From Prevotella sp. (GTDB lineage Bacteria > Bacteroidota > Bacteroidia > Bacteroidales > Bacteroidaceae): DNA of 64,000 nt. The notes beneath the pieces are model-generated. The model did no database searches, had not been told where the DNA came from, and saw nothing but the letters and a program-made list of their open reading frames with translations. Of the stretch, positions 1-64,000 are shown one piece after another. The position numbers and the translations under genes are program-made. Where the stretch lies: contig JAILHK010000013.1 in the NCBI GenBank assembly GCA_024695815.1, positions 1 through 64,000 on the forward strand, given 5' to 3'. Within the stretch, counting starts at the first letter, position 1. The number at the start of each line of letters is the position of its first letter.

Positions 1-50
1 AAAACCTCTTTGAGCAGTTGCTGCTCTGACTCTCTATCATAGAACTTCAT
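1..50 (-). CDS. AAA-family ATPase, N-terminal fragment cut by window edge
   Basis: Only the first 16 codons are inside the window. They read MKFYDRESEQQLLKEV, which matches the usual opening of Bacteroidales AAA ATPases of the archaeal-ATPase/DUF234 type (MKFYxRExEL...). The P-loop would lie beyond the edge. A promoter -7 box (TATCTTTG, minus strand, 98-105) sits about 40 nt upstream, which supports this ATG. The assignment is from the N-terminal signature only. Confidence 0.45.
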   Translation of the reverse strand, partial: MKFYDRESEQQLLKEV

Positions 51-67
51 AACCCGAAATGATAATG

Positions 68-105
68 GTCATTATAATAATGACGGTTATTATTTTGCAA
101 AGATA
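68..105 (-). promoter_or_regulatory. Promoter with a palindromic operator candidate
   Basis: The minus strand has a TATCTTTG -7 box at 98-105. Just downstream, in the predicted leader, is the perfect palindrome GTCATTATAATAATGAC (68-84; 8-bp arms, 1-nt centre). With the preceding GATAATG it resembles a Fur-type box (runs of GATAAT), but Fur control is an inference. It would act on the ATPase gene leaving the window on the left. Confidence 0.45.
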
Positions 106-178
106 CAAATTATCCCTGAATATACAAGTAAAATGAAGAAAAAATAACAAAAAATTATTCTTATTTGATTACTTTATC

Positions 179-295
179 TACTTTTGCATCAGATTTGAAA
201 AGGTCTGTCATTTGATGATGGCCGATGAGTTCAAGAGTGATTCATCTCAAATCTTAAGAGAATTATTGAAACAGAATCGGTCCTTGCGTAAATAG
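179..295 (+). other. Weak promoter followed by a short ORF (26 codons)
   Basis: A plus-strand TACTTTTG box (179-186) is followed by an ORF at 215-295 reading MMADEFKSDSSQILRELLKQNRSLRK and then a stop. A shifted frame continues as IAAKLAQKQVSNHDNTIIMPK, so this may be a frameshifted remnant of a small regulator. I do not recognise the family and it may not be coding. Confidence 0.2.
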
Positions 296-328
296 CCGCA
301 AAATTGGCGCAAAAGCAAGTGTCAAATC

Positions 329-347
329 ATGATAACACCATTATCAT
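329..347. promoter_or_regulatory. Inverted repeat ATGATAA-N5-TTATCAT
   Basis: Perfect 7-bp arms around CACCA, resembling a Fur-type 7-x-7 half-site arrangement and similar in composition to the palindrome at 68-84. It lies about 70 bp before the ATPase fragment ORF. Function is inferred from symmetry only. Confidence 0.3.
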
Positions 348-418
348 GCCAAAATAAAGAAGGATATAGTGGCTACACCTACTCAAAGTAGTAAGTATTC
401 TTATCATTATCGCCTTGT

Positions 419-1624
419 ATGTATCTACTATATACAAGAATCCTAAAAACACATAGAGATTTACCCGAAAAAACACAAAAAATCACAAACAACCGAACGA
501 ATTCATCACAAACAACCGAACGAATTCATCACAAACGACCGAACAAAATCACCACAAACAACCGAAAAATTACAAAATACGAATGGCAGACAATAACAGA
601 ACTATGGGACACTATCAGAAATGAGGTGGATAAGCGAAGTGCTTTTTCTCAATTCATCCTGACGGGTTCTACTGTTGCTCCACAGGCTGAAGACACTGTT
701 CACAGCGGAACGGGGCGTATTGGCAGAGTCAAAATGCGACCGATGAGTCTATATGAGTCTGGCGAGTCTACCGGCAGTGTCAGCCTGGCTAAGCTCTTTG
801 ATGGCGAGACGTTCGAACCGCAACCAAATAGCATTGATTTGGAGCGTATAGCCTTTCTGACATGCCGTGGTGGCTGGCCACAAGCAACGCTGCTGGAAGG
901 TGATATTGCACTGGATCAGGCCTTTGGCTATGTTGATGACATTTCTGAAAGAGATATACAACGCGTTGACGGAGTAAAACGCAGCCCAGAGCGTACACGT
1001 CTATTACTACGCTCGTATGCTCGCAACATTTCTCAGCAAGTACCCTATAGCACCATCAAGGCCGATATGCTGTCAAACGACTCACAAACACTTGACGAGG
1101 ATACCGTTGCCAACTACATCAAAGCACTGAGAAAGCTTTTTGTAATTGAAGACCTTGATGCATGGAATCCAAATATCCGCAGTAAGGCAGCTATTCGTAC
1201 AAGCGACACACGCCATTTCGTTGATCCAAGCATAGGTACGGCATCGTTAGGCTTAGGTCCCAAAGACCTAATAAATGATCTGGACTCGTTCGGACTCATC
1301 TTCGAAGATATGGCCGTGCGTGACCTGCGTGTTTTTGCCGAGGCACTCGACGGGAAACTGTATCATTATCGCGACAGTTCAGGCCTGGAGTGTGACACCG
1401 TGTTACATCGTCGCAACGGCACGTATGGACTAATTGAGGTGAAGCTTGGTGGCGAAAAACTGATAAACGATGGTGCAGATGCTTTGAATACGCTTGCCGA
1501 TACCATAGATACCACGAAAATGAAGAAGCCTTCATTCAAGATGGTACTAACTGCTGTTGGCCCCTATGCATACCAACGGCCAGATGGCATATTTGTGGTT
1601 CCCATTGGTTGTTTGAAAGATTAA
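419..1624 (+). pseudogene. DUF4143/AAA_14-type ATPase, N-terminally truncated
   Basis: The conserved part begins at about residue 54 (EWQTITELWDTIRNEVD) and runs through FILTGSTVAP, the MRPMSLYESGES segment and the C-terminal DUF4143 region with the PD-(D/E)XK-like stretch ECDTVLHRRNGTYGLIEVK. Intact family members start with a P-loop (GPKWCGKTT-like) and a Walker B just before EWQ. Both are absent here, and the first 50 or so codons come from the 23-bp tandem repeat and AT-rich sequence, with no plausible start. The family is common in Bacteroidales and of unclear role, with toxin-like or accessory functions proposed. I read this as a 5'-deleted pseudogene. A functional shortened product cannot be excluded, but it could not bind ATP. 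Confidence 0.75.
483..574. repeat. 23-bp tandem repeat, four copies
   Basis: Units starting TCACAAACAACCGAACGAAT begin at 483, 506, 529 and 552, an exact 23-bp spacing; the last two are degenerate. The repeat is read through by the ORF track as the low-complexity N-terminus of the 401-aa ORF. It occupies the place where the P-loop half of the ATPase should be. Confidence 0.85.
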
Positions 1625-1631
1625 CACAAAA

Positions 1632-1659
1632 AACGGCTCCTCAAAAGGGAGCCGCTTTT
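1632..1659 (+). terminator. Rho-independent terminator
   Basis: CGGCTCC-tcaaaa-GGGAGCCG stem-loop followed by CTTTTC, directly after the ATPase remnant. Confidence 0.75.
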
Positions 1660-1762
1660 CATTTGAGCATATTCCTATTATTAGGTACTCGAATAGTGCT
1701 GTATCATCATGGAGTCAAGCTTCTATAGTATTGGTTATAAAATCTTCGAGAAAAGAATGATG

Positions 1763-4108
1763 TTAAAATCCCACCCGATACTCCAATGTACTTTCTGTTG
1801 TCGTAAACAACGGCTCGCCCTCTTCGTAAGAACCGAACTCTTCAAGGTGTTTTACTCGCAGGTGTGCTATCAGTTCACGAATCTTTAGTTTACCTAGCGT
1901 TACCTCCTCATCAAACCGGAAGAAGAAATGAGGTCCTTTTACGTCAAATGGATACCAAGTGTCACCCATTCGTTTTTCCGTTACCTTGCTTGCTGTATCT
2001 TTAACATGAAAAACACGATACTCACCTGTTTGTTCTACGCCATCCGTATAAAGGACTACGAACTGGATATTTTTCTTCTCGTAAAAATATGATGTGTGAG
2101 CACCAGGACGTGGTGGTTCACCTTTAACTTCAAGACGTACATTATATACCAACGAACCCTTGTCATTATTGCCCAGAATCCATTGCAAATGTGCTTCATC
2201 CTTGTAGTATCCCACCAATATACCTTTACCGGCATATCGTTCCAGATAATGAAGCGTTAGCCATTGCGAATGTGGTACAGGTTGTTGTAGTTCCTGTTCA
2301 ATAGCGGGTTTAAGCACGTCCTGTGGATCTTGTCCCATACCGCATTTCTCTACTACAAAGTATCGTGACAACTCATCGAATTGCGCTTGTGTTTTTTCTG
2401 GTTCCTTCGCTGGACGAGCGTAAGCAAAATAAGTCATTCGTTCCTCACCATACGGTTGGAACACCCTGCCGTTCAACTCATAGAAGTGCTGCTGCAGATA
2501 CAATGCCCCGTCCACGCCCAAACGAGCACGCATAGCATATATCATAAACTCCTTTTGGATGACAGCCCTTATCTCTTCACGGAACTTCTTTCTTACATAT
2601 TCTTTCCATTGCGATTTCTCGTTGGCCTTGTTACGTGCATACAAGAATAGCACATACAGGAAGTTTACATCATATTGCGATAGAAACAGCGTATCTCTGT
2701 CAAACAAGCGGTCAGGGAACTGATACGAGATCTTTGTGCAATGTTCCTCGTTTTTATCCTTATGCGGTCGTATATTCTCCTGTACATTATATTTGAGGTC
2801 ATCATTGACAAAGGCGCTGATAAAGAAATTAGGAATCACATCATAGCCCTCTGTCATGGATGTATCCTGTAAGCGGATATTACCAAAACGTCCTCTATCT
2901 GCAAGTCTCTTTTGCTTGTCTAGTTCATCATACGCAGTATCTTCCGATAGGAATAGATTGATGTTCCATTGTATGACGTTCCTTGCATACGTGTACTGCT
3001 TATAGATAGATTCGGATGTCAGTGGATGTCCACTCTTATAGTATTTACTGTCACCTATATAATAGACTTCTCTGTTTGTTTGAGTCTCTGCAGATGTCAA
3101 TGCCATATCTGTGTACATGTGGTCCACTCGCTTGCCATCGTCTTGGTCTGCCAATCCTTTGGGAATATCCTGATGAGGTGTGCCTATCAGTTCGTCTATC
3201 ATTGCCTCAAATACAATATTGAAGCTCTTGGCCAACAGATACTCCTGTGCATTTGTGTTAATCGCTATTCGATACGAGTTTTCAAAGAAAGCATAGCACA
3301 AGTCCCATAGCTGGAGAGCCTTGTCTGAGAAGTACTTGTACTTTATCTGCATCAGCCTCGTCTTTCCCATCCCGTGCATGTATTGTGTGAACTGCTTGCC
3401 AGTAATCAGTTCGTACTGAATGTTGATAGGCGTATGGAAACCGTATGCTCCATTCAAATAGTTAAGGATGCTGTAGAAGATAACAAACAATTCCTCCTCG
3501 TAGTTGACAATACGTTTCTTGTTCACAGGATTCAGATACACCACATCCTTATCCTGCACAAAAGCCTGTGAATGTGAGATGGTTCGTGTCCAGTTGATTT
3601 TGTTGTTTCCCCTGTGCAAGTTCTTGATAGTGAAAAGCACGAAGTCGCGGTTCTCCTGGTTGAAGTTAATGAGCGACAGCACAATATCCAGATACGTTTT
3701 CGCCTGATGTTTGCGACCTTTACCCGCCTGTGGCAGATGCTTGTAAAGAATCGCCTTACTCTTGGGATTCGCTTTGTAGAACACATTCAATGCCCTATAT
3801 ATCCACACAGAGAACTCGTAGATAAACTTCCGATACTCCTTGCTTAACTTTTCCTGACCTTTCGGTTCCATCACCATTTCTGGCGTAACAGGTTCGCCAG
3901 ACTCTTGCTGCACACCCACCAATGTTTCCTGTTCCGTCAATAGCACCTTAGGCAGAATGAACACACAGTCGTGCAGGTGTGGGTTATAGAAATAGCCCAC
4001 ATACTGCACACTCACCCGCTTGTCAACATCTTGCAAGACGTAGATGTCCTTCAGGACTTTCTCCACTCGTGAGCTTTCGTACTGGTGTTCTTCAAACAGG
4101 ATATACAT
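1763..4108 (-). CDS. LlaJI-like restriction endonuclease subunit (McrC-like)
   Basis: This 781-aa protein is the last gene of the four-gene restriction operon. It resembles the LlaJI/McrC-type nuclease subunit that pairs with an McrB-like NTPase. A PD-(D/E)XK-type centre is visible around residues 330-355: an aspartate in KRVDHMYTDM, then YYIGDSKYYKSGH giving the D-x-K pair. The N-terminal third has the family's beta-rich opening (MYILFEEHQYESS, VGYFYNPHLHDCVFILPKVLL). The C-terminal 250 residues carry no motif I know. The start overlaps the preceding stop by one base (TAATG), so the two are translationally coupled. Expected role: DNA cleavage at unmodified sites driven by the NTPase. The family assignment is by motif and gene order; recognition site unknown. 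Confidence 0.75.
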   Translation of the reverse strand: MYILFEEHQYESSRVEKVLKDIYVLQDVDKRVSVQYVGYFYNPHLHDCVFILPKVLLTEQETLVGVQQESGEPVTPEMVMEPKGQEKLSKEYRKFIYEFSVWIYRALNVFYKANPKSKAILYKHLPQAGKGRKHQAKTYLDIVLSLINFNQENRDFVLFTIKNLHRGNNKINWTRTISHSQAFVQDKDVVYLNPVNKKRIVNYEEELFVIFYSILNYLNGAYGFHTPINIQYELITGKQFTQYMHGMGKTRLMQIKYKYFSDKALQLWDLCYAFFENSYRIAINTNAQEYLLAKSFNIVFEAMIDELIGTPHQDIPKGLADQDDGKRVDHMYTDMALTSAETQTNREVYYIGDSKYYKSGHPLTSESIYKQYTYARNVIQWNINLFLSEDTAYDELDKQKRLADRGRFGNIRLQDTSMTEGYDVIPNFFISAFVNDDLKYNVQENIRPHKDKNEEHCTKISYQFPDRLFDRDTLFLSQYDVNFLYVLFLYARNKANEKSQWKEYVRKKFREEIRAVIQKEFMIYAMRARLGVDGALYLQQHFYELNGRVFQPYGEERMTYFAYARPAKEPEKTQAQFDELSRYFVVEKCGMGQDPQDVLKPAIEQELQQPVPHSQWLTLHYLERYAGKGILVGYYKDEAHLQWILGNNDKGSLVYNVRLEVKGEPPRPGAHTSYFYEKKNIQFVVLYTDGVEQTGEYRVFHVKDTASKVTEKRMGDTWYPFDVKGPHFFFRFDEEVTLGKLKIRELIAHLRVKHLEEFGSYEEGEPLFTTTESTLEYRVGF

Positions 4109-6129
4109 TAGTTCTTTTCTTCTTCCTTTTTCTTCCAGTTCATCACCTTCTGCACGAAGTCAGTCACCATTTCGGGATTCACATCGTTGCTGTCTTCCTT
4201 GTAGAAGTCAGGGAAAGTCAAATCATGCACCCTCCCCTCTTTGTCTTTATACTGGAACAACGAGGCGTCATCAAAGCCATAGTCTTTGAACACGTCGTTC
4301 CAAAGATAGAACAGCACCTTGCTTACGAATGTATCTACGGAGATAAGGTCGTTTTCACTATTTGGCAACTCAGATCTTTCTGGCGTCTTCTTATCAGGCT
4401 TGCAGAAGAAGTAGCCTAACTGTTTGTCGGCACTCGATGTCATAGAGGCGATGATGTCGTTGACTTTATGGATGAAGTCCCACCAATCCACAGGTTTTTC
4501 CACTCCATCAGCATCCTTTATCCTCACATCTATTTTCCATTCCTTTCCCTCGTTCTTAATCTTCATGTATTTCCACTCCCAGCGACGCTTGAAAGCAGAG
4601 TCGATAGGGAACAGACTCTGGTCACTTGTGTTCATTGTGGCCCAGATGTAGAGGTTGGGAGGTAATAAAAGTATACGTCCTTCCTGAATATCCTTAGAAA
4701 GAGTTGCGCCATAATTACTTATATAATTCTTTACGGTTCCTTCAACATCTATATTCTTGGTTAGCTTATACTCTTTACTATGTTCAAATGCGTCTTTGAT
4801 CGCTTGATGTAAATCTGTATCTGCTTCGATTGGGTATGAAGAGAAACAATTATCCGCTCTGTCCAGCAATTGGAATAGATCACCAAATATCTGAGCACAG
4901 TTTCCTCGATTTATTTCCTCTATAACAAGGAATTGTGGCTGTGGATTATCTGGACAATCTGCCATCTTTTTCCAAGCATAAAGGTATGCTTTTGTAAATG
5001 CCTGCATCACAAATTTATAGGTTATCCGTTTCTCTTTGTAAGTTCCTTCATTTTGATTGAGGCTAATCCCGTTATTAATTACGACTGGAACAATTTGAAC
5101 ATTGGTTTCATCCACCACTGGTTTGTACGCACCAACAAAGGTGGAATAGTCACTATCTGGATGGAATGTTGTTCGAATAGAACAATATTTCCCGTTCTTA
5201 ATTATATCATCTATCTTATGAGACTTACCAGTACCAGGAGCGCCATAGTATATTTCTTGACAATTCTCTAGAGAAGGATTATCTTCTTTGAATCTAACAA
5301 AGGCTTTTGGCATATCTTGAGTTAAATCGATATCCAAATTCTGATAAGTGGTTAGCGCTTTACTATAAGCTTCAGGGTAATCAATGATTGAATTGAGAAC
5401 TGACTCTATGACGTTCTTTGTCTTCATATAGAAATGGTTATAAAAGAATTCGATATAATTTGGATTTATAGAAACTCTTCCGTTCCTTATTTTAAACAGT
5501 TGGCAATTTTTGTCAATTAATGTCCACATTCTACTATTTCCCATATAGTAGTTGACATGTTTAGACGGAGGAGGATTCGTGGACAATATCTCTACCGTAT
5601 CTTCCAACTCATTATAAGAATCACATGTCATTACATATGAAAATAGCTGTTCAGTAGAAATGCTCTCAATTCCACGTAGATGAAGAGCATATAAGACATC
5701 AAAAATATAGAAAACAGGCAGAATATGATGAGTATTTGAATTATCATTTCTGTCTATAATTGCACTCATTTTGATTTTTAACAATTGTTCCGTCTTAATG
5801 GTATTGTACTCATCAGAACCTATTGGATATTTCCGTAGTTCTCGAAAAACGGGAGTTACAGATTCTTGACTATACCGACTACCCGTTTTAGTGACGAGTC
5901 CAAATAGTTGGGCGGAAGATAGCATTCTATGGTTGCATCTGAATCCGTTGAAGTCGTGCCGCACAAAGTAATCTTCAATGTTCTCATTTTCTGGATGTGA
6001 AATACTTGCAAATATACACGCGGCCTTGAAGACATCGTCAAACGAAGTCTCTTGTTTGGCAAAAGTCCATATACTTTTAATAGTGAGGGACTCCTGTTTG
6101 CGTTTCAAAATGGTACTAATATCTGTCAT
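4108..6129 (-). CDS. McrB-like AAA+ NTPase of the LlaJI-like system
   Basis: This 673-aa protein is the motor subunit of a LlaJI/McrBC-like restriction complex. The N-terminal 290 residues are probably the DNA-binding or specificity part, with no recognised domain. The AAA+ module then shows Walker A GAPGTGKS (about residue 298), Walker B FLVIEEINRGN (about 400) and the McrB-type MNT element in ATMNTSDQSLFPID (about 500), followed by AFKRRWEWKY as the arginine-finger region. The gene overlaps the upstream cytosine methylase by four bases (ATGA) and the downstream nuclease by one. McrB relatives use GTP; whether this one prefers GTP or ATP cannot be told from sequence. Intact and of usual length. 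Confidence 0.85.
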   Translation of the reverse strand: MTDISTILKRKQESLTIKSIWTFAKQETSFDDVFKAACIFASISHPENENIEDYFVRHDFNGFRCNHRMLSSAQLFGLVTKTGSRYSQESVTPVFRELRKYPIGSDEYNTIKTEQLLKIKMSAIIDRNDNSNTHHILPVFYIFDVLYALHLRGIESISTEQLFSYVMTCDSYNELEDTVEILSTNPPPSKHVNYYMGNSRMWTLIDKNCQLFKIRNGRVSINPNYIEFFYNHFYMKTKNVIESVLNSIIDYPEAYSKALTTYQNLDIDLTQDMPKAFVRFKEDNPSLENCQEIYYGAPGTGKSHKIDDIIKNGKYCSIRTTFHPDSDYSTFVGAYKPVVDETNVQIVPVVINNGISLNQNEGTYKEKRITYKFVMQAFTKAYLYAWKKMADCPDNPQPQFLVIEEINRGNCAQIFGDLFQLLDRADNCFSSYPIEADTDLHQAIKDAFEHSKEYKLTKNIDVEGTVKNYISNYGATLSKDIQEGRILLLPPNLYIWATMNTSDQSLFPIDSAFKRRWEWKYMKIKNEGKEWKIDVRIKDADGVEKPVDWWDFIHKVNDIIASMTSSADKQLGYFFCKPDKKTPERSELPNSENDLISVDTFVSKVLFYLWNDVFKDYGFDDASLFQYKDKEGRVHDLTFPDFYKEDSNDVNPEMVTDFVQKVMNWKKKEEEKN

Positions 6130-7259
6130 CTACAATCAATATTCATTGGGGATTCAAATAAGTTCTTAACTAGCACTGCTAAGAAATAGGATAGTTTTGG
6201 CGGAACTGCATTTCCTATTTGTCTACATATAGAAGATTTAGAGCCAATGAACTCGAAAGAATCAGGGAAAGATTGTACCCTGGCGGCTTCTCTTGGTGTT
6301 AGAGTTCTGTCTTGCTCTGGATGAATAAATCGTCCACCAGCAGGAGTGTCAAAACGAGTAGTAATCGTCATTGTTGGCAGATTCCAATCTAATCTACCAT
6401 ATGCTCCACTATGTACAGAATGGATTTCTTCATCAAGTGAAGTCCAGTTTTGACCAGTTGACACTTTTTTCATGCGCCCAATTGCCATATTGTTATGTTT
6501 AGTTGCAACATGGTTTGTTATGATACCATCATTATTTCTTAGCACTCTTTGATAATGAGTTTTAGCAGGACTAAGTTTGGCCCTTCCCGTTTCTGAAGGT
6601 GCGGGAATGTCTGAAATGGCATCAAACAGGGACACAGGTTTGAAGAAATCGGGATATGATTGTTCAATAATCTCTTTATTATTATCAAATAGTTTATCTA
6701 TATCAAAATCATGATTGAGCATTCCTATTAATATTACTCGTTCACGTCTTTGAGGAATTCCAAAATCAACAGCCTTACAAACCTTATGATGTACATAGTA
6801 TTTGTCACCCTCAAAGTTCTCTGAATTACCAAAAGCACAGATTATCTCGTCAAATATCTCTCCCTTATCCTTTGATAGAATACCCTTTACGTTCTCAAAG
6901 ACAAAGATTTTTGGACGAACTATTCTTACCACGTTGACATAATGTCTGAAAAGATAATTTCTGGGATCATTCATGAACGCGTTCTTCTCCCTTATTCGTG
7001 CACCGGCCATAGAAAAACCTTGGCAAGGAGGACCGCCAATAATTATGTCTGCTTCATCTTTTTTAAAGTGGTTTTCGTCAACAATCTTACCTATGTCCTC
7101 AGCATACATAAGAGTTTTGGGATGATTATGGGAGTACGAAGAAGCGATTTCCTTGTCAAATTCAACAGCTTTGACAATTTCATAACCTGCTTTTTCAAAT
7201 CCAACAGAAAAGCCTCCACATCCGGCAAACAAATCTATTACCTTTAATTTATGCTCCAT
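6126..7259 (-). CDS. DNA C5-cytosine methyltransferase
   Basis: This 377-aa enzyme transfers a methyl group from SAM to cytosine C5 in DNA and protects host sites from the linked nuclease. All core motifs are present in order: motif I DLFAGCGGFSVGFEKAG, motif IV GGPPCQGFSMAG with the catalytic cysteine near residue 79, motif VI ENVKG, motif VIII QRRERVILIG, motif IX LTPREAARVQSFPDSF and motif X QIGNAVPPKL. The target-recognition region between VIII and IX is about 100 residues, typical of a single-specificity enzyme. It overlaps the adenine-type methylase upstream by 11 bases and the McrB-like gene downstream by 4, so all four genes form one operon. Confidence 0.95.
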   Translation of the reverse strand: MEHKLKVIDLFAGCGGFSVGFEKAGYEIVKAVEFDKEIASSYSHNHPKTLMYAEDIGKIVDENHFKKDEADIIIGGPPCQGFSMAGARIREKNAFMNDPRNYLFRHYVNVVRIVRPKIFVFENVKGILSKDKGEIFDEIICAFGNSENFEGDKYYVHHKVCKAVDFGIPQRRERVILIGMLNHDFDIDKLFDNNKEIIEQSYPDFFKPVSLFDAISDIPAPSETGRAKLSPAKTHYQRVLRNNDGIITNHVATKHNNMAIGRMKKVSTGQNWTSLDEEIHSVHSGAYGRLDWNLPTMTITTRFDTPAGGRFIHPEQDRTLTPREAARVQSFPDSFEFIGSKSSICRQIGNAVPPKLSYFLAVLVKNLFESPMNIDCR

Positions 7260-8901
7260 CGCTTATTCTGTATTTTTCGTTAAACCTCTTTATGTAGTTC
7301 AATTCTGGTGCAGACAATTTATACACCGATTTTAGTTCATTATCTATCTCGTCAATGATATCCTTACAAAGCTTATGCTTGTATTCGTAATCAACTTGTT
7401 TCGTACCTACGTATTCCTTGGTGGCCTCTAATCGGTTTTCAAGTTTTTCGAACAAGACTGACCATTTTTTTTGTTTTGGAATCCTATTAGGGATTTTTAT
7501 GAAGGATAGTTCTTTGTTTGTAATATGCCATCCATCGGACACAATTGTCCACATCAGAAAGAACAGACTTGAATTCAACAAGCAATAAACAAAGGGGAGT
7601 TTAGTTTTATCTATTTTATATTCCTTGTAACTGTTTGATTTCATATCCTTGGAAAAAACTTTCATCCAAAAACATGCACGCAGGTTTATAAAAAAACTTC
7701 CTTTATTGTTTCCTTTGTTCAAAGAAAGAATGTCTTCGCCTTTGTATGAAAGTATCTTTTTATATATTGCTGTTCCCGTAGAATCTCCTAGTTTAGGCCA
7801 GTATCTATTATCGAATAGATGAATTTTTTCTAGGGACAAGTTGCAGAAAAGAGTTTCCCGTTCTGACCTATACCAATGATTGTACTTTGAGGTGTAAATA
7901 CCTTCTATGGCTTTTGTTTTCTGAGCCATTAATATTGTAAGTTTCTGGTGAACTCCAGAAAAAAGACAATCTGGTCTATCGGCAAAATTGAGAAGTAGTT
8001 GTTTCCCTGTTTGCGAATGTACATATTCTCTAATTGCCCCCATTCTTGCAGTAGATATATACGAAAGCGGTACTACAAATGCCAAGACCCCATCAGGCTT
8101 AAGCATAGTAGCAACATTCTTCATCACATCTGCATAGACGTTCCCAAAATCATATACAATGGTTCCCTCATATTTCCCATATTCGATATAAGGCGGATTG
8201 CCAACGATAATGTCATAATTGGCAAAGACATGTCCCTTATAGTCAACCATATCAACATTATAAAAGCATTCCGAAATCACCTTAGCTATAGGGACTACAT
8301 CTAACTCTTCCTCGAAAGAATCTATGACCAAGAAGAACAGTCTGAGCTTTGTAATATCTGTTGATGTACTTTCTATATCATTACCAATAATCGTTCCAAT
8401 AACATTTAATAAAGGAATGTCATTACAGATTCCAGTTTTTATCAATTCAATCTTTTGAGCCAATGCACTTACTAAAAAAGCTCCCGCTCCACAAGTCGGG
8501 TCAAAAACAGACGACTGCAAAACAACACGAACAGACTCGTTACTTAACCCTTTTAATTGTTGTTGTATAAGTGAAGAAGACGAGACAGTAACCAAAGAAG
8601 GATTTATGTGGTGATAGAATGAATTTAACACCATAAAATCAGTCACATCACTATCGGTATAGAAGACTCCTGCACTTTTCCTTCTTGATTCTTTTTCATT
8701 TACCCTAGCAAGGGCATCTTGAAGAACAACTTTTTTTAATTGCGTATCTGGTACTTGGAAATTGTATTTCTCATAGGTGCCCTTCAACAAAAGCTTAAGT
8801 GCTGAAAAGATTTTGATAGAATATGAATTATTGCCTCCATATCTATGTGATATGTGACTAACAACGATTTCTTGTATGTTATCGAAAATGGTGCTTGCCA
8901 T
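7249..8901 (-). CDS. N6-adenine-type DNA methyltransferase (NPPY)
   Basis: This 550-aa amino-methyltransferase is the first gene of the operon. The motif X region (RRKSAGVFYTDSDVTDFMV) is followed by motif I VFDPTCGAGAFLV (about residue 138) and motif IV VGNPPYIEYGKY (about 235), the gamma-type order seen in Eco57I/TaqI-like enzymes; NPPY points to N6-adenine. The C-terminal half is the likely target-recognition domain. In the characterised LlaJI system both methylases are C5-cytosine enzymes, so this mixed pair is unusual. Two methylases suggest an asymmetric recognition sequence, one enzyme per strand (inference). The start (MASTIF) is preceded by an A-rich stretch and lies inside an 8-bp hairpin. 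Confidence 0.88.
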   Translation of the reverse strand: MASTIFDNIQEIVVSHISHRYGGNNSYSIKIFSALKLLLKGTYEKYNFQVPDTQLKKVVLQDALARVNEKESRRKSAGVFYTDSDVTDFMVLNSFYHHINPSLVTVSSSSLIQQQLKGLSNESVRVVLQSSVFDPTCGAGAFLVSALAQKIELIKTGICNDIPLLNVIGTIIGNDIESTSTDITKLRLFFLVIDSFEEELDVVPIAKVISECFYNVDMVDYKGHVFANYDIIVGNPPYIEYGKYEGTIVYDFGNVYADVMKNVATMLKPDGVLAFVVPLSYISTARMGAIREYVHSQTGKQLLLNFADRPDCLFSGVHQKLTILMAQKTKAIEGIYTSKYNHWYRSERETLFCNLSLEKIHLFDNRYWPKLGDSTGTAIYKKILSYKGEDILSLNKGNNKGSFFINLRACFWMKVFSKDMKSNSYKEYKIDKTKLPFVYCLLNSSLFFLMWTIVSDGWHITNKELSFIKIPNRIPKQKKWSVLFEKLENRLEATKEYVGTKQVDYEYKHKLCKDIIDEIDNELKSVYKLSAPELNYIKRFNEKYRISDGA

Positions 8902-8925
8902 TTCTTATTTCTCTCGCCAAGCACC
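8890..8925 (-). promoter_or_regulatory. Hairpin enclosing the methylase start codon
   Basis: On the minus strand GGTGCTTG and CAAGCACC form a perfect 8-bp stem. The 3' arm is codons 2-5 of the adenine-type methylase, and the A-rich ribosome-entry region plus ATG lie in the loop. Such a structure could tune translation of the whole operon, or be a protein-binding site; neither is shown. Confidence 0.5.
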
Positions 8926-8962
8926 TAAACGAGTCTGTTTATATTATCATTCACCTACATAC

Positions 8963-9294
8963 AAAAAAACGTGGGTGCTTAACTCATGCCTGTTTGTTGT
9001 TCACGGCCTTCCACAGCCTTGGTAATTAAACAGACAGAGAAACACCCACGCAGGAGTATATAGTACACCCGTAAAGTGTGCTTGAGGGCACAAAGCACCC
9101 TCTCAGCACACTACGGAGTAGTATATGATACACCCCGTGGTGTCACCCTAGCATTTGTTTTTGAATTACCGTTCGATTGTGGAAGTTTTGAACAACCAAA
9201 AACAAAGCGTCAGTAACGCCTTTCAATATGTAGTGCTCCACCCTGTGGCTCCATCCTCCTCAAAGGACATCCTTGCCGCAATAAGCAGATAGCA
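8963..9294 (-). ncRNA. Structured non-coding RNA candidate, about 330 nt
   Basis: The minus strand shows a promoter-like TATCTTTG box (9299-9306) and, about 330 nt later, a terminator-like end: CGTGGGTG pairs with CACCCACG (9043-9050 with 8970-8977) followed by seven Ts (8963-8969). Inside the last stem a second helix, GUCUGUUU with AAACAGGC, pairs with one G-U. Upstream are a strong hairpin (9069-9116; CCGTAGTGTGCT against AGCACACTTTACGG with small mismatches), a 10-bp stem TTTGTTTTTG/CAAAAACAAA (9154-9163 with 9197-9206), and several short hairpins such as GCGTTACTGACGC. There is no convincing ORF. I do not recognise tmRNA, RNase P RNA, 6S or SRP features. It could be a free RNA or an attenuating leader of the restriction operon. 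Confidence 0.6.
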
Positions 9295-9298
9295 TCTG

Positions 9299-9333
9299 CA
9301 AAGATACAACTTATTTCTGATATAAGCATCAAA
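9299..9333 (-). promoter_or_regulatory. Promoter of the ncRNA / restriction operon
   Basis: Minus-strand TTTG (9330-9333), 23 nt, TATCTTTG (9299-9306). A 15-bp palindrome GCAGAT-N3-ATCTGC (9285-9299) straddles the expected start of transcription and could be an operator. Confidence 0.6.
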
Positions 9334-9522
9334 GTGATTCGAATTTACACTTTATTTAAAGGAAAAGGGATTTTCATCAAACTTATACCCCAAAAAGTAA
9401 ACAAACAAACTATCGGTACTCACGTATTCATTTTTTAAGGCATCAAGGTGTAACTATTTGCTTATTTCATACTAAATCAGAAATGAAATGGTGCATAGTA
9501 ATGCCACTATTTGCTTGCTTTT
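9334..9522. other. AT-rich intergenic stretch without recognised content
   Basis: No ORF, promoter box or clear hairpin was found here. Two copies of ACTATTTGCTT (9453 and 9506) are the only repetition noted. It separates the RNA/restriction promoter from the repeat arrays. Confidence 0.5.
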
Positions 9523-9603
9523 ACGATGCCGTAGTGACACTCTTACGATGCAATAGTGACACTTTTACAATGCAATAGTGACACTCTTAAGATGCAATAG
9601 TTT
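9523..9603. repeat. 22-bp tandem array A (3.7 copies)
   Basis: Units built on ATGCAATAGTGACACTCTT begin at 9523, 9545, 9567 and 9589, exactly 22 bp apart, with 1-3 differences between copies. The core GTGACAC is near-palindromic. There is no spacer sequence between units. Confidence 0.95.
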
Positions 9604-9619
9604 AGGTTTTGATCTGATT

Positions 9620-9722
9620 CTAGGGGCTAGATTGGGCGAATCTAGCCCCTGGATGTGGTGGTTCTAGCCCCTAGAAGTGGCATTCCTAGGGGCTAGAAGT
9701 GGATGTTCTAGGGGCTAGAACC
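9620..9722. repeat. 22-bp tandem array B with inverted cores (5 copies)
   Basis: Cores begin at 9620, 9642, 9664, 9686 and 9708, exactly 22 bp apart. Units 1, 4 and 5 carry CTAGGGGCTAG, while units 2 and 3 carry its reverse complement (CTAGCCCCTAG, the first of these with a changed last base). The orientation flips without disturbing the spacing. Confidence 0.95.
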
Positions 9723-9740
9723 AAAACAATGGGGCGCAGT

Positions 9741-9911
9741 TTAGACTTTAGAATGGGCACTTCTAGACTTTAGAATGGGCACTTCTAGACTTTAGAATGG
9801 GCACTTCTAGACTTTAGAATGGGCTGTTCTAGACTCTAGAATGGGCTGTTCTAGACTTTAGAATGGGCCGTTCTAGACTCTAGAATTGCTCTGTCTAGAC
9901 TTTAGAATGAC
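9741..9911. repeat. 22-bp tandem array C (8 copies)
   Basis: Units of the form TCTAGACTTTAGAATGGG begin every 22 bp, with AGAC at 9743, 9765, 9787, 9809, 9831, 9853, 9875 and 9897. Each contains TCTAGA or a close variant twice. The four-base tail varies (CACT, CTGT, CCGT). The array is followed by a decaying copy. Confidence 0.95.
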
Positions 9912-10033
9912 TCTAAGAGTGGCACTTTTAGCCGGAGATAGTGTAGCTTTTGGTAAGTAAGAGCTATGGAATTGGCTTGCGATAGTAGTGCAATAGCGAT
10001 GCACCAGCAGCGTTATTGTGGGCTACGAAGCGC

Positions 10034-10067
10034 AAAAAAAAGAAGTAACCGACTATTCGACTACTTC
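10034..10067 (-). terminator. Rho-independent terminator overlapping a stop codon
   Basis: Minus strand: GAAGTA-loop-TACTTC then eight Ts. The 5' arm includes the last codons of the TIGR04076 gene. Confidence 0.75.
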
Positions 10068-10355
10068 TATTAGGAAACTGAAAGGACGGAAACCGTCGTT
10101 ACAGCTTATCATGGCGCTATGAGGGTTCTGCATCCAGCCGTCGTAGAAGTTGCCTCCGCCATTGGCCAGGGCCACGACAAACTCTTGCATGGAAGACCAG
10201 GCGGAAGGACAGAGACCTTCTGGACACTGGCCATCGACAGAGATCCACTGCTGCCCCACCCTGACCTCGCAGGCATGCTCTATGGGATTTTCGTACTGAG
10301 CAATGAGATCGGGATAGACGGTCTGTCGGATGGCTGTGATGCGTACTTTATTCAT
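10053..10355 (-). CDS. TIGR04076 family protein
   Basis: A 100-aa protein recognised as the TIGR04076 family (small cysteine-containing protein, function unknown): opening MNKVRITAIRQTVYPDLIAQ, the HACEVRVGQQWISVDGQCPEGLCPSAWSSM segment with three cysteines, and the ending MISCNDGFRPFSFLIE. Its start overlaps the end of the polyferredoxin gene by 8 bases, and a terminator follows at once, so it is the last gene of a redox operon. The conserved cysteines and the partner suggest a redox or metal role, which is inference only. Confidence 0.75.
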   Translation of the reverse strand: MNKVRITAIRQTVYPDLIAQYENPIEHACEVRVGQQWISVDGQCPEGLCPSAWSSMQEFVVALANGGGNFYDGWMQNPHSAMISCNDGFRPFSFLIEVVE

Positions 10356-11049
10356 AGCTGACTACTTTTGTGGGACATGCCAAGGTGCACTTGCGACACT
10401 TGATGCAGTCGGGGTGGAGATAGCCACTGGCCTCGCCACTGGCCTCGTAGGGGGTGAGCTGCATGGGACACACGCGGGCGCACAGCTTACAGGTGGTCTT
10501 GCAGGCACTGCTGACATGGACTGCCTTGAAGCCGGCTGGCAGTGGCTGCTGTTTGGGGGCCACCCAACGCGAGATAGTGCCCATGGGACAGAAGCTGCAC
10601 CATGTGCGGGGTGCATAGATGAACGAGAGGACGACACCGACGATGGTGGTCATGAGGATGATGGTCCAGAACACGCGACCGATATCGTTCCACATATCGA
10701 GTCCGCCAGCGCTCCAACGCACCTGACTGAGCTGGATGCCAAACATGGTGAAGATGAAGAACACCATGAAGAGGCGGAAGCCCGAAGTACGTACAAAGCT
10801 GGGGATGGGTTTGTGGGGAGAATATTTGGAGAGAAGACGGTCGTAGAGGTTGCCACGCGGACAGATGTTGCCGCACCAGAAGCGGCCACGCCAGATGGAG
10901 GTGACCACCGGACCAATCATGCAGATAAGTGCAACGAGGCCGACGGCAGGGAAGAACCACGCCACAATGAGATATGTGATGATGATCCAATAGAGCGACA
11001 GACCGGGTGCAGCGAAGTGCCTATGAAAGTTTTTCTTCTTTTGTTCCAT
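10348..11049 (-). CDS. NapH/YccM-like 4Fe-4S polyferredoxin, membrane-bound
   Basis: This 233-aa integral membrane iron-sulfur protein has four to five hydrophobic segments from about residue 15 (LYWIIITYLIVAWFF). Cytoplasmic Cys motifs WCGNICPRGN (about 60) and WCSFCPMG (about 150) are typical of the NapH/YccM/CcoG-like family, and two ferredoxin-like motifs, CKTTCKLCARVCP and CIKCRKCTLACP, sit at the C-terminus, each set for a 4Fe-4S cluster. Such proteins move electrons between the quinone pool or flavoproteins and a partner. The partner here is unknown; the TIGR04076 protein (overlapping) and the C_GCAxxG_C_C protein (next gene upstream) are the best candidates. Confidence 0.85.
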   Translation of the reverse strand: MEQKKKNFHRHFAAPGLSLYWIIITYLIVAWFFPAVGLVALICMIGPVVTSIWRGRFWCGNICPRGNLYDRLLSKYSPHKPIPSFVRTSGFRLFMVFFIFTMFGIQLSQVRWSAGGLDMWNDIGRVFWTIILMTTIVGVVLSFIYAPRTWCSFCPMGTISRWVAPKQQPLPAGFKAVHVSSACKTTCKLCARVCPMQLTPYEASGEASGYLHPDCIKCRKCTLACPTKVVSYE

Positions 11050-11127
11050 AATGTTTCTTTAATGTTATTCTGAATATCAATCCTTTAACCTTATGACAAA
11101 AACCATACCAAAGGATATGTGGGGGGA

Positions 11128-11517
11128 TTATGCATCCAACTGCTGTTCGAGGAACTCGGCGGCATCGGCCACGCAGTCGTGACACTCACGAAGCACCACC
11201 TTGGTACCTACACCCTTCAACAGCTTGCACTGGGTAGCACCATTGCGCTGCTGGAACTTGGTCATCATGTCGCGCATCTGCTTCATAGACTTCACCTTGT
11301 CTTTGTTGACCATGCCCAGTACCATGCCTGCGCCTACCAGCGCACCGCACGTGCCCTCCATGCAGCCCATGCCCGTGCCAAAGGCACCGGCCATGTTCAT
11401 GGCTGTGGCCTCGTCGATACCTGCCAGGTCGGCATAGGTATGGAGTAAGGCCTGTGCACAGTTGTGACTACCACAACGTTTCTTTTCGCTTGCAATATGT
11501 TTTCTTGTTTCCATCAT
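11128..11517 (-). CDS. C_GCAxxG_C_C family redox protein
   Basis: Re-started at 11517 (MMETRKHIASEKKRC), giving 129 aa. The ORF track begins earlier, but a TACCTTTG promoter box near 11555 lies inside that extension, so the longer start is not transcribed. Family pattern: CGSHNCAQALL, then MGCMEGTCGALVGAG, and a late CHDCVADAAEFL. This family (often annotated as putative redox-active protein) carries a conserved cysteine set thought to bind a metal or cluster; the biochemical role is not established. It reads toward the polyferredoxin gene with a 78-bp gap, so the three genes are likely one functional cluster. Confidence 0.8.
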   Translation of the reverse strand: MMETRKHIASEKKRCGSHNCAQALLHTYADLAGIDEATAMNMAGAFGTGMGCMEGTCGALVGAGMVLGMVNKDKVKSMKQMRDMMTKFQQRNGATQCKLLKGVGTKVVLRECHDCVADAAEFLEQQLDA

Positions 11518-11665
11518 ATCTATTCCTATCGTCTTCGTTGTAAGACAGCGCAAAGGTACAAACAAGTTGATAGAAAAACGAATTGTTTTTTCTATCATTA
11601 CATCGAAAAAATCTATAGCAAACAGAATAACATGTCGCTAAATCACCACATTTACGATGCCATTC

Positions 11666-12193
11666 CTACATCTTTGTCATGTGATAGCCCAGGCGTTTCA
11701 ATTGAACAGCTGCTCCCATGAGATAGAGTTGATGCAGACTGGACACATAGGCATTGAACGCCTCTTTGGTGCCTGGTTCGATGTTCTGTCGCAACAGCGC
11801 ATTGTAGATACGTGAGGCGCACTCGCCCACCAACTTCTCGAGCAGGGCATAGGGTGTGTCTTTCAGTAGCAGCACATCCTCGCGCACGTACTCGTCGAGG
11901 GCGTCGTAGCCACGTTTGTCGCGCATATAGGCGTAGAGGTCGTCCACCTTGGAATAGATGTCCCACTCTTTGTCCCACATCTGAGCCACGGCCATGCCGA
12001 TGTACATCATCCAGCCCAGGCTGGCCGAGGGGAAGTCCTGAAACTCGCGGATGCCATCGGGGATATAGGCCTTGGCGATATCTTCCCACTTATCCTCTAC
12101 GTCGGGACATTCGGGCAGTCGCTCATCGACCTCCTGCATGCTGAGCAGGAACTGGTGGAGATCCTGATGCAGGGTTTCTTCAAATTGTTGCAT
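11666..12193 (-). CDS. Conserved hypothetical protein, soluble
   Basis: A 175-aa acidic, mostly helical protein (MQQFEETLHQDLHQFLLSMQEVDER). No signal peptide, membrane segment or known motif was seen; tryptophans and tyrosines are frequent (GWMMYIGMAVAQMWDKEWDIY). I do not recognise a characterised family. It lies 27 bp downstream of the GH92 gene on the same strand and could be co-transcribed with it. Clean coding character in one frame over the whole length supports a real gene. Confidence 0.7.
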   Translation of the reverse strand: MQQFEETLHQDLHQFLLSMQEVDERLPECPDVEDKWEDIAKAYIPDGIREFQDFPSASLGWMMYIGMAVAQMWDKEWDIYSKVDDLYAYMRDKRGYDALDEYVREDVLLLKDTPYALLEKLVGECASRIYNALLRQNIEPGTKEAFNAYVSSLHQLYLMGAAVQLKRLGYHMTKM

Positions 12194-12220
12194 ATACCTT
12201 ATTTATATTATATATAGTGT

Positions 12221-14440
12221 TTACATATCAAACTGAAGGGTGCCGCCCTCTGCGATTTGCTGATGGGTGAGCATCAGTTGTTTGAGGGGCTTGCCGTTCA
12301 ACAGAACGCGCTTCACGTGAACGCGAGAGGCGGTCTTGCGTGGTGCCGTGATGACGAAATCGCGTCCGCCAGCCAAGTGCAGCGTGGCGTGCTTGAAGAG
12401 CGGTGTGCCCAGCACATACTCGGCAGCGCCCGCATTGAAGGGATAGAAGCCCAGCGACGAGAAGATGTACCAGGCTGACATCTGACCACAGTCGTCATTG
12501 CCGGCATAGCCACAGGGGGTGGCGTTGTAGAACTGGCTGCGCACTTGCTCTACGAGCTCCTGGGTGCGATGGGGCCGACCGGCAAAGTTGTAGAGATAGA
12601 CGGTGTGATGACTGGGCTCGTTGCCATGGGCATACTGGCCAATGAAGCCACTGGCATTGCCATTCACCTCGCCACTGGTGGCTGTCAGCGAGAAGTTCTC
12701 GTCGAGTTTCTTCAGGAAGTTGCGCTCGCCACCCAACAGCTCGATGAGTCCCTTGGGATTCTGTGGCACAAACCACATATATTGCCAGGCATTGCCCTCG
12801 ATGAACGAGGGATTCTCGTAGCTCAGCGGATCGAAAGGCTCTATCCAGTTGCCCTTCTCGTCTTTGGCACGGAAGAAGCCCGTCTTGGCATCGAAAAGGT
12901 TGCGATAGAACTCGCTGCGACGCAAGAAACGCTGGTAGTCGGCAGTGCGTCCCAACTTCTTGGCAACAGCAGCCACGCACCAGTCGTCGAAGGCCTGTTC
13001 AAGGGTGATGCTGACACTGGTGTTCTGCAGCGTCTGGGGCATGTAGCCATACTTCTCCCACACCTCGAAGGGCGAGTTGAGGTGACTACGCGTGCTGCTC
13101 TCGAGCATGGCTTGATAGGCCTCGTCGGCATTAACACCGGGCAGTCCGGCCAAGATGGCATCGGAAAGCACAGGGATGGCGTGGTTGCCAATCATGCAGT
13201 AGTTGTCTTGTCCCCAGAGGTCCCAGATGGGAAGATAGCCATAGGTTTGATGGTGGCGAATCATATCGCGCACAAACTGGGCTGCCACCTCAGGGGCAAC
13301 GAGCGTATAAAGTGGATGGGCAGCGCGGAAGGTGTCCCACAGGCTGAAGGTGCTATGGTAGGTCTCGCCACGGGGCATCTGTTTGATTTCGAAGTTGGTG
13401 TCCATATAGCGTCCGTCCACGTCGCTCATGGTGTTTGGCTGCATCAGCACGTGATAGAGACCGGTGTAGAAGATGGTCTTTTGCTCGCTGGTGCCATCGA
13501 TGTCGATGCATGCCAGCGCCTTCTGCCATGCATCGTGGGCAGCCTTGGCGTAGTGGTCGAAGTCCCAGCTCTGGGCCTCGGCCTTCATATTCTGGCGTGC
13601 ACCCAGGTTATCGACAGGCGAGATGGCCACCTTGACAGTGAGTTGGCGCCCATCGGCAGGGTCGAAGCTCAGCGCACCACGCAGTGAACGACCATTGACC
13701 ACGGGACTCTCGCCAACGCTGCGTGCACCATCCATCAAGAGACGGCGACAGAAAGGGCGCGAGAACTCGGCACGGAAATAGACCTTACGCAGCTTGGCCC
13801 ATCCGGTGATGACACGGAAGCCCTCGATGGTGTGGTCGTCGACCACGCGCAACTGGCTCTGAATGATCTGGTAGGCTCTGCGCCCAGTGTAGTAGGCCTC
13901 GCCACGATAGGTACCCCTGTCCAGGTCGAGGACCACAGTCTGCGGAGCTCCCTGCGGGAAGGTATAGCGATGGATGCCGGTGCGCACGGTAGCCGAGAGC
14001 TCCACGCGTACGCCACTCTCTTGCAAATCTACCATATAGTAGCCAGGACGGGCAGCTTCGGCCTGATGACTGTATCGCTGGCCAAAGACTCCTTTTATCA
14101 GTTCGGCAGTACGCACTTCGTGCGACAGGGGCATCAGGCTGACGTCGATCAGGTCGGTGCACCCTGTGCCACTGAGGTGGGTATGGGTGAAGCCATAGAT
14201 GGAATCGCGGTTATAGTCGTAGCCTGAGCAGGGGTCCCAGGTCACCATCTGCTCGGTCTCGGGACTCAGCTGCACCATGCCTTGTGGCATCGTGGCACCA
14301 GGAAACGTGGAACCACTCAAGGCACCGGTGGCATCGGTCTGGGTTCCGATAAAGGGGTTCACATACGAGGTGTGATCTGTTGCCAGCAGGCTCACTGTTA
14401 TACTGCTAAGCCATAGAATAAAGAAGAATCTAGTTTTCAT
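12221..14440 (-). CDS. GH92 family alpha-mannosidase, secreted
   Basis: This 739-aa exported glycosidase has a signal peptide (MKTRFFFILWLSSITVSLLA, cleavage near residue 20) followed by the GH92 N-terminal sandwich opening (YVNPFIGTQTDATG, SGSTFPGATMPQGMVQLSPET). It also has the (alpha/alpha)6 catalytic part with SLWDTFRAAHPLYTL and the family hallmark GYAGNDDCGQMSAWYIFSSLG near residue 640. GH92 enzymes are Ca2+-dependent exo-alpha-mannosidases acting on N-glycans or yeast mannan; linkage specificity cannot be read by eye. Length matches the family. A TACCTTTG promoter box and a 20-nt leader precede the ATG. There is no SusC/SusD pair beside it, so this is a lone enzyme and not a full polysaccharide utilisation locus. 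Confidence 0.95.
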   Translation of the reverse strand: MKTRFFFILWLSSITVSLLATDHTSYVNPFIGTQTDATGALSGSTFPGATMPQGMVQLSPETEQMVTWDPCSGYDYNRDSIYGFTHTHLSGTGCTDLIDVSLMPLSHEVRTAELIKGVFGQRYSHQAEAARPGYYMVDLQESGVRVELSATVRTGIHRYTFPQGAPQTVVLDLDRGTYRGEAYYTGRRAYQIIQSQLRVVDDHTIEGFRVITGWAKLRKVYFRAEFSRPFCRRLLMDGARSVGESPVVNGRSLRGALSFDPADGRQLTVKVAISPVDNLGARQNMKAEAQSWDFDHYAKAAHDAWQKALACIDIDGTSEQKTIFYTGLYHVLMQPNTMSDVDGRYMDTNFEIKQMPRGETYHSTFSLWDTFRAAHPLYTLVAPEVAAQFVRDMIRHHQTYGYLPIWDLWGQDNYCMIGNHAIPVLSDAILAGLPGVNADEAYQAMLESSTRSHLNSPFEVWEKYGYMPQTLQNTSVSITLEQAFDDWCVAAVAKKLGRTADYQRFLRRSEFYRNLFDAKTGFFRAKDEKGNWIEPFDPLSYENPSFIEGNAWQYMWFVPQNPKGLIELLGGERNFLKKLDENFSLTATSGEVNGNASGFIGQYAHGNEPSHHTVYLYNFAGRPHRTQELVEQVRSQFYNATPCGYAGNDDCGQMSAWYIFSSLGFYPFNAGAAEYVLGTPLFKHATLHLAGGRDFVITAPRKTASRVHVKRVLLNGKPLKQLMLTHQQIAEGGTLQFDM

Positions 14441-14588
14441 TTTGGTTCACAAATTTTGTGCAAAGGTACAAATATAATACGCATATCGCCTCATTATTAT
14501 ATATTTTTATCAGGTTTATGGTATTATTCACAGAAATATTAGCTAAATTTGCATGCTGTAAACTGAAAGAAAAAGAATTCACAAAGAC

Positions 14589-15209
14589 ATGAAGGTACTA
14601 TTGATAAACGGAAGTCCTAAGGAGAACGGCAATACGCACCTGGCGCTGAGCGAGGTGGCACGCACACTGAACGAAGAAGGCATTGAGACCACAATCATCT
14701 CTATCGGCAAGAAGGCCGTTCAAGGATGTATTGCCTGTGGCATGTGTGGCAGAAACAACAATCGCTGCACGTTTCACGACGACCTGTACTACGATGTAAT
14801 GCGCGCCATCAAAGACGGCATCGACGGATTGGTGGTGGGCTCGCCAGTGTACTACGGAGGGCCTAACGGTTCGCTGTGTGCACTGCTGGACCGCATGTTC
14901 TACTCTCTGGGTAAAGACCTGCAGTTTAAGCCGGCAGCCAGCGTGGTGGTGTGTCGCAGAGGTGGTGCCTCGGCAGCTTTCGACCGACTGAACAAGTACT
15001 TCAGCATACTGAACATGCCTATCGTGAGCTCGCAATACTGGAACATGGTTTACGGACAGACACCAGGACAGGCAGCACAAGACGAGGAGGGCATGCAGAC
15101 CATGCGCACACTGGGACGGAACATGGCCTGGATGATCAAGAAGCTGAACACCAGCGAGGACGGACATCCGGAACTGGAGCCACAGATGAGAACAAACTTC
15201 ATTAGATAA
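14589..15209 (+). CDS. Flavodoxin-fold NAD(P)H-dependent FMN reductase
   Basis: A 206-aa soluble flavoprotein of the NADPH-dependent FMN reductase/iron-sulfur flavoprotein-like group. The FMN phosphate loop is GSPKENGNTHLAL (residues 8-20), a second flavin loop is GSPVYYGGPNGSL (about 84), and a CIACGMC...C cysteine cluster at about residue 47 resembles the compact motif of iron-sulfur flavoproteins. Promoter TAAATTTG lies about 30 nt upstream. It precedes rhaT by 30 bp on the same strand, so co-transcription is likely, but there is no obvious metabolic link to rhamnose. Confidence 0.85.
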   Translation: MKVLLINGSPKENGNTHLALSEVARTLNEEGIETTIISIGKKAVQGCIACGMCGRNNNRCTFHDDLYYDVMRAIKDGIDGLVVGSPVYYGGPNGSLCALLDRMFYSLGKDLQFKPAASVVVCRRGGASAAFDRLNKYFSILNMPIVSSQYWNMVYGQTPGQAAQDEEGMQTMRTLGRNMAWMIKKLNTSEDGHPELEPQMRTNFIR

Positions 15210-15239
15210 TCATCAATTATTCAACTAATTAACTAAAAC

Positions 15240-16277
15240 ATGGAAATTATTATCGGACTATTAATCATTGCGATTGGCGCCTTCTGCCAATCAAGTTGCT
15301 ACGTTCCCATCAATAAGATTAAAGACTGGTCGTGGGAGTCGTACTGGATCATACAGGGCGTCTTTGCATGGCTGGTGCTGCCATTCCTGGGTGCCCTGCT
15401 GGCCGTGCCCACCGGAGAGTCGCTCTTCGGACTGTTTGCATCGGCACCGAGCTCGAGCTTCTGGATGACTATTCTCTTTGGTGTGTTGTGGGGCGTTGGC
15501 GGACTGACCTTCGGCCTGTCTATGCGCTACCTGGGCGTGGCACTGGGACAGAGCATCGCGCTGGGAACATGTGCTGGCTTGGGCACTATCATGGGGCCGG
15601 TGCTGCTGAACATCTTCTTCCCTGAACTGAACGCACTGAAGTCGCTGACGTTTGCAGTGCTGCTGGGTGTCATCGTGACGCTGGTTGGCATAGCCATCAT
15701 CGGTGTGGCTGGTTCGATGAAGTCGGCCATGCTGACTGAAGAAGAGAAGAAAAAGGCTGTCAAGGACTTCAACTTCCCCAAGGGTCTGGCCATCGCCCTG
15801 CTGGCGGGCTTTATGAGTGGCTGCTTCAACGTGGGACTGGAATTTGGAAAAGACATCAACTTCGGCGAACTGACCAACCCGATGTATCGCACGCTGCCTG
15901 CCACCTTCCTGGTGACGCTTGGCGGATTTGTGACGAACGCCATCTACTGTTTCTACCAAAACGAGAAGAACAGAACTTGGGGCGACTATGCCAAAGGTAA
16001 GGTGTGGGCCAACAACCTGGTGTTCTGTCTGCTGGCCGGCGCACTGTGGTACTCGCAGTTCTTCGGACTGTCGCTGGGACGCTCTTTCTTCGAGGCTGGC
16101 GGCACCATGGACGTGCTCTCTTTCTGCATCCTGATGGCACTCAACGTGGTGTTCTCTAACGTATGGGGCATCATTTTGAAAGAATGGAAGGGCTGTTCTA
16201 TGAAAACCATCGCCGTGCTGCTTTGCGGCATCGTGATACTGGTGTTCTCTTGTTTCCTGCCACAGCTGATTGGATAG
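15240..16277 (+). CDS. rhaT: L-rhamnose:H+ symporter
   Basis: This 345-aa inner-membrane protein has about ten transmembrane segments, the standard RhaT length and topology. Recognisable stretches are the N-terminus with the conserved CQSSCYVPI and the segments GVLWGVGGLTFGLSMRYLG and GCFNVGLEFGKDI. It imports L-rhamnose driven by the proton gradient. It faces rhaD, which is convergent across a terminator and a GC-rich repeat, so transport and aldol cleavage of the same sugar sit together. Isomerase and kinase (rhaA, rhaB) are not in the window. Confidence 0.95.
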   Translation: MEIIIGLLIIAIGAFCQSSCYVPINKIKDWSWESYWIIQGVFAWLVLPFLGALLAVPTGESLFGLFASAPSSSFWMTILFGVLWGVGGLTFGLSMRYLGVALGQSIALGTCAGLGTIMGPVLLNIFFPELNALKSLTFAVLLGVIVTLVGIAIIGVAGSMKSAMLTEEEKKKAVKDFNFPKGLAIALLAGFMSGCFNVGLEFGKDINFGELTNPMYRTLPATFLVTLGGFVTNAIYCFYQNEKNRTWGDYAKGKVWANNLVFCLLAGALWYSQFFGLSLGRSFFEAGGTMDVLSFCILMALNVVFSNVWGIILKEWKGCSMKTIAVLLCGIVILVFSCFLPQLIG

Positions 16278-16304
16278 TATAAACGGGAATAAAAAACAAA
16301 ACCC

Positions 16305-16410
16305 ACAGACCCCCTCCTAACCTCCCCAAGGGGGAGGAATGGGACCCCCTCCTGGCCTCCCCAAGGGGAGGTTAGGAGGGGGTCCTGAGGTTAGGAGGGG
16401 GTCCCATTCA
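16305..16410. repeat. GC-rich palindromic repeat cluster
   Basis: Three related units built on CCCCTCCTAACCTCCCC and its reverse complement GGGGAGGTTAGGAGGGG, able to fold into a long hairpin. A relative lies upstream of recA. This type of C/G-rich dispersed repeat is common between Bacteroidales genes; no function is known to me. Confidence 0.85.
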
Positions 16411-16420
16411 ACAAAAAAAT

Positions 16421-16450
16421 AGACCCCAGCGCTTCACAGCGACAGGGTCT
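16421..16450. terminator. Hairpin terminator between rhaT and rhaD
   Basis: AGACCC...GGGTCT stem enclosing an inner AGCGCT/CAGCG pairing; A-rich on the left and TTCTTAG on the right, so it may serve both convergent genes. Confidence 0.5.
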
Positions 16451-16535
16451 TCTTAGTTTCACTAAATAGTAAGTAATAATGATTATATATATGCTGTCAG
16501 TAGTTTTGTTTTTCTTATTCGTTTTTCCTTATATC

Positions 16536-17345
16536 TTAACGCGGCAAATTAAATGCTCGTGTCATCTCTCCCATCTGTTCATCACTCATGCCTTCTGGAG
16601 TGAATCCCATGGCCTTGGCATCGATGTAAATCTTAGCACTCTTTGAGAGCACGTCAATCTGATCGAAGGCATCCATCACATCCTTGCCCTTGGCAAACAC
16701 GCCATGCTTCTCCCACATCACTACATCGTAGTTCTCAAGCTCCTTGAGTGTGGCTTCGGCAAGTTCGTTAGAACCTGGCAGTGTGTAAGGCACGATGCCT
16801 AATCCCAGTGGACAGAAAGCCTTTGTCTCAGGAATCATTGACCAAAGAATCTTGGTCAGCACGTCTTTGCCCAGGAACTCTGGATTGTGACTCATGGCCA
16901 CCAGCTCGATAGGATGTGTGTGCACGGTGGCTTTATAGCCTGAGTTTGTCTCAATCTGTCGAGCATGTACAATCAGATGACTGGGCAGCTCGCTGGTAGG
17001 CATCACTGGATTGTCGGCGATAATCACGTATGAAGCGCAATCGTCCAAGATGCGGATCACGGAACCATTGTCCATAGGCCAACGGGCCAAATCACGCATG
17101 CGCTTGCCAGTGCCTTTGCAGTAAAAGTAGCATCCTTTCAAAGCCGGAAGCGTGATACCGATCTGCTTAACCTCGCTAATGGCTGGCATCTGACGAATCT
17201 CGTCGTCGACATATTCTGTGACGTTAACAGTGATGTTACCACCATTACGTTCTGCCCATCCATTTTGCCACAGGTAGCCTGCGACTTCGGCAATCTTTTC
17301 TATCTCTGCACTCAGAGCTTTTCTCCCGTCTAAGATACTCTTCAT
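16536..17345 (-). CDS. rhaD: Rhamnulose-1-phosphate aldolase
   Basis: This 269-aa class II (zinc) aldolase splits L-rhamnulose 1-phosphate into dihydroxyacetone phosphate and L-lactaldehyde. Visible family marks: WAERNGGNITVNV near the N-terminus (phosphate-binding region), PSHLIVHA, the zinc-binding pair in TVHTHPIELVAMSH, and the late metal histidine in WEKHGVFAKG. The length equals that of the E. coli enzyme (about 274). A TAAATTTG promoter box lies about 30 nt upstream in a shared divergent intergenic region. It functions with RhaT next door. Confidence 0.95.
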   Translation of the reverse strand: MKSILDGRKALSAEIEKIAEVAGYLWQNGWAERNGGNITVNVTEYVDDEIRQMPAISEVKQIGITLPALKGCYFYCKGTGKRMRDLARWPMDNGSVIRILDDCASYVIIADNPVMPTSELPSHLIVHARQIETNSGYKATVHTHPIELVAMSHNPEFLGKDVLTKILWSMIPETKAFCPLGLGIVPYTLPGSNELAEATLKELENYDVVMWEKHGVFAKGKDVMDAFDQIDVLSKSAKIYIDAKAMGFTPEGMSDEQMGEMTRAFNLPR

Positions 17346-17478
17346 TTGTTTTGTGATTTATTTTTGGTGCAAATTTACACTTATTTTTTGAAACACCAAC
17401 AATATTATTTGATTTTTTTACCTAAAAATTTGATTTTATCCTTGATTTATATCAATAATATAAAAAAAAGACATTTGT

Positions 17479-17510
17479 TTTGCTCTACTCTTAAAAAATT
17501 TGTAACTTTG
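17479..17510 (+). promoter_or_regulatory. Consensus promoter, leaderless start
   Basis: TTTG (17479-17482), 20 nt, TAACTTTG (17503-17510). The ATG at 17516 is only 5 nt past the -7 box, so the mRNA is predicted to begin at or next to the start codon. Confidence 0.85.
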
Positions 17511-17515
17511 CACCT

Positions 17516-18100
17516 ATGAACGAAAAGAACTTTTCTGAGAACGTAATCATCGTAGATGCAGATTTCGTTGATAAGGTGGCATTTGACTTGATCGTGAACT
17601 TTGAACGGATGATTGGGCGCCGCATTCCACAGGCCGACCTGCCAAGATGGACAGAGTGTGTGGCACTGGACGGCGGACTGCGCGAGGGCGAAAACGAGGT
17701 GCAGGTGGTGCTGATTCACCAGGCCAACTCAAAAGCGATGAGCAATTTCGTGCCGGGCGACTATGAGCAACTGAACGGCCAGGCATTCAAAAGCCATCTG
17801 GGAGAGTTTGTCTTTTCGGCTGTCACTGTAGAGCAACTCACCACCAAGGAGCAGCTCTTTGCAGACACCATCATGCTCTTTGCCAACCAGAAAGAGGTGA
17901 AACGCATCATGATGGTACCAGATGACAATATATATAATAAGGTGCGCGACACTGCCAAGAATATTGATGACGACAAACGCGCTACGGTATTCGCCATGCA
18001 GCCTATGCCGGGCGGCAACTTCCGACAGGAGATTCTGGGCTATTCGCTGATGGCTGCCATGGGTATCAGGGGCGACGAGATTAAGCCCGACAATCAGTGA
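17516..18100 (+). CDS. Conserved Bacteroidales hypothetical protein
   Basis: A 194-aa soluble protein (MNEKNFSENVIIVDADFVDKVAFDLIVNFERMIGRRIPQADLPRW). I recognise it as a Bacteroidales-restricted conserved hypothetical, probably a DUF6621-type protein, but know no function. It has an alternating beta/alpha character and no membrane segment or signal. A near-perfect promoter and leaderless ATG make expression likely. It is followed after about 20 bp by the carboxynorspermidine dehydrogenase gene, so the two probably form an operon. Confidence 0.75.
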   Translation: MNEKNFSENVIIVDADFVDKVAFDLIVNFERMIGRRIPQADLPRWTECVALDGGLREGENEVQVVLIHQANSKAMSNFVPGDYEQLNGQAFKSHLGEFVFSAVTVEQLTTKEQLFADTIMLFANQKEVKRIMMVPDDNIYNKVRDTAKNIDDDKRATVFAMQPMPGGNFRQEILGYSLMAAMGIRGDEIKPDNQ

Positions 18101-18134
18101 TTATTGAAGAAAACAAAAATTGAAGAAACATAAT

Positions 18135-19373
18135 ATGAGTAGAGTTTTAATGATTGGCGCCGGTGGCGTCGCAACAGTGGCAGCATTCAAGATTGCACAG
18201 AATGCTGACGTGTTTACTGAATTCATGATTGCAAGCCGCCGCAAGGCTAAGTGCGACAAGATTGTTGAAGACATCCACAAGGCTGGCTACAAGCTGGACA
18301 TCAAGACGGCACAGGTGGATGCCGACGACGTGGAACAGCTGAAGGTGCTGTTCAACGACTTTAAGCCTGAGCTCGTTATTAACCTTGCACTACCCTATCA
18401 GGACCTGACAATCATGGATGCCTGTCTGGCATGTGGTTGCAACTATCTGGACACGGCCAACTACGAGCCGAAAGACGAGGCTCACTTTGAATACTCTTGG
18501 CAGTGGGCTTATCGCGACCGCTTTGAGAAGGCCGGACTGACTGCTATCCTTGGTTGTGGCTTCGACCCAGGCGTGACCTCTATCTATACGGCTTATGCTG
18601 CTAAGCACCACTTCAAGGAGATTCAGTATCTGGACATCGTTGACTGTAACGCTGGCGATCACCACAAGGCTTTCGCCACAAACTTCAACCCCGAGATCAA
18701 TATTCGTGAAATCACCCAGAAAGGTCTTTACTGGGAGAACGGTCAATGGGTAGAAACGGAACCTCTGGAGATTCATAAGGACCTGACCTACCCCGAGATT
18801 GGTCCACGCGACAGCTACCTGTTGCACCACGAGGAGATTGAGTCGCTGGTCATCAACTACCCCACCATCAAGCGTGCTCGCTTCTGGATGACTTTCGGTC
18901 AGCAGTACCTGAAGCATCTTGAAGTGATTCAGAACATCGGCATGAGCCGCATCGACGAGGTGGAATACGAGGCACCACTGGCCGACGGAACCGGCACGGC
19001 GAAGGTGAAGATTGTGCCACTGCAGTTCTTGAAGGCTGTGCTGCCTAATCCACAGGACCTGGGTGAGAACTACGAAGGTCAGACTTCAATAGGTTGTCGC
19101 ATTCGCGGTATTGGCAACGACGGTCAGGAACATACCTATTATGTATATAATAACTGCAGCCACCGTGCGGCCTATGAAGAGACTGGCATGCAGGGCGTCA
19201 GCTATACCACGGGCGTGCCTGCCATGATTGGTGCCATGATGTTCTGCAAAGGACTATGGAACAAGCCCGGCGTTCACAACGTTGAGGAGTTTGACCCAGA
19301 TCCATTCATGGAACAACTCAACAAGCAGGGTCTGCCTTGGCACGAGATCCACGACGGCGACCTGGAGCTTTAA
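18135..19373 (+). CDS. Carboxynorspermidine dehydrogenase (saccharopine dehydrogenase family)
   Basis: A 412-aa NAD(P)H-dependent enzyme of the saccharopine-dehydrogenase fold, probably making carboxyspermidine or carboxynorspermidine from a diamine and aspartate semialdehyde, the step before NspC decarboxylase. The Rossmann motif MSRVLMIGAGGVATVAAFK is at the very N-terminus, and YLDTANYEPKDEAHFEYSW and ILGCGFDPGVTSIYTAY are family hallmarks. The ORF track begins five codons earlier at a TTG; the ATG at 18135 puts the Rossmann beta-strand at residue 3, as usual. The decarboxylase partner is not in the window. Confidence 0.9.
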   Translation: MSRVLMIGAGGVATVAAFKIAQNADVFTEFMIASRRKAKCDKIVEDIHKAGYKLDIKTAQVDADDVEQLKVLFNDFKPELVINLALPYQDLTIMDACLACGCNYLDTANYEPKDEAHFEYSWQWAYRDRFEKAGLTAILGCGFDPGVTSIYTAYAAKHHFKEIQYLDIVDCNAGDHHKAFATNFNPEINIREITQKGLYWENGQWVETEPLEIHKDLTYPEIGPRDSYLLHHEEIESLVINYPTIKRARFWMTFGQQYLKHLEVIQNIGMSRIDEVEYEAPLADGTGTAKVKIVPLQFLKAVLPNPQDLGENYEGQTSIGCRIRGIGNDGQEHTYYVYNNCSHRAAYEETGMQGVSYTTGVPAMIGAMMFCKGLWNKPGVHNVEEFDPDPFMEQLNKQGLPWHEIHDGDLEL

Positions 19374-19512
19374 ACCTCTCCCAACCTCCCCCAAGGGGAG
19401 GAGGGCCTACGGATAGATCATAAAAATATAGTAATAACCAATAGAAAGCTTGGCAAATCCCCCTGAAACCGCCAGGCACTCCCCTCCTTGGGAGGGGTCG
19501 GGGGAGGTTCTA
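19374..19512. repeat. GC-rich palindromic repeats before recA
   Basis: Two opposed copies of the CCTCCCCCAAGGGGAGG-type repeat at the left and right ends of the gap, the second ending in GGGGGAGGTTC 5 bases before the recA ATG. No convincing promoter box was seen between them, so recA transcription may come from further upstream or from a degenerate promoter. Confidence 0.75.
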
Positions 19513-19513
19513 A

Positions 19514-20545
19514 ATGGCTAAAAAAGAATTAGACGCAGAAATGCAGAGCACCCAGCAGGATAAGCTGAAGGCCTTGCAGGCTGCTATGTCAAAGATTGAA
19601 AAGGACTTTGGCAAGGGGTCTATCATGCGCATGGGTGAAGAAAAGATAGAAAACGTAGAGGTGATTCCCACCGGATCAATAGGACTGAATGCTGCGCTGG
19701 GCGTAGGAGGCTATCCGAAAGGACGCATCATCGAGATTTACGGTCCTGAATCTTCTGGTAAGACAACGCTTGCTATTCATGCCATTGCCGAAGCTCAAAA
19801 GGCTGGCGGCATCGCTGCATTTATCGATGCAGAGCATGCTTTTGATCGTTTCTACGCTCAGAAACTGGGTGTTGACATCGACAATCTGTACATCTCGCAG
19901 CCCGATAATGGTGAGCAGGCTCTGGAGATTGCCGACCAGCTGATTCGCTCCTCGGCCATCGACATCATCGTCATCGACTCTGTTGCTGCACTGACACCAA
20001 AGAAGGAGATTGAGGGTGATATGGGTGATTCGGCCGTAGGTCTGCACGCTCGCTTGATGAGTCAGGCACTGCGCAAGGTTACATCTACCATTGCCAAGAC
20101 TAACACCACTTGTATCTTTATCAACCAGTTGCGCGAGAAGATTGGCGTGATGTTTGGCAACCCAGAGACTACTACGGGTGGTAACGCACTGAAGTTCTAT
20201 GCCTCTGTACGCCTTGACATCCGCAAGGTGACTGGCATCAAGGACGGTGATCAGGTCATCGGTAATCAGGTGCGTGTCAAAGTGGTCAAGAACAAGGTTG
20301 CTCCCCCATTCCGCAAGGCTGAATTCGAAATCACCTTTGGTGAGGGTATTTCTAAGATTGGCGAAATCGTTGACTTGGGCGTTGAATACGGAATCATCAA
20401 GAAGAGTGGTTCGTGGTTCAGCTATGAGGACGCTAAACTGGCACAAGGTCGTGATGCGACAAAGCAGCTTTTGAAAGACAACCCAGAGTTGTGCGATGAG
20501 CTGGAGGCCAAAATCATGGAAGCTATCAAAGACCAGAACAACTGA
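19514..20545 (+). CDS. recA: Recombinase RecA
   Basis: This 343-aa protein forms the ATP-dependent strand-exchange filament on single-stranded DNA and triggers LexA-type cleavage. Walker [11 protein letters not shown] (about residue 77), Walker [11 protein letters not shown] (about 151), the L2 loop region with [17 protein letters not shown] and the C-terminal acidic tail are all present. Full length. It lies close after the GC-rich repeat and is closed by a strong terminator. No SOS box could be identified with confidence by eye. Confidence 0.98.
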
Positions 20546-20549
20546 TAAA

Positions 20550-20592
20550 CAAAAAAACAGATGGCATTTTGTATTGCCATCTGTTTTTTTAT
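20550..20592. terminator. Bidirectional terminator after recA
   Basis: AACAGATGGCA-loop-TGCCATCTGTT with an A-run before and a T-run after, so it serves recA on the plus strand and the hypothetical protein gene on the minus strand. Confidence 0.9.
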
Positions 20593-20608
20593 GTCGAAAC
20601 ACAAGGGG

Positions 20609-21931
20609 TCACTTAACGACTCGAAGCACTGTCTTTGTGGCTGTATCGAAGAACACCTCGCTACGTGACTGACTCGCAGTAGAATTATAGGTATAGGTGA
20701 ATACTCCATTTTTATCATTGCCCTTCACGTCGGGTTCGCCCAATGCCAACTTAACCTCTTGTTCGGTGAATCCCTTACGGACAATGCCCTTCTGGATGTC
20801 CATGTAGTTCTTTTTGCGAATGCCAGGATACTTCGATGGATCGCCGTCGGCAAAGATATTGGAATAGACATCTTCGCGAGGTGCATCCATATCCTCATCC
20901 CAGGTGACATTTTCTTCACTTTCCATCGTCACCAATTTATAATACTTACTGCCAGAGCCGGTGCCCGTCAGTGTCAATCTGACATACTTTGAGTTTGGCA
21001 TCTTCTGAATATCGGTGATGGTAAACACAGAAAGGCGAGCCATCCTGACACGCAGCTTATGGCTGTCGGTCATATCGGTACGCTGAAGTGTATAGACAAC
21101 CTTACCACGATATTCGCCATACTCTTTATTGTCTGCCATATTGTCGTTTACGAGTTCAAAACAGCCTTTAAAGGTATGAGGAATCTCCTGAATAGTGCTA
21201 AACTCCTCGTCGCGCATGCCGCTATTAACACGACTGATGGCCACATTCTGGAAAAATTCTCGGCCACGTCTATCTGCCACAATAATTTTAACCGGATAGT
21301 TGCGGGTTCCCACGCCAATGGCCTTCACCGTCACTTCTGTACCAACAGGCACGTCTGTAATCAAATCGACGCCATTGTTTTCGGGGTCTGAATCTACGTA
21401 ATAAGTACTGGCCTTCGTACGCAGTTTCTTGTCCTTAAAGAGCTCTATCGCCTTATCGACATCTCCTAAATAGGCCAAGGTGGGCACACCCTGACGACTG
21501 TAGCAATAGTCATCGAACGAATAGGAAGGAATCTCATAATAGTATGTCTTTCCATCATCTTCGCACAGGAAATTGATATGTTCATGAAGGCCCTCTACCT
21601 TATCATGGCCTTTATAAACCATGATGTTGTATTTCAGCAAGTTACTGCTCACCATATTACCCGTCAGCGAGTCGGTGAAGGTCTTGATAATTAAATCTTT
21701 CTTCTCTGGAACCACCATAAAGCGCATGCCCTCCTGCCAACTGCACAAATCACTGAAGACGAAGTTGCGACTAATGATGTCTTGCTCTTCGTTCTCATCT
21801 TCATCAAGGGCTTCCATCTGCTGACTTATCGTCTTACTGGCTCCTTTAGTCTTTACGATATACTTATTTTGTGCTTCAGCATTCATCCCTAAAAAGGCAG
21901 TCATCAGCACTAGAAAGAATGACTTCTTCAT
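20609..21931 (-). CDS. Secreted hypothetical protein
   Basis: A 440-aa exported protein with a clear signal peptide (MKKSFFLVLMTAFLGMNAEAQ). The body is beta-rich and without a family I can name. The C-terminal 60 residues (GIVRKGFTEQEVKLALGEPD, then GVFTYTYN...VFFD) resemble the SmpA/BamE-like or DUF-type small fold in which a G-x-P-D turn follows an amphipathic helix. Promoter TAATTTTG lies about 30 nt upstream in the region shared with dnaK, which contains a 12-bp inverted repeat touching both promoters. Confidence 0.7.
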   Translation of the reverse strand: MKKSFFLVLMTAFLGMNAEAQNKYIVKTKGASKTISQQMEALDEDENEEQDIISRNFVFSDLCSWQEGMRFMVVPEKKDLIIKTFTDSLTGNMVSSNLLKYNIMVYKGHDKVEGLHEHINFLCEDDGKTYYYEIPSYSFDDYCYSRQGVPTLAYLGDVDKAIELFKDKKLRTKASTYYVDSDPENNGVDLITDVPVGTEVTVKAIGVGTRNYPVKIIVADRRGREFFQNVAISRVNSGMRDEEFSTIQEIPHTFKGCFELVNDNMADNKEYGEYRGKVVYTLQRTDMTDSHKLRVRMARLSVFTITDIQKMPNSKYVRLTLTGTGSGSKYYKLVTMESEENVTWDEDMDAPREDVYSNIFADGDPSKYPGIRKKNYMDIQKGIVRKGFTEQEVKLALGEPDVKGNDKNGVFTYTYNSTASQSRSEVFFDTATKTVLRVVK

Positions 21932-21982
21932 TGTTTCTTACTTTATTGTTACGCATGCAAAATTAAACAAAACTTTTCATAC

Positions 21983-22042
21983 TTATGCCAAAATGGCGCA
22001 ATAAATATATGTTTCTTGATAAAATTTATAATTTTGGCATAA
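21983..22042. promoter_or_regulatory. Divergent control region with 12-bp inverted repeat
   Basis: TTATGCCAAAAT (21983-21994) and ATTTTGGCATAA (22031-22042) are exact reverse complements separated by 36 bp, one arm next to each divergent gene. The right arm is also part of TGGCATAACCTTTGCT (22035-22050), which fits the sigma-54 pattern GG-N10-GC. The left arm supplies the -33 TTTG of the minus-strand promoter. Confidence 0.45.
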
Positions 22043-22101
22043 CCTTTGCTTAAACCTTGGTGACATTTCATCAAGTAATAACAAATAAAAAAGAATATAT
22101 T

Positions 22102-23997
22102 ATGGGAAAGATTATTGGTATTGACTTAGGTACAACAAACTCGTGTGTATCTGTATTTGAAGGTAACGAGCCCGTCGTTATTGCAAATAGCGAAGGTAAG
22201 CGTACAACACCTTCTGTAGTAGGTTTCGTTGAGGGTGGCGAGCGTAAGATTGGCGATCCTGCCAAGCGTCAGGCTATCACAAACCCCAAGAACACCGTTT
22301 ATTCTATCAAGCGTTTTATGGGTGAGACTTGGCAGCAGACCGAGAAGGAAATCTCACGCGTACCATTCTCTGTAGTTAACGAGGGTGGCTATCCACGTGT
22401 TGACATCGATGGTCGTAAGTACACTCCACAGGAAATCTCTGCTATGGTACTTCAGAAGATGAAGAAGACGGCCGAGGACTACCTGGGACAGGAGGTGACT
22501 GAAGCTGTTATCACCGTGCCCGCATACTTCTCTGACTCTCAGCGTCAGGCCACTAAGGAGGCAGGACAGATTGCTGGTCTCAACGTACGTCGTATCGTGA
22601 ACGAGCCTACAGCAGCTGCACTGGCTTATGGTATTGACAAGACCAACAAGGATATGAAGATTGCTGTATTCGACCTCGGTGGCGGTACATTCGATATCTC
22701 TATCCTCGACTTCGGTGGCGGTGTGTTCGAGGTTCTTTCTACCAATGGTGACACACACCTGGGTGGTGATGACTTCGACCAGGTTATCATCGACTGGCTC
22801 GTTCAGGAGTTCAAAAACGATGAGGGTGCCGACCTGAAGAGCGATCCTATGGCTATGCAGCGCCTGAAGGAGGCTGCTGAGAAGGCAAAGATCGAGCTGT
22901 CAAGCACCACATCAACAGAGATTAACCTCCCCTACATCATGCCTGTTGGTGGAGTTCCTAAGCACTTGGTAAAGACTCTTACTCGTGCTAAGTTCGAACA
23001 GCTGGCTCACAACCTGATTCAGGCTTGCTTGGTACCTTGCCAGAATGCCGTTCGCGACGCAGGCATCTCTACCTCAGATATCGACGAGGTAATCCTCGTT
23101 GGTGGTTCAAGCCGTATTCCTGCTGTGCAGACCCTCGTAAAGAACTACTTCGGCAAAGAGCCTTCAAAGGGTGTTAACCCCGATGAGGTTGTTGCAGTAG
23201 GTGCTGCCATCCAGGGTGCTATCCTCAACCAGGAGACTGGTCAGGACATCGTACTGCTCGACGTTACTCCTCTGACCCTCGGTATCGAGACCCTCGGTGG
23301 TGTAATGACTAAGCTGATCGATGCTAACACCACTATCCCTTGCAAGCAGAGCCAGGTATTCTCTACCGCTGCCGACAACCAGACAGAGGTGACCATCCAC
23401 GTGCTGCAAGGTGAGCGTCCTATGGCTGCTCAGAACAAGAGCTTGGGTCAGTTCAACCTCACCGGTATCGCTCCCGCCCGTCGCGGTGTTCCTCAGATTG
23501 AGGTTACATTCGATATCGACGCCAACGGTATCGTGAAGGTTTCTGCCAAAGATAAGGCCACAGGCAAGGAGCAGGCCATCCGCATCGAGGCTTCATCTGG
23601 TCTGTCACAGGACGAGATCAATCGTATGAAGGCTGAGGCTGAGGCTAATGCAGAAAACGATAAGAAGGAGCGTGAGCGCATCGACAAGATGAACCAGGCT
23701 GACTCAATGATTTTCCAGACCGAGACTTTCCTCAACGAGAATGGTGACAAGCTGGGTGCCGACAAGGCCAACGTAGAGGCTGCCATTAATCAGTTGAAGG
23801 ATGCTCACAAGGCTGGCGACATCGCTGCTATCGACAACGCCATGAACAACCTCAATCAGGTGATGCAGGCCGCTTCGCAGAAGATGTACCAGCAAGCAGG
23901 TGCACAGCCCGGTGCCGATGCTGGTCAGCAGCAACAGCAGCAGACCAACAACACTCAGGACGACATCCAGGATGCCGACTTTGAGGAGGTCAAGTAA
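22102..23997 (+). CDS. dnaK: Chaperone DnaK (Hsp70)
   Basis: This 631-aa Hsp70 uses ATP-driven cycles with DnaJ and GrpE to fold and protect proteins. The start was moved to 22102 ([21 protein letters not shown]); the upstream 15 codons of the ORF track lack conservation. The ATPase domain marks [22 protein letters not shown] and [11 protein letters not shown] are present, followed by the linker [14 protein letters not shown] and the substrate-binding domain. The tail is Q-rich and ends FEEVK, the usual Bacteroidetes ending of the EEVD-like tail. grpE and dnaJ are not adjacent. Confidence 0.98.
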
Positions 23998-24074
23998 AGT
24001 GCAAGCCGAGAGCAATGCCATGCTTGCATGAGCATAGCCGAGGCGCAGCCTTTATTCGACGAAGTCAAGTAAGT
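23980..24074. repeat. Dispersed repeat duplicating the dnaK 3' end
   Basis: TTTGAGGAGGTCAAGTAA (end of dnaK) recurs as TTCGACGAAGTCAAGTAA exactly 75 bp (25 codons, same frame) later. Between them lies GCCGAGAGCAATGCCATGC and GCATGAGCATAGCCGAGGCG, which fold into a hairpin. I recognise this element as a sequence that recurs in Prevotella genomes. Confidence 0.65.
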
Positions 24075-24101
24075 TTGATAAGCAAACAATAAATAAAAGT
24101 A

Positions 24102-24137
24102 GAAATCCCGTATAACTCAAGTAGTTATGCGGGATTT
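24102..24137 (+). terminator. dnaK terminator
   Basis: AAATCCCGTATAACT-loop-AGTTATGCGGGATTT followed by TACTTT. Confidence 0.85.
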
Positions 24138-24254
24138 TACTTTCAGTTAAACTTTGTAGTTTTCTGCCGATTTTCGGATTTTTACCGTAAATTGTGAGTC
24201 CGTAAAACCGTAATACTTTCAGCCTTCAGACCTTAGCCATCAGCCTTCTACATA

Positions 24255-24687
24255 TCAACTGTCCCCATGGCATATGCTATTGTAAAGAGCCAGTCCTTTT
24301 ACCGTCAGCATGTATTTCTGGCGAGGGTGACGGGGCGAATCAGGAAATAGCATACGGATATAGCCCTCGTTCATAGAAGGATTAAGAGAGTAGTCAAGGA
24401 AGTTTTCTCTATCTTTCAAGCCAATCCTTTCCATCATCACTTTGACGGAGAGTTGCTCTTCCCCCAAAGCCTTCACTAATCTAATAATACTTTTATTATT
24501 GGTGTGAATAAAACTTGTCGGGGTACTTGTCGGGGTACTTATCAGTTGTTTTGAAGGAACAGCAAGGTTTGGCTGTTCTTTCCATTCTGCAGGCGGGTTA
24601 ATATGCAGCTTCACGCTGCGACGGCTCTCCCTGACGAATATACTCGTCAAAGTTTAAGTATAGCTCCTTATCGTTCTTTTCGCTCAT
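24255..24687 (-). pseudogene. Fic-family protein remnant with internal deletion
   Basis: Two pieces in different frames. The 5' piece (24598-24687) reads MSEKNDKELYLNFDEYIRQG then EPSQREAAY and a stop, the opening of a common Bacteroidales Fic/VbhA-like protein. The 3' piece (from about 24610 to 24255) reads NPPAEWKEQPNLAV and ends in a winged-helix-like domain with LKDRENFLDYSLNPSMNEGY and RQKYMLTVKG, typical of Fic-like C-terminal domains. The central Fic domain with its HPFxxGNGR motif, which would AMPylate targets, is missing. I infer an internal deletion plus frame change, so the gene is dead. Confidence 0.6.
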
Positions 24688-24732
24688 ATGTCGTTTTACT
24701 TTATTTCAATATTGTTTTCGATTTCTGTTCTA

Positions 24733-25146
24733 TTATTCAATTCCGCATATTTTATCTTCCTTCAGACATCTTATTTCTTCTATCACCTCCAAGTCTGCAG
24801 GCAGCCACTTCACACTATCCAACTCATCCTTCGACAACCACCTAGCTGCCTCGTGCTCATTCAGGTGCAGTGCCTCCGTCACTAGCGAACACAGATAGCA
24901 ATGCATCGTCAAGTGAAACTTGGGATAATCGTATTCCACCGTACAAAGATACTCATCCACGCTAATCTCTGCAGACAGTTCCTCACGAATCTCCCTGACA
25001 AGTGCTTCTTCTGGTGTCTCTCCTAGTTCAATCTTCCCGCCAGGGAACTCCCACCAATCCTTCCATTCGCCATATCAACGCTGAGTGGCAAATATTTTCC
25101 CCCGTGCATCATGTATTATTGCAGCAACTACGTTGATCGTTTTCAT
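24733..25146 (-). pseudogene. MutT-like NUDIX hydrolase with one in-frame stop
   Basis: A complete-length reading frame (137 codons) for an 8-oxo-dGTP diphosphatase-like enzyme: MKTINVVAAIIHDARGKIFA, TQR, stop, YGEWKDWWEFPGGKIELGE, then the full NUDIX box G-x5-E-x7-REIREELSAEI. A single TGA at 25075-25077 replaces the codon usually encoding Gly between QR and YGEW (GGA to TGA is one base). The rest is intact, and the ORF track shows only the part after residue 62. It starts 4 bp after the helicase stop, so it is the second gene of that operon. Either a recent nonsense mutation, a base-call error, or readthrough. Confidence 0.8.
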
Positions 25147-25150
25147 TTTG

Positions 25151-28100
25151 TTATACAGCTTTTATGAATTGTGGTAGTATAGGTTGGTGCATACGCCAGT
25201 CAATGCTCATTGGTTTGTCATCACGAGAAGAAATATAGTCAACTAATCCAAAGCAATAGAACGGGCAAGTATTACCAAAGCCATCATGTTTGTTTTCTCT
25301 TACAAATAGCAAGAATTTCTTTTTATTTTTCTCTTGCTCTACGAAACGTTTACCTTTACCTTGATGTGTATCGGTATTCTGCGATTTCCAATGGAAGCGG
25401 TTTTCACTAACAACATAATCATCATACATTGTTGATGCAGAAAAATCTTTATCAGACTTATTCAATGTTACAAAGAATAACTCTGTATTCAGTTCTTCTA
25501 TTTTGAATACGCCAGCCACACTACCCTGCATTTTCTTATCTGCAGTCTGACGACCAAAGATTGCGAAGATTTCTTCTCGTGTATAGTTTCCGTATTGCTC
25601 CAATGCGAGTGGCATACCTTCGCCTACAGCAAATGTCTTTATCTCAATGTTTGCCAACAGATACCCTACAAGTTCATTTATCTCTTCAACAAAAACAGGA
25701 TATTTCTTCAGTCTACCTATTGCTTCCTCAACGCTAGCGCACCCCACCCTGCTTATTTTGTCACCATACAAAGTATAATACAACATAACGCTATATATTT
25801 TTTCGCGCTCATCCGTAAAAGAAACATGATCGAGATTATTCACGAGTCTCTTCACAAAATGTAAGTATGACACACTATTAGCGTGAACAAGATTTGAAAT
25901 GTACTTTTCAAAGCGTCTTGTATTGTCGTCATTCATATAGGTACATAATCCAGCTTCACGTTTTAAGCTTGACCAACAAGTGCCCTTGTATATAAGTCTG
26001 ACATCTTGTCCATTGTTCTCAATAAACTCTTTGAGCGAGGGAGTATGATCGTAAGTACACAGCTCTTGTACAAGTCGCTTTTTGTTGTAAATGGCTGCTT
26101 TTATATTTTCAAGCACATATTGTTGCGCTTTCTCCTCCATATGAATGGTACAACCATGAGGGAGAAGCGTAAATCCATTTTTGACTTGTTCTACGACGCT
26201 CCTGTCTTTGCGTATCATAAGACTGCGAAAACGGCTGGTGAAGTCGTATTTTTTGTTGAGTTGTGCAACAAAATCGAAGACTGTCAACAACTGTTTTCCT
26301 GGAGCCAAACGAAGGCCACGTCCCAACTGTTGCAAGAATATCGTCAAAGATTCCGTAGGGCGTAAAAACAGAACGGTATCAACTTCTGGAATATCTACAC
26401 CTTCGTTGAATATATCAACCACAAACAGATAGTTTATTTCACCTTTTGCCAACTTATGGTTCAAAGAAACACGTTCTTCATTCTTATCACTTGTTAGATA
26501 ATCTGCTCTAAAGCCGTATGCTTTGAAACTCTCTGCCATAAAACGAGCATGCTCTTTTGTGGCACAGAATCCTAATGCCTTGCATCGATGTTCATTTGGC
26601 AGATAATAACTCAGTTTATCCACGATAAGTCCGACACGTTCCAAATTACAAAGTTTATCTGTGAGCTTTGTGGCAACATACTTGTTTCCACGCATCAAAT
26701 CATCATCAGTGAGGTCTGTATTATCGCTGATACACAAATACTGAAAAGGCGTCAACAGGCCTTCGTCAAGTGCTATTGGCAAACGAATCTCTGCACTTAT
26801 CTTATTATCGAAGTCTGGCAACAAGCTCACTCCATCCATACGTTCAGGAGTAGCAGTAAGACCGATAAGCAGTTTTGGAGAGAAATGTGTGAGTATCTTA
26901 CGATAGCTATCTGCTATAAGATGGTGAGCCTCATCAATTACGATATAGTCGTAGTAATCATGAGGTAATGTAGCAAATATATCTTCATACTTAGAATTGA
27001 ATGTCTGTACGGATACGAACAGATGGTCAATACCTCTTGTTGGCTTATATTGTCCCACCCACACATCACCAAAGTTAGCATCACAAAGAACACTTCTATA
27101 TGTATTAAGCGATTGTTTTAATATCTCTTCCCTATGTGCTACGAACAATATGTGATTATGTGGATTTTCTTCGGAGAAACGTCTGTAATCGAAAGCTGAT
27201 ACTACTGTTTTTCCAGTACCTGTGGCAGCTACCACGAGGTTCCGTTTTATACCGTCTTCCCTTACCGCGTTCAATCTATCAAGAATCTGTTTCTGATGTG
27301 GCAAGATGGAAAACTTAATTAGGGCATCCCTATTTACATTTCGTGGATTCCTCTGTATTTCAAGTTCCTTATATAGCTTATCTATGCCGCCATCGATAAA
27401 ATTTTCAAAGTTATGACTGTTCCAATAAAGATCGAACGAAGCAAGAGCCGCTTTAATTATATGAGGATTCTCAACATTGGTTACACGAATATTCCATTCC
27501 AAGCCATCTGTCTGAGCAGACTTAGACAAATTAGACGAGCCTATATACGCAGTACTGAATCCCGAGTTACGTTCAAAAATATACGATTTAGCATGCAAAC
27601 GTTCTATTTGTGTATTATAAGAGATACGTATTTCCGTATTGGGCAAAGTTGCAAGGCGTTCAACTGCCTTTGCCTCTGTAACACCACAATATGTTGTTGT
27701 AATGACGCGTAACCGATGATTGGGATGTTTACAGAATCGCTTCAATTGATCATAAATCAAGTTCACTCCTGAAAGTTTCAAGAAAGATACTATCAAACTG
27801 ATTCTGTCAGCACTCTCAATATCTCGTTCTATCTCTGCATTCAAAGGAACCTTGCTCTGACCGCCTGTAAAGAGGCTACTTTTTCTAAAACCAGTCAACG
27901 GACGAACAATATCCTGCTTTGTTGCTTTTAATCGTGCTTCTTCCGATTTTTGAACCACAGCAGAAAGCATTTGTTTATCATCTACAACCTTTTCCTCCTT
28001 ATCTTCATCAAGAAAGTCAATCAACCTGTTAACAAAATCCATCCTTTCTTCTGCCGAAAGATTTTCATCAGAGAGTCTATTAAGAACAATTTTATTAACA

Positions 28101-28240
28101 TGCTCTGCAAGCATAAAAGGAGATTCTGCATCATCTATATTTTCTTGCCTGCAAACCAAGCCATCACCTTCTGCTTGCAACATATCTTGTCGCAATTCGT
28201 TTGTGATGATATTTTCGTATGAACCTTCTTGTAGTTTCAT
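25151..28240 (-). CDS. PLD-like / SF2 helicase / DUF3427 protein
   Basis: A 1029-aa multidomain protein. Residues about 110-290 form a phospholipase-D-like nuclease module with one HKD-type motif (HAKSYIFERN near 216, then YIGSSNLSKSAQ). Residues about 310-620 are a superfamily 2 helicase: Walker A AATGTGKTVVS (about 340), DEAH box VIDEAHHL (about 435), LIGLTATPERMDG and the QLGRGLR motif VI. The C-terminal 380 residues match the DUF3427-type region. This architecture occurs in accessory and defence-associated loci, and a NUDIX neighbour is in my recollection a recurring partner. Expected action: ATP-driven DNA translocation coupled to a PLD nuclease or binding site. Substrate unknown. Promoter TAGTTTTG lies 30 nt upstream. 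Confidence 0.88.
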   Translation of the reverse strand: MKLQEGSYENIITNELRQDMLQAEGDGLVCRQENIDDAESPFMLAEHVNKIVLNRLSDENLSAEERMDFVNRLIDFLDEDKEEKVVDDKQMLSAVVQKSEEARLKATKQDIVRPLTGFRKSSLFTGGQSKVPLNAEIERDIESADRISLIVSFLKLSGVNLIYDQLKRFCKHPNHRLRVITTTYCGVTEAKAVERLATLPNTEIRISYNTQIERLHAKSYIFERNSGFSTAYIGSSNLSKSAQTDGLEWNIRVTNVENPHIIKAALASFDLYWNSHNFENFIDGGIDKLYKELEIQRNPRNVNRDALIKFSILPHQKQILDRLNAVREDGIKRNLVVAATGTGKTVVSAFDYRRFSEENPHNHILFVAHREEILKQSLNTYRSVLCDANFGDVWVGQYKPTRGIDHLFVSVQTFNSKYEDIFATLPHDYYDYIVIDEAHHLIADSYRKILTHFSPKLLIGLTATPERMDGVSLLPDFDNKISAEIRLPIALDEGLLTPFQYLCISDNTDLTDDDLMRGNKYVATKLTDKLCNLERVGLIVDKLSYYLPNEHRCKALGFCATKEHARFMAESFKAYGFRADYLTSDKNEERVSLNHKLAKGEINYLFVVDIFNEGVDIPEVDTVLFLRPTESLTIFLQQLGRGLRLAPGKQLLTVFDFVAQLNKKYDFTSRFRSLMIRKDRSVVEQVKNGFTLLPHGCTIHMEEKAQQYVLENIKAAIYNKKRLVQELCTYDHTPSLKEFIENNGQDVRLIYKGTCWSSLKREAGLCTYMNDDNTRRFEKYISNLVHANSVSYLHFVKRLVNNLDHVSFTDEREKIYSVMLYYTLYGDKISRVGCASVEEAIGRLKKYPVFVEEINELVGYLLANIEIKTFAVGEGMPLALEQYGNYTREEIFAIFGRQTADKKMQGSVAGVFKIEELNTELFFVTLNKSDKDFSASTMYDDYVVSENRFHWKSQNTDTHQGKGKRFVEQEKNKKKFLLFVRENKHDGFGNTCPFYCFGLVDYISSRDDKPMSIDWRMHQPILPQFIKAV

Positions 28241-28379
28241 TGTACACTATTATAATAATACGTGCACAAAACTAACTATTTTTCCACGAAATAAAGAATA
28301 GAAATCCAATTTTCTAAAAAAAACTACACACTTTATACCTTTTTATTCTCTGCAACTTGCATAATGCCATCTCTCTTCG

Positions 28380-29647
28380 TTACAAGATGTTCAGGAAGAG
28401 GGTGATTATACCGGTGTTGATTAAGTCGGCGAACATCGCACCAATGATTGGTACAATGAGGAAGGGTTTGACTGTGTAACGGTATTTATAACATACTGCG
28501 CTCATGTTTGCCATAGCATTGGGAGTAGCACCAAGACCAAAACCACACATGCCGGCACAAAGTACGGCAGCATCATAGTCGTGACCTAATATGGGGAATG
28601 CCACAAAGTATGCAAATAGTATCATCAACAGTACTTGACATACCAAGATTATGATTAAAGGAAGGGCTAAGCTTTGAAGTTCCCACAACTTGAGGGATAT
28701 CATAGCCATACCTAAGAACAGAGACAGACAGATGTTGCCTACACTGATGATTCGCTCCATATCCAGTAGCTTTTCAGCCTTTTCCCATTTACCGTCTTCC
28801 TTATAACTAATAAGCCCTATGGTGTTGCGGACGATGGCTGCTAATATCAAAGCGCCAAAATAAGTTGGGAACGTAATGCCCGTCTTGGCAAGCAACCAAC
28901 TCAACAAGGTTCCCCCACCCATAACTAGTATTATAAAGTACGAGGCCTTGGCATACTGTTGAAACTCCAGCTCATTCGTGCTGACACGCTTTGTACGTCC
29001 TGTTGGCGAAGCCTCATCGCTCTCAATACCAGCCATAGCAGGGTCAATATCTTCATTTTGTGGCTGCATCTGTTCGTCAGTCAGTTTCTTACGGACAATC
29101 CGATTGGCCAAGGGACCTCCAACCATAGAACCAGCAATCAGGCCAAAAGTGGCAGCAGCCATACCTATTGTGCCTGCACCGTGCAGTCCCATACATTCAA
29201 GAAATTTGCAAATCCACCAGCCGTACCATGTCCGCCAGTCATGGAAATGCTGCCAGAAGCCATGCCAATCAAAGTATCAACCCCCATAAGCCGGGTTATG
29301 CCCATAGGCACTAAGTTCTGCAAAACGATTATGACAACCAATAGAGAGAGCATGATTACCAAGAGCCTACCACCCTGCTTTAGTACTTTCAGATCACTTT
29401 GAAAGCCAACGCTGGTAAAGAATGCCAGCATAAAGACATTCTCCAGCGTCTCGTCGAACGTCACCTCTACATCGAAACAACAATATAGCAACAGGGTAAT
29501 CAGAGAAAAGACGATACCACCACTTACAGGCGACGGCACACAGAACTTCTGCAGAAAGCCTACCCTACGTGTTAAGACCATACCGACAAGGAGAGCCAAA
29601 GCTCCAATGCCAGCAGTTTGTATCATATCCAGCTCAATACTTATCAT
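28380..29647 (-). pseudogene. gltS: Sodium/glutamate symporter GltS, frameshifted
   Basis: The 5' ORF (start M at 29647, MISIELDMIQTAGIGALAL) runs to SGSISMTGGHGTAGGFANFLNV and the 3' ORF resumes with MGLHGAGTIGMAAATFGLIAGS. Joined, they give a normal GltS of about 420 residues with ten or so membrane segments and both re-entrant SxxTGGHGT/GHG signatures. The break is at about 29190-29194, where one missing base turns NV-MGLHGAG into NVWDCTVQ. GltS imports glutamate with Na+. The lesion lies in the middle of the transport core, so the gene is dead unless it is a sequencing error or a programmed shift. Confidence 0.85.
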
Positions 29648-29681
29648 ACGCACTTTCTTTTTATCGTTAGAATCTATACTG

Positions 29682-31249
29682 CTACTTGATATTGGCGGCA
29701 TGTCTGTTTACCTTCACATCACTACAAACGGCATCAAACATATCATGCCAATCTACGCCCAAGTTCCATTTGGAGCCAATTTGCTTGTTGACAGAGACAC
29801 ATCCATACACAGGTTCGCCAGTAACCCTGCGTATAGGCGATTGTTTGGTATAGAACACCGCCTGCAGCCCTATCTGCCACATATGAGGAAGATAAGCTTT
29901 CGGTGAGAATCGAACAGAAGCATAGGATCCACTCTTTGCCATATATAGATTTGAGCCTCCTGTCAGGGTCAACCAATTCAATTTCCAGTAAGCCGATGCC
30001 CCAAGTTCCGTGAAATTCTCTCCGTCATCCACTGTGATATAACTTGCCTCGCCCTGCACCGTCAACTTCTGCCTGCTGTAGGCATAAGTCATTTTCATCT
30101 GATTAATGGTCCGCTCCGCCAGTTGCCCTTTTGTCACAGCCCACTCCTCGTCAGAAAAAGTATTATCGCCCATAAAGAGCGCAGCAACAGAAGGATTTAT
30201 ATATTTGCGATAATAGCCACACAATATCTGATGCCGACTATTGGGCACATAAATGGCGCAAAGATAAGAATTATCGCGGGTATCTGTATTCTTCCGACTC
30301 TCATATCCATCCTTTAACCTATAATCATAGACCGACACGCGACTTCCCATCGAGAGTTTCCACTTAGGCAACCCGTAGGTTAGCTGCAAATAGAAATCAT
30401 GGTTAAAGACATCCCAGCTTCTGTTCGTCTGCTTCTGTTTCGTCATCAGGAAATCGCTTTCGACGCCCAACATCAGATGCAATTGTTCCGTCAGCAGAGG
30501 AGTGTTCAACTCGATGTTAACCAAAGGCAGTGTATTAGATGTCGTTGAATCGCTTGCATACTGACAGCCCCCTACCAACAACAGTTCCGGGCCCAGTTCA
30601 TTGAATGTATGAAAGAATCTTGCCCTACCCATCACCTTACGCGATACGTCTGCAGGCAGTTCCATATATTGCTGTGTGAAGTAGGTCAGCAACCTGTTCC
30701 TTCTGTCAAAGCGGTTTGTCATATGCAGTGTCAGAAACTCTTTGTGTCTGTCCTGATAGCGATAGGAAGCTTGGCATAGATGTCCGTCTGCCCATTGCCA
30801 TACAACACATTGGCATTGCCAATACTTTCTAGATTTCGTCCCATGTCAGCTTGTCCTTCCAAACTTCCTTTCATGGTATCTTTCACCGCCATGTTGATGT
30901 CTAGCACCCGTCCCATACCAGAGTTACCTTTAGCGACACCCGTGTTATCGCAAACCTGTATACAAGCAACATCCTTAGCCTTCATACTGCTCAATATCAA
31001 TCTTGGGTCGCCATTCATCGCACCATTATCTATGCGCAGGTTATAATTAGACACGATATCCTCATATCCCTCAATCATCAGGTCAGGCACCATTTGCAGC
31101 ACATCCAATAGCCTCGCCCACCAGTTCCATTCGCTGGGGGTAGATTACCATTCTGTCTGGTTTCCTCTCAACGACAGCCAATTCACCCTCAGCCTATGAT
31201 GTACCACACACGAGCCAACAGAATATCAGTAACTGGCAAGTCTGTTCAT
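29682..31249 (-). pseudogene. TonB-dependent outer-membrane receptor, multiply disrupted
   Basis: Three collinear pieces. Around 31100-31249: a signal peptide-like LLIFCWLVCGTS out of frame with the ATG, a TAG, and AEGELAVVERKPDRMVIYPQ. At 30731-31108: a plug domain (LDVLQMVPDLMIEGYEDIV, VLDINMAVKDTMKGS). At 29682-30722: a beta-barrel with alternating aromatic strands. The barrel frame extends upstream as YRYQDRHKEFLTLH, showing that the break near 30722-30770 is a frameshift and not two genes. At least four lesions mean long-standing decay. Substrate unknown. It precedes gltS by 34 bp and may have shared a transcript. Confidence 0.75.
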
Positions 31250-31334
31250 ATTTATTAGGTTAGTCAACAATACTTATTTTGCAAAGATATAAAAAAATAA
31301 ACAAGTATTCCAAATCTTTAGTACGTTTTTTTGT

Positions 31335-31466
31335 GCAAAGCACCACTTTAACATGACCAAAGTGCCACTATTCCGTAACTAAAGTGCCACTATTCCGTAA
31401 CCAAAGTGACACTATTCCGTAACCAAAGTGACACTATTCCGTAACCAAAATGACACTGTTCCATAA
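31335..31466. repeat. 22-bp tandem array D (6 copies)
   Basis: Units based on AAAGTGACACTATTCCGTAA start at 31335 (degenerate), 31357, 31379, 31401, 31423 and 31445, exactly 22 bp apart. The GTG(A/C)CACT core is shared with arrays A and F, while the rest of the unit differs. The array lies between the purine permease terminator and the promoter of the receptor pseudogene. Confidence 0.95.
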
Positions 31467-31469
31467 GAA

Positions 31470-31504
31470 GAACCCCGAAAGCCTTTGTACGACTTTCGGG
31501 GTTC
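31470..31504 (-). terminator. Terminator of the purine permease gene
   Basis: Minus strand GAACCCCGAAAG-loop-CTTTCGGGGTTC then TTCTTATGG; strong stem, weak T-run. Confidence 0.75.
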
Positions 31505-31547
31505 GAGTCAAAATATATACGTTGTCTTTGAACTTATTCTCTGCAGA

Positions 31548-32855
31548 TTACAGGAATGCGTAACGACACACAAAGAGGATAGCCATCAGGATAGTGGCCC
31601 AGTTGATATTGTTACGTTCGTCCTTATCCTTGAAAGTTCCAGACAGCAGATGGATAAGCACATAAGAGATAACACCCATCAAAATACCATCAGAGATACT
31701 ATATGTCAATGGCATCAGTACAATGCAGACGAAACAGGGAATGCCAGTTACATAGTCGGAGAAGTCAACCTTACGCACATCGTGCATCATCATGACACCC
31801 ACCAGTACCAAGGCTGCTGCCGTGGCCTGACCAGGAATAGCCAAGAAAAGTGGTGCAAAGAGCAGGGCGATAGCGAAACACAGAGCTGTAGTGAAACTTG
31901 TCAGACCACTACGACCACCGACATTGACGCCCGATGCACTTTCTACATAAGTAGTCACAGTAGAACTACCAAGCATAGCACCTACCGTAGTACCGATAGC
32001 ATCGGCCATGAAGGCCTGATTAAGATTTTTCACATTGCCATCGTCGTCCACCATGCCGGCACGGTTAGATACACCAATCAGCGTACCAATGGTATCGAAC
32101 ATATCGATGAACAGGAATGTCAGCACCACAACAACCATATCAACCGAGAGGAGGTTGTGCCACTCGAACTGCCAGAAGATGGGCTCGATAGAGGGAGGAG
32201 CAGAGAGAATACCACCATAATTGGTGATGCCCAAAGGAATGCCTACGGCAGTTGTAACGAGAATACCTATGAGCAGCGAGCCTGTGATGCCCTTGACAAG
32301 CAGAGAGGCTGTTAGCACAATGCCGAAGATACCCAGCAAGACTGCGGGATCGTGCAAATTTCCCAAGGTGATAAAAGTTGCTTCCGACGAGGTTACGATA
32401 CCAGCACTTTTTAGACCCACAAAGGCAATAAACAATCCGATACCAGGACTAATAGCACGACGCAAAACCAACGGAATGGCATTGACAATGTGCTGTCGCA
32501 AACCAGTAATGGTGAGTAGAATAAAGATAATACCCTCGATGAGTACTGCCGTAAGCGCGAACTGCCAACTATAACCCATAGTGAGCACTACGGTGTAGGC
32601 AAAAAAGGCATTAAGGCCCATGCCTGGCGCCAAGGCGAAAGGCAACTTAGCGTAGAGTGCCATGACCAGTGTGGCTACAACTGCCGAGATACAAGTGGTG
32701 GTAAACACAGCACCAGCATCCATGCCAGTGGCAGACAGAATACTAGGATTGACAGCCAGAATGTAGGCCATCGTGAGGAATGTGGTAATGCCACCAATTA
32801 CCTCTTTGCGAAATGTCATTGTGGCGGGATTAAACCCAAAAAGTTTTTGTATCAT
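31548..32855 (-). CDS. NCS2/AzgA-type purine permease
   Basis: A 435-aa inner-membrane transporter with about 12-14 hydrophobic segments, of the AzgA-like adenine/guanine/hypoxanthine permease branch. Marks: FRKEVIGGITTFLTMAYILAVNP, the LAPGMGLNAFFAYTVV helix, and the half-helix segment MADAIGTTVGAMLGSSTVTTYVESASG. It imports purine bases with protons. Promoter TAATTTTG lies about 70 nt upstream; I looked for a purine-riboswitch-like core in that leader and did not see one. Single-gene transcription unit. Confidence 0.92.
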   Translation of the reverse strand: MIQKLFGFNPATMTFRKEVIGGITTFLTMAYILAVNPSILSATGMDAGAVFTTTCISAVVATLVMALYAKLPFALAPGMGLNAFFAYTVVLTMGYSWQFALTAVLIEGIIFILLTITGLRQHIVNAIPLVLRRAISPGIGLFIAFVGLKSAGIVTSSEATFITLGNLHDPAVLLGIFGIVLTASLLVKGITGSLLIGILVTTAVGIPLGITNYGGILSAPPSIEPIFWQFEWHNLLSVDMVVVVLTFLFIDMFDTIGTLIGVSNRAGMVDDDGNVKNLNQAFMADAIGTTVGAMLGSSTVTTYVESASGVNVGGRSGLTSFTTALCFAIALLFAPLFLAIPGQATAAALVLVGVMMMHDVRKVDFSDYVTGIPCFVCIVLMPLTYSISDGILMGVISYVLIHLLSGTFKDKDERNNINWATILMAILFVCRYAFL

Positions 32856-33024
32856 AATATTTATTTAAATGGTTGCAAGGTTGAGTTTTTTCTTACCATT
32901 GTGAAAGATTTTGCAAAATTAACACCTTTAGCTGACATTTCCAAATATTAATTATTATTTTAGGTTTTATTATTTCTAGCCGTGATCATCCCTACAAATA
33001 ATAGGCCCATGACAATCATATAAT

Positions 33025-33062
33025 AAAAAATCAGCTATAATCACAAGTACTATAGCTGATTA
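33025..33062 (-). terminator. Terminator of the GH115 gene
   Basis: Minus strand AATCAGCTATA-loop-TATAGCTGATT followed by TTTTATTATA. Confidence 0.85.
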
Positions 33063-33083
33063 GGTTATAAGCAACGGTTTATA

Positions 33084-36020
33084 TCACATACAGGCAGATG
33101 GTCCCATATACGAACGTTTCATCCCACCAAAGTCTATGACAATTTTCTGTAGCATGGTGCCGGGATCCTGACATACAATACGAACGGTATGACGCCCTGG
33201 ATTTTTGATATATAGTGTACATTTGTTGATACGCGTGTTGCGCTGCACACTCTCATACCATTGCTGTGCATACTCCCACGAGTTGGTGGCTGGATGCATC
33301 TGTACCCCATCATCTATGCGCACACCATACTGTGTTTCGATGTTGGTGCGCTCATGCCCTGCAAATCCGCGATCCACACTCGTTGTAAATGTAGGCATAA
33401 CGTAGGTATAGACATCTACCATACCTTGTTCCCATGTATAGAAATCGTACTCCAAATATGGGGCATTAGTAGAACGACTGTTTTGACGGGGCTGTGTAGG
33501 GTCGCCCATGATGATGATGGTATCCTCGCAACCTAAGTTCGGTACCTCCATCATCTTCACCTGCTGATTCTCTTTTTTGCGTGCATAGCCCGCAGCGGGT
33601 ATCACCACTACCCCATTATCCTCTATATAAAGTCCCTTGAGCTCATCGACAGAAGGCGACAACGGGTTGAAAACACTTACAAGGACAGCCTTCTCGCGAC
33701 CATCGTTGCCCACAAAGGTGATGAAACCTGTTTCCTCTACACTCTGGGGCACCTTTGTCCAATCTACAGAAACACGAATACGCTGTTGCTGGTCGGTAGT
33801 ACCTGCCGTTTCGCTGAGCACAATCCAGTCCTTACTTGTTGTAGTCTTCCATTGTAGAGTACCCTTTCCCTGATTATATACATCTATATAATACTTATAA
33901 TCAGGGTGATACTTCGAGAAAACGGGCAGCGACTGCATGGTGCGAGGACCACAGGTACCATATTCACCTTCGGCTAAAATGCCCAGAGTGGGCTGGTCGG
34001 CCAATTCCGCATCACGCAACTCAGGCAGATTATAATACGAAGCCGTGACACCCTGAACCATACTCATGATATATTCCCACTTGCCACTCTCCAACGCATT
34101 ATAATTCTTAGTAATGATTTGCAGAGAGTCGTAACAGTTCTGCACTTCGGCCTTTACACTGGCTGTAGCAGCACGATGCTGTTGGGCATACCATCGGTTT
34201 TTCTGTGCACCAATGGCCATGCGGTTCATAAGTTCACAACCTTTTACTGGATAATAAACCGCCTCATAAAAACAACTGCGTTTCTCGGCAGGCATCTTTG
34301 CAAACAGGTCTTCCGCAATAGTAGCGATTCGATGATAGTCAAAGAGTCGACGCTCGGCCTCACCATAATTGCTGAGCGAGAACTCGGTATCGGTGGTCTG
34401 CTCTATCGGACGATCATCGCTGGCCCACTCTTGTCCCCACCCCATACCTTCTGGGCGACGTTGGAAGGCCAAACGATAGAATGTGCGGAATATGTCATGA
34501 TAGGCATCCTTATAGTCATCGCCCAAAAGCTGACAAGTCCACTCGGTACGATAGTCTGCACAACGCTGATAGTCGAAGGCATCCAGGTCGTAGGCCATAG
34601 CCAGAAACAGGTCGGTAGCAAACTCACACGACTTGATATCTCCTGCATTCAGCAGCCAAATACGATCGGCTGTCAGGTCATAAGCCTTCTTCAGTTCTTC
34701 GTACATGTGACATGGCGACTGTGTATTCATCCACAGATGGTCGTGTGGACGGCCAAGATACGAAGCATGATAGTACACGCCACTACGTCCGGGACGTTTC
34801 TGTTCGTCTGGACTTGACAAGCGCTTCATGTAGCCATAGTTATCATCGGGCCAGATAATTGTCACGTCATCGGGCAGCTGCAGCCCTTTGTCATAAACAT
34901 CAAGTACCTCTTTATAGGGCGTAAAAGCCTGTGGAATTGTCTCAGCCGGCCTACCTGTGGCCTGTGCCACCATCTGTCGCTGAGCCGTCAAAGCTGCTTG
35001 CATCGTGTTCTTACGTTCAAGCATATCATCGCTACCGGTCATGGCTACATCATGCAAACCACGCAAAGCCAGCGTATAGACATTTTCGAATGGTGCCAGC
35101 ACCTGTGCACGCGCATTCAGCACACTATCCACACCACGACGGTTGTTATTATAATCCCATGCGCCAAACTTGCCACGATCCCACTCGCTGGCGGTGTTGA
35201 GCAACAAAGGTTCGCAATGACTTGCCCCCATGACAATGGCAAAAGTGTCGGCCACCAACCGATTTTCCGGCAAACGATGAAATGCCAGCGAGGCTTCATG
35301 CATAGCCGGACACAAGTAGTTGGCATTCAGGCGAAGCAACAATTCGCAGACAGCGGCATAGGTGCGGGGTCCGATATTGCCAAGATTCTTTTCATAGTTA
35401 TGACGCGCCCATTTTAACAAGCCCCAGTCCTCATCGTTGATAAACACGCCACGATAGCGCACACTAGGAGTACGCGAAGTGAAAGGTTTCACCTGAAGCA
35501 TACATGAGCTACGCTTTGTTGTTGGCGCATCTAGCCACCAACGCCAAGGACTGACACCTATGGCCCTACTGATAGACAGCACGCCATAAGCCGTTCCGCG
35601 ACGATCGCTGCCAACCACCACCACTGCTTTCTTCATGCCTTTTACCGGCGACTTGAGCATAGTCACATGATAGCGCTCCCAGGCGCCTGTGAGTCCTGTG
35701 GTGTCTATCCGTCCAGCCTTGACCAACTGATCAATGGTACGACTGTGACCCAATGTTCCGGCTATGATAGCATAGTCGGAACCTGCAGTCCCCTGTTGTA
35801 CCTTCAGCGATGTGCCCGTCACGCAAGCCACATCCTCTGCCAGCATCCTTGCACTGCGTTCTACCACCAAGGCATCATTGTTATCATAACAAATCACGGC
35901 CTTTTCTTTTCCTTTGACTAAGGGGAAATACTCTCCCTTCTTCCCAGCCAATCTCACTTGGGCTGGAGCTTGGAGAAGGAAACCTCCAAGCGCTACTACT
36001 AACAAGCTTTTCTTAATCAC
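33084..36020 (-). CDS. GH115 family alpha-glucuronidase, secreted
   Basis: A 978-aa exported glycosidase that removes 4-O-methyl-glucuronic acid side chains from xylan. The start was taken at the GTG at 36020 (MIKKSLLVVALGGFLLQAPAQ, a clean signal peptide), because the ORF-track start is a TTG inside the TACCTTTG promoter. The N-terminal domain has SDRRGTAYGVLSISRAIGVS; the catalytic barrel has VFINDEDWGLLKWARHNYE and LLLRLNANYLCPAMHE, all GH115 hallmarks. The C-terminal beta domain is present, so the enzyme is full length. No xylanase or SusCD pair is adjacent. It indicates hemicellulose use. Confidence 0.93.
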   Translation of the reverse strand: MIKKSLLVVALGGFLLQAPAQVRLAGKKGEYFPLVKGKEKAVICYDNNDALVVERSARMLAEDVACVTGTSLKVQQGTAGSDYAIIAGTLGHSRTIDQLVKAGRIDTTGLTGAWERYHVTMLKSPVKGMKKAVVVVGSDRRGTAYGVLSISRAIGVSPWRWWLDAPTTKRSSCMLQVKPFTSRTPSVRYRGVFINDEDWGLLKWARHNYEKNLGNIGPRTYAAVCELLLRLNANYLCPAMHEASLAFHRLPENRLVADTFAIVMGASHCEPLLLNTASEWDRGKFGAWDYNNNRRGVDSVLNARAQVLAPFENVYTLALRGLHDVAMTGSDDMLERKNTMQAALTAQRQMVAQATGRPAETIPQAFTPYKEVLDVYDKGLQLPDDVTIIWPDDNYGYMKRLSSPDEQKRPGRSGVYYHASYLGRPHDHLWMNTQSPCHMYEELKKAYDLTADRIWLLNAGDIKSCEFATDLFLAMAYDLDAFDYQRCADYRTEWTCQLLGDDYKDAYHDIFRTFYRLAFQRRPEGMGWGQEWASDDRPIEQTTDTEFSLSNYGEAERRLFDYHRIATIAEDLFAKMPAEKRSCFYEAVYYPVKGCELMNRMAIGAQKNRWYAQQHRAATASVKAEVQNCYDSLQIITKNYNALESGKWEYIMSMVQGVTASYYNLPELRDAELADQPTLGILAEGEYGTCGPRTMQSLPVFSKYHPDYKYYIDVYNQGKGTLQWKTTTSKDWIVLSETAGTTDQQQRIRVSVDWTKVPQSVEETGFITFVGNDGREKAVLVSVFNPLSPSVDELKGLYIEDNGVVVIPAAGYARKKENQQVKMMEVPNLGCEDTIIIMGDPTQPRQNSRSTNAPYLEYDFYTWEQGMVDVYTYVMPTFTTSVDRGFAGHERTNIETQYGVRIDDGVQMHPATNSWEYAQQWYESVQRNTRINKCTLYIKNPGRHTVRIVCQDPGTMLQKIVIDFGGMKRSYMGPSACM

Positions 36021-36150
36021 TAATACTTTAATACTTTTAGTTTGGTTTTCAGCCTGCAAAGGTAATATTAAGAAATCGAAAAAGCAAAAATAGATAGTGA
36101 TAATTTGAATATTATTCGTATCTTTGCACCAATAAAAAGGGATTAAGGTT

Positions 36151-37590
36151 ATGGAAATTTACATAATGATAGCATTGGTGCTTGGTGGACTGATGGGCAT
36201 AGTGGGTTACCTCGTAGGCAGCCACGGTAAAAATGACATTCTGCACACCATCACCACTCTGACAGCTGAACGCGACGTACAGAAAGCCAATGCCGAAAAT
36301 GCTAACCGACAATGGGAAGCACAGAAGGCTGTACAAGAGAGAACCATAGGCACACTGAAGGCAGAACAGGAGAAAGCCATCAGTGAGCTGAAGATAGAGC
36401 ATGAGAAAGCCATCGGGGCGCTGAAGGAGGAACATGAGAAGAACCTGAAAAGGCAACAGGAGTCTTTCGAACAACAGATAGCCACCTTGAAGCAAATGAA
36501 CGAGGAACAGGTGAAGACACAGTTAGACCTGATTAAGGAACAAATGCAAACCACCTCTGAACGCGTGCTCAAATCACGACAGGAGGAATTGGGCGCACAA
36601 AACCAAGAGCAGGTATCAAAGATTATTGACCCACTGCAGAAGAGCCTTAAGGACATGCAAGAGGCCCTGAACCGTAGCAAGGAGCAACAGACCGAAGCGC
36701 TGACCCGATTGGACGAAAGCATCAAGATAAACCTACAAAAGAGTATGGCTATCGGCGAGACGGCCGACCGACTGACACGTGCCTTGACCGGCGAGGTAAA
36801 GGTGCAGGGCAACTTTGGAGAATTGAAGCTGAAACAGTTGCTCGAGGATCTTGAACTGAAAGAGGGTGAACAGTTTGACACACAAGAGACACTGAAAGAC
36901 AAAGACGGACGCAGTGCCAAGGGCGACGATGGTCGCGGCTTGATTCCCGACTTCATCCTGCACTTCCCCAACAATCGTCATGTGGTGGTCGATTCAAAGA
37001 TGTCGCTCACCGACTACGAACGCTACATGAATGCCGAAGACGGCTCACCCGAAAAGAGCCAGTACCTAAAGGCGCACATTGACAGCGTGAGGGCACAGGT
37101 GAAACGACTGGCCAAGAAGGAATACACCAAATATCTGCCCAGTGGCTACAACCGTCTGAATTTCGCCATCATGTATGTGCCTATAGAAGGTGCACTGAAC
37201 CTGGCGCTGCTGAACGATGCCACATTGTGGCGCGAGGCCTACGACCAGGGGGTGATGATACTAGGCCCGCAAACCATGTATATGAACCTTCGCGTGCTGG
37301 AGATGATGTGGACACAGGTGCGCCAACTGAAGAACCAGCAGACCATGATGGATGCTGCCAATACGGTGATAGACCGCGTTCAGGACTTCGGCATCCGCTT
37401 TATGGATGTGGAGTCGAGCATGAACGACACCATCAAGAAGATTAGCAAGCTGAAGATAACCACTGCCGAAAGTGGACCCAGCATCATCACAGCTGCCAGA
37501 AACCTGTTGAAGGCTGGAGCTATGGAAAACAAGAAGAAAAAGTCACTGACAGAAATGGACGACTCGCTGTTTATTGAAAACAACGAATAA
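36151..37590 (+). CDS. rmuC: DNA recombination protein RmuC
   Basis: A 479-aa protein with one N-terminal membrane segment (MEIYIMIALVLGGLMGIVGYLVG), a long charged coiled coil (about residues 40-190, KAEQEKAISELKIEHEKAIG repeats) and the RmuC nuclease-fold core (GNFGELKLKQLLEDLEL, PDFILHFPNNRHVVVDSKMS, YVPIEGALNLAL). RmuC limits inversions at short inverted repeats in E. coli. Promoter TATCTTTG lies about 25 nt upstream and is divergent from GH115. The MATE gene follows by 18 bp, probably co-transcribed. Confidence 0.95.
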   Translation: MEIYIMIALVLGGLMGIVGYLVGSHGKNDILHTITTLTAERDVQKANAENANRQWEAQKAVQERTIGTLKAEQEKAISELKIEHEKAIGALKEEHEKNLKRQQESFEQQIATLKQMNEEQVKTQLDLIKEQMQTTSERVLKSRQEELGAQNQEQVSKIIDPLQKSLKDMQEALNRSKEQQTEALTRLDESIKINLQKSMAIGETADRLTRALTGEVKVQGNFGELKLKQLLEDLELKEGEQFDTQETLKDKDGRSAKGDDGRGLIPDFILHFPNNRHVVVDSKMSLTDYERYMNAEDGSPEKSQYLKAHIDSVRAQVKRLAKKEYTKYLPSGYNRLNFAIMYVPIEGALNLALLNDATLWREAYDQGVMILGPQTMYMNLRVLEMMWTQVRQLKNQQTMMDAANTVIDRVQDFGIRFMDVESSMNDTIKKISKLKITTAESGPSIITAARNLLKAGAMENKKKKSLTEMDDSLFIENNE

Positions 37591-37608
37591 ACGAAAAAAA
37601 ATACGATT

Positions 37609-38979
37609 TTGAAAAGCAAGGACCTCTTAGCTTATATTCGCGAAGGCCGCACCATGACACAACAGGAGAAGTTGCGCCTCATTGTGCAGTTGTCTATCCC
37701 CTCTATTCTGGCGCAGATCTCTGCCACCGTCATGTTCATCATCGACGCTGCCATGGTGGGACATCTGGGTGCTCGTGCTACAGCAGCCATCGGTCTGGTA
37801 GAGACCACCACCTGGTTGCTAGGTGGTATCTCGTCAGCTGTGTCGATGGGCTTTTCCGTTCAGGTGGCCCACTTCATTGGTGCCAACGACTTTGAGAGTG
37901 CCCGTAGGGTGTTGCGCCAATCGTTGGTATGCGCTTTTTCCTGGAGCGTATGTCTCTCCCTGATATGCGTTGCCATCCACAGCTACCTGCCCTATTGGCT
38001 GGGCGGAAGCGAAGAGATTGCGCACGATGCCTCCATGTACTTCATGCTGATTGGCGTGTTTGGCATCTTCTTCCAGATGGAAGGCCTGGCTGGTTCGATG
38101 TTGAAATGTTCGGGCAACATGAAGATTCCTTCCATTCTAAACATCACCATGTGCGTGATGGACGTGGTCTTCAACTACCTATTTATATATATACTGCAAT
38201 TGGGCGTCATGGGTGCAGCACTTGGCACCGGCATGGCCATGCTGATAACTGCCGTGCTGATGCTCTATTTCCTATTGGTGCGTAGCGACATGCTTCGGCT
38301 GAAAGGAAATCCCGGCACCTTCAAACCCAGTGGCGACACCATTAGAACTGCTATTAAGATTGGTGCCCCCATGGGACTGCAACACCTGTTGATGGGTGGC
38401 GCACAGATTGTGAGCACTATCATCGTTGCCCCCTTAGGCACTATCGCCATTGCTGCCAACTCACTGGCCATCACCGTAGAGAGTCTTTGCTACATGCCGG
38501 GGTATGGCATTGCCGAGGCAGCCACCACACTGGTCGGTCAAGGCATTGGTGCCGGTCAGCGCGTGCTGACCCGCTCATTTGCCAATCTGTCTGTCATGCT
38601 GGGCATCGGTGTGATGACCGTGATGGGCGTCATGATGTGGATTTTCTCTCCCGAACTGATGGGCATCCTCTCACCTGTCGAGGAAATCATCAACGAAGGA
38701 ACGCGTGCCCTGCGCATCGAGGCGTGGGCAGAACCAATGTTTGCAGCAGCCATCGTGTGCAATGGTGTGTTTATAGGCGCTGGCGATACCTTAAAGCCTG
38801 CAATCATGAGTCTCTGCTCTATGTGGGGTGTCCGCCTGACACTGGCATGGTGGTTGGCACGCGACTTTGGTTTGCGAGGCTTCTGGACAGCCATGGCCAT
38901 CGAACTGACCTTCCGTGGCAGCATCTTCTTGGCACGCATGCGATACGGAAAGTGGAACACCAAGAAACTGACTCACTGA
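37609..38979 (+). CDS. MATE family efflux transporter
   Basis: A 456-aa inner-membrane antiporter with 12 transmembrane segments in two six-helix halves: the first begins QLSIPSILAQISATVMFIIDAAMVGHLGARA, the second near IKIGAPMGLQHLLMGG. It exports cationic compounds using Na+ or H+. The start is uncertain: the TTG at 37609 gives the pre-helix segment DLLAYIREGRTMT, which resembles homologous N-termini, whereas the first ATG is at 37654. I keep the TTG. It lies directly after rmuC. The stop overlaps the end of a minus-strand small-RNA candidate. Confidence 0.9.
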   Translation: MKSKDLLAYIREGRTMTQQEKLRLIVQLSIPSILAQISATVMFIIDAAMVGHLGARATAAIGLVETTTWLLGGISSAVSMGFSVQVAHFIGANDFESARRVLRQSLVCAFSWSVCLSLICVAIHSYLPYWLGGSEEIAHDASMYFMLIGVFGIFFQMEGLAGSMLKCSGNMKIPSILNITMCVMDVVFNYLFIYILQLGVMGAALGTGMAMLITAVLMLYFLLVRSDMLRLKGNPGTFKPSGDTIRTAIKIGAPMGLQHLLMGGAQIVSTIIVAPLGTIAIAANSLAITVESLCYMPGYGIAEAATTLVGQGIGAGQRVLTRSFANLSVMLGIGVMTVMGVMMWIFSPELMGILSPVEEIINEGTRALRIEAWAEPMFAAAIVCNGVFIGAGDTLKPAIMSLCSMWGVRLTLAWWLARDFGLRGFWTAMAIELTFRGSIFLARMRYGKWNTKKLTH

Positions 38980-38984
38980 AAAAT

Positions 38985-39272
38985 ACACAAATAGAGAAGT
39001 GCAGCCTTCGGGTCACTACCCTGAGGCTGCACTTCACAGATATTAATAACTAAAAACCTTTTCTAACTTGTTACCCTTTCTTACAATCTTTCTATTTACC
39101 TTTACTAATACCTTCTTGAAAACCTTACTAACAATCTATTTACTAACCTTAATCAAACTAAACTACTGAATTTCTCTTTTCTTTGCTTTCTCTACGCCTT
39201 TCACAAGGCCCCTGATTAATCTTTTTTACCTTAACTAATTACCTTATTGAAGATCTCTTTGTTTTCTTTTGA
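38985..39272 (-). ncRNA. Purine-rich small RNA candidate
   Basis: Minus-strand promoter TTTG (39309-39312), 23 nt, TACCTTTG (39278-39285); then about 235 nt of A/G-rich sequence with no ORF, closed by the terminator hairpin GAAGTGCAGCC/GGCTGCACTTC (38996-39035) with CTCTATTTGTGTATTTTT after it. The body has seven AAGGT motifs (AAGGTAAT, AAGGTTAG, AAGGTTTT, AAGGTATT and similar) and one internal hairpin, GCCTT-GTGA-AAGGC with a GNRA loop. It is antisense only to the last bases of the MATE gene. Low structure plus repeated single-stranded motifs suggests a protein- or mRNA-binding RNA; that is inference. Confidence 0.55.
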
Positions 39273-39356
39273 CGATGCAAAGGTAGGCATTATTCCAATA
39301 TGTTGTATCAAAAATAATGCGATAAAATGAAAAAAAGGGCTTCTTATTGACGCAAA

Positions 39357-40154
39357 TCAAGCATTTGTGTTCGCACACAATGCTTTTTCCACCAAATTAG
39401 TCAATTCCACAAACTGTGAAATGGTCAGCTGTTCGGGGCGCAAAGTTGCAAACTCGGATGCGTTAATGATAGACATATCTGGCAACATCTGCTTCAGCGA
39501 AACGCGCAGCATCTTACGACGCTGGTTGAACGATGTCTTCACCACACGCTTAAACAAGTTCTCGTCGCATCCCAATCGTTGCACCTTATTGCGTGTCATA
39601 CGGATTACGGCACTTTGCACTTTGGGAGGCGGGTTGAACACACCGGGTTCTACGGTGAAGAGGTATTCTACATCGTACCAAGCCTGAATCAGTACCGAAA
39701 GAATGCCATACTGCTTATTGCCAGGCTCTGAAGCAATGCGCAATGCCACCTCTCGCTGTATCATACCAGTACAACAGGGGATGAGATCGCGGTTGTCTAT
39801 CATCTTAAAGAATATCTGCGATGAGATATCGTAGGGATAGTTGCCCGTCAGCACAAACTGGTTGCCGCCAAACACCTCTCGCAAATCCATACGCAGGAAG
39901 TCCTCGCCAAGGATGTTCTCGCGCAACTTGGGGAAATGCTCGTTCAAATATTCCACCGATTCGCGGTCTATCTCCACCACTTTAAAGGGACGTGGCTTCT
40001 CTACCAGGTACTGCGTCATGACGCCCATACCCGGGCCAACTTCCAAAACGGGAATATCAGGACAAGCATCTACCGTGTCAGCGATGCGCTTAGCTATCGA
40101 GAGGTCAGTCAGGAAGTGCTGACCAAGATTCTTTTTGGGTCTAACTTGCTTCAT
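39357..40154 (-). CDS. ksgA: 16S rRNA (adenine1518/1519-N6) dimethyltransferase
   Basis: A 265-aa SAM-dependent enzyme that dimethylates two adjacent adenines in helix 45 of 16S rRNA during small-subunit maturation. Motifs: KKNLGQHFLTD at the N-terminus, SAM-binding LEVGPGMGVMTQYL, and catalytic NYPYDIS in the NLPY position. The start was moved to 40154 (MKQVRPKKNLGQ): the ORF-track TTG overlaps the TACCTTTG promoter box (40161-40168), leaving only 6 nt between box and ATG, so the transcript should be leaderless. Promoter spacing is TTTG-N20-TACCTTTG. Confidence 0.96.
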   Translation of the reverse strand: MKQVRPKKNLGQHFLTDLSIAKRIADTVDACPDIPVLEVGPGMGVMTQYLVEKPRPFKVVEIDRESVEYLNEHFPKLRENILGEDFLRMDLREVFGGNQFVLTGNYPYDISSQIFFKMIDNRDLIPCCTGMIQREVALRIASEPGNKQYGILSVLIQAWYDVEYLFTVEPGVFNPPPKVQSAVIRMTRNKVQRLGCDENLFKRVVKTSFNQRRKMLRVSLKQMLPDMSIINASEFATLRPEQLTISQFVELTNLVEKALCANTNA

Positions 40155-40281
40155 TGGGTGCAAAGGTAGTGCAAATTGAGTGAATAACCAAAACTTTTCA
40201 AGTTTTTCCGAGATTCAGCCCACCTTCGAACTATGCTGAAAGTTAGTGCTATTTGTGTAAAAGCCAACAGCAAACAAAGAA

Positions 40282-40314
40282 GACTCTCACACTTCAGATT
40301 GAAGTATGAGAGTC
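40282..40314 (-). terminator. Terminator of the lipoprotein gene
   Basis: Minus strand GACTCTCATACTTCA-loop-TGAAGTGTGAGAGTC then TTCTTTGTTT. Confidence 0.85.
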
Positions 40315-40337
40315 AAATAATAAATAAGGTATAATGG

Positions 40338-41264
40338 CTACTTTCCCAATTTCTTTGATAACGTCTGTGCGAATATTTCACCAGCCTCGTCAATGTTGTT
40401 ACAACGCTTAATGGTCATCACGTCGGTTTTGTTTTCTTCCAAATGACGGCGAACAGTGAGTTCATTCTCTGTAACACTCAGAACGTCACCTTGTTTATAC
40501 TCTGTACCTTCAGGAGTAACAATTTCCATAGTAACAGTAGCATTCTCCAAGCTCCAGTTCATATCAATATTTACCGCCTCTGGTTTCCAGTCTTTGTCTG
40601 CTTTTGCCTTGAACTCAGCATACTTACCTATTCCATCGGGTTCAAGACACATAACAAAAAGATTAAGTTTCCGTTCAGAATTCTCGTCTATGCCATACCA
40701 GCAACCCATGATATTCTCAGCTGTAATATCGAGAGACTCGCCACTTCCACCACCTTGACCATTGCCAGATCTTTCACCTAACAGCTCTGCAAGAATTGTC
40801 TCACCATACTGAGGAGTATCACAACGTACCAACTCGATCACATCCGTCTTACCTTCGTCCAGATAGCGTCTGATCTTAAGTAAATTTCCTTTTAGGCTTA
40901 AGAGATCTGCCTTCATCTGCATATTCTCGCCATCCTGGCCGGCCACTGTCATAATAATCGTGCCATTAGACAAAAGCCATTGCATGTTGGCTGTTTCTCT
41001 TTCTATCTGCCAATTATATTTTGACTTAGCTTTATATTCATTAAACAAGCATGTGCCGTTGGACTCAAAGTAAATAGAGAACACTGAGATCTTCGTATCA
41101 GAATTCTCGTCTACACCATACCAGCTACCTCTGATTTGATCAGCACTAATAGAAGTATCGCCTGCACCACCATTTTCTTCTTCGTCGTCGCCACAGGCAA
41201 CAAAAGCCATTGAACCAAATAGCATGCAAAGCATGAGACCCATTAAATAAAAAAGTTTCTTCAT
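40338..41264 (-). CDS. Lipoprotein with two tandem copies of one domain
   Basis: A 308-aa predicted lipoprotein: signal peptide MKKLFYLMGLMLCMLFGSMAF with the lipobox-like end VAC, followed by the acidic export-type stretch GDDEEENGG. The rest is two similar modules of about 125 residues joined by a Gly/Ser linker: ISADQIRGSWYGVDENSDTK and ITAENIMGCWYGIDENSERK start them, and LKIRRYLDEGKTDVIELVRC and LTVRRHLEENKTDVMTIKRC end them. The GxWYG opening is lipocalin-like, so each copy may be a small barrel. Function unknown; surface location is inferred. Confidence 0.8.
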   Translation of the reverse strand: MKKLFYLMGLMLCMLFGSMAFVACGDDEEENGGAGDTSISADQIRGSWYGVDENSDTKISVFSIYFESNGTCLFNEYKAKSKYNWQIERETANMQWLLSNGTIIMTVAGQDGENMQMKADLLSLKGNLLKIRRYLDEGKTDVIELVRCDTPQYGETILAELLGERSGNGQGGGSGESLDITAENIMGCWYGIDENSERKLNLFVMCLEPDGIGKYAEFKAKADKDWKPEAVNIDMNWSLENATVTMEIVTPEGTEYKQGDVLSVTENELTVRRHLEENKTDVMTIKRCNNIDEAGEIFAQTLSKKLGK

Positions 41265-41475
41265 AATTACTATTTTTTTATAAATTAAACATAATTTTTG
41301 TTTTTACCTTCTGCAAAGATAATCCATTATAGCCAATACTGAGATATCGTTTTCACAGAACGTTTGCCCATAATCACAGAGAAATATTTCAGAATCACAA
41401 AACAATTATTCATTTTAACATTTTTTTTCTTATGAACATTGTTTTATCTCCCAATTAGTTACTAATTTTGCATGT

Positions 41476-42636
41476 ATGAAGATTATACTATTTACAGTTA
41501 TGCCCATGTTCGTTTGCTTTTTTTGGAGTTGCATGTTAGCATTCGAACTTCACCGAGATGGAAAGCACCGCACTCGTTTTCATCTATTTATATTCATGCT
41601 AACGACAATGGTGCTGTACATGGGGCATTTCGTATTCTTCAACCACAAGACAACGCTTATCCCTCTGACAAACACGCTATATTGTGCCAGCAACTTAGCT
41701 GTTTACCCTCTATTCTATCTATACATATGCTCACTGACTACCAGAAGGGAACATCATAAACTCCGTTATATCATGCTTATCCCCTCCATCTTGGCTTTTA
41801 TTTTTGTGGGATTATTATATATACTAATGTCGCCAGAGGAAACAGCGCAATTCATAGACATTTATCTATACCAAGGAAAACACGAAGGACTCACGGGGTT
41901 AGCCATTCCACAAGCCGTAATTCACGACATCTGCAAGGGTCTGTTCGCCACCCTTCTTATCCCAGTCGTATTATTAGGTCACAAACATCTGAAGCAATAT
42001 GAAAGACAAATTAAGGAAGCCTATGCCGATGTAGAAGACAAGACTTTAGACCTTGTTCATTATATGTTGCTAACATTCGTCATTTCATCCATTTTCTCGT
42101 TTGCATTAAACATCATAGGTCGCCATCACTTCAACGAGTCTATCTGGAAACTGAGCATTCCCTCTACACTTTTCTCTATCATACTATTTATAATAGGTTA
42201 TGTAGGACTGTATCAGAAATTCAGCATAGAGAATATTGAACAGGACGAAGAACAGGACAAAGATTATACCGATGAATCCGTATCAGGGACACCAGTAATC
42301 AAAGAACTGCGCAATCGCATTGAACAACTGATGGACAAGGATCAACTATACCGTCAGCCCAACCTAAAGATTGCCGACATCGTGCAACGCTTGGGCACTA
42401 ATCGCAACTACATCTATATCGCCATCAACCGCGAAACCGGCATGTCATTCAATGAGTATATCAACCGCATGCGCATTGATTATGCAACGACGCTCATCAG
42501 TCAACATCCCACCAAGCTGCTGACCGAGATTTCAGAGGAATCTGGCTTCACCAGCACTACATCGTTCTACAGAAACTTTAAACTATACAAAGGCGTTGGT
42601 CCGCGCGAATATCAAAAAATGCAGAACCATCAATAG
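41476..42636 (+). CDS. AraC-family regulator with membrane N-terminus
   Basis: A 386-aa protein. The first 240 residues contain six to seven hydrophobic segments (MKIILFTVMPMFVCFFWSCM, TMVLYMGHFVFF and others); a cytoplasmic linker is followed by an AraC-type double helix-turn-helix (LKIADIVQRLGTNRNYIYIAI, then LTEISEESGFTSTTSFYRNF and GVGPREYQKM). Such proteins are taken to sense a signal at the membrane and bind DNA from there. TAATTTTG at 41463-41470 is only 5 nt before the ATG, predicting a leaderless mRNA. It is divergent from the duplicated-domain lipoprotein, a possible target. Confidence 0.88.
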   Translation: MKIILFTVMPMFVCFFWSCMLAFELHRDGKHRTRFHLFIFMLTTMVLYMGHFVFFNHKTTLIPLTNTLYCASNLAVYPLFYLYICSLTTRREHHKLRYIMLIPSILAFIFVGLLYILMSPEETAQFIDIYLYQGKHEGLTGLAIPQAVIHDICKGLFATLLIPVVLLGHKHLKQYERQIKEAYADVEDKTLDLVHYMLLTFVISSIFSFALNIIGRHHFNESIWKLSIPSTLFSIILFIIGYVGLYQKFSIENIEQDEEQDKDYTDESVSGTPVIKELRNRIEQLMDKDQLYRQPNLKIADIVQRLGTNRNYIYIAINRETGMSFNEYINRMRIDYATTLISQHPTKLLTEISEESGFTSTTSFYRNFKLYKGVGPREYQKMQNHQ

Positions 42637-42644
42637 AAAATCAT

Positions 42645-42852
42645 CGTTTTCTTTTTGCATTTCGCTCATTTATTCGTAACTCTGACTACGTCTTAGTTAC
42701 TGGCATTCGGAAATGAAAAAGAAAACCTCGTTTTCTTTTTGCATTTCGCTCATTTATTCGTAACTTTGGATAAACCGAAGTTACTTGCATTCGGAAATGA
42801 AAAAGAAAACCTCGTTTTCTTTTTGCATTTCGCTCATTTATTCGTAACTTTG
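42645..42852 (+). promoter_or_regulatory. Three tandem promoter cassettes, 84-bp period
   Basis: CGTTTTCTTTTTGCATTTCG begins at 42645, 42729 and 42813, each followed by CTCATTTATTCG and a -7 box: TAACTCTG (42677, degenerate), TAACTTTG (42761) and TAACTTTG (42845). Every copy has TTTG exactly 19 nt before its -7 box. Between copies GAAATGAAAAAGAAAAC pairs with the next GTTTTCTTTTTGCATTTC, a terminator-like hairpin just upstream of each promoter. The last box is 8 nt before the LPG-synthase-like ATG. Confidence 0.85.
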
Positions 42853-42860
42853 CGAAATCT

Positions 42861-43889
42861 ATGAAGTACGTTCAAGCCATCGCAAAAATTATACTGCCAC
42901 TCCTTCTGGGTGGTGCCATTCTTTATTGGATGTACCGCGGCTTTGATTTTCAAGGCATTAAGCAAGTGGTGCTCCACGAAATGAACTGGACCTGGATGCT
43001 GCTTTCCTTTCCATTTGGCATACTGGCACAGGCTTTTCGCGGCTGGCGCTGGCGTCAGACACTGGAGCCAATGGGCGAGAAAACAAGAAATTCGGTTGTC
43101 GTCAACTCTGTTTTTACCAGCTATGCCGTCTCGCTGCTCATTCCGCGTATTGGCGAGTTCACACGTTGTGGACTGCTAAAGCGCTGGGAAGGGGTGTCGT
43201 TTGCCAAAGCGCTGGGCACGGTGGTCACCGAACGCGCCGTCGATACGCTGATGGTGATGCTCTACTCTGGTCTCATCCTGCTTTTCGAGATGAGTATCTT
43301 TGGCACCTTTTTCAAAAAGACAGGCACATCGATCGACCATATATTGACCAGCTTCTCGCTGACAGGATGGCTCGTAACGGGCATTTGTGGCGTGGCCGTA
43401 TTGCTGTTGCTCCACATGCTGCTGCGTCGCCTATCTATATATAATAAGGTAAGGATGACATTGCACGGCATCTGGGAAGGCGTGCTGTCACTGAAGGGCA
43501 TCAAAAACCTCCCTCTCTATCTGCTGTTCTCAGTCGGCATCTGGGTGATGTACTTCTTGCATTTTTACCTGACATTCTTTTGTTTCGACTTCACCAAAGC
43601 ATTAGGCATCGGTTGTGCACTGGTATGTTTCGTGGTGGGCAACTTTGCCGTCATCGTACCTACGCCCAATGGTGCTGGTCCATGGCATTTTGCCGTTAAG
43701 ACCATGTTGATTCTCTATGGCGTGGCCGACGAGCGTGCCCTGTATTTCGTGCTTATCGTACACACCGTACAGACCCTGCTAGTTATCCTCTTGGGCGTAT
43801 GGGCGTGGATATCTCTTAACTTCACGAAGATACGCAGACCCGAAGGTGCTGTGGCGCAAGAAGGAACCATTATTATGCAAACAAAATAA
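42861..43889 (+). CDS. Lysylphosphatidylglycerol synthase-like membrane protein (UPF0104)
   Basis: A 342-aa inner-membrane protein with seven to eight hydrophobic segments, of the lysylphosphatidylglycerol synthetase transmembrane / UPF0104 group. Marks: LLGGAILYWMYRGFDF, LSFPFGILAQAFRGWRW, the RIGEFTRCGLLKRWEGVSFAKALGTVV-type loop, and PTPNGAGPWHFAVKTMLILYGV near the C-terminus. There is no C-terminal aminoacyl-transferase domain, so it is the flippase-like half only; substrate unknown. Expressed from the duplicated promoter, predicted leaderless. pepD follows by 30 bp. Confidence 0.88.
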   Translation: MKYVQAIAKIILPLLLGGAILYWMYRGFDFQGIKQVVLHEMNWTWMLLSFPFGILAQAFRGWRWRQTLEPMGEKTRNSVVVNSVFTSYAVSLLIPRIGEFTRCGLLKRWEGVSFAKALGTVVTERAVDTLMVMLYSGLILLFEMSIFGTFFKKTGTSIDHILTSFSLTGWLVTGICGVAVLLLLHMLLRRLSIYNKVRMTLHGIWEGVLSLKGIKNLPLYLLFSVGIWVMYFLHFYLTFFCFDFTKALGIGCALVCFVVGNFAVIVPTPNGAGPWHFAVKTMLILYGVADERALYFVLIVHTVQTLLVILLGVWAWISLNFTKIRRPEGAVAQEGTIIMQTK

Positions 43890-43919
43890 ATATTGATATA
43901 AACAATAACAGACACTGCT

Positions 43920-45383
43920 ATGAACAACGAAATTCAGAACCTAAACCCCACGTGCATTTGGAAGAACTTCTATGCACTGACACAAGTACCACGTCCTAGC
44001 GGACATTTGGAAAAGATTCAGCAGTTCCTGCTTGACTTCGGCAAACAGGCTGGTGTAGAAACGTTCAAGGATCCCGCCGGCAATATCGTATTCCGCAAAC
44101 CAGCTACCGCTGGCTACGAGAATAAGAAGGGCGTCATCCTGCAGGCACACATGGACATGGTGCCACAGAAGACGCCCGAATCTACGCATAATTTTGAGAC
44201 CGACCCCATCCAGCCATGGATTGACGGAGAATGGGTGAAGGCAAAAGGCACCACACTGGGTGCCGACAATGGTCTTGGCGTGGCTGCCATCATGGCCATC
44301 ATGGAAGACAAGACCCTGAAGCATGGTCCTATCGACGCGTTGGTGACTGCCGACGAGGAGACTGGCATGTATGGTGCCAACGATCTGCCCGAGGGTGAGT
44401 TGCAGGGCGACATTTTGTTGAACCTCGACTCTGAGCACTGGGGCAAGTTCGTGATTGGTTCGGCTGGCGGCATCGACATCACTGCCACACTCGACTATAA
44501 AGAGGTGGACACCGATGCTGAGGATGCTGCCGTACGTCTGACGGTGAAGAACCTGCGCGGCGGACACTCTGGTCTGGAGATCCATGAAGGCAGAGGCAAC
44601 GCCAACAAGTTGATGGTGCAGATGGTTCGCGAGGCTATCGAAGAGCTGGACGCACGTCTGGCCTGCTGGCAGGGCGGCAACATGCGCAATGCCATTCCAT
44701 TCAAGGCTGAGACCATCCTCACACTGCCTAAAGAGAATGTTGAGGCCATCAAGGAACTGGCCAACGACTGGAAAGAGACCTTCAACGACGAATACAAGCT
44801 CATCGAGCCACAGGGCATCGAGGTGCTGGTGGAAGAGGTTGAGACACCAAAGACAGAGATTCCCGTAGAGATTCAAGACAACCTCATCGATGCCATCTAT
44901 GCTTGTCATGACGGCGTAGTTCGTTTTATCCCCGCCTACCCCAACGTGGTTGAGACATCGAGCAACCTGGCTATCATCAACATTGGTGGCGGACATGCCG
45001 ACATCAAGATTCTGGCACGTAGCAGTCGCGAGGACATGAAAGACTATGTGGTGAAGACACTGGAGAGCTGTTTCTCGATGGCTGGCATGAAGGTAGAGAC
45101 TGCCGGCTCGTATGGTGGCTGGGATCCTAATCCAGACTCAGAGATTCTGCACCTGTTGCTGAAGGAATACAAGGAGCTGTTTGGTGCCGACGGCATCATC
45201 CAGGTGGACCACGCCGGACTTGAGTGCTCTGTCATTCTGGGCAAATATCCATGGCTGGATGTTGTCAGTCTGGGTCCAACGATGAAGTCGCCTCACACCA
45301 CCACCGAGCGTGCGCTGATTGAGACCGTTGAACCTTTCTGGAAACTTCTGAAGAAGACCCTTGAGGACGTACCCGAAAAATAA
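43920..45383 (+). CDS. pepD: Aminoacyl-histidine dipeptidase (M20 family)
   Basis: A 487-aa zinc peptidase, probably cytosolic, hydrolysing Xaa-His and other dipeptides. Metal-site and catalytic segments in order: QAHMDMVPQ, the bridging-aspartate loop GADNGLGVAAIMA, ADEETGMYGAND with the general-base glutamate, LNLDSEHWG, and the late histidine in GPTMKSPHTTTERA. A lid domain inserted at about residues 200-380 is normal for PepD. Length as expected. It lies 9 bp ahead of the PBP4-type gene, one operon. Confidence 0.95.
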   Translation: MNNEIQNLNPTCIWKNFYALTQVPRPSGHLEKIQQFLLDFGKQAGVETFKDPAGNIVFRKPATAGYENKKGVILQAHMDMVPQKTPESTHNFETDPIQPWIDGEWVKAKGTTLGADNGLGVAAIMAIMEDKTLKHGPIDALVTADEETGMYGANDLPEGELQGDILLNLDSEHWGKFVIGSAGGIDITATLDYKEVDTDAEDAAVRLTVKNLRGGHSGLEIHEGRGNANKLMVQMVREAIEELDARLACWQGGNMRNAIPFKAETILTLPKENVEAIKELANDWKETFNDEYKLIEPQGIEVLVEEVETPKTEIPVEIQDNLIDAIYACHDGVVRFIPAYPNVVETSSNLAIINIGGGHADIKILARSSREDMKDYVVKTLESCFSMAGMKVETAGSYGGWDPNPDSEILHLLLKEYKELFGADGIIQVDHAGLECSVILGKYPWLDVVSLGPTMKSPHTTTERALIETVEPFWKLLKKTLEDVPEK

Positions 45384-45392
45384 ATAGCACCA

Positions 45393-46637
45393 ATGAAGAA
45401 GCTGTTATTATCTCTCCTACTGTCTGTGCCTGCACTACTGTCGGCACAGACAGTTTCTTTTTCCAAAGAGCGCATGGACACGCTCCTTATGGACAAGATG
45501 TTCGACACATCGAGTGTTGGACTGATGGTCTGGGACCTAACGGCCGACACATTGCTATACCACTTCAACGAACGACAGCTGATGCGTCCGGCATCGACCA
45601 TGAAACTGCTGACGGCCATTGCGGCCTGCGACCAGCTAGGACCAGACTATCAGTTCACTACCCGCTTTCTCCATACAGGAAATATTGAGAATCGCAGACT
45701 GAAAGGCGACATCTACTGTGTGGGAGGCATGGACCCTATGTTTAGCGACGAAGATATCGAGGCTGCCGTCAAGGCCTTAAGAGATTTGGGCATTGACACG
45801 TTCGAAGGCAACATCTATGCCGACCTCTCGGCAAAAGACGATCTGAAGTGGGGTGAAGGATGGTGCTGGGACGACGACAACCCATCGCTCTCGCCACTAT
45901 TGGTGGAGCGCAACGAGGGGTTCACCGACCACCTTGTAGAGGCAATGCTCGACGATAGCATTGCGTTTGTCAACGTGGGTGTGGGTCACTGGTCGTGTCC
46001 CGACAATGCCGTTCCTTTCTGCACACGCACGCACAGCATCAGTGCTGTGATGAAGAAGATGATGAAAGACAGCGACAACCTGTACGCTGAGTCGATGTTC
46101 TACCAGTTAGCGATGGCCGACGGCAACCGTCCCGCCAATGCCGACGAAGCAAAAGACTGTCAGCGCAGGGTGCTGAAGAAAGCCGGACTGAACCCCGACA
46201 ACTACCGTTTGGCCGACGGCAGCGGCCTGTCGCTCTATAACTACCTGTCGGCAGAATCGGAAGTGAAATTGTTGCGCTATGTGTGGAACAACAAGCCGGT
46301 TTACAACCAACTGTTGCCCTCGCTACCCATTGCCGGCGTGGATGGCACGCTGAAGAACCGCATGAAGGAGACTGCTGCCGAGGGTAATGTGATGGCGAAA
46401 ACGGGTACCGTCACGGGCATCTCGGCACTGGCTGGCTACTGCACGGCACCTAATGGCAACCGTCTTTGCTTTGCCATCATCAATCAGGGCATCATGCGTG
46501 CTACCACAGGTCGCGACTTTCAAGACCGGGTATGCATTCTGCTGACCAGCGGCGAACTGCCCAAGGCGAAGGTTCAGAACAAAGCAAAGGTTCAGCCCAA
46601 GCCTGCGGTCAAGAAAAAGACAAAACGCAAGAGGTAG
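45393..46637 (+). CDS. dacB: D-alanyl-D-alanine carboxypeptidase/endopeptidase (PBP4 type)
   Basis: A 414-aa periplasmic serine peptidase (S13/PBP4) trimming peptidoglycan. Signal peptide MKKLLLSLLLSVPALLSAQ. Active-site motifs: S-x-x-K in RPASTMKLL (about 68-71), S-x-N in DSDNLYAES (about 230) and K-T-G in AKTGTVTG (about 335). The SxxK-to-SxN interval is shorter than in E. coli DacB (477 aa), so the extra domains are reduced, as in other Bacteroidales. The C-terminus is a lysine-rich tail (KAKVQPKPAVKKKTKRKR), perhaps for wall or nucleic-acid contact. A strong terminator follows. Confidence 0.92.
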   Translation: MKKLLLSLLLSVPALLSAQTVSFSKERMDTLLMDKMFDTSSVGLMVWDLTADTLLYHFNERQLMRPASTMKLLTAIAACDQLGPDYQFTTRFLHTGNIENRRLKGDIYCVGGMDPMFSDEDIEAAVKALRDLGIDTFEGNIYADLSAKDDLKWGEGWCWDDDNPSLSPLLVERNEGFTDHLVEAMLDDSIAFVNVGVGHWSCPDNAVPFCTRTHSISAVMKKMMKDSDNLYAESMFYQLAMADGNRPANADEAKDCQRRVLKKAGLNPDNYRLADGSGLSLYNYLSAESEVKLLRYVWNNKPVYNQLLPSLPIAGVDGTLKNRMKETAAEGNVMAKTGTVTGISALAGYCTAPNGNRLCFAIINQGIMRATTGRDFQDRVCILLTSGELPKAKVQNKAKVQPKPAVKKKTKRKR

Positions 46638-46658
46638 AGTTCGACTATAACAACACAG

Positions 46659-46699
46659 AAGAGGGGCATTCGCTTTACGAAGTGAATGCCCCTCTTTTT
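46659..46699. terminator. Bidirectional terminator
   Basis: AGAGGGGCATTCGCTT-loop-AAGTGAATGCCCCTCTTTTT between convergent dacB and the beta-barrel gene. Confidence 0.9.
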
Positions 46700-46723
46700 G
46701 AAATATCTATCGTATTAACTTAC

Positions 46724-47317
46724 TTAGAAGTTCACACCGACATTGATAAAGAAGTTACCCGTGTGAGCACCATCGTCTGTAGGATTCTCCTTGGCAATAT
46801 CCATCACGCCAAACTGATAACCAAGCTCGGCATAGAGCTTATTGTACTCAGCACCACAACCCAGCTTGAAACCCATATCAGAGTGCTTCACCCAGTTGTA
46901 TGAACTACGCTTGCCCTCCAAGGTCTTATACTTACCACCAATACCATAAGAGAAGTAAGGACCAATATAAGGCAGAACGGCAATCTCGTCGGTCACCTGT
47001 ACACCATACTTAATCAGAACGGGAATCTCGAGGTAGTTCAAGTTGAAATCCTTGGCACCACGTCCAGAATAGTACAGACCACTTTCAACGAAGATAGGTG
47101 TAGTATCGCTAACACGCAGACCAACAACACCACCCAGGGTCATACCTGCCTTAGAATCCAAGTCCAGAAGATCACCGGTAATGGTTGATACATTCAGACC
47201 CATACGGAGTCCGTAATATACTGTACTCTCGTTCAGAGAGAAACCGCCACTACCCATCTGAGCAAACGAAGGTGCTGCGAAAAGCACTGCTACAATAGCT
47301 GCAAAAAACTTTTTCAT
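46724..47317 (-). CDS. Outer-membrane beta-barrel protein (porin family)
   Basis: A 197-aa exported protein: signal peptide MKKFFAAIVAVLFAAPSFAQ, then an eight-stranded barrel pattern of alternating residues with Gly turns (TVYYGLRMGLNVSTITGDLL, TPIFVESGLYYSGRGAKDF, IPVLIKYGVQV, LPYIGPYFSYGIGGKYK) ending in an aromatic C-terminus (NFFINVGVNF) as needed for BAM assembly. Typical outer membrane protein beta-barrel (OMP_b-brl) domain of Bacteroidetes; ligand unknown. Own promoter-like TTACTTTG about 55 nt upstream, with an A-rich leader. Confidence 0.9.
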   Translation of the reverse strand: MKKFFAAIVAVLFAAPSFAQMGSGGFSLNESTVYYGLRMGLNVSTITGDLLDLDSKAGMTLGGVVGLRVSDTTPIFVESGLYYSGRGAKDFNLNYLEIPVLIKYGVQVTDEIAVLPYIGPYFSYGIGGKYKTLEGKRSSYNWVKHSDMGFKLGCGAEYNKLYAELGYQFGVMDIAKENPTDDGAHTGNFFINVGVNF

Positions 47318-47407
47318 AATACTTTTATTAGTTAATGTTTAATGTTATTAACTGCAAAGTAACACATTTTTTTTTATATATGCAAGCGTTTTTCTTAAAA
47401 AGTGTTT

Positions 47408-48253
47408 TTATTTTAACAGCGTCAGTGTGAAAAGATATACCACTGCTGCGGGAATGGCAAGGAGCGAAGAGTCAAAACGATCCAACATTCCACCATGTCC
47501 GGGCAGTATATTGCCACTGTCCTTTATGCCAAGCGTGCGCTTGAAAAGACTCTCTACCAGGTCGCCCCACGTACCAAAGACCGCCACCGTGATGCCCAGT
47601 CCGGCCCAGTGCAGCGCATTCATCTTCGACTCGTCGGGGAAATAGAGGTCCAGCAGATACCATATCAGCACGGCTACGCCCACCACCAGGATGCCACCAC
47701 CGATGCTTCCCTCCCAGCTCTTGCCGGGAGAAACGCGGGGGAACAACTTATGGCGTCCCAGCAGCGAACCGCAGAGATAAGCACCCGAGTCATTCATCCA
47801 CAGGAATACGAACACACTGAGTGGCAATACAGGTGAATAGGCACCTGCCTGTGGGAATGCCAACACGTTGAGCATTGAGAAAGGCAGAGCGATATACATC
47901 TGTGGCAACATGGTGTAAGCCCAGTTGTTGATAGGGTCTTTTGCTTTCAGATAGAGTTCGGCCACCATCAGGTAGATGATAGTGATGAGATAAGGTATGA
48001 AGACCGTATCGCTGTCCACCCTACCGCTGCAATGGCCTGCCATGGCCAGAAACAGATAGACACCGGCCACAGTAGAGATGAAACGGTTCACCTGAACGCC
48101 CTCGCGGTCGTTCACCAATCCACAGAACTCCCAGATGGTCATGCCTGTCACCAGTGCAAACAGGAACACCATAGCCAATGGGTTCAAAAAGCTAATCACA
48201 ATGGCAGCAACAAAAATAACGCCAGTGATTGTTCTCACAATAAAGTTCTTCAT
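47408..48253 (-). CDS. cdsA: Phosphatidate cytidylyltransferase
   Basis: A 281-aa inner-membrane enzyme making CDP-diacylglycerol from phosphatidate and CTP, the entry to phospholipid synthesis. About eight transmembrane segments; the family signature near the C-terminus is complete: SPGKSWEGSIGGG, then GDLVESLFKR and KDSGNILPGHGGMLDRFDS. Third gene of the rsfS-ftsH-cdsA operon, 12 bp after ftsH. This order is usual in Bacteroidales. Confidence 0.97.
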   Translation of the reverse strand: MKNFIVRTITGVIFVAAIVISFLNPLAMVFLFALVTGMTIWEFCGLVNDREGVQVNRFISTVAGVYLFLAMAGHCSGRVDSDTVFIPYLITIIYLMVAELYLKAKDPINNWAYTMLPQMYIALPFSMLNVLAFPQAGAYSPVLPLSVFVFLWMNDSGAYLCGSLLGRHKLFPRVSPGKSWEGSIGGGILVVGVAVLIWYLLDLYFPDESKMNALHWAGLGITVAVFGTWGDLVESLFKRTLGIKDSGNILPGHGGMLDRFDSSLLAIPAAVVYLFTLTLLK

Positions 48254-48265
48254 AGTCTTTTATTT

Positions 48266-50302
48266 TTAAGAGTTCTCAGAATCATCCTCGTCTTCTGAGT
48301 CCTCTGCGTTCTGCTTTGCCTCGAGCTGCTTGGTGCGCTCGGCAGCCATTTTCTCGGCTTCCTCGCGCATCTGTGCCTCCAGAAGTTCGTCGGCACGAGA
48401 GGTCCAAGGACGCTTGCCAAAAATTTGTTCCACATCCTCGGCAAAGATAACCTCACGGTCAACCAAAAGTTGTGCCAGGCGTGCATGTCCATCAGCATGT
48501 TCGGTCAGTATCTTTTTGGCACGCTCATACTGCTCATTGACCATCTTCAGCACCTCATCGTCCATAATCTTCGCAGTGGTCTCGCTATAGGGACGCTGGA
48601 ACTGAAATTCTGCATTGTTATAGTAGCAGAGGTTGGGCAACTTCTCGCTCATACCGGCATAGGCCACCATGCCATAGGCCTGCTTGGTGGTACGCTCCAG
48701 GTCGTTCATGGCGCCTGTAGAGATATGGCCCACGAAAAGTTCCTCGGCAGCACGTCCGCCCAGCAGCGAGCACATCTCGTCGAGCATGGCCTCTTTGGTC
48801 TGCAGCACGCGCTCCTCGGGCAGATACCAGGCAGCACCCAGTGCCTGTCCACGAGGCACGATGCTCACCTTCACCAATGGGTTAGCAAATTCCGTAAACC
48901 AAGAAATGGTAGCATGGCCGGCCTCATGAATGGCAATAGAACGCTTCTCAGCCTGCGTCATCACTTTGGTTTTCTTTTCCAGTCCGCCAATGATACGATC
49001 CACGGCATCCAGGAAATCCTGTTTGCCTACGCATGTGCTACTATGACGGGCTGCAATCAAGGCTGCCTCGTTACATACGTTCGCAATGTCTGCACCCGAG
49101 AAACCTGGTGTCTGACGAGCCAGGAAGTCAACATCGACGGTGTTATCGAGCTTCAGCGGTTTCAGGTGCACCATAAAGATTTCCTTACGCTCGCTGAGAT
49201 CGGGCAGGTCCACATGTATCTGACGGTCAAAGCGTCCGGCACGCAACAGGGCCGAGTCGAGCATATCCACACGGTTGGTAGCTGCCAGGATAATGACACC
49301 GCTGTTGGTGCCAAAGCCATCCATCTCGGTGAGCAGCGCATTCAATGTGTTCTCGCGCTCGTCGTTGCCACCCATGGCAGGGTTCTTGCTGCGGGCACGT
49401 CCCACAGCGTCGATCTCGTCGATAAAGATGATACAAGGCGACTTTGCCTTAGCCTGCTGGAACAGGTCGCGCACACGACTAGCACCTACGCCTACGAACA
49501 TCTCTACGAAGTCGCTACCCGACATCGAGAAGAAGGGCACGCCAGCTTCGCCAGCTACGGCTTTAGCCAGCAAGGTCTTACCTGTTCCTGGAGGGCCAAC
49601 GAGCAGTGCACCCTTAGGAATCTTACCACCTAGGTCGGTATATCTCTGTGGATTTTTCAGGAACTCCACGATTTCCTGTATCTCTTGCTTGGCACCAGCC
49701 TGACCAGCCACATCCTTGAATGTGATGCCCAGTTCGCCACCCTTCTCATACATCTTGGCCTTAGATTTGCCAACAGAGAAGATGCCGCCACCCATTGAAC
49801 CGCCACCACCGCGATTCATGAAGCGCAGGAATATCAGCCATGCACCAATAAACAGGATAATGGGGAGCAACATGGTAATTAAACTGCCAAGGAAACCGCC
49901 ATCGCTATCGCGCTCATAACTGAGACGTCCGGTGAATGCATGATGAGCACGGGCGCTGTCCACGAACTGCTCCAAACGGTCAATACTTCCGAATTCAACA
50001 GACAGATAGGGATCGGTGCCCACCTGATCGGCCGTCTTGTTAAAAACAGAACGAATACTGTCGGGCTTCACATACATCTTCAGCGTGTTGTGACTTTTGT
50101 TGGCCACAATACGCGATGCATTGCCCTGGCTAACCAATGTCTTAAACTCAGTGTACGACACTTCGCTCATAGCGCCCTGTCCCTGAGCCAAGCCCTGTTC
50201 GCCAGTGAAATAAAAGAAAAACAATGCTCCAATAGCCAAGAAATAAATCCAGTTCATGTTGAACCTTGGCATTTTGGGCTGATTATTATTATTCTGTTCC
50301 AT
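48266..50302 (-). CDS. ftsH: ATP-dependent zinc metalloprotease FtsH
   Basis: A 678-aa membrane-anchored AAA+ protease that degrades membrane and regulatory proteins. Two N-terminal membrane segments (about 13-31 and 143-160) flank a periplasmic domain; the AAA module has [28 protein letters not shown] and [11 protein letters not shown]; the protease domain has the zinc site HEAGH (in [14 protein letters not shown]). The C-terminus is a charged, acidic tail. Middle gene of the operon, 7 bp after rsfS. Confidence 0.98.
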
Positions 50303-50309
50303 ATTTATT

Positions 50310-50669
50310 TTAATCCAAATCAGGTATTGCTGTCAGTGGAGCGTCGGCCCAAAGGTGCTCCAAGTCATAATAAGCACGTACATCGGGCAAGAATACATGT
50401 GCCAACACGTCTGTATAGTCCATGGCCACCCACTGAGCATTCTCGAGACCCACCACATGAGCAGGTTTTTCACCCAGTTCCTTGCGTACCATATCACTTA
50501 TAGATTCGGCAATTGCCTCTACCTGTGCAGGCGAGTTGCCCTGACAAATAATAAAGTTCTTACATATCGTGCCATCAATGCCGCTCAAGTCGGCAATTAC
50601 GATACCACTACCTTTTTTCTCTTGTATTCCTTCAACAATAGTCTGAACCAGTTTTGATGTTTGTTCCAT
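50310..50669 (-). CDS. rsfS: Ribosome silencing factor RsfS
   Basis: A 119-aa cytosolic protein that binds uL14 and blocks joining of the ribosomal subunits in poor conditions. Marks: GIVIADLSGIDGTICKNFIICQG, VEAIAESI and the C-terminal VAMDYTDVLAHVFLPDVRAYYDLEHLWADAP. Promoter TACCTTTG (minus) about 35 nt upstream drives rsfS, ftsH and cdsA. Confidence 0.96.
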   Translation of the reverse strand: MEQTSKLVQTIVEGIQEKKGSGIVIADLSGIDGTICKNFIICQGNSPAQVEAIAESISDMVRKELGEKPAHVVGLENAQWVAMDYTDVLAHVFLPDVRAYYDLEHLWADAPLTAIPDLD

Positions 50670-50778
50670 TTATAATATATAATAATGTAAAATTACCCTG
50701 CAAAGGTAGCGCTTTTATCCGTAAAACGCATATAAAAACTTTTTTTTTGATGATTTTTATAAAAAAGTGCCTAAAAGT

Positions 50779-50809
50779 TTTGGTAGTTCATAAAAAAGTA
50801 GTACCTTTG
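50779..50809 (+). promoter_or_regulatory. Promoter of tRNA-Gln
   Basis: TTTG (50779-50782), 19 nt, TACCTTTG (50802-50809), a consensus Bacteroidetes promoter; transcription should start about 40 nt before the tRNA. Confidence 0.85.
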
Positions 50810-50853
50810 CACCCGCAAAACAGAACAAGAGAGTTCTACAACGAACAAAATTT

Positions 50854-50924
50854 TGGGGTATGGTGTAATGGTAACACTGCAGATTCTGGTCCTGCCTTTC
50901 CTGGTTCGAGTCCGGGTACCCCAA
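50854..50924 (+). tRNA. tRNA-Gln (anticodon CTG)
   Basis: Cloverleaf read by eye: acceptor TGGGGTA/TACCCCA, D-arm GTG-TAATGGTAA-CAC, anticodon arm GCAGA-TTCTGGT-CCTGC with anticodon CTG, T-arm CCTGG-TTCGAGT-CCGGG. CCA is not encoded. The anticodon stem has one A-C mismatch next to the loop. CTG is the less common glutamine isoacceptor. Own promoter and terminator. Confidence 0.93.
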
Positions 50925-50928
50925 CTTA

Positions 50929-50969
50929 AAAATCCGCTAGGTCACTGAAAAGTACTTAGCGGATTTTTC
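50929..50969 (+). terminator. tRNA-Gln terminator
   Basis: AAATCCGCTA-loop-TTAGCGGATTTTT just after the tRNA. Confidence 0.88.
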
Positions 50970-51094
50970 TTTTATCCAATTACGTCCTCGTCGTCCTTTT
51001 CAAAAATCCTGAATACGAGAAAGCACACATAAAACAAGACTTTTTCCCACTCTATAGTGGCGCATTACCAACAGAAAAGCGTTACTTTGGTAAT

Positions 51095-51204
51095 TCACGA
51101 CTTAAGTCGAAAGATCTCACGACTTAAGTCGAAAGAATTCACGACTGGAGTCAAAAGATCTCACGACTTAAGTCAAAAGATCTCACGACTTAAGTCGTAA
51201 GACA
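51095..51204. repeat. 22-bp tandem array E (5 copies)
   Basis: Units starting TCACGACTTAAGTCGAAAGA at 51095, 51117, 51139, 51161 and 51183, exactly 22 bp apart. The core CGACTTAAGTCG is a perfect 12-bp palindrome in three copies and changed in two. Confidence 0.95.
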
Positions 51205-51211
51205 CCAAAGT

Positions 51212-51277
51212 GCCACTATTAGCATATAATAACGACACTATTAGCATATAATAGCGGCACTATTGACTTATAAAAAG
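51212..51277. repeat. 22-bp tandem array F (3 copies)
   Basis: Units beginning GCCACTATTAGCATATAATA at 51212, 51234 and 51256; the last is diverged after CACTATT. The CACTATT core is shared with array D, 20 kb away. Confidence 0.92.
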
Positions 51278-51293
51278 AACTGAAACAACAAAC

Positions 51294-51345
51294 AAAAAGG
51301 GCCCTCTGACTGCCAAGTTGTTTGCTTGACAAGCCAAAGGGCCCT
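51294..51345 (-). terminator. Terminator of the DUF349 gene
   Basis: Minus strand AGGGCCCTTTGG...AGAGGGCCCT then TTTTTG; long hairpin with a GGGCCC-based stem. Confidence 0.7.
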
Positions 51346-51373
51346 ATCTGTAATCCGGGAAAACCACCCGACT

Positions 51374-53161
51374 TTATTCTTTATTCTCGGCATCGATAGC
51401 CTTAATCTTATCTCTTACCAGCTGCATATCGTCCTTCAACTTCTGCACTTTGCGGTTCATCTCGTCGATGAGCGAGTTGCCCTTCTTAGAGCTGACACTG
51501 AGGAAGCCCAGGTTGTTCTCGTAGGTAGCGATATCTTGCTTCAGGTTTTCGTACTGACGCATCAGACGGGCACGCTCGTTGTCGAGTGCAGCTTCGCCAC
51601 GCTCTGCCACCTGCTTCAGATTGTCCTTGAACTTATTAAGGCGCTTCTTAGCTACAGATATGTTGAGCTCCTTATACAACTTGTCGAGTACGGCGTGGTA
51701 TTCCTCGTAAAGCTTATCCTTCTCTTTATAGGGAACATGTCCGATGGCATTGTATTCTTCAACGAGTTTCTGAACCTTTGACTGTAGGTCTTCGCCAGCC
51801 TCTTCGGCAGCAGCCTTAAGGCGAGAAATGACATCCTGCTTCTTCTCCAGGTTCTGGTGCTCCTCGCTGCGCTGACCTGCGCCAGCTGCATTGCGGGCCT
51901 CGAAGAACTTATTGCATGCTGCCAGAAATTCCTCCCACAGCTGATCGCCCAACTTCTTAGGCACCATACCTATGGTCTTCCACTCCTTTTGCAGGGCAAT
52001 GAGCTTATCGCTGGTAGAACGCCACTCGGTGCTATCCTGCAGTGCTTTAGCCTTTTCGATGAGTGCACGCTTCTTGTCAGCATTCTCCTTGAAGGCATCC
52101 TTCAGGGCCTTGAAGTGCTCGGCCTTTGCAGCAAAGAATGCATCGCAGGCGGCGCGGAAGCGCTCGAAGATTTTCACATTCATCTTCTGAGGAGCAAAAC
52201 CGATGCTCTTCCATTCCTGCTGGATGGCAATAATCTCCTGAGTAAGACGTTCCCAATCTGCACTACCCTTCTTCTCTTCGGCAACGATGGCCTCCACTTT
52301 CTCGCAGAGCACAGTTTTCTTCTGCAAGTTCTCCTCCTCGCGGGCACGAATGTCCTCGAAGTGCTGCTGGTGGCGCTTGTTGATAACGGTAGAAGCGGCC
52401 TTGAAGCGCTGCCAGATTTCCTCGCGCAGCTCCTTAGCCACAGGACCTGTCTCACGATATTCCTGGTGGAGTTTCTGCAACTGATGGAAAGCGCTGATCA
52501 CGTCTTCCTCGTCGGCCAGCTTCTCTGCTGCCTCGCAAAGGTGCGTCTTCAGTTCCAGATTCTTCTTGAAGTCGTATTCACGGGCTTCGCTGTTCAACTT
52601 CAGCAGGTCGTAGAACTGCTCCACATACAGCTGATAGCTGCGCCACAGCTCGTTGGCCTTATCGGCAGGAACACTCTTGATTTCCTTCCACTCTGCCTGT
52701 AGGGCCTTGAAGTCTTGGTACGATTTATTGGCTTCCTCGGGCGAGGTCACCATATTCTTTATCTTTTCAATGATTTCGAGTTTCTTCTTCAGATTCTCCT
52801 CCTTTTCAGCTTCCTGCTGACGGAACTGTTCGGCACGGCGTTCTTTGATGACGCCCATCTCGGCCTTGAACACTTCCTCGAGCTCATCGGGAGTCACCTG
52901 ATAGGTAGCAGGATCGCCTCCAGCATCAACATACGCTTTCTGCTGGGCATCACGCTCGGCAATGTGAAGTTTGTAGAACACGGTCTTCAGGTATTCCACC
53001 TCATCCTTTTGAGGAACCTCTTCGCCATGGGCAATTTCTTTTACCCTGTCGAGTACTTCCTTCTTAGAGGTATAGACCTTACGCTCTTCAACTGCGGCTT
53101 CTTGAGCCATTACTTCTTCCTGTGTCCCCTGTTCGAGGATGTTTTCTTGAGAGTCCATCAT
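51374..53161 (-). CDS. DUF349 repeat protein
   Basis: A 595-aa, highly charged, almost entirely helical cytosolic protein. After an acidic N-terminus (MMDSQENILEQGTQEEVMAQ) come several DUF349 modules, recognisable by repeated pieces such as LQAEWKEIKSVPADKANELW, IQQEWKSIGFAPQKMNVKIF and LQKEWKTIGMVPKKLGDQLW, each W-K-x-I-G-x-(V/A)-P. The C-terminal part is coiled coil with basic character. Function unknown; in this phylum the gene is widely kept. The first two codons are both ATG, so the start is ambiguous by one residue. Confidence 0.92.
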   Translation of the reverse strand: MMDSQENILEQGTQEEVMAQEAAVEERKVYTSKKEVLDRVKEIAHGEEVPQKDEVEYLKTVFYKLHIAERDAQQKAYVDAGGDPATYQVTPDELEEVFKAEMGVIKERRAEQFRQQEAEKEENLKKKLEIIEKIKNMVTSPEEANKSYQDFKALQAEWKEIKSVPADKANELWRSYQLYVEQFYDLLKLNSEAREYDFKKNLELKTHLCEAAEKLADEEDVISAFHQLQKLHQEYRETGPVAKELREEIWQRFKAASTVINKRHQQHFEDIRAREEENLQKKTVLCEKVEAIVAEEKKGSADWERLTQEIIAIQQEWKSIGFAPQKMNVKIFERFRAACDAFFAAKAEHFKALKDAFKENADKKRALIEKAKALQDSTEWRSTSDKLIALQKEWKTIGMVPKKLGDQLWEEFLAACNKFFEARNAAGAGQRSEEHQNLEKKQDVISRLKAAAEEAGEDLQSKVQKLVEEYNAIGHVPYKEKDKLYEEYHAVLDKLYKELNISVAKKRLNKFKDNLKQVAERGEAALDNERARLMRQYENLKQDIATYENNLGFLSVSSKKGNSLIDEMNRKVQKLKDDMQLVRDKIKAIDAENKE

Positions 53162-53270
53162 TTAACTTTTTAGTTACTGATTCGATTAGTACACACAAAA
53201 TTAGGCCTCAAAATTACGGAAAATAATTTTAACAGCCTAATTTTCTGTGATTTTTTTTCATTTTTGGGGG

Positions 53271-54197
53271 TTAAATAAGCCTTTTATACCTAAAAAACCA
53301 CCATGCAAGAGCCGAAACGCCTACTGAAATAGCCATTGCAAAGAGGAAGCCAAAGTGGCTTGACTCCATGCCATTGATAAGGTTCATACCGAACAGAGAG
53401 GCTATCAGCGTGGGGAACATCATGATAATGGTCACTGAAGTCAGCGTACGCATCACGGTATTCATGTTGTTATTGATAATCGACTGATAGGTATCCATCG
53501 TCGACTCAAGGATATTCGAATAGATATTGGTGGTTTCGCGGGCCTGCGTCATCTCGATGTTGACGTCCTCAATCAGGTCGGCATCAAGTTCGTCAATCTG
53601 CAGTTTAAACTTCAGTTTAGACAGCAGGGTCTCATTGCCACGGATAGATGTCTGGAAATACGTGAGCGAATCCTGCAGACGGCTCAGTCCTATCAGACTT
53701 TCGTTGTTCACCTCCTTGTCGAGGTTTCGCTTGGCTTTATCTATCAGCAGGTTGATTTGCTTCAGGCGCTTCAGATACCACACCGCGCTGGAAAGGAACA
53801 AACGGAAAATCATGTCCACATGGTCTGTGAAACCATCATTGCGCTTCTGCTGATAGGAAACGAAGTCTATCATCATGTTGGTCTCGTAGTAGCACACGGT
53901 AATCGTGACGTCGCGCTTGTGGATAATACCCAGAGGCACCGTGGTATAGGGTGTGCGCGAACGCACCTCCTTGACGTAGGGAATACGCAAGATGATGAGC
54001 ATCCATCCGTCATCGTATTCATAACGGGCACGCTCGTCGGTATCGCTGATGTCTGAAATAAAATAATCGGGTATGCCAAAGCGCTCTTCCAACTCGCGCT
54101 GGTCTTCGTCTGTTGGACACGTCACCTGTATCCAGCAATTAGGCTGCCACTCCTGCAGTTGGCTCAGCCCCTCTGTTGTGTTCCAATAGGTCTTCAT
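53271..54197 (-). CDS. corA: CorA-type Mg2+/divalent cation channel
   Basis: A 308-aa channel subunit (pentamer in the family) with a large cytosolic domain and two C-terminal transmembrane helices. The pore signature GMN is present in LFGMNLINGME, followed by the last helix and a KRLI tail, as in CorA proteins. The start was moved to 54197 (MKTYWNTTEGLSQLQ); the upstream ORF-track extension lies in the structured leader. That leader, about 180 nt from a TACCTTTG promoter, holds an 11-codon ORF and a hairpin, suggesting translational or attenuation control. Confidence 0.94.
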   Translation of the reverse strand: MKTYWNTTEGLSQLQEWQPNCWIQVTCPTDEDQRELEERFGIPDYFISDISDTDERARYEYDDGWMLIILRIPYVKEVRSRTPYTTVPLGIIHKRDVTITVCYYETNMMIDFVSYQQKRNDGFTDHVDMIFRLFLSSAVWYLKRLKQINLLIDKAKRNLDKEVNNESLIGLSRLQDSLTYFQTSIRGNETLLSKLKFKLQIDELDADLIEDVNIEMTQARETTNIYSNILESTMDTYQSIINNNMNTVMRTLTSVTIIMMFPTLIASLFGMNLINGMESSHFGFLFAMAISVGVSALAWWFFRYKRLI

Positions 54198-54419
54198 ATT
54201 GCTAATCCGTTTGATAATACCACAAGTACGAAAGCGCGAAAGCACTCGTGTACATGGATAGTTTTACGAAAATGATTTAGCGGCAAAGGGATTAGCAGCC
54301 TTGTCGCTATCCCCCGCCATTACGAATTGTAATTGTCCGCCGGGTAATCGTCCATAATTTTGTTGATAATTGGTTTAACGACTGCAAAGGTACGAGAAAA
54401 AAAGTAAAAAACACACAAA
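54198..54419 (-). promoter_or_regulatory. corA promoter and structured leader
   Basis: Minus strand TTTG (54416-54419), 23 nt, TACCTTTG (54385-54392). The predicted transcript has about 25 A/T-rich nt, a short ORF (54320-54355), then a hairpin in which GGGGATAGC pairs with GCTAATCCC and the flanking GGC with GCC (about 54276-54318), and about 80 nt to the corA ATG. The hairpin begins a few bases after the short ORF's stop codon, a spacing that would let a ribosome on the ORF influence folding. Confidence 0.55.
54320..54355 (-). CDS. Putative corA leader peptide, 11 codons
   Basis: ATG at 54355 opens MDDYPADNYNS and stops with TAA. It lies about 25 nt after the predicted transcription start, preceded by an A-rich stretch like other Bacteroidetes initiation regions. 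Three Asp and one Pro in the first seven codons recall MgtL (start MEPDP), where acidic/proline residues destabilise the ribosome at low Mg2+. That this peptide senses Mg2+ is inference. It could also be a chance ORF. Confidence 0.4.
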   Translation of the reverse strand: MDDYPADNYNS

Positions 54420-54476
54420 TTGCGGAAATTATTTGCCTTTTTTTTTATTAAACAATTGTTTCTCAATTATTATGCG

Positions 54477-54484
54477 TACCTTTG
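54477..54484 (+). promoter_or_regulatory. nadB promoter -7 box
   Basis: TACCTTTG with a TTG about 18 nt upstream, giving a leader of about 20 nt and fixing the nadB start at the ATG at 54511, not the ORF-track start at 54433. Confidence 0.75.
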
Positions 54485-54510
54485 CAGTGTTTTTAAAAAC
54501 AAAGAAGAGC

Positions 54511-56100
54511 ATGGTCTATAAATACGACTTTCTTATTATTGGTTCAGGAGTAGCGGGCATGAGTTATGCCCTAAAGGTAGCACGCGCCAACAAAGGTAAA
54601 GTGTGCATGATTTGCAAAACAACACTTGACGAAGCCAACACCTCGTTTGCACAGGGCGGCGTGGCGTCGGTTACCAACCTGCTGGTCGACAACTTTGACA
54701 AGCACATTGAAGACACCATGATAGCAGGCGACTATATTTCTGATCGCGCTGCCGTGGAACAGGTGGTTAGAAACGCACCCAAACAGATTAAAGAGCTGGT
54801 AAACTGGGGCGTAAACTTCGATAAGAAGGAAGATGGAAACTTCGATCTGCACCGCGAAGGCGGACACTCGGAATTCCGCATTCTGCACCATGCCGACGAT
54901 ACCGGAGCAGAGATTCAGCGCGGTCTGATGGAAGCTGTGCGCAACAATCCTAACATTGACATCAAGGAAAACCACTTTGCCGTTGAGATTATCACACAGC
55001 ACCACCTGGGTGCCAAGGTGACACGACGCACACCATATATTAACTGTTATGGTGCATACGTGCTGAACCCAGAGACAGAGAAAGTGGATACATATCTGGC
55101 AAAGGTCACCGTGATGTGTACTGGCGGATGCGGTGCTGTTTATCAGACGACCACCAACCCCGTGATTGCCACTGGCGATGGCGAGGCCATGGTCTATCGT
55201 GCAAAAGGTACGGTGGCCGACATGGAGTTTGTGCAGTTCCACCCCACAGCCCTCTACTCGCCCGGAGAGACCCACCCTGCCTTCCTTATCACTGAAGCCA
55301 TGCGCGGCTATGGCGGCATATTGCGTCTGCCAAACGGCGAGAGCTTCATGGAGAAATACGACGAGCGTCTGTCGTTGGCGCCACGCGACATTGTGGCTCG
55401 CGCCATCGATAAAGAGATGAAGATTCACGGATTGGATCACGTCTGTCTGGACGTGACACATAAGGATCCTGCCGAGACGCGCCGTCACTTCCCCAATATC
55501 TACCAGAAGTGCCTGTCTATGGGCATCGACATCACCACCGACTATATTCCCGTGCGCCCCGCAGCCCACTACATGTGCGGTGGCATCAAGGTGGATTTGA
55601 ATGGTTGCTCAAGCATCGAACGTCTCTACGCCATCGGCGAGTGTTCTTGCACTGGTCTGCACGGTGGCAACCGTCTGGCGTCTAACTCACTTATCGAGGC
55701 TGTGGTCTATGCCGATGCGGCTGCCAAACACTCACTGGAGCATGTGGACCTCTACGACTTCAACGAGAAAGTGCCCGAATGGAACGACGAGGGTACGCTG
55801 ACCAACGAAGAGAAGGTGCTCATCACTCAATCTGTAAAAGAGGTCGGGGAAATCATGTCGAACTATGTAGGTATCGTGCGTTCAGACCTTCGTCTGCATC
55901 GTGCATGGGTGCGCCTTGACACACTCTATGAAGAGACCGAGAACCTGTTTAAACGCGTGAAAGCCACAAAGGACATCTGCGAACTGCGCAACATGATCAA
56001 CGTGGGCTACCTGATTACTCGTTTTGCCCTTGAGCGCAAAGAAAGCCGAGGTCTGCACTACACCATCGACTATCCGGCTCATGCCTACGACAAAGAATAA
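54511..56100 (+). CDS. nadB: L-aspartate oxidase
   Basis: A 529-aa FAD enzyme oxidising L-aspartate to iminoaspartate, the first step of de novo NAD synthesis. FAD-binding motif DFLIIGSGVAGMSYALKVA at the N-terminus, then ANTSFAQGGVASV, FVQFHPTALYSPGE, VRPAAHYMCGGIKVDL, GECSCTGLHGGNRLASNSL and the C-terminal helical domain with SDLRLHRAW. Full length. nadA/nadC are not adjacent. A terminator follows. Confidence 0.96.
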   Translation: MVYKYDFLIIGSGVAGMSYALKVARANKGKVCMICKTTLDEANTSFAQGGVASVTNLLVDNFDKHIEDTMIAGDYISDRAAVEQVVRNAPKQIKELVNWGVNFDKKEDGNFDLHREGGHSEFRILHHADDTGAEIQRGLMEAVRNNPNIDIKENHFAVEIITQHHLGAKVTRRTPYINCYGAYVLNPETEKVDTYLAKVTVMCTGGCGAVYQTTTNPVIATGDGEAMVYRAKGTVADMEFVQFHPTALYSPGETHPAFLITEAMRGYGGILRLPNGESFMEKYDERLSLAPRDIVARAIDKEMKIHGLDHVCLDVTHKDPAETRRHFPNIYQKCLSMGIDITTDYIPVRPAAHYMCGGIKVDLNGCSSIERLYAIGECSCTGLHGGNRLASNSLIEAVVYADAAAKHSLEHVDLYDFNEKVPEWNDEGTLTNEEKVLITQSVKEVGEIMSNYVGIVRSDLRLHRAWVRLDTLYEETENLFKRVKATKDICELRNMINVGYLITRFALERKESRGLHYTIDYPAHAYDKE

Positions 56101-56176
56101 GAAAAGTTTCGAGCAGAATCAGAAATGGTTCTAAAGAAAAGGAAAACAAGTCTGAGAAATCAGAAATAGAACATAA

Positions 56177-56216
56177 AAGAAAGAGCGACAACCAGCATGG
56201 TGTGTCGCTCTTTCAC
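56177..56216. terminator. Bidirectional terminator
   Basis: GAAAGAGCGACA-loop-TGTCGCTCTTTC between convergent nadB and the DKNYY gene. Confidence 0.88.
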
Positions 56217-56221
56217 GTTAT

Positions 56222-56749
56222 TTATTCAATTTTTTTACCCTTGTAATATACATCATAGGAGTCTTCACCATAGCCATCACCTGTATATTTAAAGGTTAAC
56301 GCCATGGCACCATCGACCTTCTGGCCATAGTAGAACACCGTGAAGGAGTCCTTTGCATAGCCTCCACCCAGCTCTTTAAATGATTGTGCATGCGCATCCA
56401 ACTTCTTGTTGCCATAATAGACGTTGAACTTTGTCTTATAGTAACCGCGATGCGATGGCGGAAGTTCTTCGTTACGCCCTTGATTACGCCAGCTGCTGGG
56501 CTCTTTCAATCGGAACGAAGAAGGGTCTACATTCTCCAACACACGGCCATCCATATAGACATTGTACCTATCCTTGGCATAGCCACAACCCAAATCACGG
56601 AAGGTACGAGCATCGGCATACTTCAACAACGCATGACCAAAATAGACGTGTCCGCGGTCTATCTCATAGTGCTGAGCACTGGCAAACAAGCAAAAGCCTG
56701 TCATTACTAACAGCAAAAGCGATTTGCGAAAAACAGATGTTTGAGTCAT
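56222..56749 (-). CDS. DKNYY-type secreted repeat protein
   Basis: A 175-aa exported protein: signal peptide ending LFASA (MTQTSVFRKSLLLLVMTGFC start), then repeated units of about 35 residues of the DKNYY type: GYAKDRYNVYMDGRVLENVD, YYKTKFNVYYGNKKLDAHAQ, GYAKDSFTVFYYGQKVDGAM and GYGEDSYDVYYKGKKIE. Each is a D-x-(Y/F)-x-V-(Y/F)-Y/M hairpin. Function is unknown for the family; surface or periplasmic location is likely. Confidence 0.8.
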   Translation of the reverse strand: MTQTSVFRKSLLLLVMTGFCLFASAQHYEIDRGHVYFGHALLKYADARTFRDLGCGYAKDRYNVYMDGRVLENVDPSSFRLKEPSSWRNQGRNEELPPSHRGYYKTKFNVYYGNKKLDAHAQSFKELGGGYAKDSFTVFYYGQKVDGAMALTFKYTGDGYGEDSYDVYYKGKKIE

Positions 56750-56798
56750 AATCTTATAGTTTTAAATGGTTGATGGTGCAAAGATAAGGAATATCAAC

Positions 56799-56851
56799 AA
56801 AAAAAGAATAGGAATTTCCGCATAACTATGGAGGAAATCCCTATTCTTTAG
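56799..56851. terminator. Terminator after alaS
   Basis: AAAGAATAGGAATTTCC-loop-GGAAATCCCTATTCTTT, a long near-perfect stem directly after the alaS stop on the minus strand. Confidence 0.85.
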
Positions 56852-56870
56852 AATATTTAACTAGGCTGTT

Positions 56871-59534
56871 TTAGAGGTTTGCCAGTTCAACAACCTTATC
56901 AACAGCAGCACTGAGTCCGTCAACGCTCTTACCGCCAGCCTGTGCAAAGTGAGGCTGACCACCGCCACCACCCTGGATGAGCTTAGCAGCTTCGCGAACC
57001 ATCTGACCAGCATTCAACTTGTGGTCGGCCACCATGTCGTCGCTCATCATGATAGAAAGCTGTGGCTTATTGTCAGCATGCGTTCCAAGTACGCAAAGCA
57101 GAGAACCCTCGACTGCGGCGCGAACCTTGAAGACCAAGTCCTTGGCAGCAGCAGGAGCCATGGGCAGCACGGCAGAAACAACCTTCACACCATTGATATC
57201 ACGGGCCTTCTCAACCAACTGCTTGGCAGCGCGCTCTACAGCCTGAGCCTGGAAGCTCTCAATCTCTTTCTTCATAGAGTCGTGCTCCTCGATATACTTA
57301 CGGATTACGCCCTGGAGGTCCTTGGCATTGTTGAAGAACGACTTCACAGCACGGAGCATATCCTCGGTCTGGTACAACAGTTCCTCGCACTCCTTACCGG
57401 TCTTGGCTTCGATACGACGAATGCCGGCAGCAACGCTGCTCTCTGAGACAATCTTGAAGAAACCGATACGACCTGTGCTGCTGGCATGAACACCACCACA
57501 GAACTCGCATGAGGGACCGAAGCGAACCACACGCACCTTGTCGCCATACTTCTCGCCAAAGAGGGCGATGGCGCCAAGTTTCTTGGCCTCATCGAAAGGC
57601 ATATCGCGATGCTCATCGAGAGGAATATCCTGACGAATCATGTCGTTGACCATACGCTCTACCTCGCGAATCTGCTCGTCGGTAACCTTCTCGAAGTGTG
57701 AGAAGTCGAAACGCAGCGTGTCAGGGCTTACAAAAGAACCCTTCTGCTCAACATGGTCGCCCAGTACCTGCTTCAACGCATAGTCAAGCAGGTGAGTTGC
57801 TGTATGATTAGCGGCAGAGGCATCACGCTTGTCGGTATCAACACAAGCCATGAACTGTGCAGCAGTATCCTTAGGCAACTGCTTCACGATATGTACGCTC
57901 TGACCATTCTCTCGCTTGGTGTCGATAATCTCGATGGTCTCATTCTCTGAAACCAGTACGCCCTGGTCGCCTACCTGTCCACCCATCTCACCATAGAAAG
58001 GTGTGTTGTCGAGAACCAGCTCATAGAACTCGTTCTTTTTCTGTGTCACCTTACGATAGCGCAGGATGCGACACTCGTATTCAGTAAAGTCATAACCAAC
58101 GAACTGCTGTTCGCCTGCTGCCAGCTCAACCCAATCAGAGTTCTCGACAGCAGCGGCATTACGAGCGCGGTCTTTCTGCTTCTGCATCTCGGCATTGAAC
58201 TGCTCTTCGTTGACGGTGAAGCCGTTCTCACGACAGATCAGTTCGGTGAGGTCGAGAGGGAAACCATAGGTATCAAACAGACGGAACGCCTGAACGCCAT
58301 CCAGCTCTTTCTTACCTTCAGCCTTCAACTGCTCCATAGCGTCATTCAGCATGCCAATACCTTTCTCCAGTGTACGCAGGAACGAGTCTTCTTCTTCCTT
58401 CATCACCTTGGCAATCAAGGTCTGCTGAGCCTTCAACTCGGGGAAAGCATCGCCCATCTCCTGAACAAGTGTAGGCAGGAGCTTATAGAGGAAAGCCTCT
58501 TTCTGTCCGAGGAAGGTGTAAGCGTAACGTACGGCACGGCGCAAGATACGACGAATAACGTAGCCGGCCTTTGCGTTTGAAGGCAACTGGCCGTCGGCGA
58601 TAGAGAAGGCAACAGCACGCAGGTGGTCGGCACAAACACGCATTGCCACGTTGATATCGTCTTGCTCCTTGCTGATAGGATTCTCTGTCTCTTCCTCGAA
58701 TGTAAAGTATTTCAATCCTGTAATCTGCTGTTCGGTCTTGATGATGGGCTGGAACACGTCTGTGTCATAGTTAGAGTGCTTGCCCTGCATCATACGAACC
58801 AAACGCTCGAAGCCCATACCGGTGTCAATAACATTCATTGACAGGGGCTCCAACGAGCCGTCGGCCTTACGGTTGAACTGCATGAACACGATGTTCCAAA
58901 TCTCAATAACCTGAGGATCGTCCTGGTTCACCAGCTCACGACCACTCTTGCCACTGGCTTTGCGCTGCTCGGGGGTACGAGAGTCAACGTGAATCTCAGA
59001 ACAGGGGCCACAGGGACCGGTGTCGCCCATTTCCCAGAAGTTATCGTGCTTATTACCATTGATGATATGATCGACAGGCACGTGCTTAGCCCAGTATTTT
59101 GCAGCCTCATCATCGCGAGGAATATTTTCCTCAGGAGAACCTTCGAACACGGTGACATAAAGATCTTCTGGATTCAGTTTCAGAACATCTACGAGATATT
59201 CCCATGCCATGTCGATGGCACCCTCTTTGAAGTAGTCACCAAAGCTCCAGTTGCCCAGCATCTCGAACATGGTGTGGTGGTAGGTGTCATGTCCTACTTC
59301 CTCCAAGTCATTGTGCTTACCAGAAACACGCAAGCACTTCTGTGTATCCGCTCGACGGCGAGGCTCTGGGTCGCGTGTACCCAGGATAATATCTTTCCAC
59401 TGGTTCATACCAGCGTTGGTAAACATCAACGTTGGGTCGTCTTTAATCACCATTGGTGCAGAAGGCACAATGGCATGCTGTTTCGACTCAAAAAAATTCT
59501 TAAACGAGTCGCGAATCTCTTTAGCGGTCATCAT
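56871..59534 (-). CDS. alaS: Alanyl-tRNA synthetase
   Basis: An 887-aa class II synthetase charging tRNA-Ala. The catalytic domain opens with [25 protein letters not shown] and includes [15 protein letters not shown] and [15 protein letters not shown]. The editing domain has the zinc ligands HTATHLL and [16 protein letters not shown]. The C-terminal DHHA1 domain carries the glycine-rich [16 protein letters not shown]. Length is normal. A TAATTTTG promoter box lies about 35 nt upstream, divergent from the MerR regulator. Confidence 0.98.
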
Positions 59535-59644
59535 TGTTTCTATACTTTATATACAATTTGGGTGCAAAATTACAAAAAAATGGCGAATAAACGATGACGA
59601 ATTAAGAATTATTTCGTATCTTTGCAAACAAATGAAGATGTATT

Positions 59645-59995
59645 ATGGCACTGAATCTTAACAAAAACCTGAAGTTGTACTATTCCATTAAGGAAGTGGC
59701 TGAAATGTTCGACCTTAATGAGAGTACATTGCGCTATTGGGAAACCGAGTTCCCCCATTTGAAACCTAAGACGATGGGGCCTAACAAAATTCGCCAATAT
59801 TCAGAAAAAGACATCAAACAAATCAAGTTGATTTACAATCTGGTCAAGGAGCGTGGATTCAAGATATCTGCTGCCAAAAGCATTATCAACAACAACCGTG
59901 ACGGTGCAGACAAGACTGCTGATATTCTGGCGCGACTTGTCAGTGTAAAAGAAGATTTGCAAGCCTTAAAAAAGCAATTGGACGGACTCCAGTAG
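59645..59995 (+). CDS. MerR-family transcriptional regulator
   Basis: A 116-aa DNA-binding protein: winged-helix MerR domain (YYSIKEVAEMFDLNESTLRYW, then ETEFPHLKPKTMGPNKIRQY) and a short dimerisation coiled coil (VKEDLQALKKQLDGLQ). There are no cysteine-rich metal loops, so it is a non-metal MerR type common in Bacteroidales. TATCTTTG promoter about 25 nt upstream. Its last codons form half of a terminator hairpin shared with the convergent relA/spoT gene. Confidence 0.93.
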   Translation: MALNLNKNLKLYYSIKEVAEMFDLNESTLRYWETEFPHLKPKTMGPNKIRQYSEKDIKQIKLIYNLVKERGFKISAAKSIINNNRDGADKTADILARLVSVKEDLQALKKQLDGLQ

Positions 59996-60017
59996 AGTTC
60001 GTCCAATTGCTTTTTAT
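59966..60017. terminator. Bidirectional terminator overlapping the MerR stop
   Basis: AAAAAGCAATTGGACG-loop-CGTCCAATTGCTTTTT; the left arm encodes the last KKQLDG codons of the MerR regulator. Confidence 0.9.
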
Positions 60018-60019
60018 AC

Positions 60020-62293
60020 CTACATAATCTGTGAAATTTCTTTCAAGTCGTCTATTTCCTTCAGACTGCTGATAATCGATTTCACATCGTCTCGATCATG
60101 AACCTTTAGGTCTATCCATCCTTCGAAGATGCCGTCTTCTGTGGTGAAGGTCAACTTGCGAATATCCACATTCAACTGATTGGAAATGACCTGAGTAACC
60201 TCATTCACCAATCCTCTACGATCAATACCTCCCAAGCGAATCGTAGCATCAAAGAACAGATTCTTGTGCATATCCCATTTAGCATCCAGGATGCGGTTGC
60301 CATAGCTAGCCTTCAACTTATTGGCTACAGGGCAGGCACGCTTATGAATCTCAATAAGGTTCTGATTGTCTATATAGCCCAAAGCATCATCGCCCGGAAT
60401 GGGATGACAACATGTGGGGAAGATATATTGTTTGATATTCTGAGCAGTGATATAAATAGGTTTCTTTCTGTTGAACTTCTCGGGAACGATAAAGAGTTCA
60501 GGCTGGTCATTAACAGCCTTCTTGGCCTTAACGAAAGGCACATACTTACGCCATCCGCCATTACTCTCGCTCTTTGACTTGTGTTTGCCATTAAGCTCGT
60601 CCACATCCTCGTCACCAAGAATGATGCGTTTCTCTCCCATAGCCAGGAAGAAGGGTTCGCGGCGGGTGAAGTCGTGCAAGTGCATCAGTTGGTCAATATG
60701 ACTTTGATTAGACTCGAAGCCATTCTTCTTAAACCAGTCGTCAAGCAGTTCCTCACCTTTCTTCTGCACCTCGCGATTGTCTCTGCGCAGGATAGCCTGA
60801 ATCTTTGCCTTTGCCTTTGCCGTAGAAACGAAATTGATCCACGAAGGCTGTACACGTTGTGACTTAGAGGTCAGGATTTCCACCTGGTCTCCGCTATTCA
60901 AGCGATGACTCAGAGGCACCAGCTTATGGTTGACCTTGGCACCAATACAATGCGAGCCTAAGAACGTATGGATAGAGAAGGCAAAGTCAAGCACTGTGCA
61001 CTCGGCAGGCATCGTCTTAATCTCACCCTTTGGCGTGAAGACAAAAATCTCGCTTGCAAAAAGATTCAGCTTGATAGAATCGATAAAGTCCATCGCGTCT
61101 GGCTGTGGATCGTCAAGTATCTCCTTGATGGTACGAAGCCATTCGTTCAACTCGTTTTCATCCTCACTGTATTCGCCATCCTCCTGCTCACCTTCTTTGT
61201 ATTTCCAATGAGCTGCCAAACCTTGTTCGGCAATTTCGTCCATTCGTTCTGAACGAATCTGCACTTCTATCCAATGGCCCTCCTTTGACATCAGGGTGAC
61301 GTGCAACGCCTGATAGCCATTTGCTTTAGGATGGCTCACCCAGTCTCGCAGACGATCGGGATGACTCTCGTATATCTTGCCTAATTCTACATAGATATTA
61401 AAGCACTCACGAGCTTCCGCCTCCTTACTTGATGCTTTAAAGATGATACGCACAGCCAGGATGTCATAGACCTCCTCGAACGTGACATGCTTCTTCTGCA
61501 TCTTGTTCCAGATAGAATAAGGCGTCTTGATGCGCTCCTTGATCTGGTATTGCACGCCCATGCGTTTCAACATGTCCTCAATAGGAGCCGTAAACAGGTC
61601 GAACGACTGATGACGCGTCTTATAAGTCTCGGCCAACTTATGTTCGATGGTGGCATACTCCTCTGGATGTTCAAACTTGAAACTAAGATTTTCAAGTTCC
61701 GACTTTATCTTATAGAGTCCCAATCGATGAGCCAATGGCGCATAGAGATAGAGTGTCTCGCCAGCAATCTTATACTGCTTATTGGCCGGCTGCGATTCCA
61801 ACGTACGCATATTGTGAAGACGGTCGGCAATCTTTATCAGAATGACACGAATATCCTCACTCATCGTGAGCAGCAGCTTCTTAAAGTTCTCTGCCTGTGC
61901 AGACGCTTTCTCACCAAAGATACCACCACTGATTTTGGTCAGCCCGTCAACAATCTGGGCAATCTTTGGACCAAACATATTGGAGATATCCTCTACCGTA
62001 TAGTCGGTATCCTCTACGACATCATGCAGCAAGGCAGCGCAGATGCTGGTAGAACCCAATCCAATCTCCGAACACACAATCTGTGCAACGGCAATGGGAT
62101 GCATAATATAAGGTTCGCCCGACAAACGACGTACGCCCTTATGAGCCTGACGTGCAAAGTTGAATGCTTTTGCAATCAGGTCAACCTTCTTACGATGGCG
62201 CGAGTTCAAGTAGTTATTTATCAAGCGGTCATAGGCCTCGTTGATCATCTGATCATCGGCCTCTTCGCGTCGCATCATCTCTTCATCATCCAT
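60020..62293 (-). CDS. (p)ppGpp synthetase/hydrolase, RelA/SpoT family
   Basis: A 757-aa bifunctional stringent-response enzyme. The HD hydrolase domain is intact (YIMHPIAVAQIV, ALLHDVVEDTDYT, IKIADRLHNMRTLE), as is the synthetase domain (KTPYSIWNKMQKKHVTFEEVYDILAVRIIF, HPKANGYQALHVT). TGS (VFTPKGEIKTMPAECTVLDFAF), a zinc-finger/helical region and a C-terminal ACT domain (VNEVTQVISNQLNVDIRKL) follow. Both activities are therefore expected. It is the single long RSH of the genus type and sits beside mltD, a usual Bacteroidales order. Confidence 0.96.
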   Translation of the reverse strand: MDDEEMMRREEADDQMINEAYDRLINNYLNSRHRKKVDLIAKAFNFARQAHKGVRRLSGEPYIMHPIAVAQIVCSEIGLGSTSICAALLHDVVEDTDYTVEDISNMFGPKIAQIVDGLTKISGGIFGEKASAQAENFKKLLLTMSEDIRVILIKIADRLHNMRTLESQPANKQYKIAGETLYLYAPLAHRLGLYKIKSELENLSFKFEHPEEYATIEHKLAETYKTRHQSFDLFTAPIEDMLKRMGVQYQIKERIKTPYSIWNKMQKKHVTFEEVYDILAVRIIFKASSKEAEARECFNIYVELGKIYESHPDRLRDWVSHPKANGYQALHVTLMSKEGHWIEVQIRSERMDEIAEQGLAAHWKYKEGEQEDGEYSEDENELNEWLRTIKEILDDPQPDAMDFIDSIKLNLFASEIFVFTPKGEIKTMPAECTVLDFAFSIHTFLGSHCIGAKVNHKLVPLSHRLNSGDQVEILTSKSQRVQPSWINFVSTAKAKAKIQAILRRDNREVQKKGEELLDDWFKKNGFESNQSHIDQLMHLHDFTRREPFFLAMGEKRIILGDEDVDELNGKHKSKSESNGGWRKYVPFVKAKKAVNDQPELFIVPEKFNRKKPIYITAQNIKQYIFPTCCHPIPGDDALGYIDNQNLIEIHKRACPVANKLKASYGNRILDAKWDMHKNLFFDATIRLGGIDRRGLVNEVTQVISNQLNVDIRKLTFTTEDGIFEGWIDLKVHDRDDVKSIISSLKEIDDLKEISQIM

Positions 62294-62339
62294 AGTATTC
62301 CCCCTTAACCTTATACCTTAATATATTATAATAGCAATA

Positions 62340-63644
62340 TTATCTCACCTTCAGCTTCTGACCGGCACGGATGTTGTTACCGCGAATACCATTCAGTCTC
62401 TTCAGCTTAGATACCGTCGTACCATTTCTGCGTGCTATGGTAGAAAGAGACTCACCCTTTCTCACCGTCACTTGTCGTCCGCCACGTGAACTCTTACGTC
62501 CGCTGCGTTTGCTCGACACCGATTTAGAAGGTACGAATGTATTGTCTATCTCCACCTCAGCACGTTTCAGCGGGGTCGAAGAAGCATAGACCGAGTCCTG
62601 CATGGTGATAAACGTGTTCACATCGTTCAAGGGCAGGCGGATAGGCATAGGCCTTGAAGCTCCTGGCACCACATCGCGACGATAGACAGGGTTGAGGGCA
62701 CGCAACATCTGGAGATCCAAATTGCACACCGAGGCAATCTGAGACAGTGTCAGGTCACGGTTCACCATCACCGTATCTGTTTGTGAGGGCAACTGCGTTC
62801 TCATCGGACATATGCCGTGTTCACAATAATAAGTCATCACGTAGTTGGCAGCAATAAAGGCAGGCACATAACCGCGTGTTTCCTTTGGAAGATATGGATA
62901 AATCTTCCAATAATCGCGTTCACCACCAGCGCGTGCTATTGCCTTGTTGATATTGCCAGGCCCACAGTTGTAGGCGGCAATCACCAGGTTCCAGTCGCCA
63001 TAGACCTTATATAAGTCACTCAGCAGGTGAGCAGCAGCATAGCTGGCCTTCACCGGATCGCGACGTTCATCAATCAGACTGTTGATTTCAAGATTATACA
63101 TCTTTCCCGTAGAGACCATGAACTGCCAAAGTCCCGTTGCACCTACACGTGATACAGCAGTGGGGTTAAGGGCAGATTCAATGACAGGCAGATATTTCAA
63201 TTCCAAGGGAACCTGATAAGATTCGAGTGCTTCCTCAAAGATAGGCATATAGAAGTTAGAGGCGCCAAGCATAAAACCCACCTGGCGGCGCAGACGTCCG
63301 GCATAGCGATCGATACAAGAGCGCACCACCTCGTTATACGACATCTCCATGACAGTAGGCATGCGCATCAGGCGCTCGATGTATTCCTCTTTTGAAAACA
63401 GCGGGTTCTCGTCTGTTGTTCTACAGTCTTCATCCACCGTCAAATAGCTCTTCGACTCATAGAGGTTCATCAAGCTGTCCATCATATTATCGGCCATGGC
63501 CTCGGGGAAGTCAATCTCTTCCACATCGCCATACTCATCAGACACAATGATTTCCTCGTCTTCAACCTCCACCTCAATCTGCGCCTGTGTGTTGACCACA
63601 CAAGTCAGAAGCATTGCGGAAAGTATTATCAGTTTTCTCTTCAT
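62340..63644 (-). CDS. mltD: Membrane-bound lytic murein transglycosylase (MltD-like)
   Basis: A 434-aa exported enzyme cleaving the MurNAc-GlcNAc bond. Signal peptide MKRKLIILSAMLLTCVVNTQAQ; SLT domain with the catalytic glutamate in LKYLPVIESALNPTAVSRVGATGLWQFM, and the AAYNCGPGNINKAIARAGG motif; C-terminal LysM repeat (VRKGESLSTIARRNGTTVSK...GQKLKVR) for wall binding, with a second, weaker LysM-like stretch before it (VNRDLTLSQIASVCNLDLQML). Overall architecture is as in MltD. Confidence 0.93.
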   Translation of the reverse strand: MKRKLIILSAMLLTCVVNTQAQIEVEVEDEEIIVSDEYGDVEEIDFPEAMADNMMDSLMNLYESKSYLTVDEDCRTTDENPLFSKEEYIERLMRMPTVMEMSYNEVVRSCIDRYAGRLRRQVGFMLGASNFYMPIFEEALESYQVPLELKYLPVIESALNPTAVSRVGATGLWQFMVSTGKMYNLEINSLIDERRDPVKASYAAAHLLSDLYKVYGDWNLVIAAYNCGPGNINKAIARAGGERDYWKIYPYLPKETRGYVPAFIAANYVMTYYCEHGICPMRTQLPSQTDTVMVNRDLTLSQIASVCNLDLQMLRALNPVYRRDVVPGASRPMPIRLPLNDVNTFITMQDSVYASSTPLKRAEVEIDNTFVPSKSVSSKRSGRKSSRGGRQVTVRKGESLSTIARRNGTTVSKLKRLNGIRGNNIRAGQKLKVR

Positions 63645-63654
63645 AAAATCTTCT

Positions 63655-64000
63655 TTAGAAATTAATGCTGCAGTTCACGCCAATCGACGTTGCTGACAGC
63701 GATCTGCTATTCAGGCCGTTGCCCATAACTGTTGGGCGCACTTTCATACTCAGGTCTTTTGAGATGTCGAACTCAGACAATTCTGCATCTACATAGGCAT
63801 CAATCACCGAGACGACATAGACACCCACCATACAGAAGAAGCTTAGGTCGCGCCAACGGCGGTAGCGGTCCTTACGACTTTTAAACACCGACTTATAGCG
63901 TTCTTCGTTCTCAGGGGTAATCGTACGTCCCAAGTGCAGAAACTTATTATAGCTGGCCGTTGTAGGATCATCATCCATGATATCCAGATAAGCTTGCTGA
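63655..64000 (-). CDS. DUF5683 protein, C-terminal part (cut by window edge)
   Basis: The frame is open from the right edge (QQAYLDIMDDDPTTASYNKF) to the stop at 63655, 114 codons. A membrane helix (LSFFCMVGVYVVSVIDAYVDA) and the ending MKVRPTVMGNGLN...GVNCSINF fit DUF5683 proteins, which in Bacteroidales usually sit between parB and mltD. The ORF-track ATG at 63978 is internal. Function unknown; the N-terminus lies outside the window. Confidence 0.65.
   Translation of the reverse strand, partial: QQAYLDIMDDDPTTASYNKFLHLGRTITPENEERYKSVFKSRKDRYRRWRDLSFFCMVGVYVVSVIDAYVDAELSEFDISKDLSMKVRPTVMGNGLNSRSLSATSIGVNCSINF

Follow-up and report, generated by a model that had tools for sequence, protein, structure and literature searches.

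In Bacteroides capsule operons, the 5′ leader between the promoter and the first gene is a site of premature termination that is overcome by a NusG paralogue, with UpxY proteins preventing termination in the leader upstream of upxY (PMC7819879, PMC7315117). LoaP acts on the difficidin and macrolactin operons (dfn/mln) via a leader hairpin plus an intrinsic terminator (PMC12691694). The control of restriction–modification (R-M) systems is known mainly from controller (C) proteins and a few antisense RNAs (review PMC3874152). The leader RNA described here, from a 64,000-nt stretch of Prevotella sp. DNA (hereafter, the window), shares features with each of these. Like the UpxY-controlled leaders, it lies between a promoter and a first gene and has divergent homologues directly before upxY-family genes, whereas it mainly targets R-M operons that have no upxY beside them, and most of the UpxY loci examined lack it. 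Like the LoaP leaders, it joins a hairpin to an intrinsic terminator as a candidate regulatory unit; the LoaP hairpin, however, is a small stem-loop of UNCG type that precedes the terminator, whereas here a domain of about 330 nt is followed by an extra hairpin downstream of the U-run. As with C proteins and antisense RNAs, it would be a device dedicated to controlling how restriction and modification genes are expressed, but in the form of a structured sense leader common to R-M types. Finally, the operon behind it has the gene order of LlaJI-type R-M operons (methyltransferases (MTases), McrB-like GTPase and partner), although the leader is not specific to that R-M type.

The RNA runs on the minus strand from 9294 to about 8955. 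Its features, with the elements on either side, are as follows:

9299–9306, minus strand: promoter −7 box TATCTTTG (Bacteroidota TAnnTTTG), at the same position in 40/41 homologues
8955–9294, minus strand: conserved structured leader RNA, whole unit including the closing helix (z −7.1; 41-sequence alignment A1; covariation)
9247–9277, minus strand: 5′ hairpin with a kink-turn-like signature (GGC/GCC stem, 3-nt bulge, two GA steps, covarying stem)
9196–9236, minus strand: near-invariant core GCACTACATATTGAAAGGCGTTACTGACGCTTTGTTTTTGG, most columns invariant in 41 sequences
9226–9233, minus strand: closing helix 5′ strand CUACAUAU, pairing with 8962–8955
9069–9116, minus strand: central hairpin CCGUAGUGUGC...GCACACUUUACGG (A1 helices 9 and 10, with 100% and 97.6% of cells paired)
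8970–9050, minus strand: terminator-like stem CGUGGGUGUUU...AAGCACCCACG (helix 11, 21 pairs, 99% of cells paired)
8963–8969, minus strand: U-run of seven U read from the sequence, with homologues carrying a T-run at the equivalent position
8955–8962, minus strand: closing helix 3′ strand GUAUGUAG, after the U-run (TGTAG conserved in class A)
8913–8933, minus strand: hairpin H2 (CUCG...CGAG), with loop GGUGCUUG at 8925–8918 complementing the terminator 3′ arm
8890–8901, minus strand: start-codon region AUGGCAAGCACC, with 8-nt complementarity to the H2 loop

A BLASTN search with 8900–9340 identified a second copy in the same genome at 76% identity and matches in 144 of 299 genus genomes, of which about 50 matched along most of the query. 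Forty close homologues with their flanks (class A), together with the window, gave 41 loci from 37 genomes. The consensus for the 41-sequence alignment A1 contains 86 conserved pairs with 98.4% of cells paired, and slid versions of the same consensus dropped to 41–51%. Twenty of the 86 pairs showed two-sided changes, in 111 cells compared to 30 in shuffled alignments, a level reached in 0 of 500 shuffles. The leader is thus a structured RNA under selection, with compensatory changes beyond chance. Folding gave −136 kcal/mol for the minus strand of 8950–9300 (z −7.1, with 0 of 100 shuffles as good); the plus strand of the region, which an initial annotation of this DNA had suggested folding too as a check, also beat its shuffles but more weakly (z −5.6). 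No open reading frame of at least 60 amino acids was found between 8902 and 10052. At gathering score, a search of the whole window with Rfam release 15 yielded no family match at the leader RNA, including the tmRNA, RNase P, 6S, SRP and riboswitch families; at E ≤ 10 the RNA region returned chance microRNA, lncRNA and viral matches only, all far under the gathering score, and the homologous loci returned nothing at the RNA position.

These results bear out what the initial annotation had described from the letters of the window: a minus-strand promoter-like box (TATCTTTG at 9306–9299), stable stems and hairpins, which lie where it had placed them, an end of seven Ts (8969–8963, following the stem at 9050–8970) and the absence of an ORF. 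Its designation of the element as an unassigned structured RNA is now backed by homologues, covariation and the empty Rfam result; it had named a lack of covariation and a housekeeping Rfam match as findings that would count against it, and neither was encountered. The extent that it gave, 8963–9294, needs revision at one end. The RNA does not finish at the U-run, as the closing helix reaches to about 8955 and the hairpin at 8933–8913 is conserved further beyond.

The TAnnTTTG box occurs at one fixed distance in 40/41 homologues, compared to 2.2% of 57-nt background stretches, and would place the 5′ start of the RNA at about 9294–9292. Within the 5′ hairpin, the GA steps are at least 90% conserved in A1 and helix 3 has changed on both sides at all 4 of its pairs; the conserved GA steps suggest a kink-turn. 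The core GCACTACATATTGAAAGGCGTTACTGACGCTTTGTTTTTGG is still recognisable in the divergent classes. Folded alone, 9052–8963 of the minus strand gave a z of −5.6, and this predicted stable stem is directly followed by the U-run, before the first gene, which is the arrangement of an intrinsic terminator or attenuator.

Conserved structure continues past the U-run. The closing helix brings sequence from within the core to the nucleotides immediately after it, scoring 6.75 with its own partner compared to 6.23 with permuted partners (maximum 6.42 of 200). It is almost invariant in class A and is compensated in divergent homologues such as L079 (with GACGACAUAU/GUAUGUCGUC), L157 and L161, as well as in L135 and L156. 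Further downstream, the stem of H2 covaries and its loop reads GGGUGYUU or GGGUAUC, with the complement, AAGCACCC or GAUACCC, present in the 3′ arm of the terminator stem. This complementarity covers at least 7 of 8 pairs in 86/96 loci, with a mean of 7.26 for a loop and its own arm, 6.74 for permuted arms (maximum 6.92 of 300) and 5.44 for shuffled sequence. Loop and arm have also changed together independently, as GAGUGCUU/AAGCACUC in L054, GGAUGCUU/AAGCAUCC in L042 and L060, GGGCUUGU/GCAAGCCC in L158, and again in L151. In the window, the same loop GGUGCUUG complements CAAGCACC just 3′ of the AUG (score 8, 0 of 100 shuffles), and the minimum free energy structure of 8950–8880 pairs the H2 loop with the start-codon region. 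Across loci, 19% reach p ≤ 0.05 for this pairing where 5% are expected, with several such loci being related to one another, so that pairing of the loop with the start codon in short leaders is suggestive only.

The operon behind the leader is on the same strand and consists of four genes:

7249–8901, minus strand: first operon gene, Eco57I-type N6 DNA methyltransferase (Pfam Eco57I, 1.9e-9; PADLOC)
6126–7259, minus strand: C5-cytosine DNA methyltransferase (Pfam DNA_methylase, 1.5e-74)
4108–6129, minus strand: McrB-like GTPase restriction subunit (PDB GTPase subunits of restriction endonucleases, 3e-11; PADLOC REase_II)
1763–4108, minus strand: partner restriction subunit, LlaJI-like, without a Pfam match (homologous last gene in 8 RNA-bearing loci)

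By its predicted gene content of MTases, McrB-like GTPase and partner, this is a LlaJI-like R-M operon, with the partner recognised solely by homology to the same gene of other RNA-bearing loci. On the far side of the leader, window positions 9518–9909 hold neighbouring tandem arrays, all of 22-bp period with differing units (TTACGATGCAATAGTGACACTC; CTAGCCCCTAGAAGTGGCAGTC; TAGACTTTAGAATGGGCACTTC), and similar words (AGGGGCTAGATT, ACTATTGCATCG) precede this genome's second RNA copy (L033).

Across class A, the next same-strand operon has R-M genes in 39/40 loci with readable downstream sequence; L047 lacks an R-M operon, and the contig ends at L045. The enzymes are diverse, comprising LlaJI-like, BpuJI, HaeIII, TdeIII, HNH, MutH-like and type IIG systems, often with Vsr alongside. 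The LlaJI-like operons carry a C5 MTase, an McrB-like GTPase and a DUF2357/PDDEXK partner. In a pattern set from GTDB genomes that partly overlaps class A, an R-M gene was found by BLAST to the first set in 54/61 loci. The genes upstream of class A leaders have no family in common, and nearly all loci have no TAnnTTTG box between the RNA and the gene. The leader therefore has the position of a cis-regulatory element as read from the DNA, on the same strand between a promoter and the first gene of unrelated operons.

The initial annotation was right that an R-M operon follows the RNA and had suggested checking whether the RNA travels with LlaJI-like operons; the association is not limited to them, as many other R-M types carry the leader too. 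Mapped on the RNA tree, which recombination within the RNA could itself have scrambled, R-M type changes 23 times compared to a shuffled mean of 23.9. We therefore rejected co-inheritance of the RNA with one R-M type, and the lack of tracking indicates that leader and enzyme have been freely recombined. In the converse test, the leader was present at 5 of about 20 TdeIII loci in the genus, so it is an optional, exchangeable part. Together, the unrelated enzymes and the independence of type from the RNA tree indicate that the leader is generic and does not belong to any single enzyme. In this it resembles C proteins, which also control unrelated enzymes.

In many loci, a further segment lies between the RNA and a C5 MTase gene. 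One such segment, structured and about 195 nt long (RNA fold z −3.7), ends in a terminator-like stem overlapping the MTase start codon and is found in L035, L040–L042, L051, L053, L056 and others (for example, G050:C29:5821-6014); it occurs in 17/150 genus genomes, usually behind the first RNA and sometimes without it. A different conserved segment, CATTTCACTTCTG...ACTGG...CGCAGGGGCTTTTT with a terminator-like end, precedes another MTase group in L057, L062, L067, L070, L071 and others.

The family extends well beyond class A. An exact-core scan of GTDB genomes found 83 loci, all in Prevotella, Alloprevotella, Prevotellaceae, Bacteroidaceae or Bacteroidales records, most of them rumen metagenome-assembled genomes, along with some cultured strains, among them Prevotella communis E15-14. 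Prevotella sp. ne3005 and tc2-28 are further cultured carriers. A covariance model of the 3′ half of the RNA (R1, 187 positions) matched 74/119 genus genomes, 172/301 family genomes in 22/30 genera and 18/247 order genomes, with rough E-values and weak matches that are provisional, those checked by nhmmer sharing the same architecture. Searches of phage and plasmid records by blastn found no leader RNA, and the exact core was absent from viral contigs; there is thus no sign of a phage-borne element. One homologue (L174, G010:C3:728781; 74 bits by nhmmer) has a convergent rRNA operon nearby and is not closely followed by any long ORF.

Divergent copies precede other defence genes and also genes for surface or secreted proteins. 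Class B is found before type IIG, type III and MTase–DUF7226–DndB–helicase operons and before TPR/Schlafen-helicase genes. In three loci (L079, L083 and L089) the operon encodes a D12 MTase, DUF7226, a DndB-domain protein, a helicase and another MTase, apparently an uncharacterised defence system based on DNA modification. Class C precedes GDSL lipases, a glycosyltransferase, radical-SAM and unknown genes, and more distant copies precede AbiH (L123, in the window's own genome), a polysaccharide-export operon, MACPF and a C10 peptidase. Four copies (L122 at G000:C35:2452-2643, L074, L154 and L173) stand before a conserved protein of 134–173 amino acids with a signal-peptide-like start; its L074 version matches nothing in Pfam or NCBIfam.

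Some divergent homologues lie directly before UpxY-family antiterminator genes. Three were found from the RNA side (L165, L171 and L175) and five more in a search started from UpxY genes (L204, L213, L215, L222 and L224), and R1 matches lie 150–180 nt 5′ of UpxY-type genes at G050:C60 and G221:C6. Genome G015 is one in which leader and upxY adjoin. Given the role of UpxY and LoaP in termination, this placement points to a read-through function for the leader. UpxY genes over the family cut-off occur in 16/20 RNA-bearing genomes and in 15/23 genus genomes picked regardless of RNA, with no clear enrichment. None was detected in the window genome, G000, but the housekeeping nusG was missed there too; the assembly is therefore incomplete and the absence uninformative.

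The anatomy of the leader, with a terminator-like stem and U-run, a closing helix past the U-run and H2, suggests a read-through switch. We consider it likely, from the sequence comparisons, that the RNA is a cis-acting attenuation or antitermination leader made from the operon's own promoter. By default, RNA polymerase would stop at the U-run and little mRNA would be made; in transcripts that leak through short leaders like that of the window, the H2 loop may pair with the start-codon region of the first gene and limit its translation. When the switch is ON, passage of polymerase through the U-run would be enabled by the leader domain or by a bound factor, after which the closing helix would form and the terminator 3′ arm could pair with the H2 loop, freeing the start codon. 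The leader would thereby gate restriction and modification genes together, with a specialised NusG paralogue (UpxY/LoaP type) or a ligand as the leading candidates for the trigger. Of the options in the initial annotation, an attenuator of restriction gene expression fits best, given the same-strand operon, the lack of an intervening promoter box and the structure past the U-run. Some findings sit less easily with attenuation. H2 lies downstream of the U-run and so cannot be a classical antiterminator formed before termination, its pairing with the start codon is confined to a subset of short leaders, several of which are relatives of one another, a second structured segment bearing a terminator-like end of its own precedes the gene in many loci, and class C copies precede genes without a defence role.

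A specific version of attenuation, which we regard as tentative, has the leader recruit a specialised NusG paralogue (UpxY/LoaP/RfaH type), which would cause read-through, with R-M operons as extra targets of the capsule antitermination machinery. The leaders directly before UpxY genes, the two R1 matches a short distance before such genes and the hairpin-plus-terminator mode of LoaP (PMC12691694) agree with it, but the majority of the UpxY loci examined have no such leader, and no clear excess of UpxY is seen where the RNA is present. Another possibility, on the doubtful side, is a family-wide Bacteroidaceae RNA sensor switch that co-regulates anti-phage systems (R-M, DndB-type, AbiH and Schlafen-helicase) with capsule and surface genes, the conserved core sensing an infection- or growth-related signal directly; if so, a defence regulon would be wired by a cis RNA instead of a protein. 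A ligand-sensing riboswitch, in which the core binds a small molecule or ion reporting infection or stress and the terminator and H2 form the expression platform, would suit the size of the RNA, its kink-turn-like hairpin, the invariant core with covarying flanks and a regulon mixing defence and surface genes. We think it unlikely, as there is no hint of a ligand, the downstream genes share no metabolite pathway and no Rfam riboswitch matches.

Its own promoter, its terminator-like end and its several copies per genome would allow the RNA to be a trans-acting small RNA, about 330 nt long when terminated at the U-run, that regulates mRNAs and possibly the adjacent operon through the H2 loop. 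A product of this length would also suit the free RNA that the initial annotation had offered as one option. A trans-acting role is quite improbable, since the closing helix and H2 need transcription past the U-run and the RNA keeps a near-fixed position before operons with no promoter box in the gap. Randomised R-M types on the RNA tree and unrelated upstream genes would also be expected of a DNA-level module, a recombination or integration site for exchange of R-M cassettes whose RNA-like look is secondary. However, compensatory changes that include G–U steps and the fixed promoter position indicate selection on a transcribed RNA, and no recombinase was noticed beside the loci, making such a site very unlikely. 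The RNA is adjacent to the restriction enzyme genes and on their strand, as a component or guide of the enzyme might be, and the initial annotation had raised an RNA component of the locus. With at least seven R-M kinds behind the leader, type not following the RNA tree and TdeIII loci both with and without it, we rejected the RNA as part of the LlaJI enzyme and consider an enzyme RNA of any kind extremely unlikely.

An attenuation leader thus remains our preferred reading. A leader RNA with attenuation is a known kind of element. So far as the literature searched shows, novelty seems to lie in the RNA family itself, its architecture past the U-run and the way a single leader serves many unrelated R-M systems. 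Literature searches, covering mainly freely available papers, found no such leader described, the UpxY leader literature searched contained no published structured RNA of this form, and the words leader, attenuation, riboswitch, noncoding RNA and small RNA are all absent from a 2025 review of R-M biology.

One leader before at least seven unrelated R-M kinds and several other defence systems implies wiring that is independent of the enzymes. Probably, the leader is a common switch that turns R-M systems on. It would then offer a single handle on the conditions under which restriction becomes active in Prevotella and its relatives, which matters for how these hard-to-transform bacteria of the rumen and gut resist phages and receive DNA. 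It would also provide a sequence signature by which defence and surface operons that share this control could be found.
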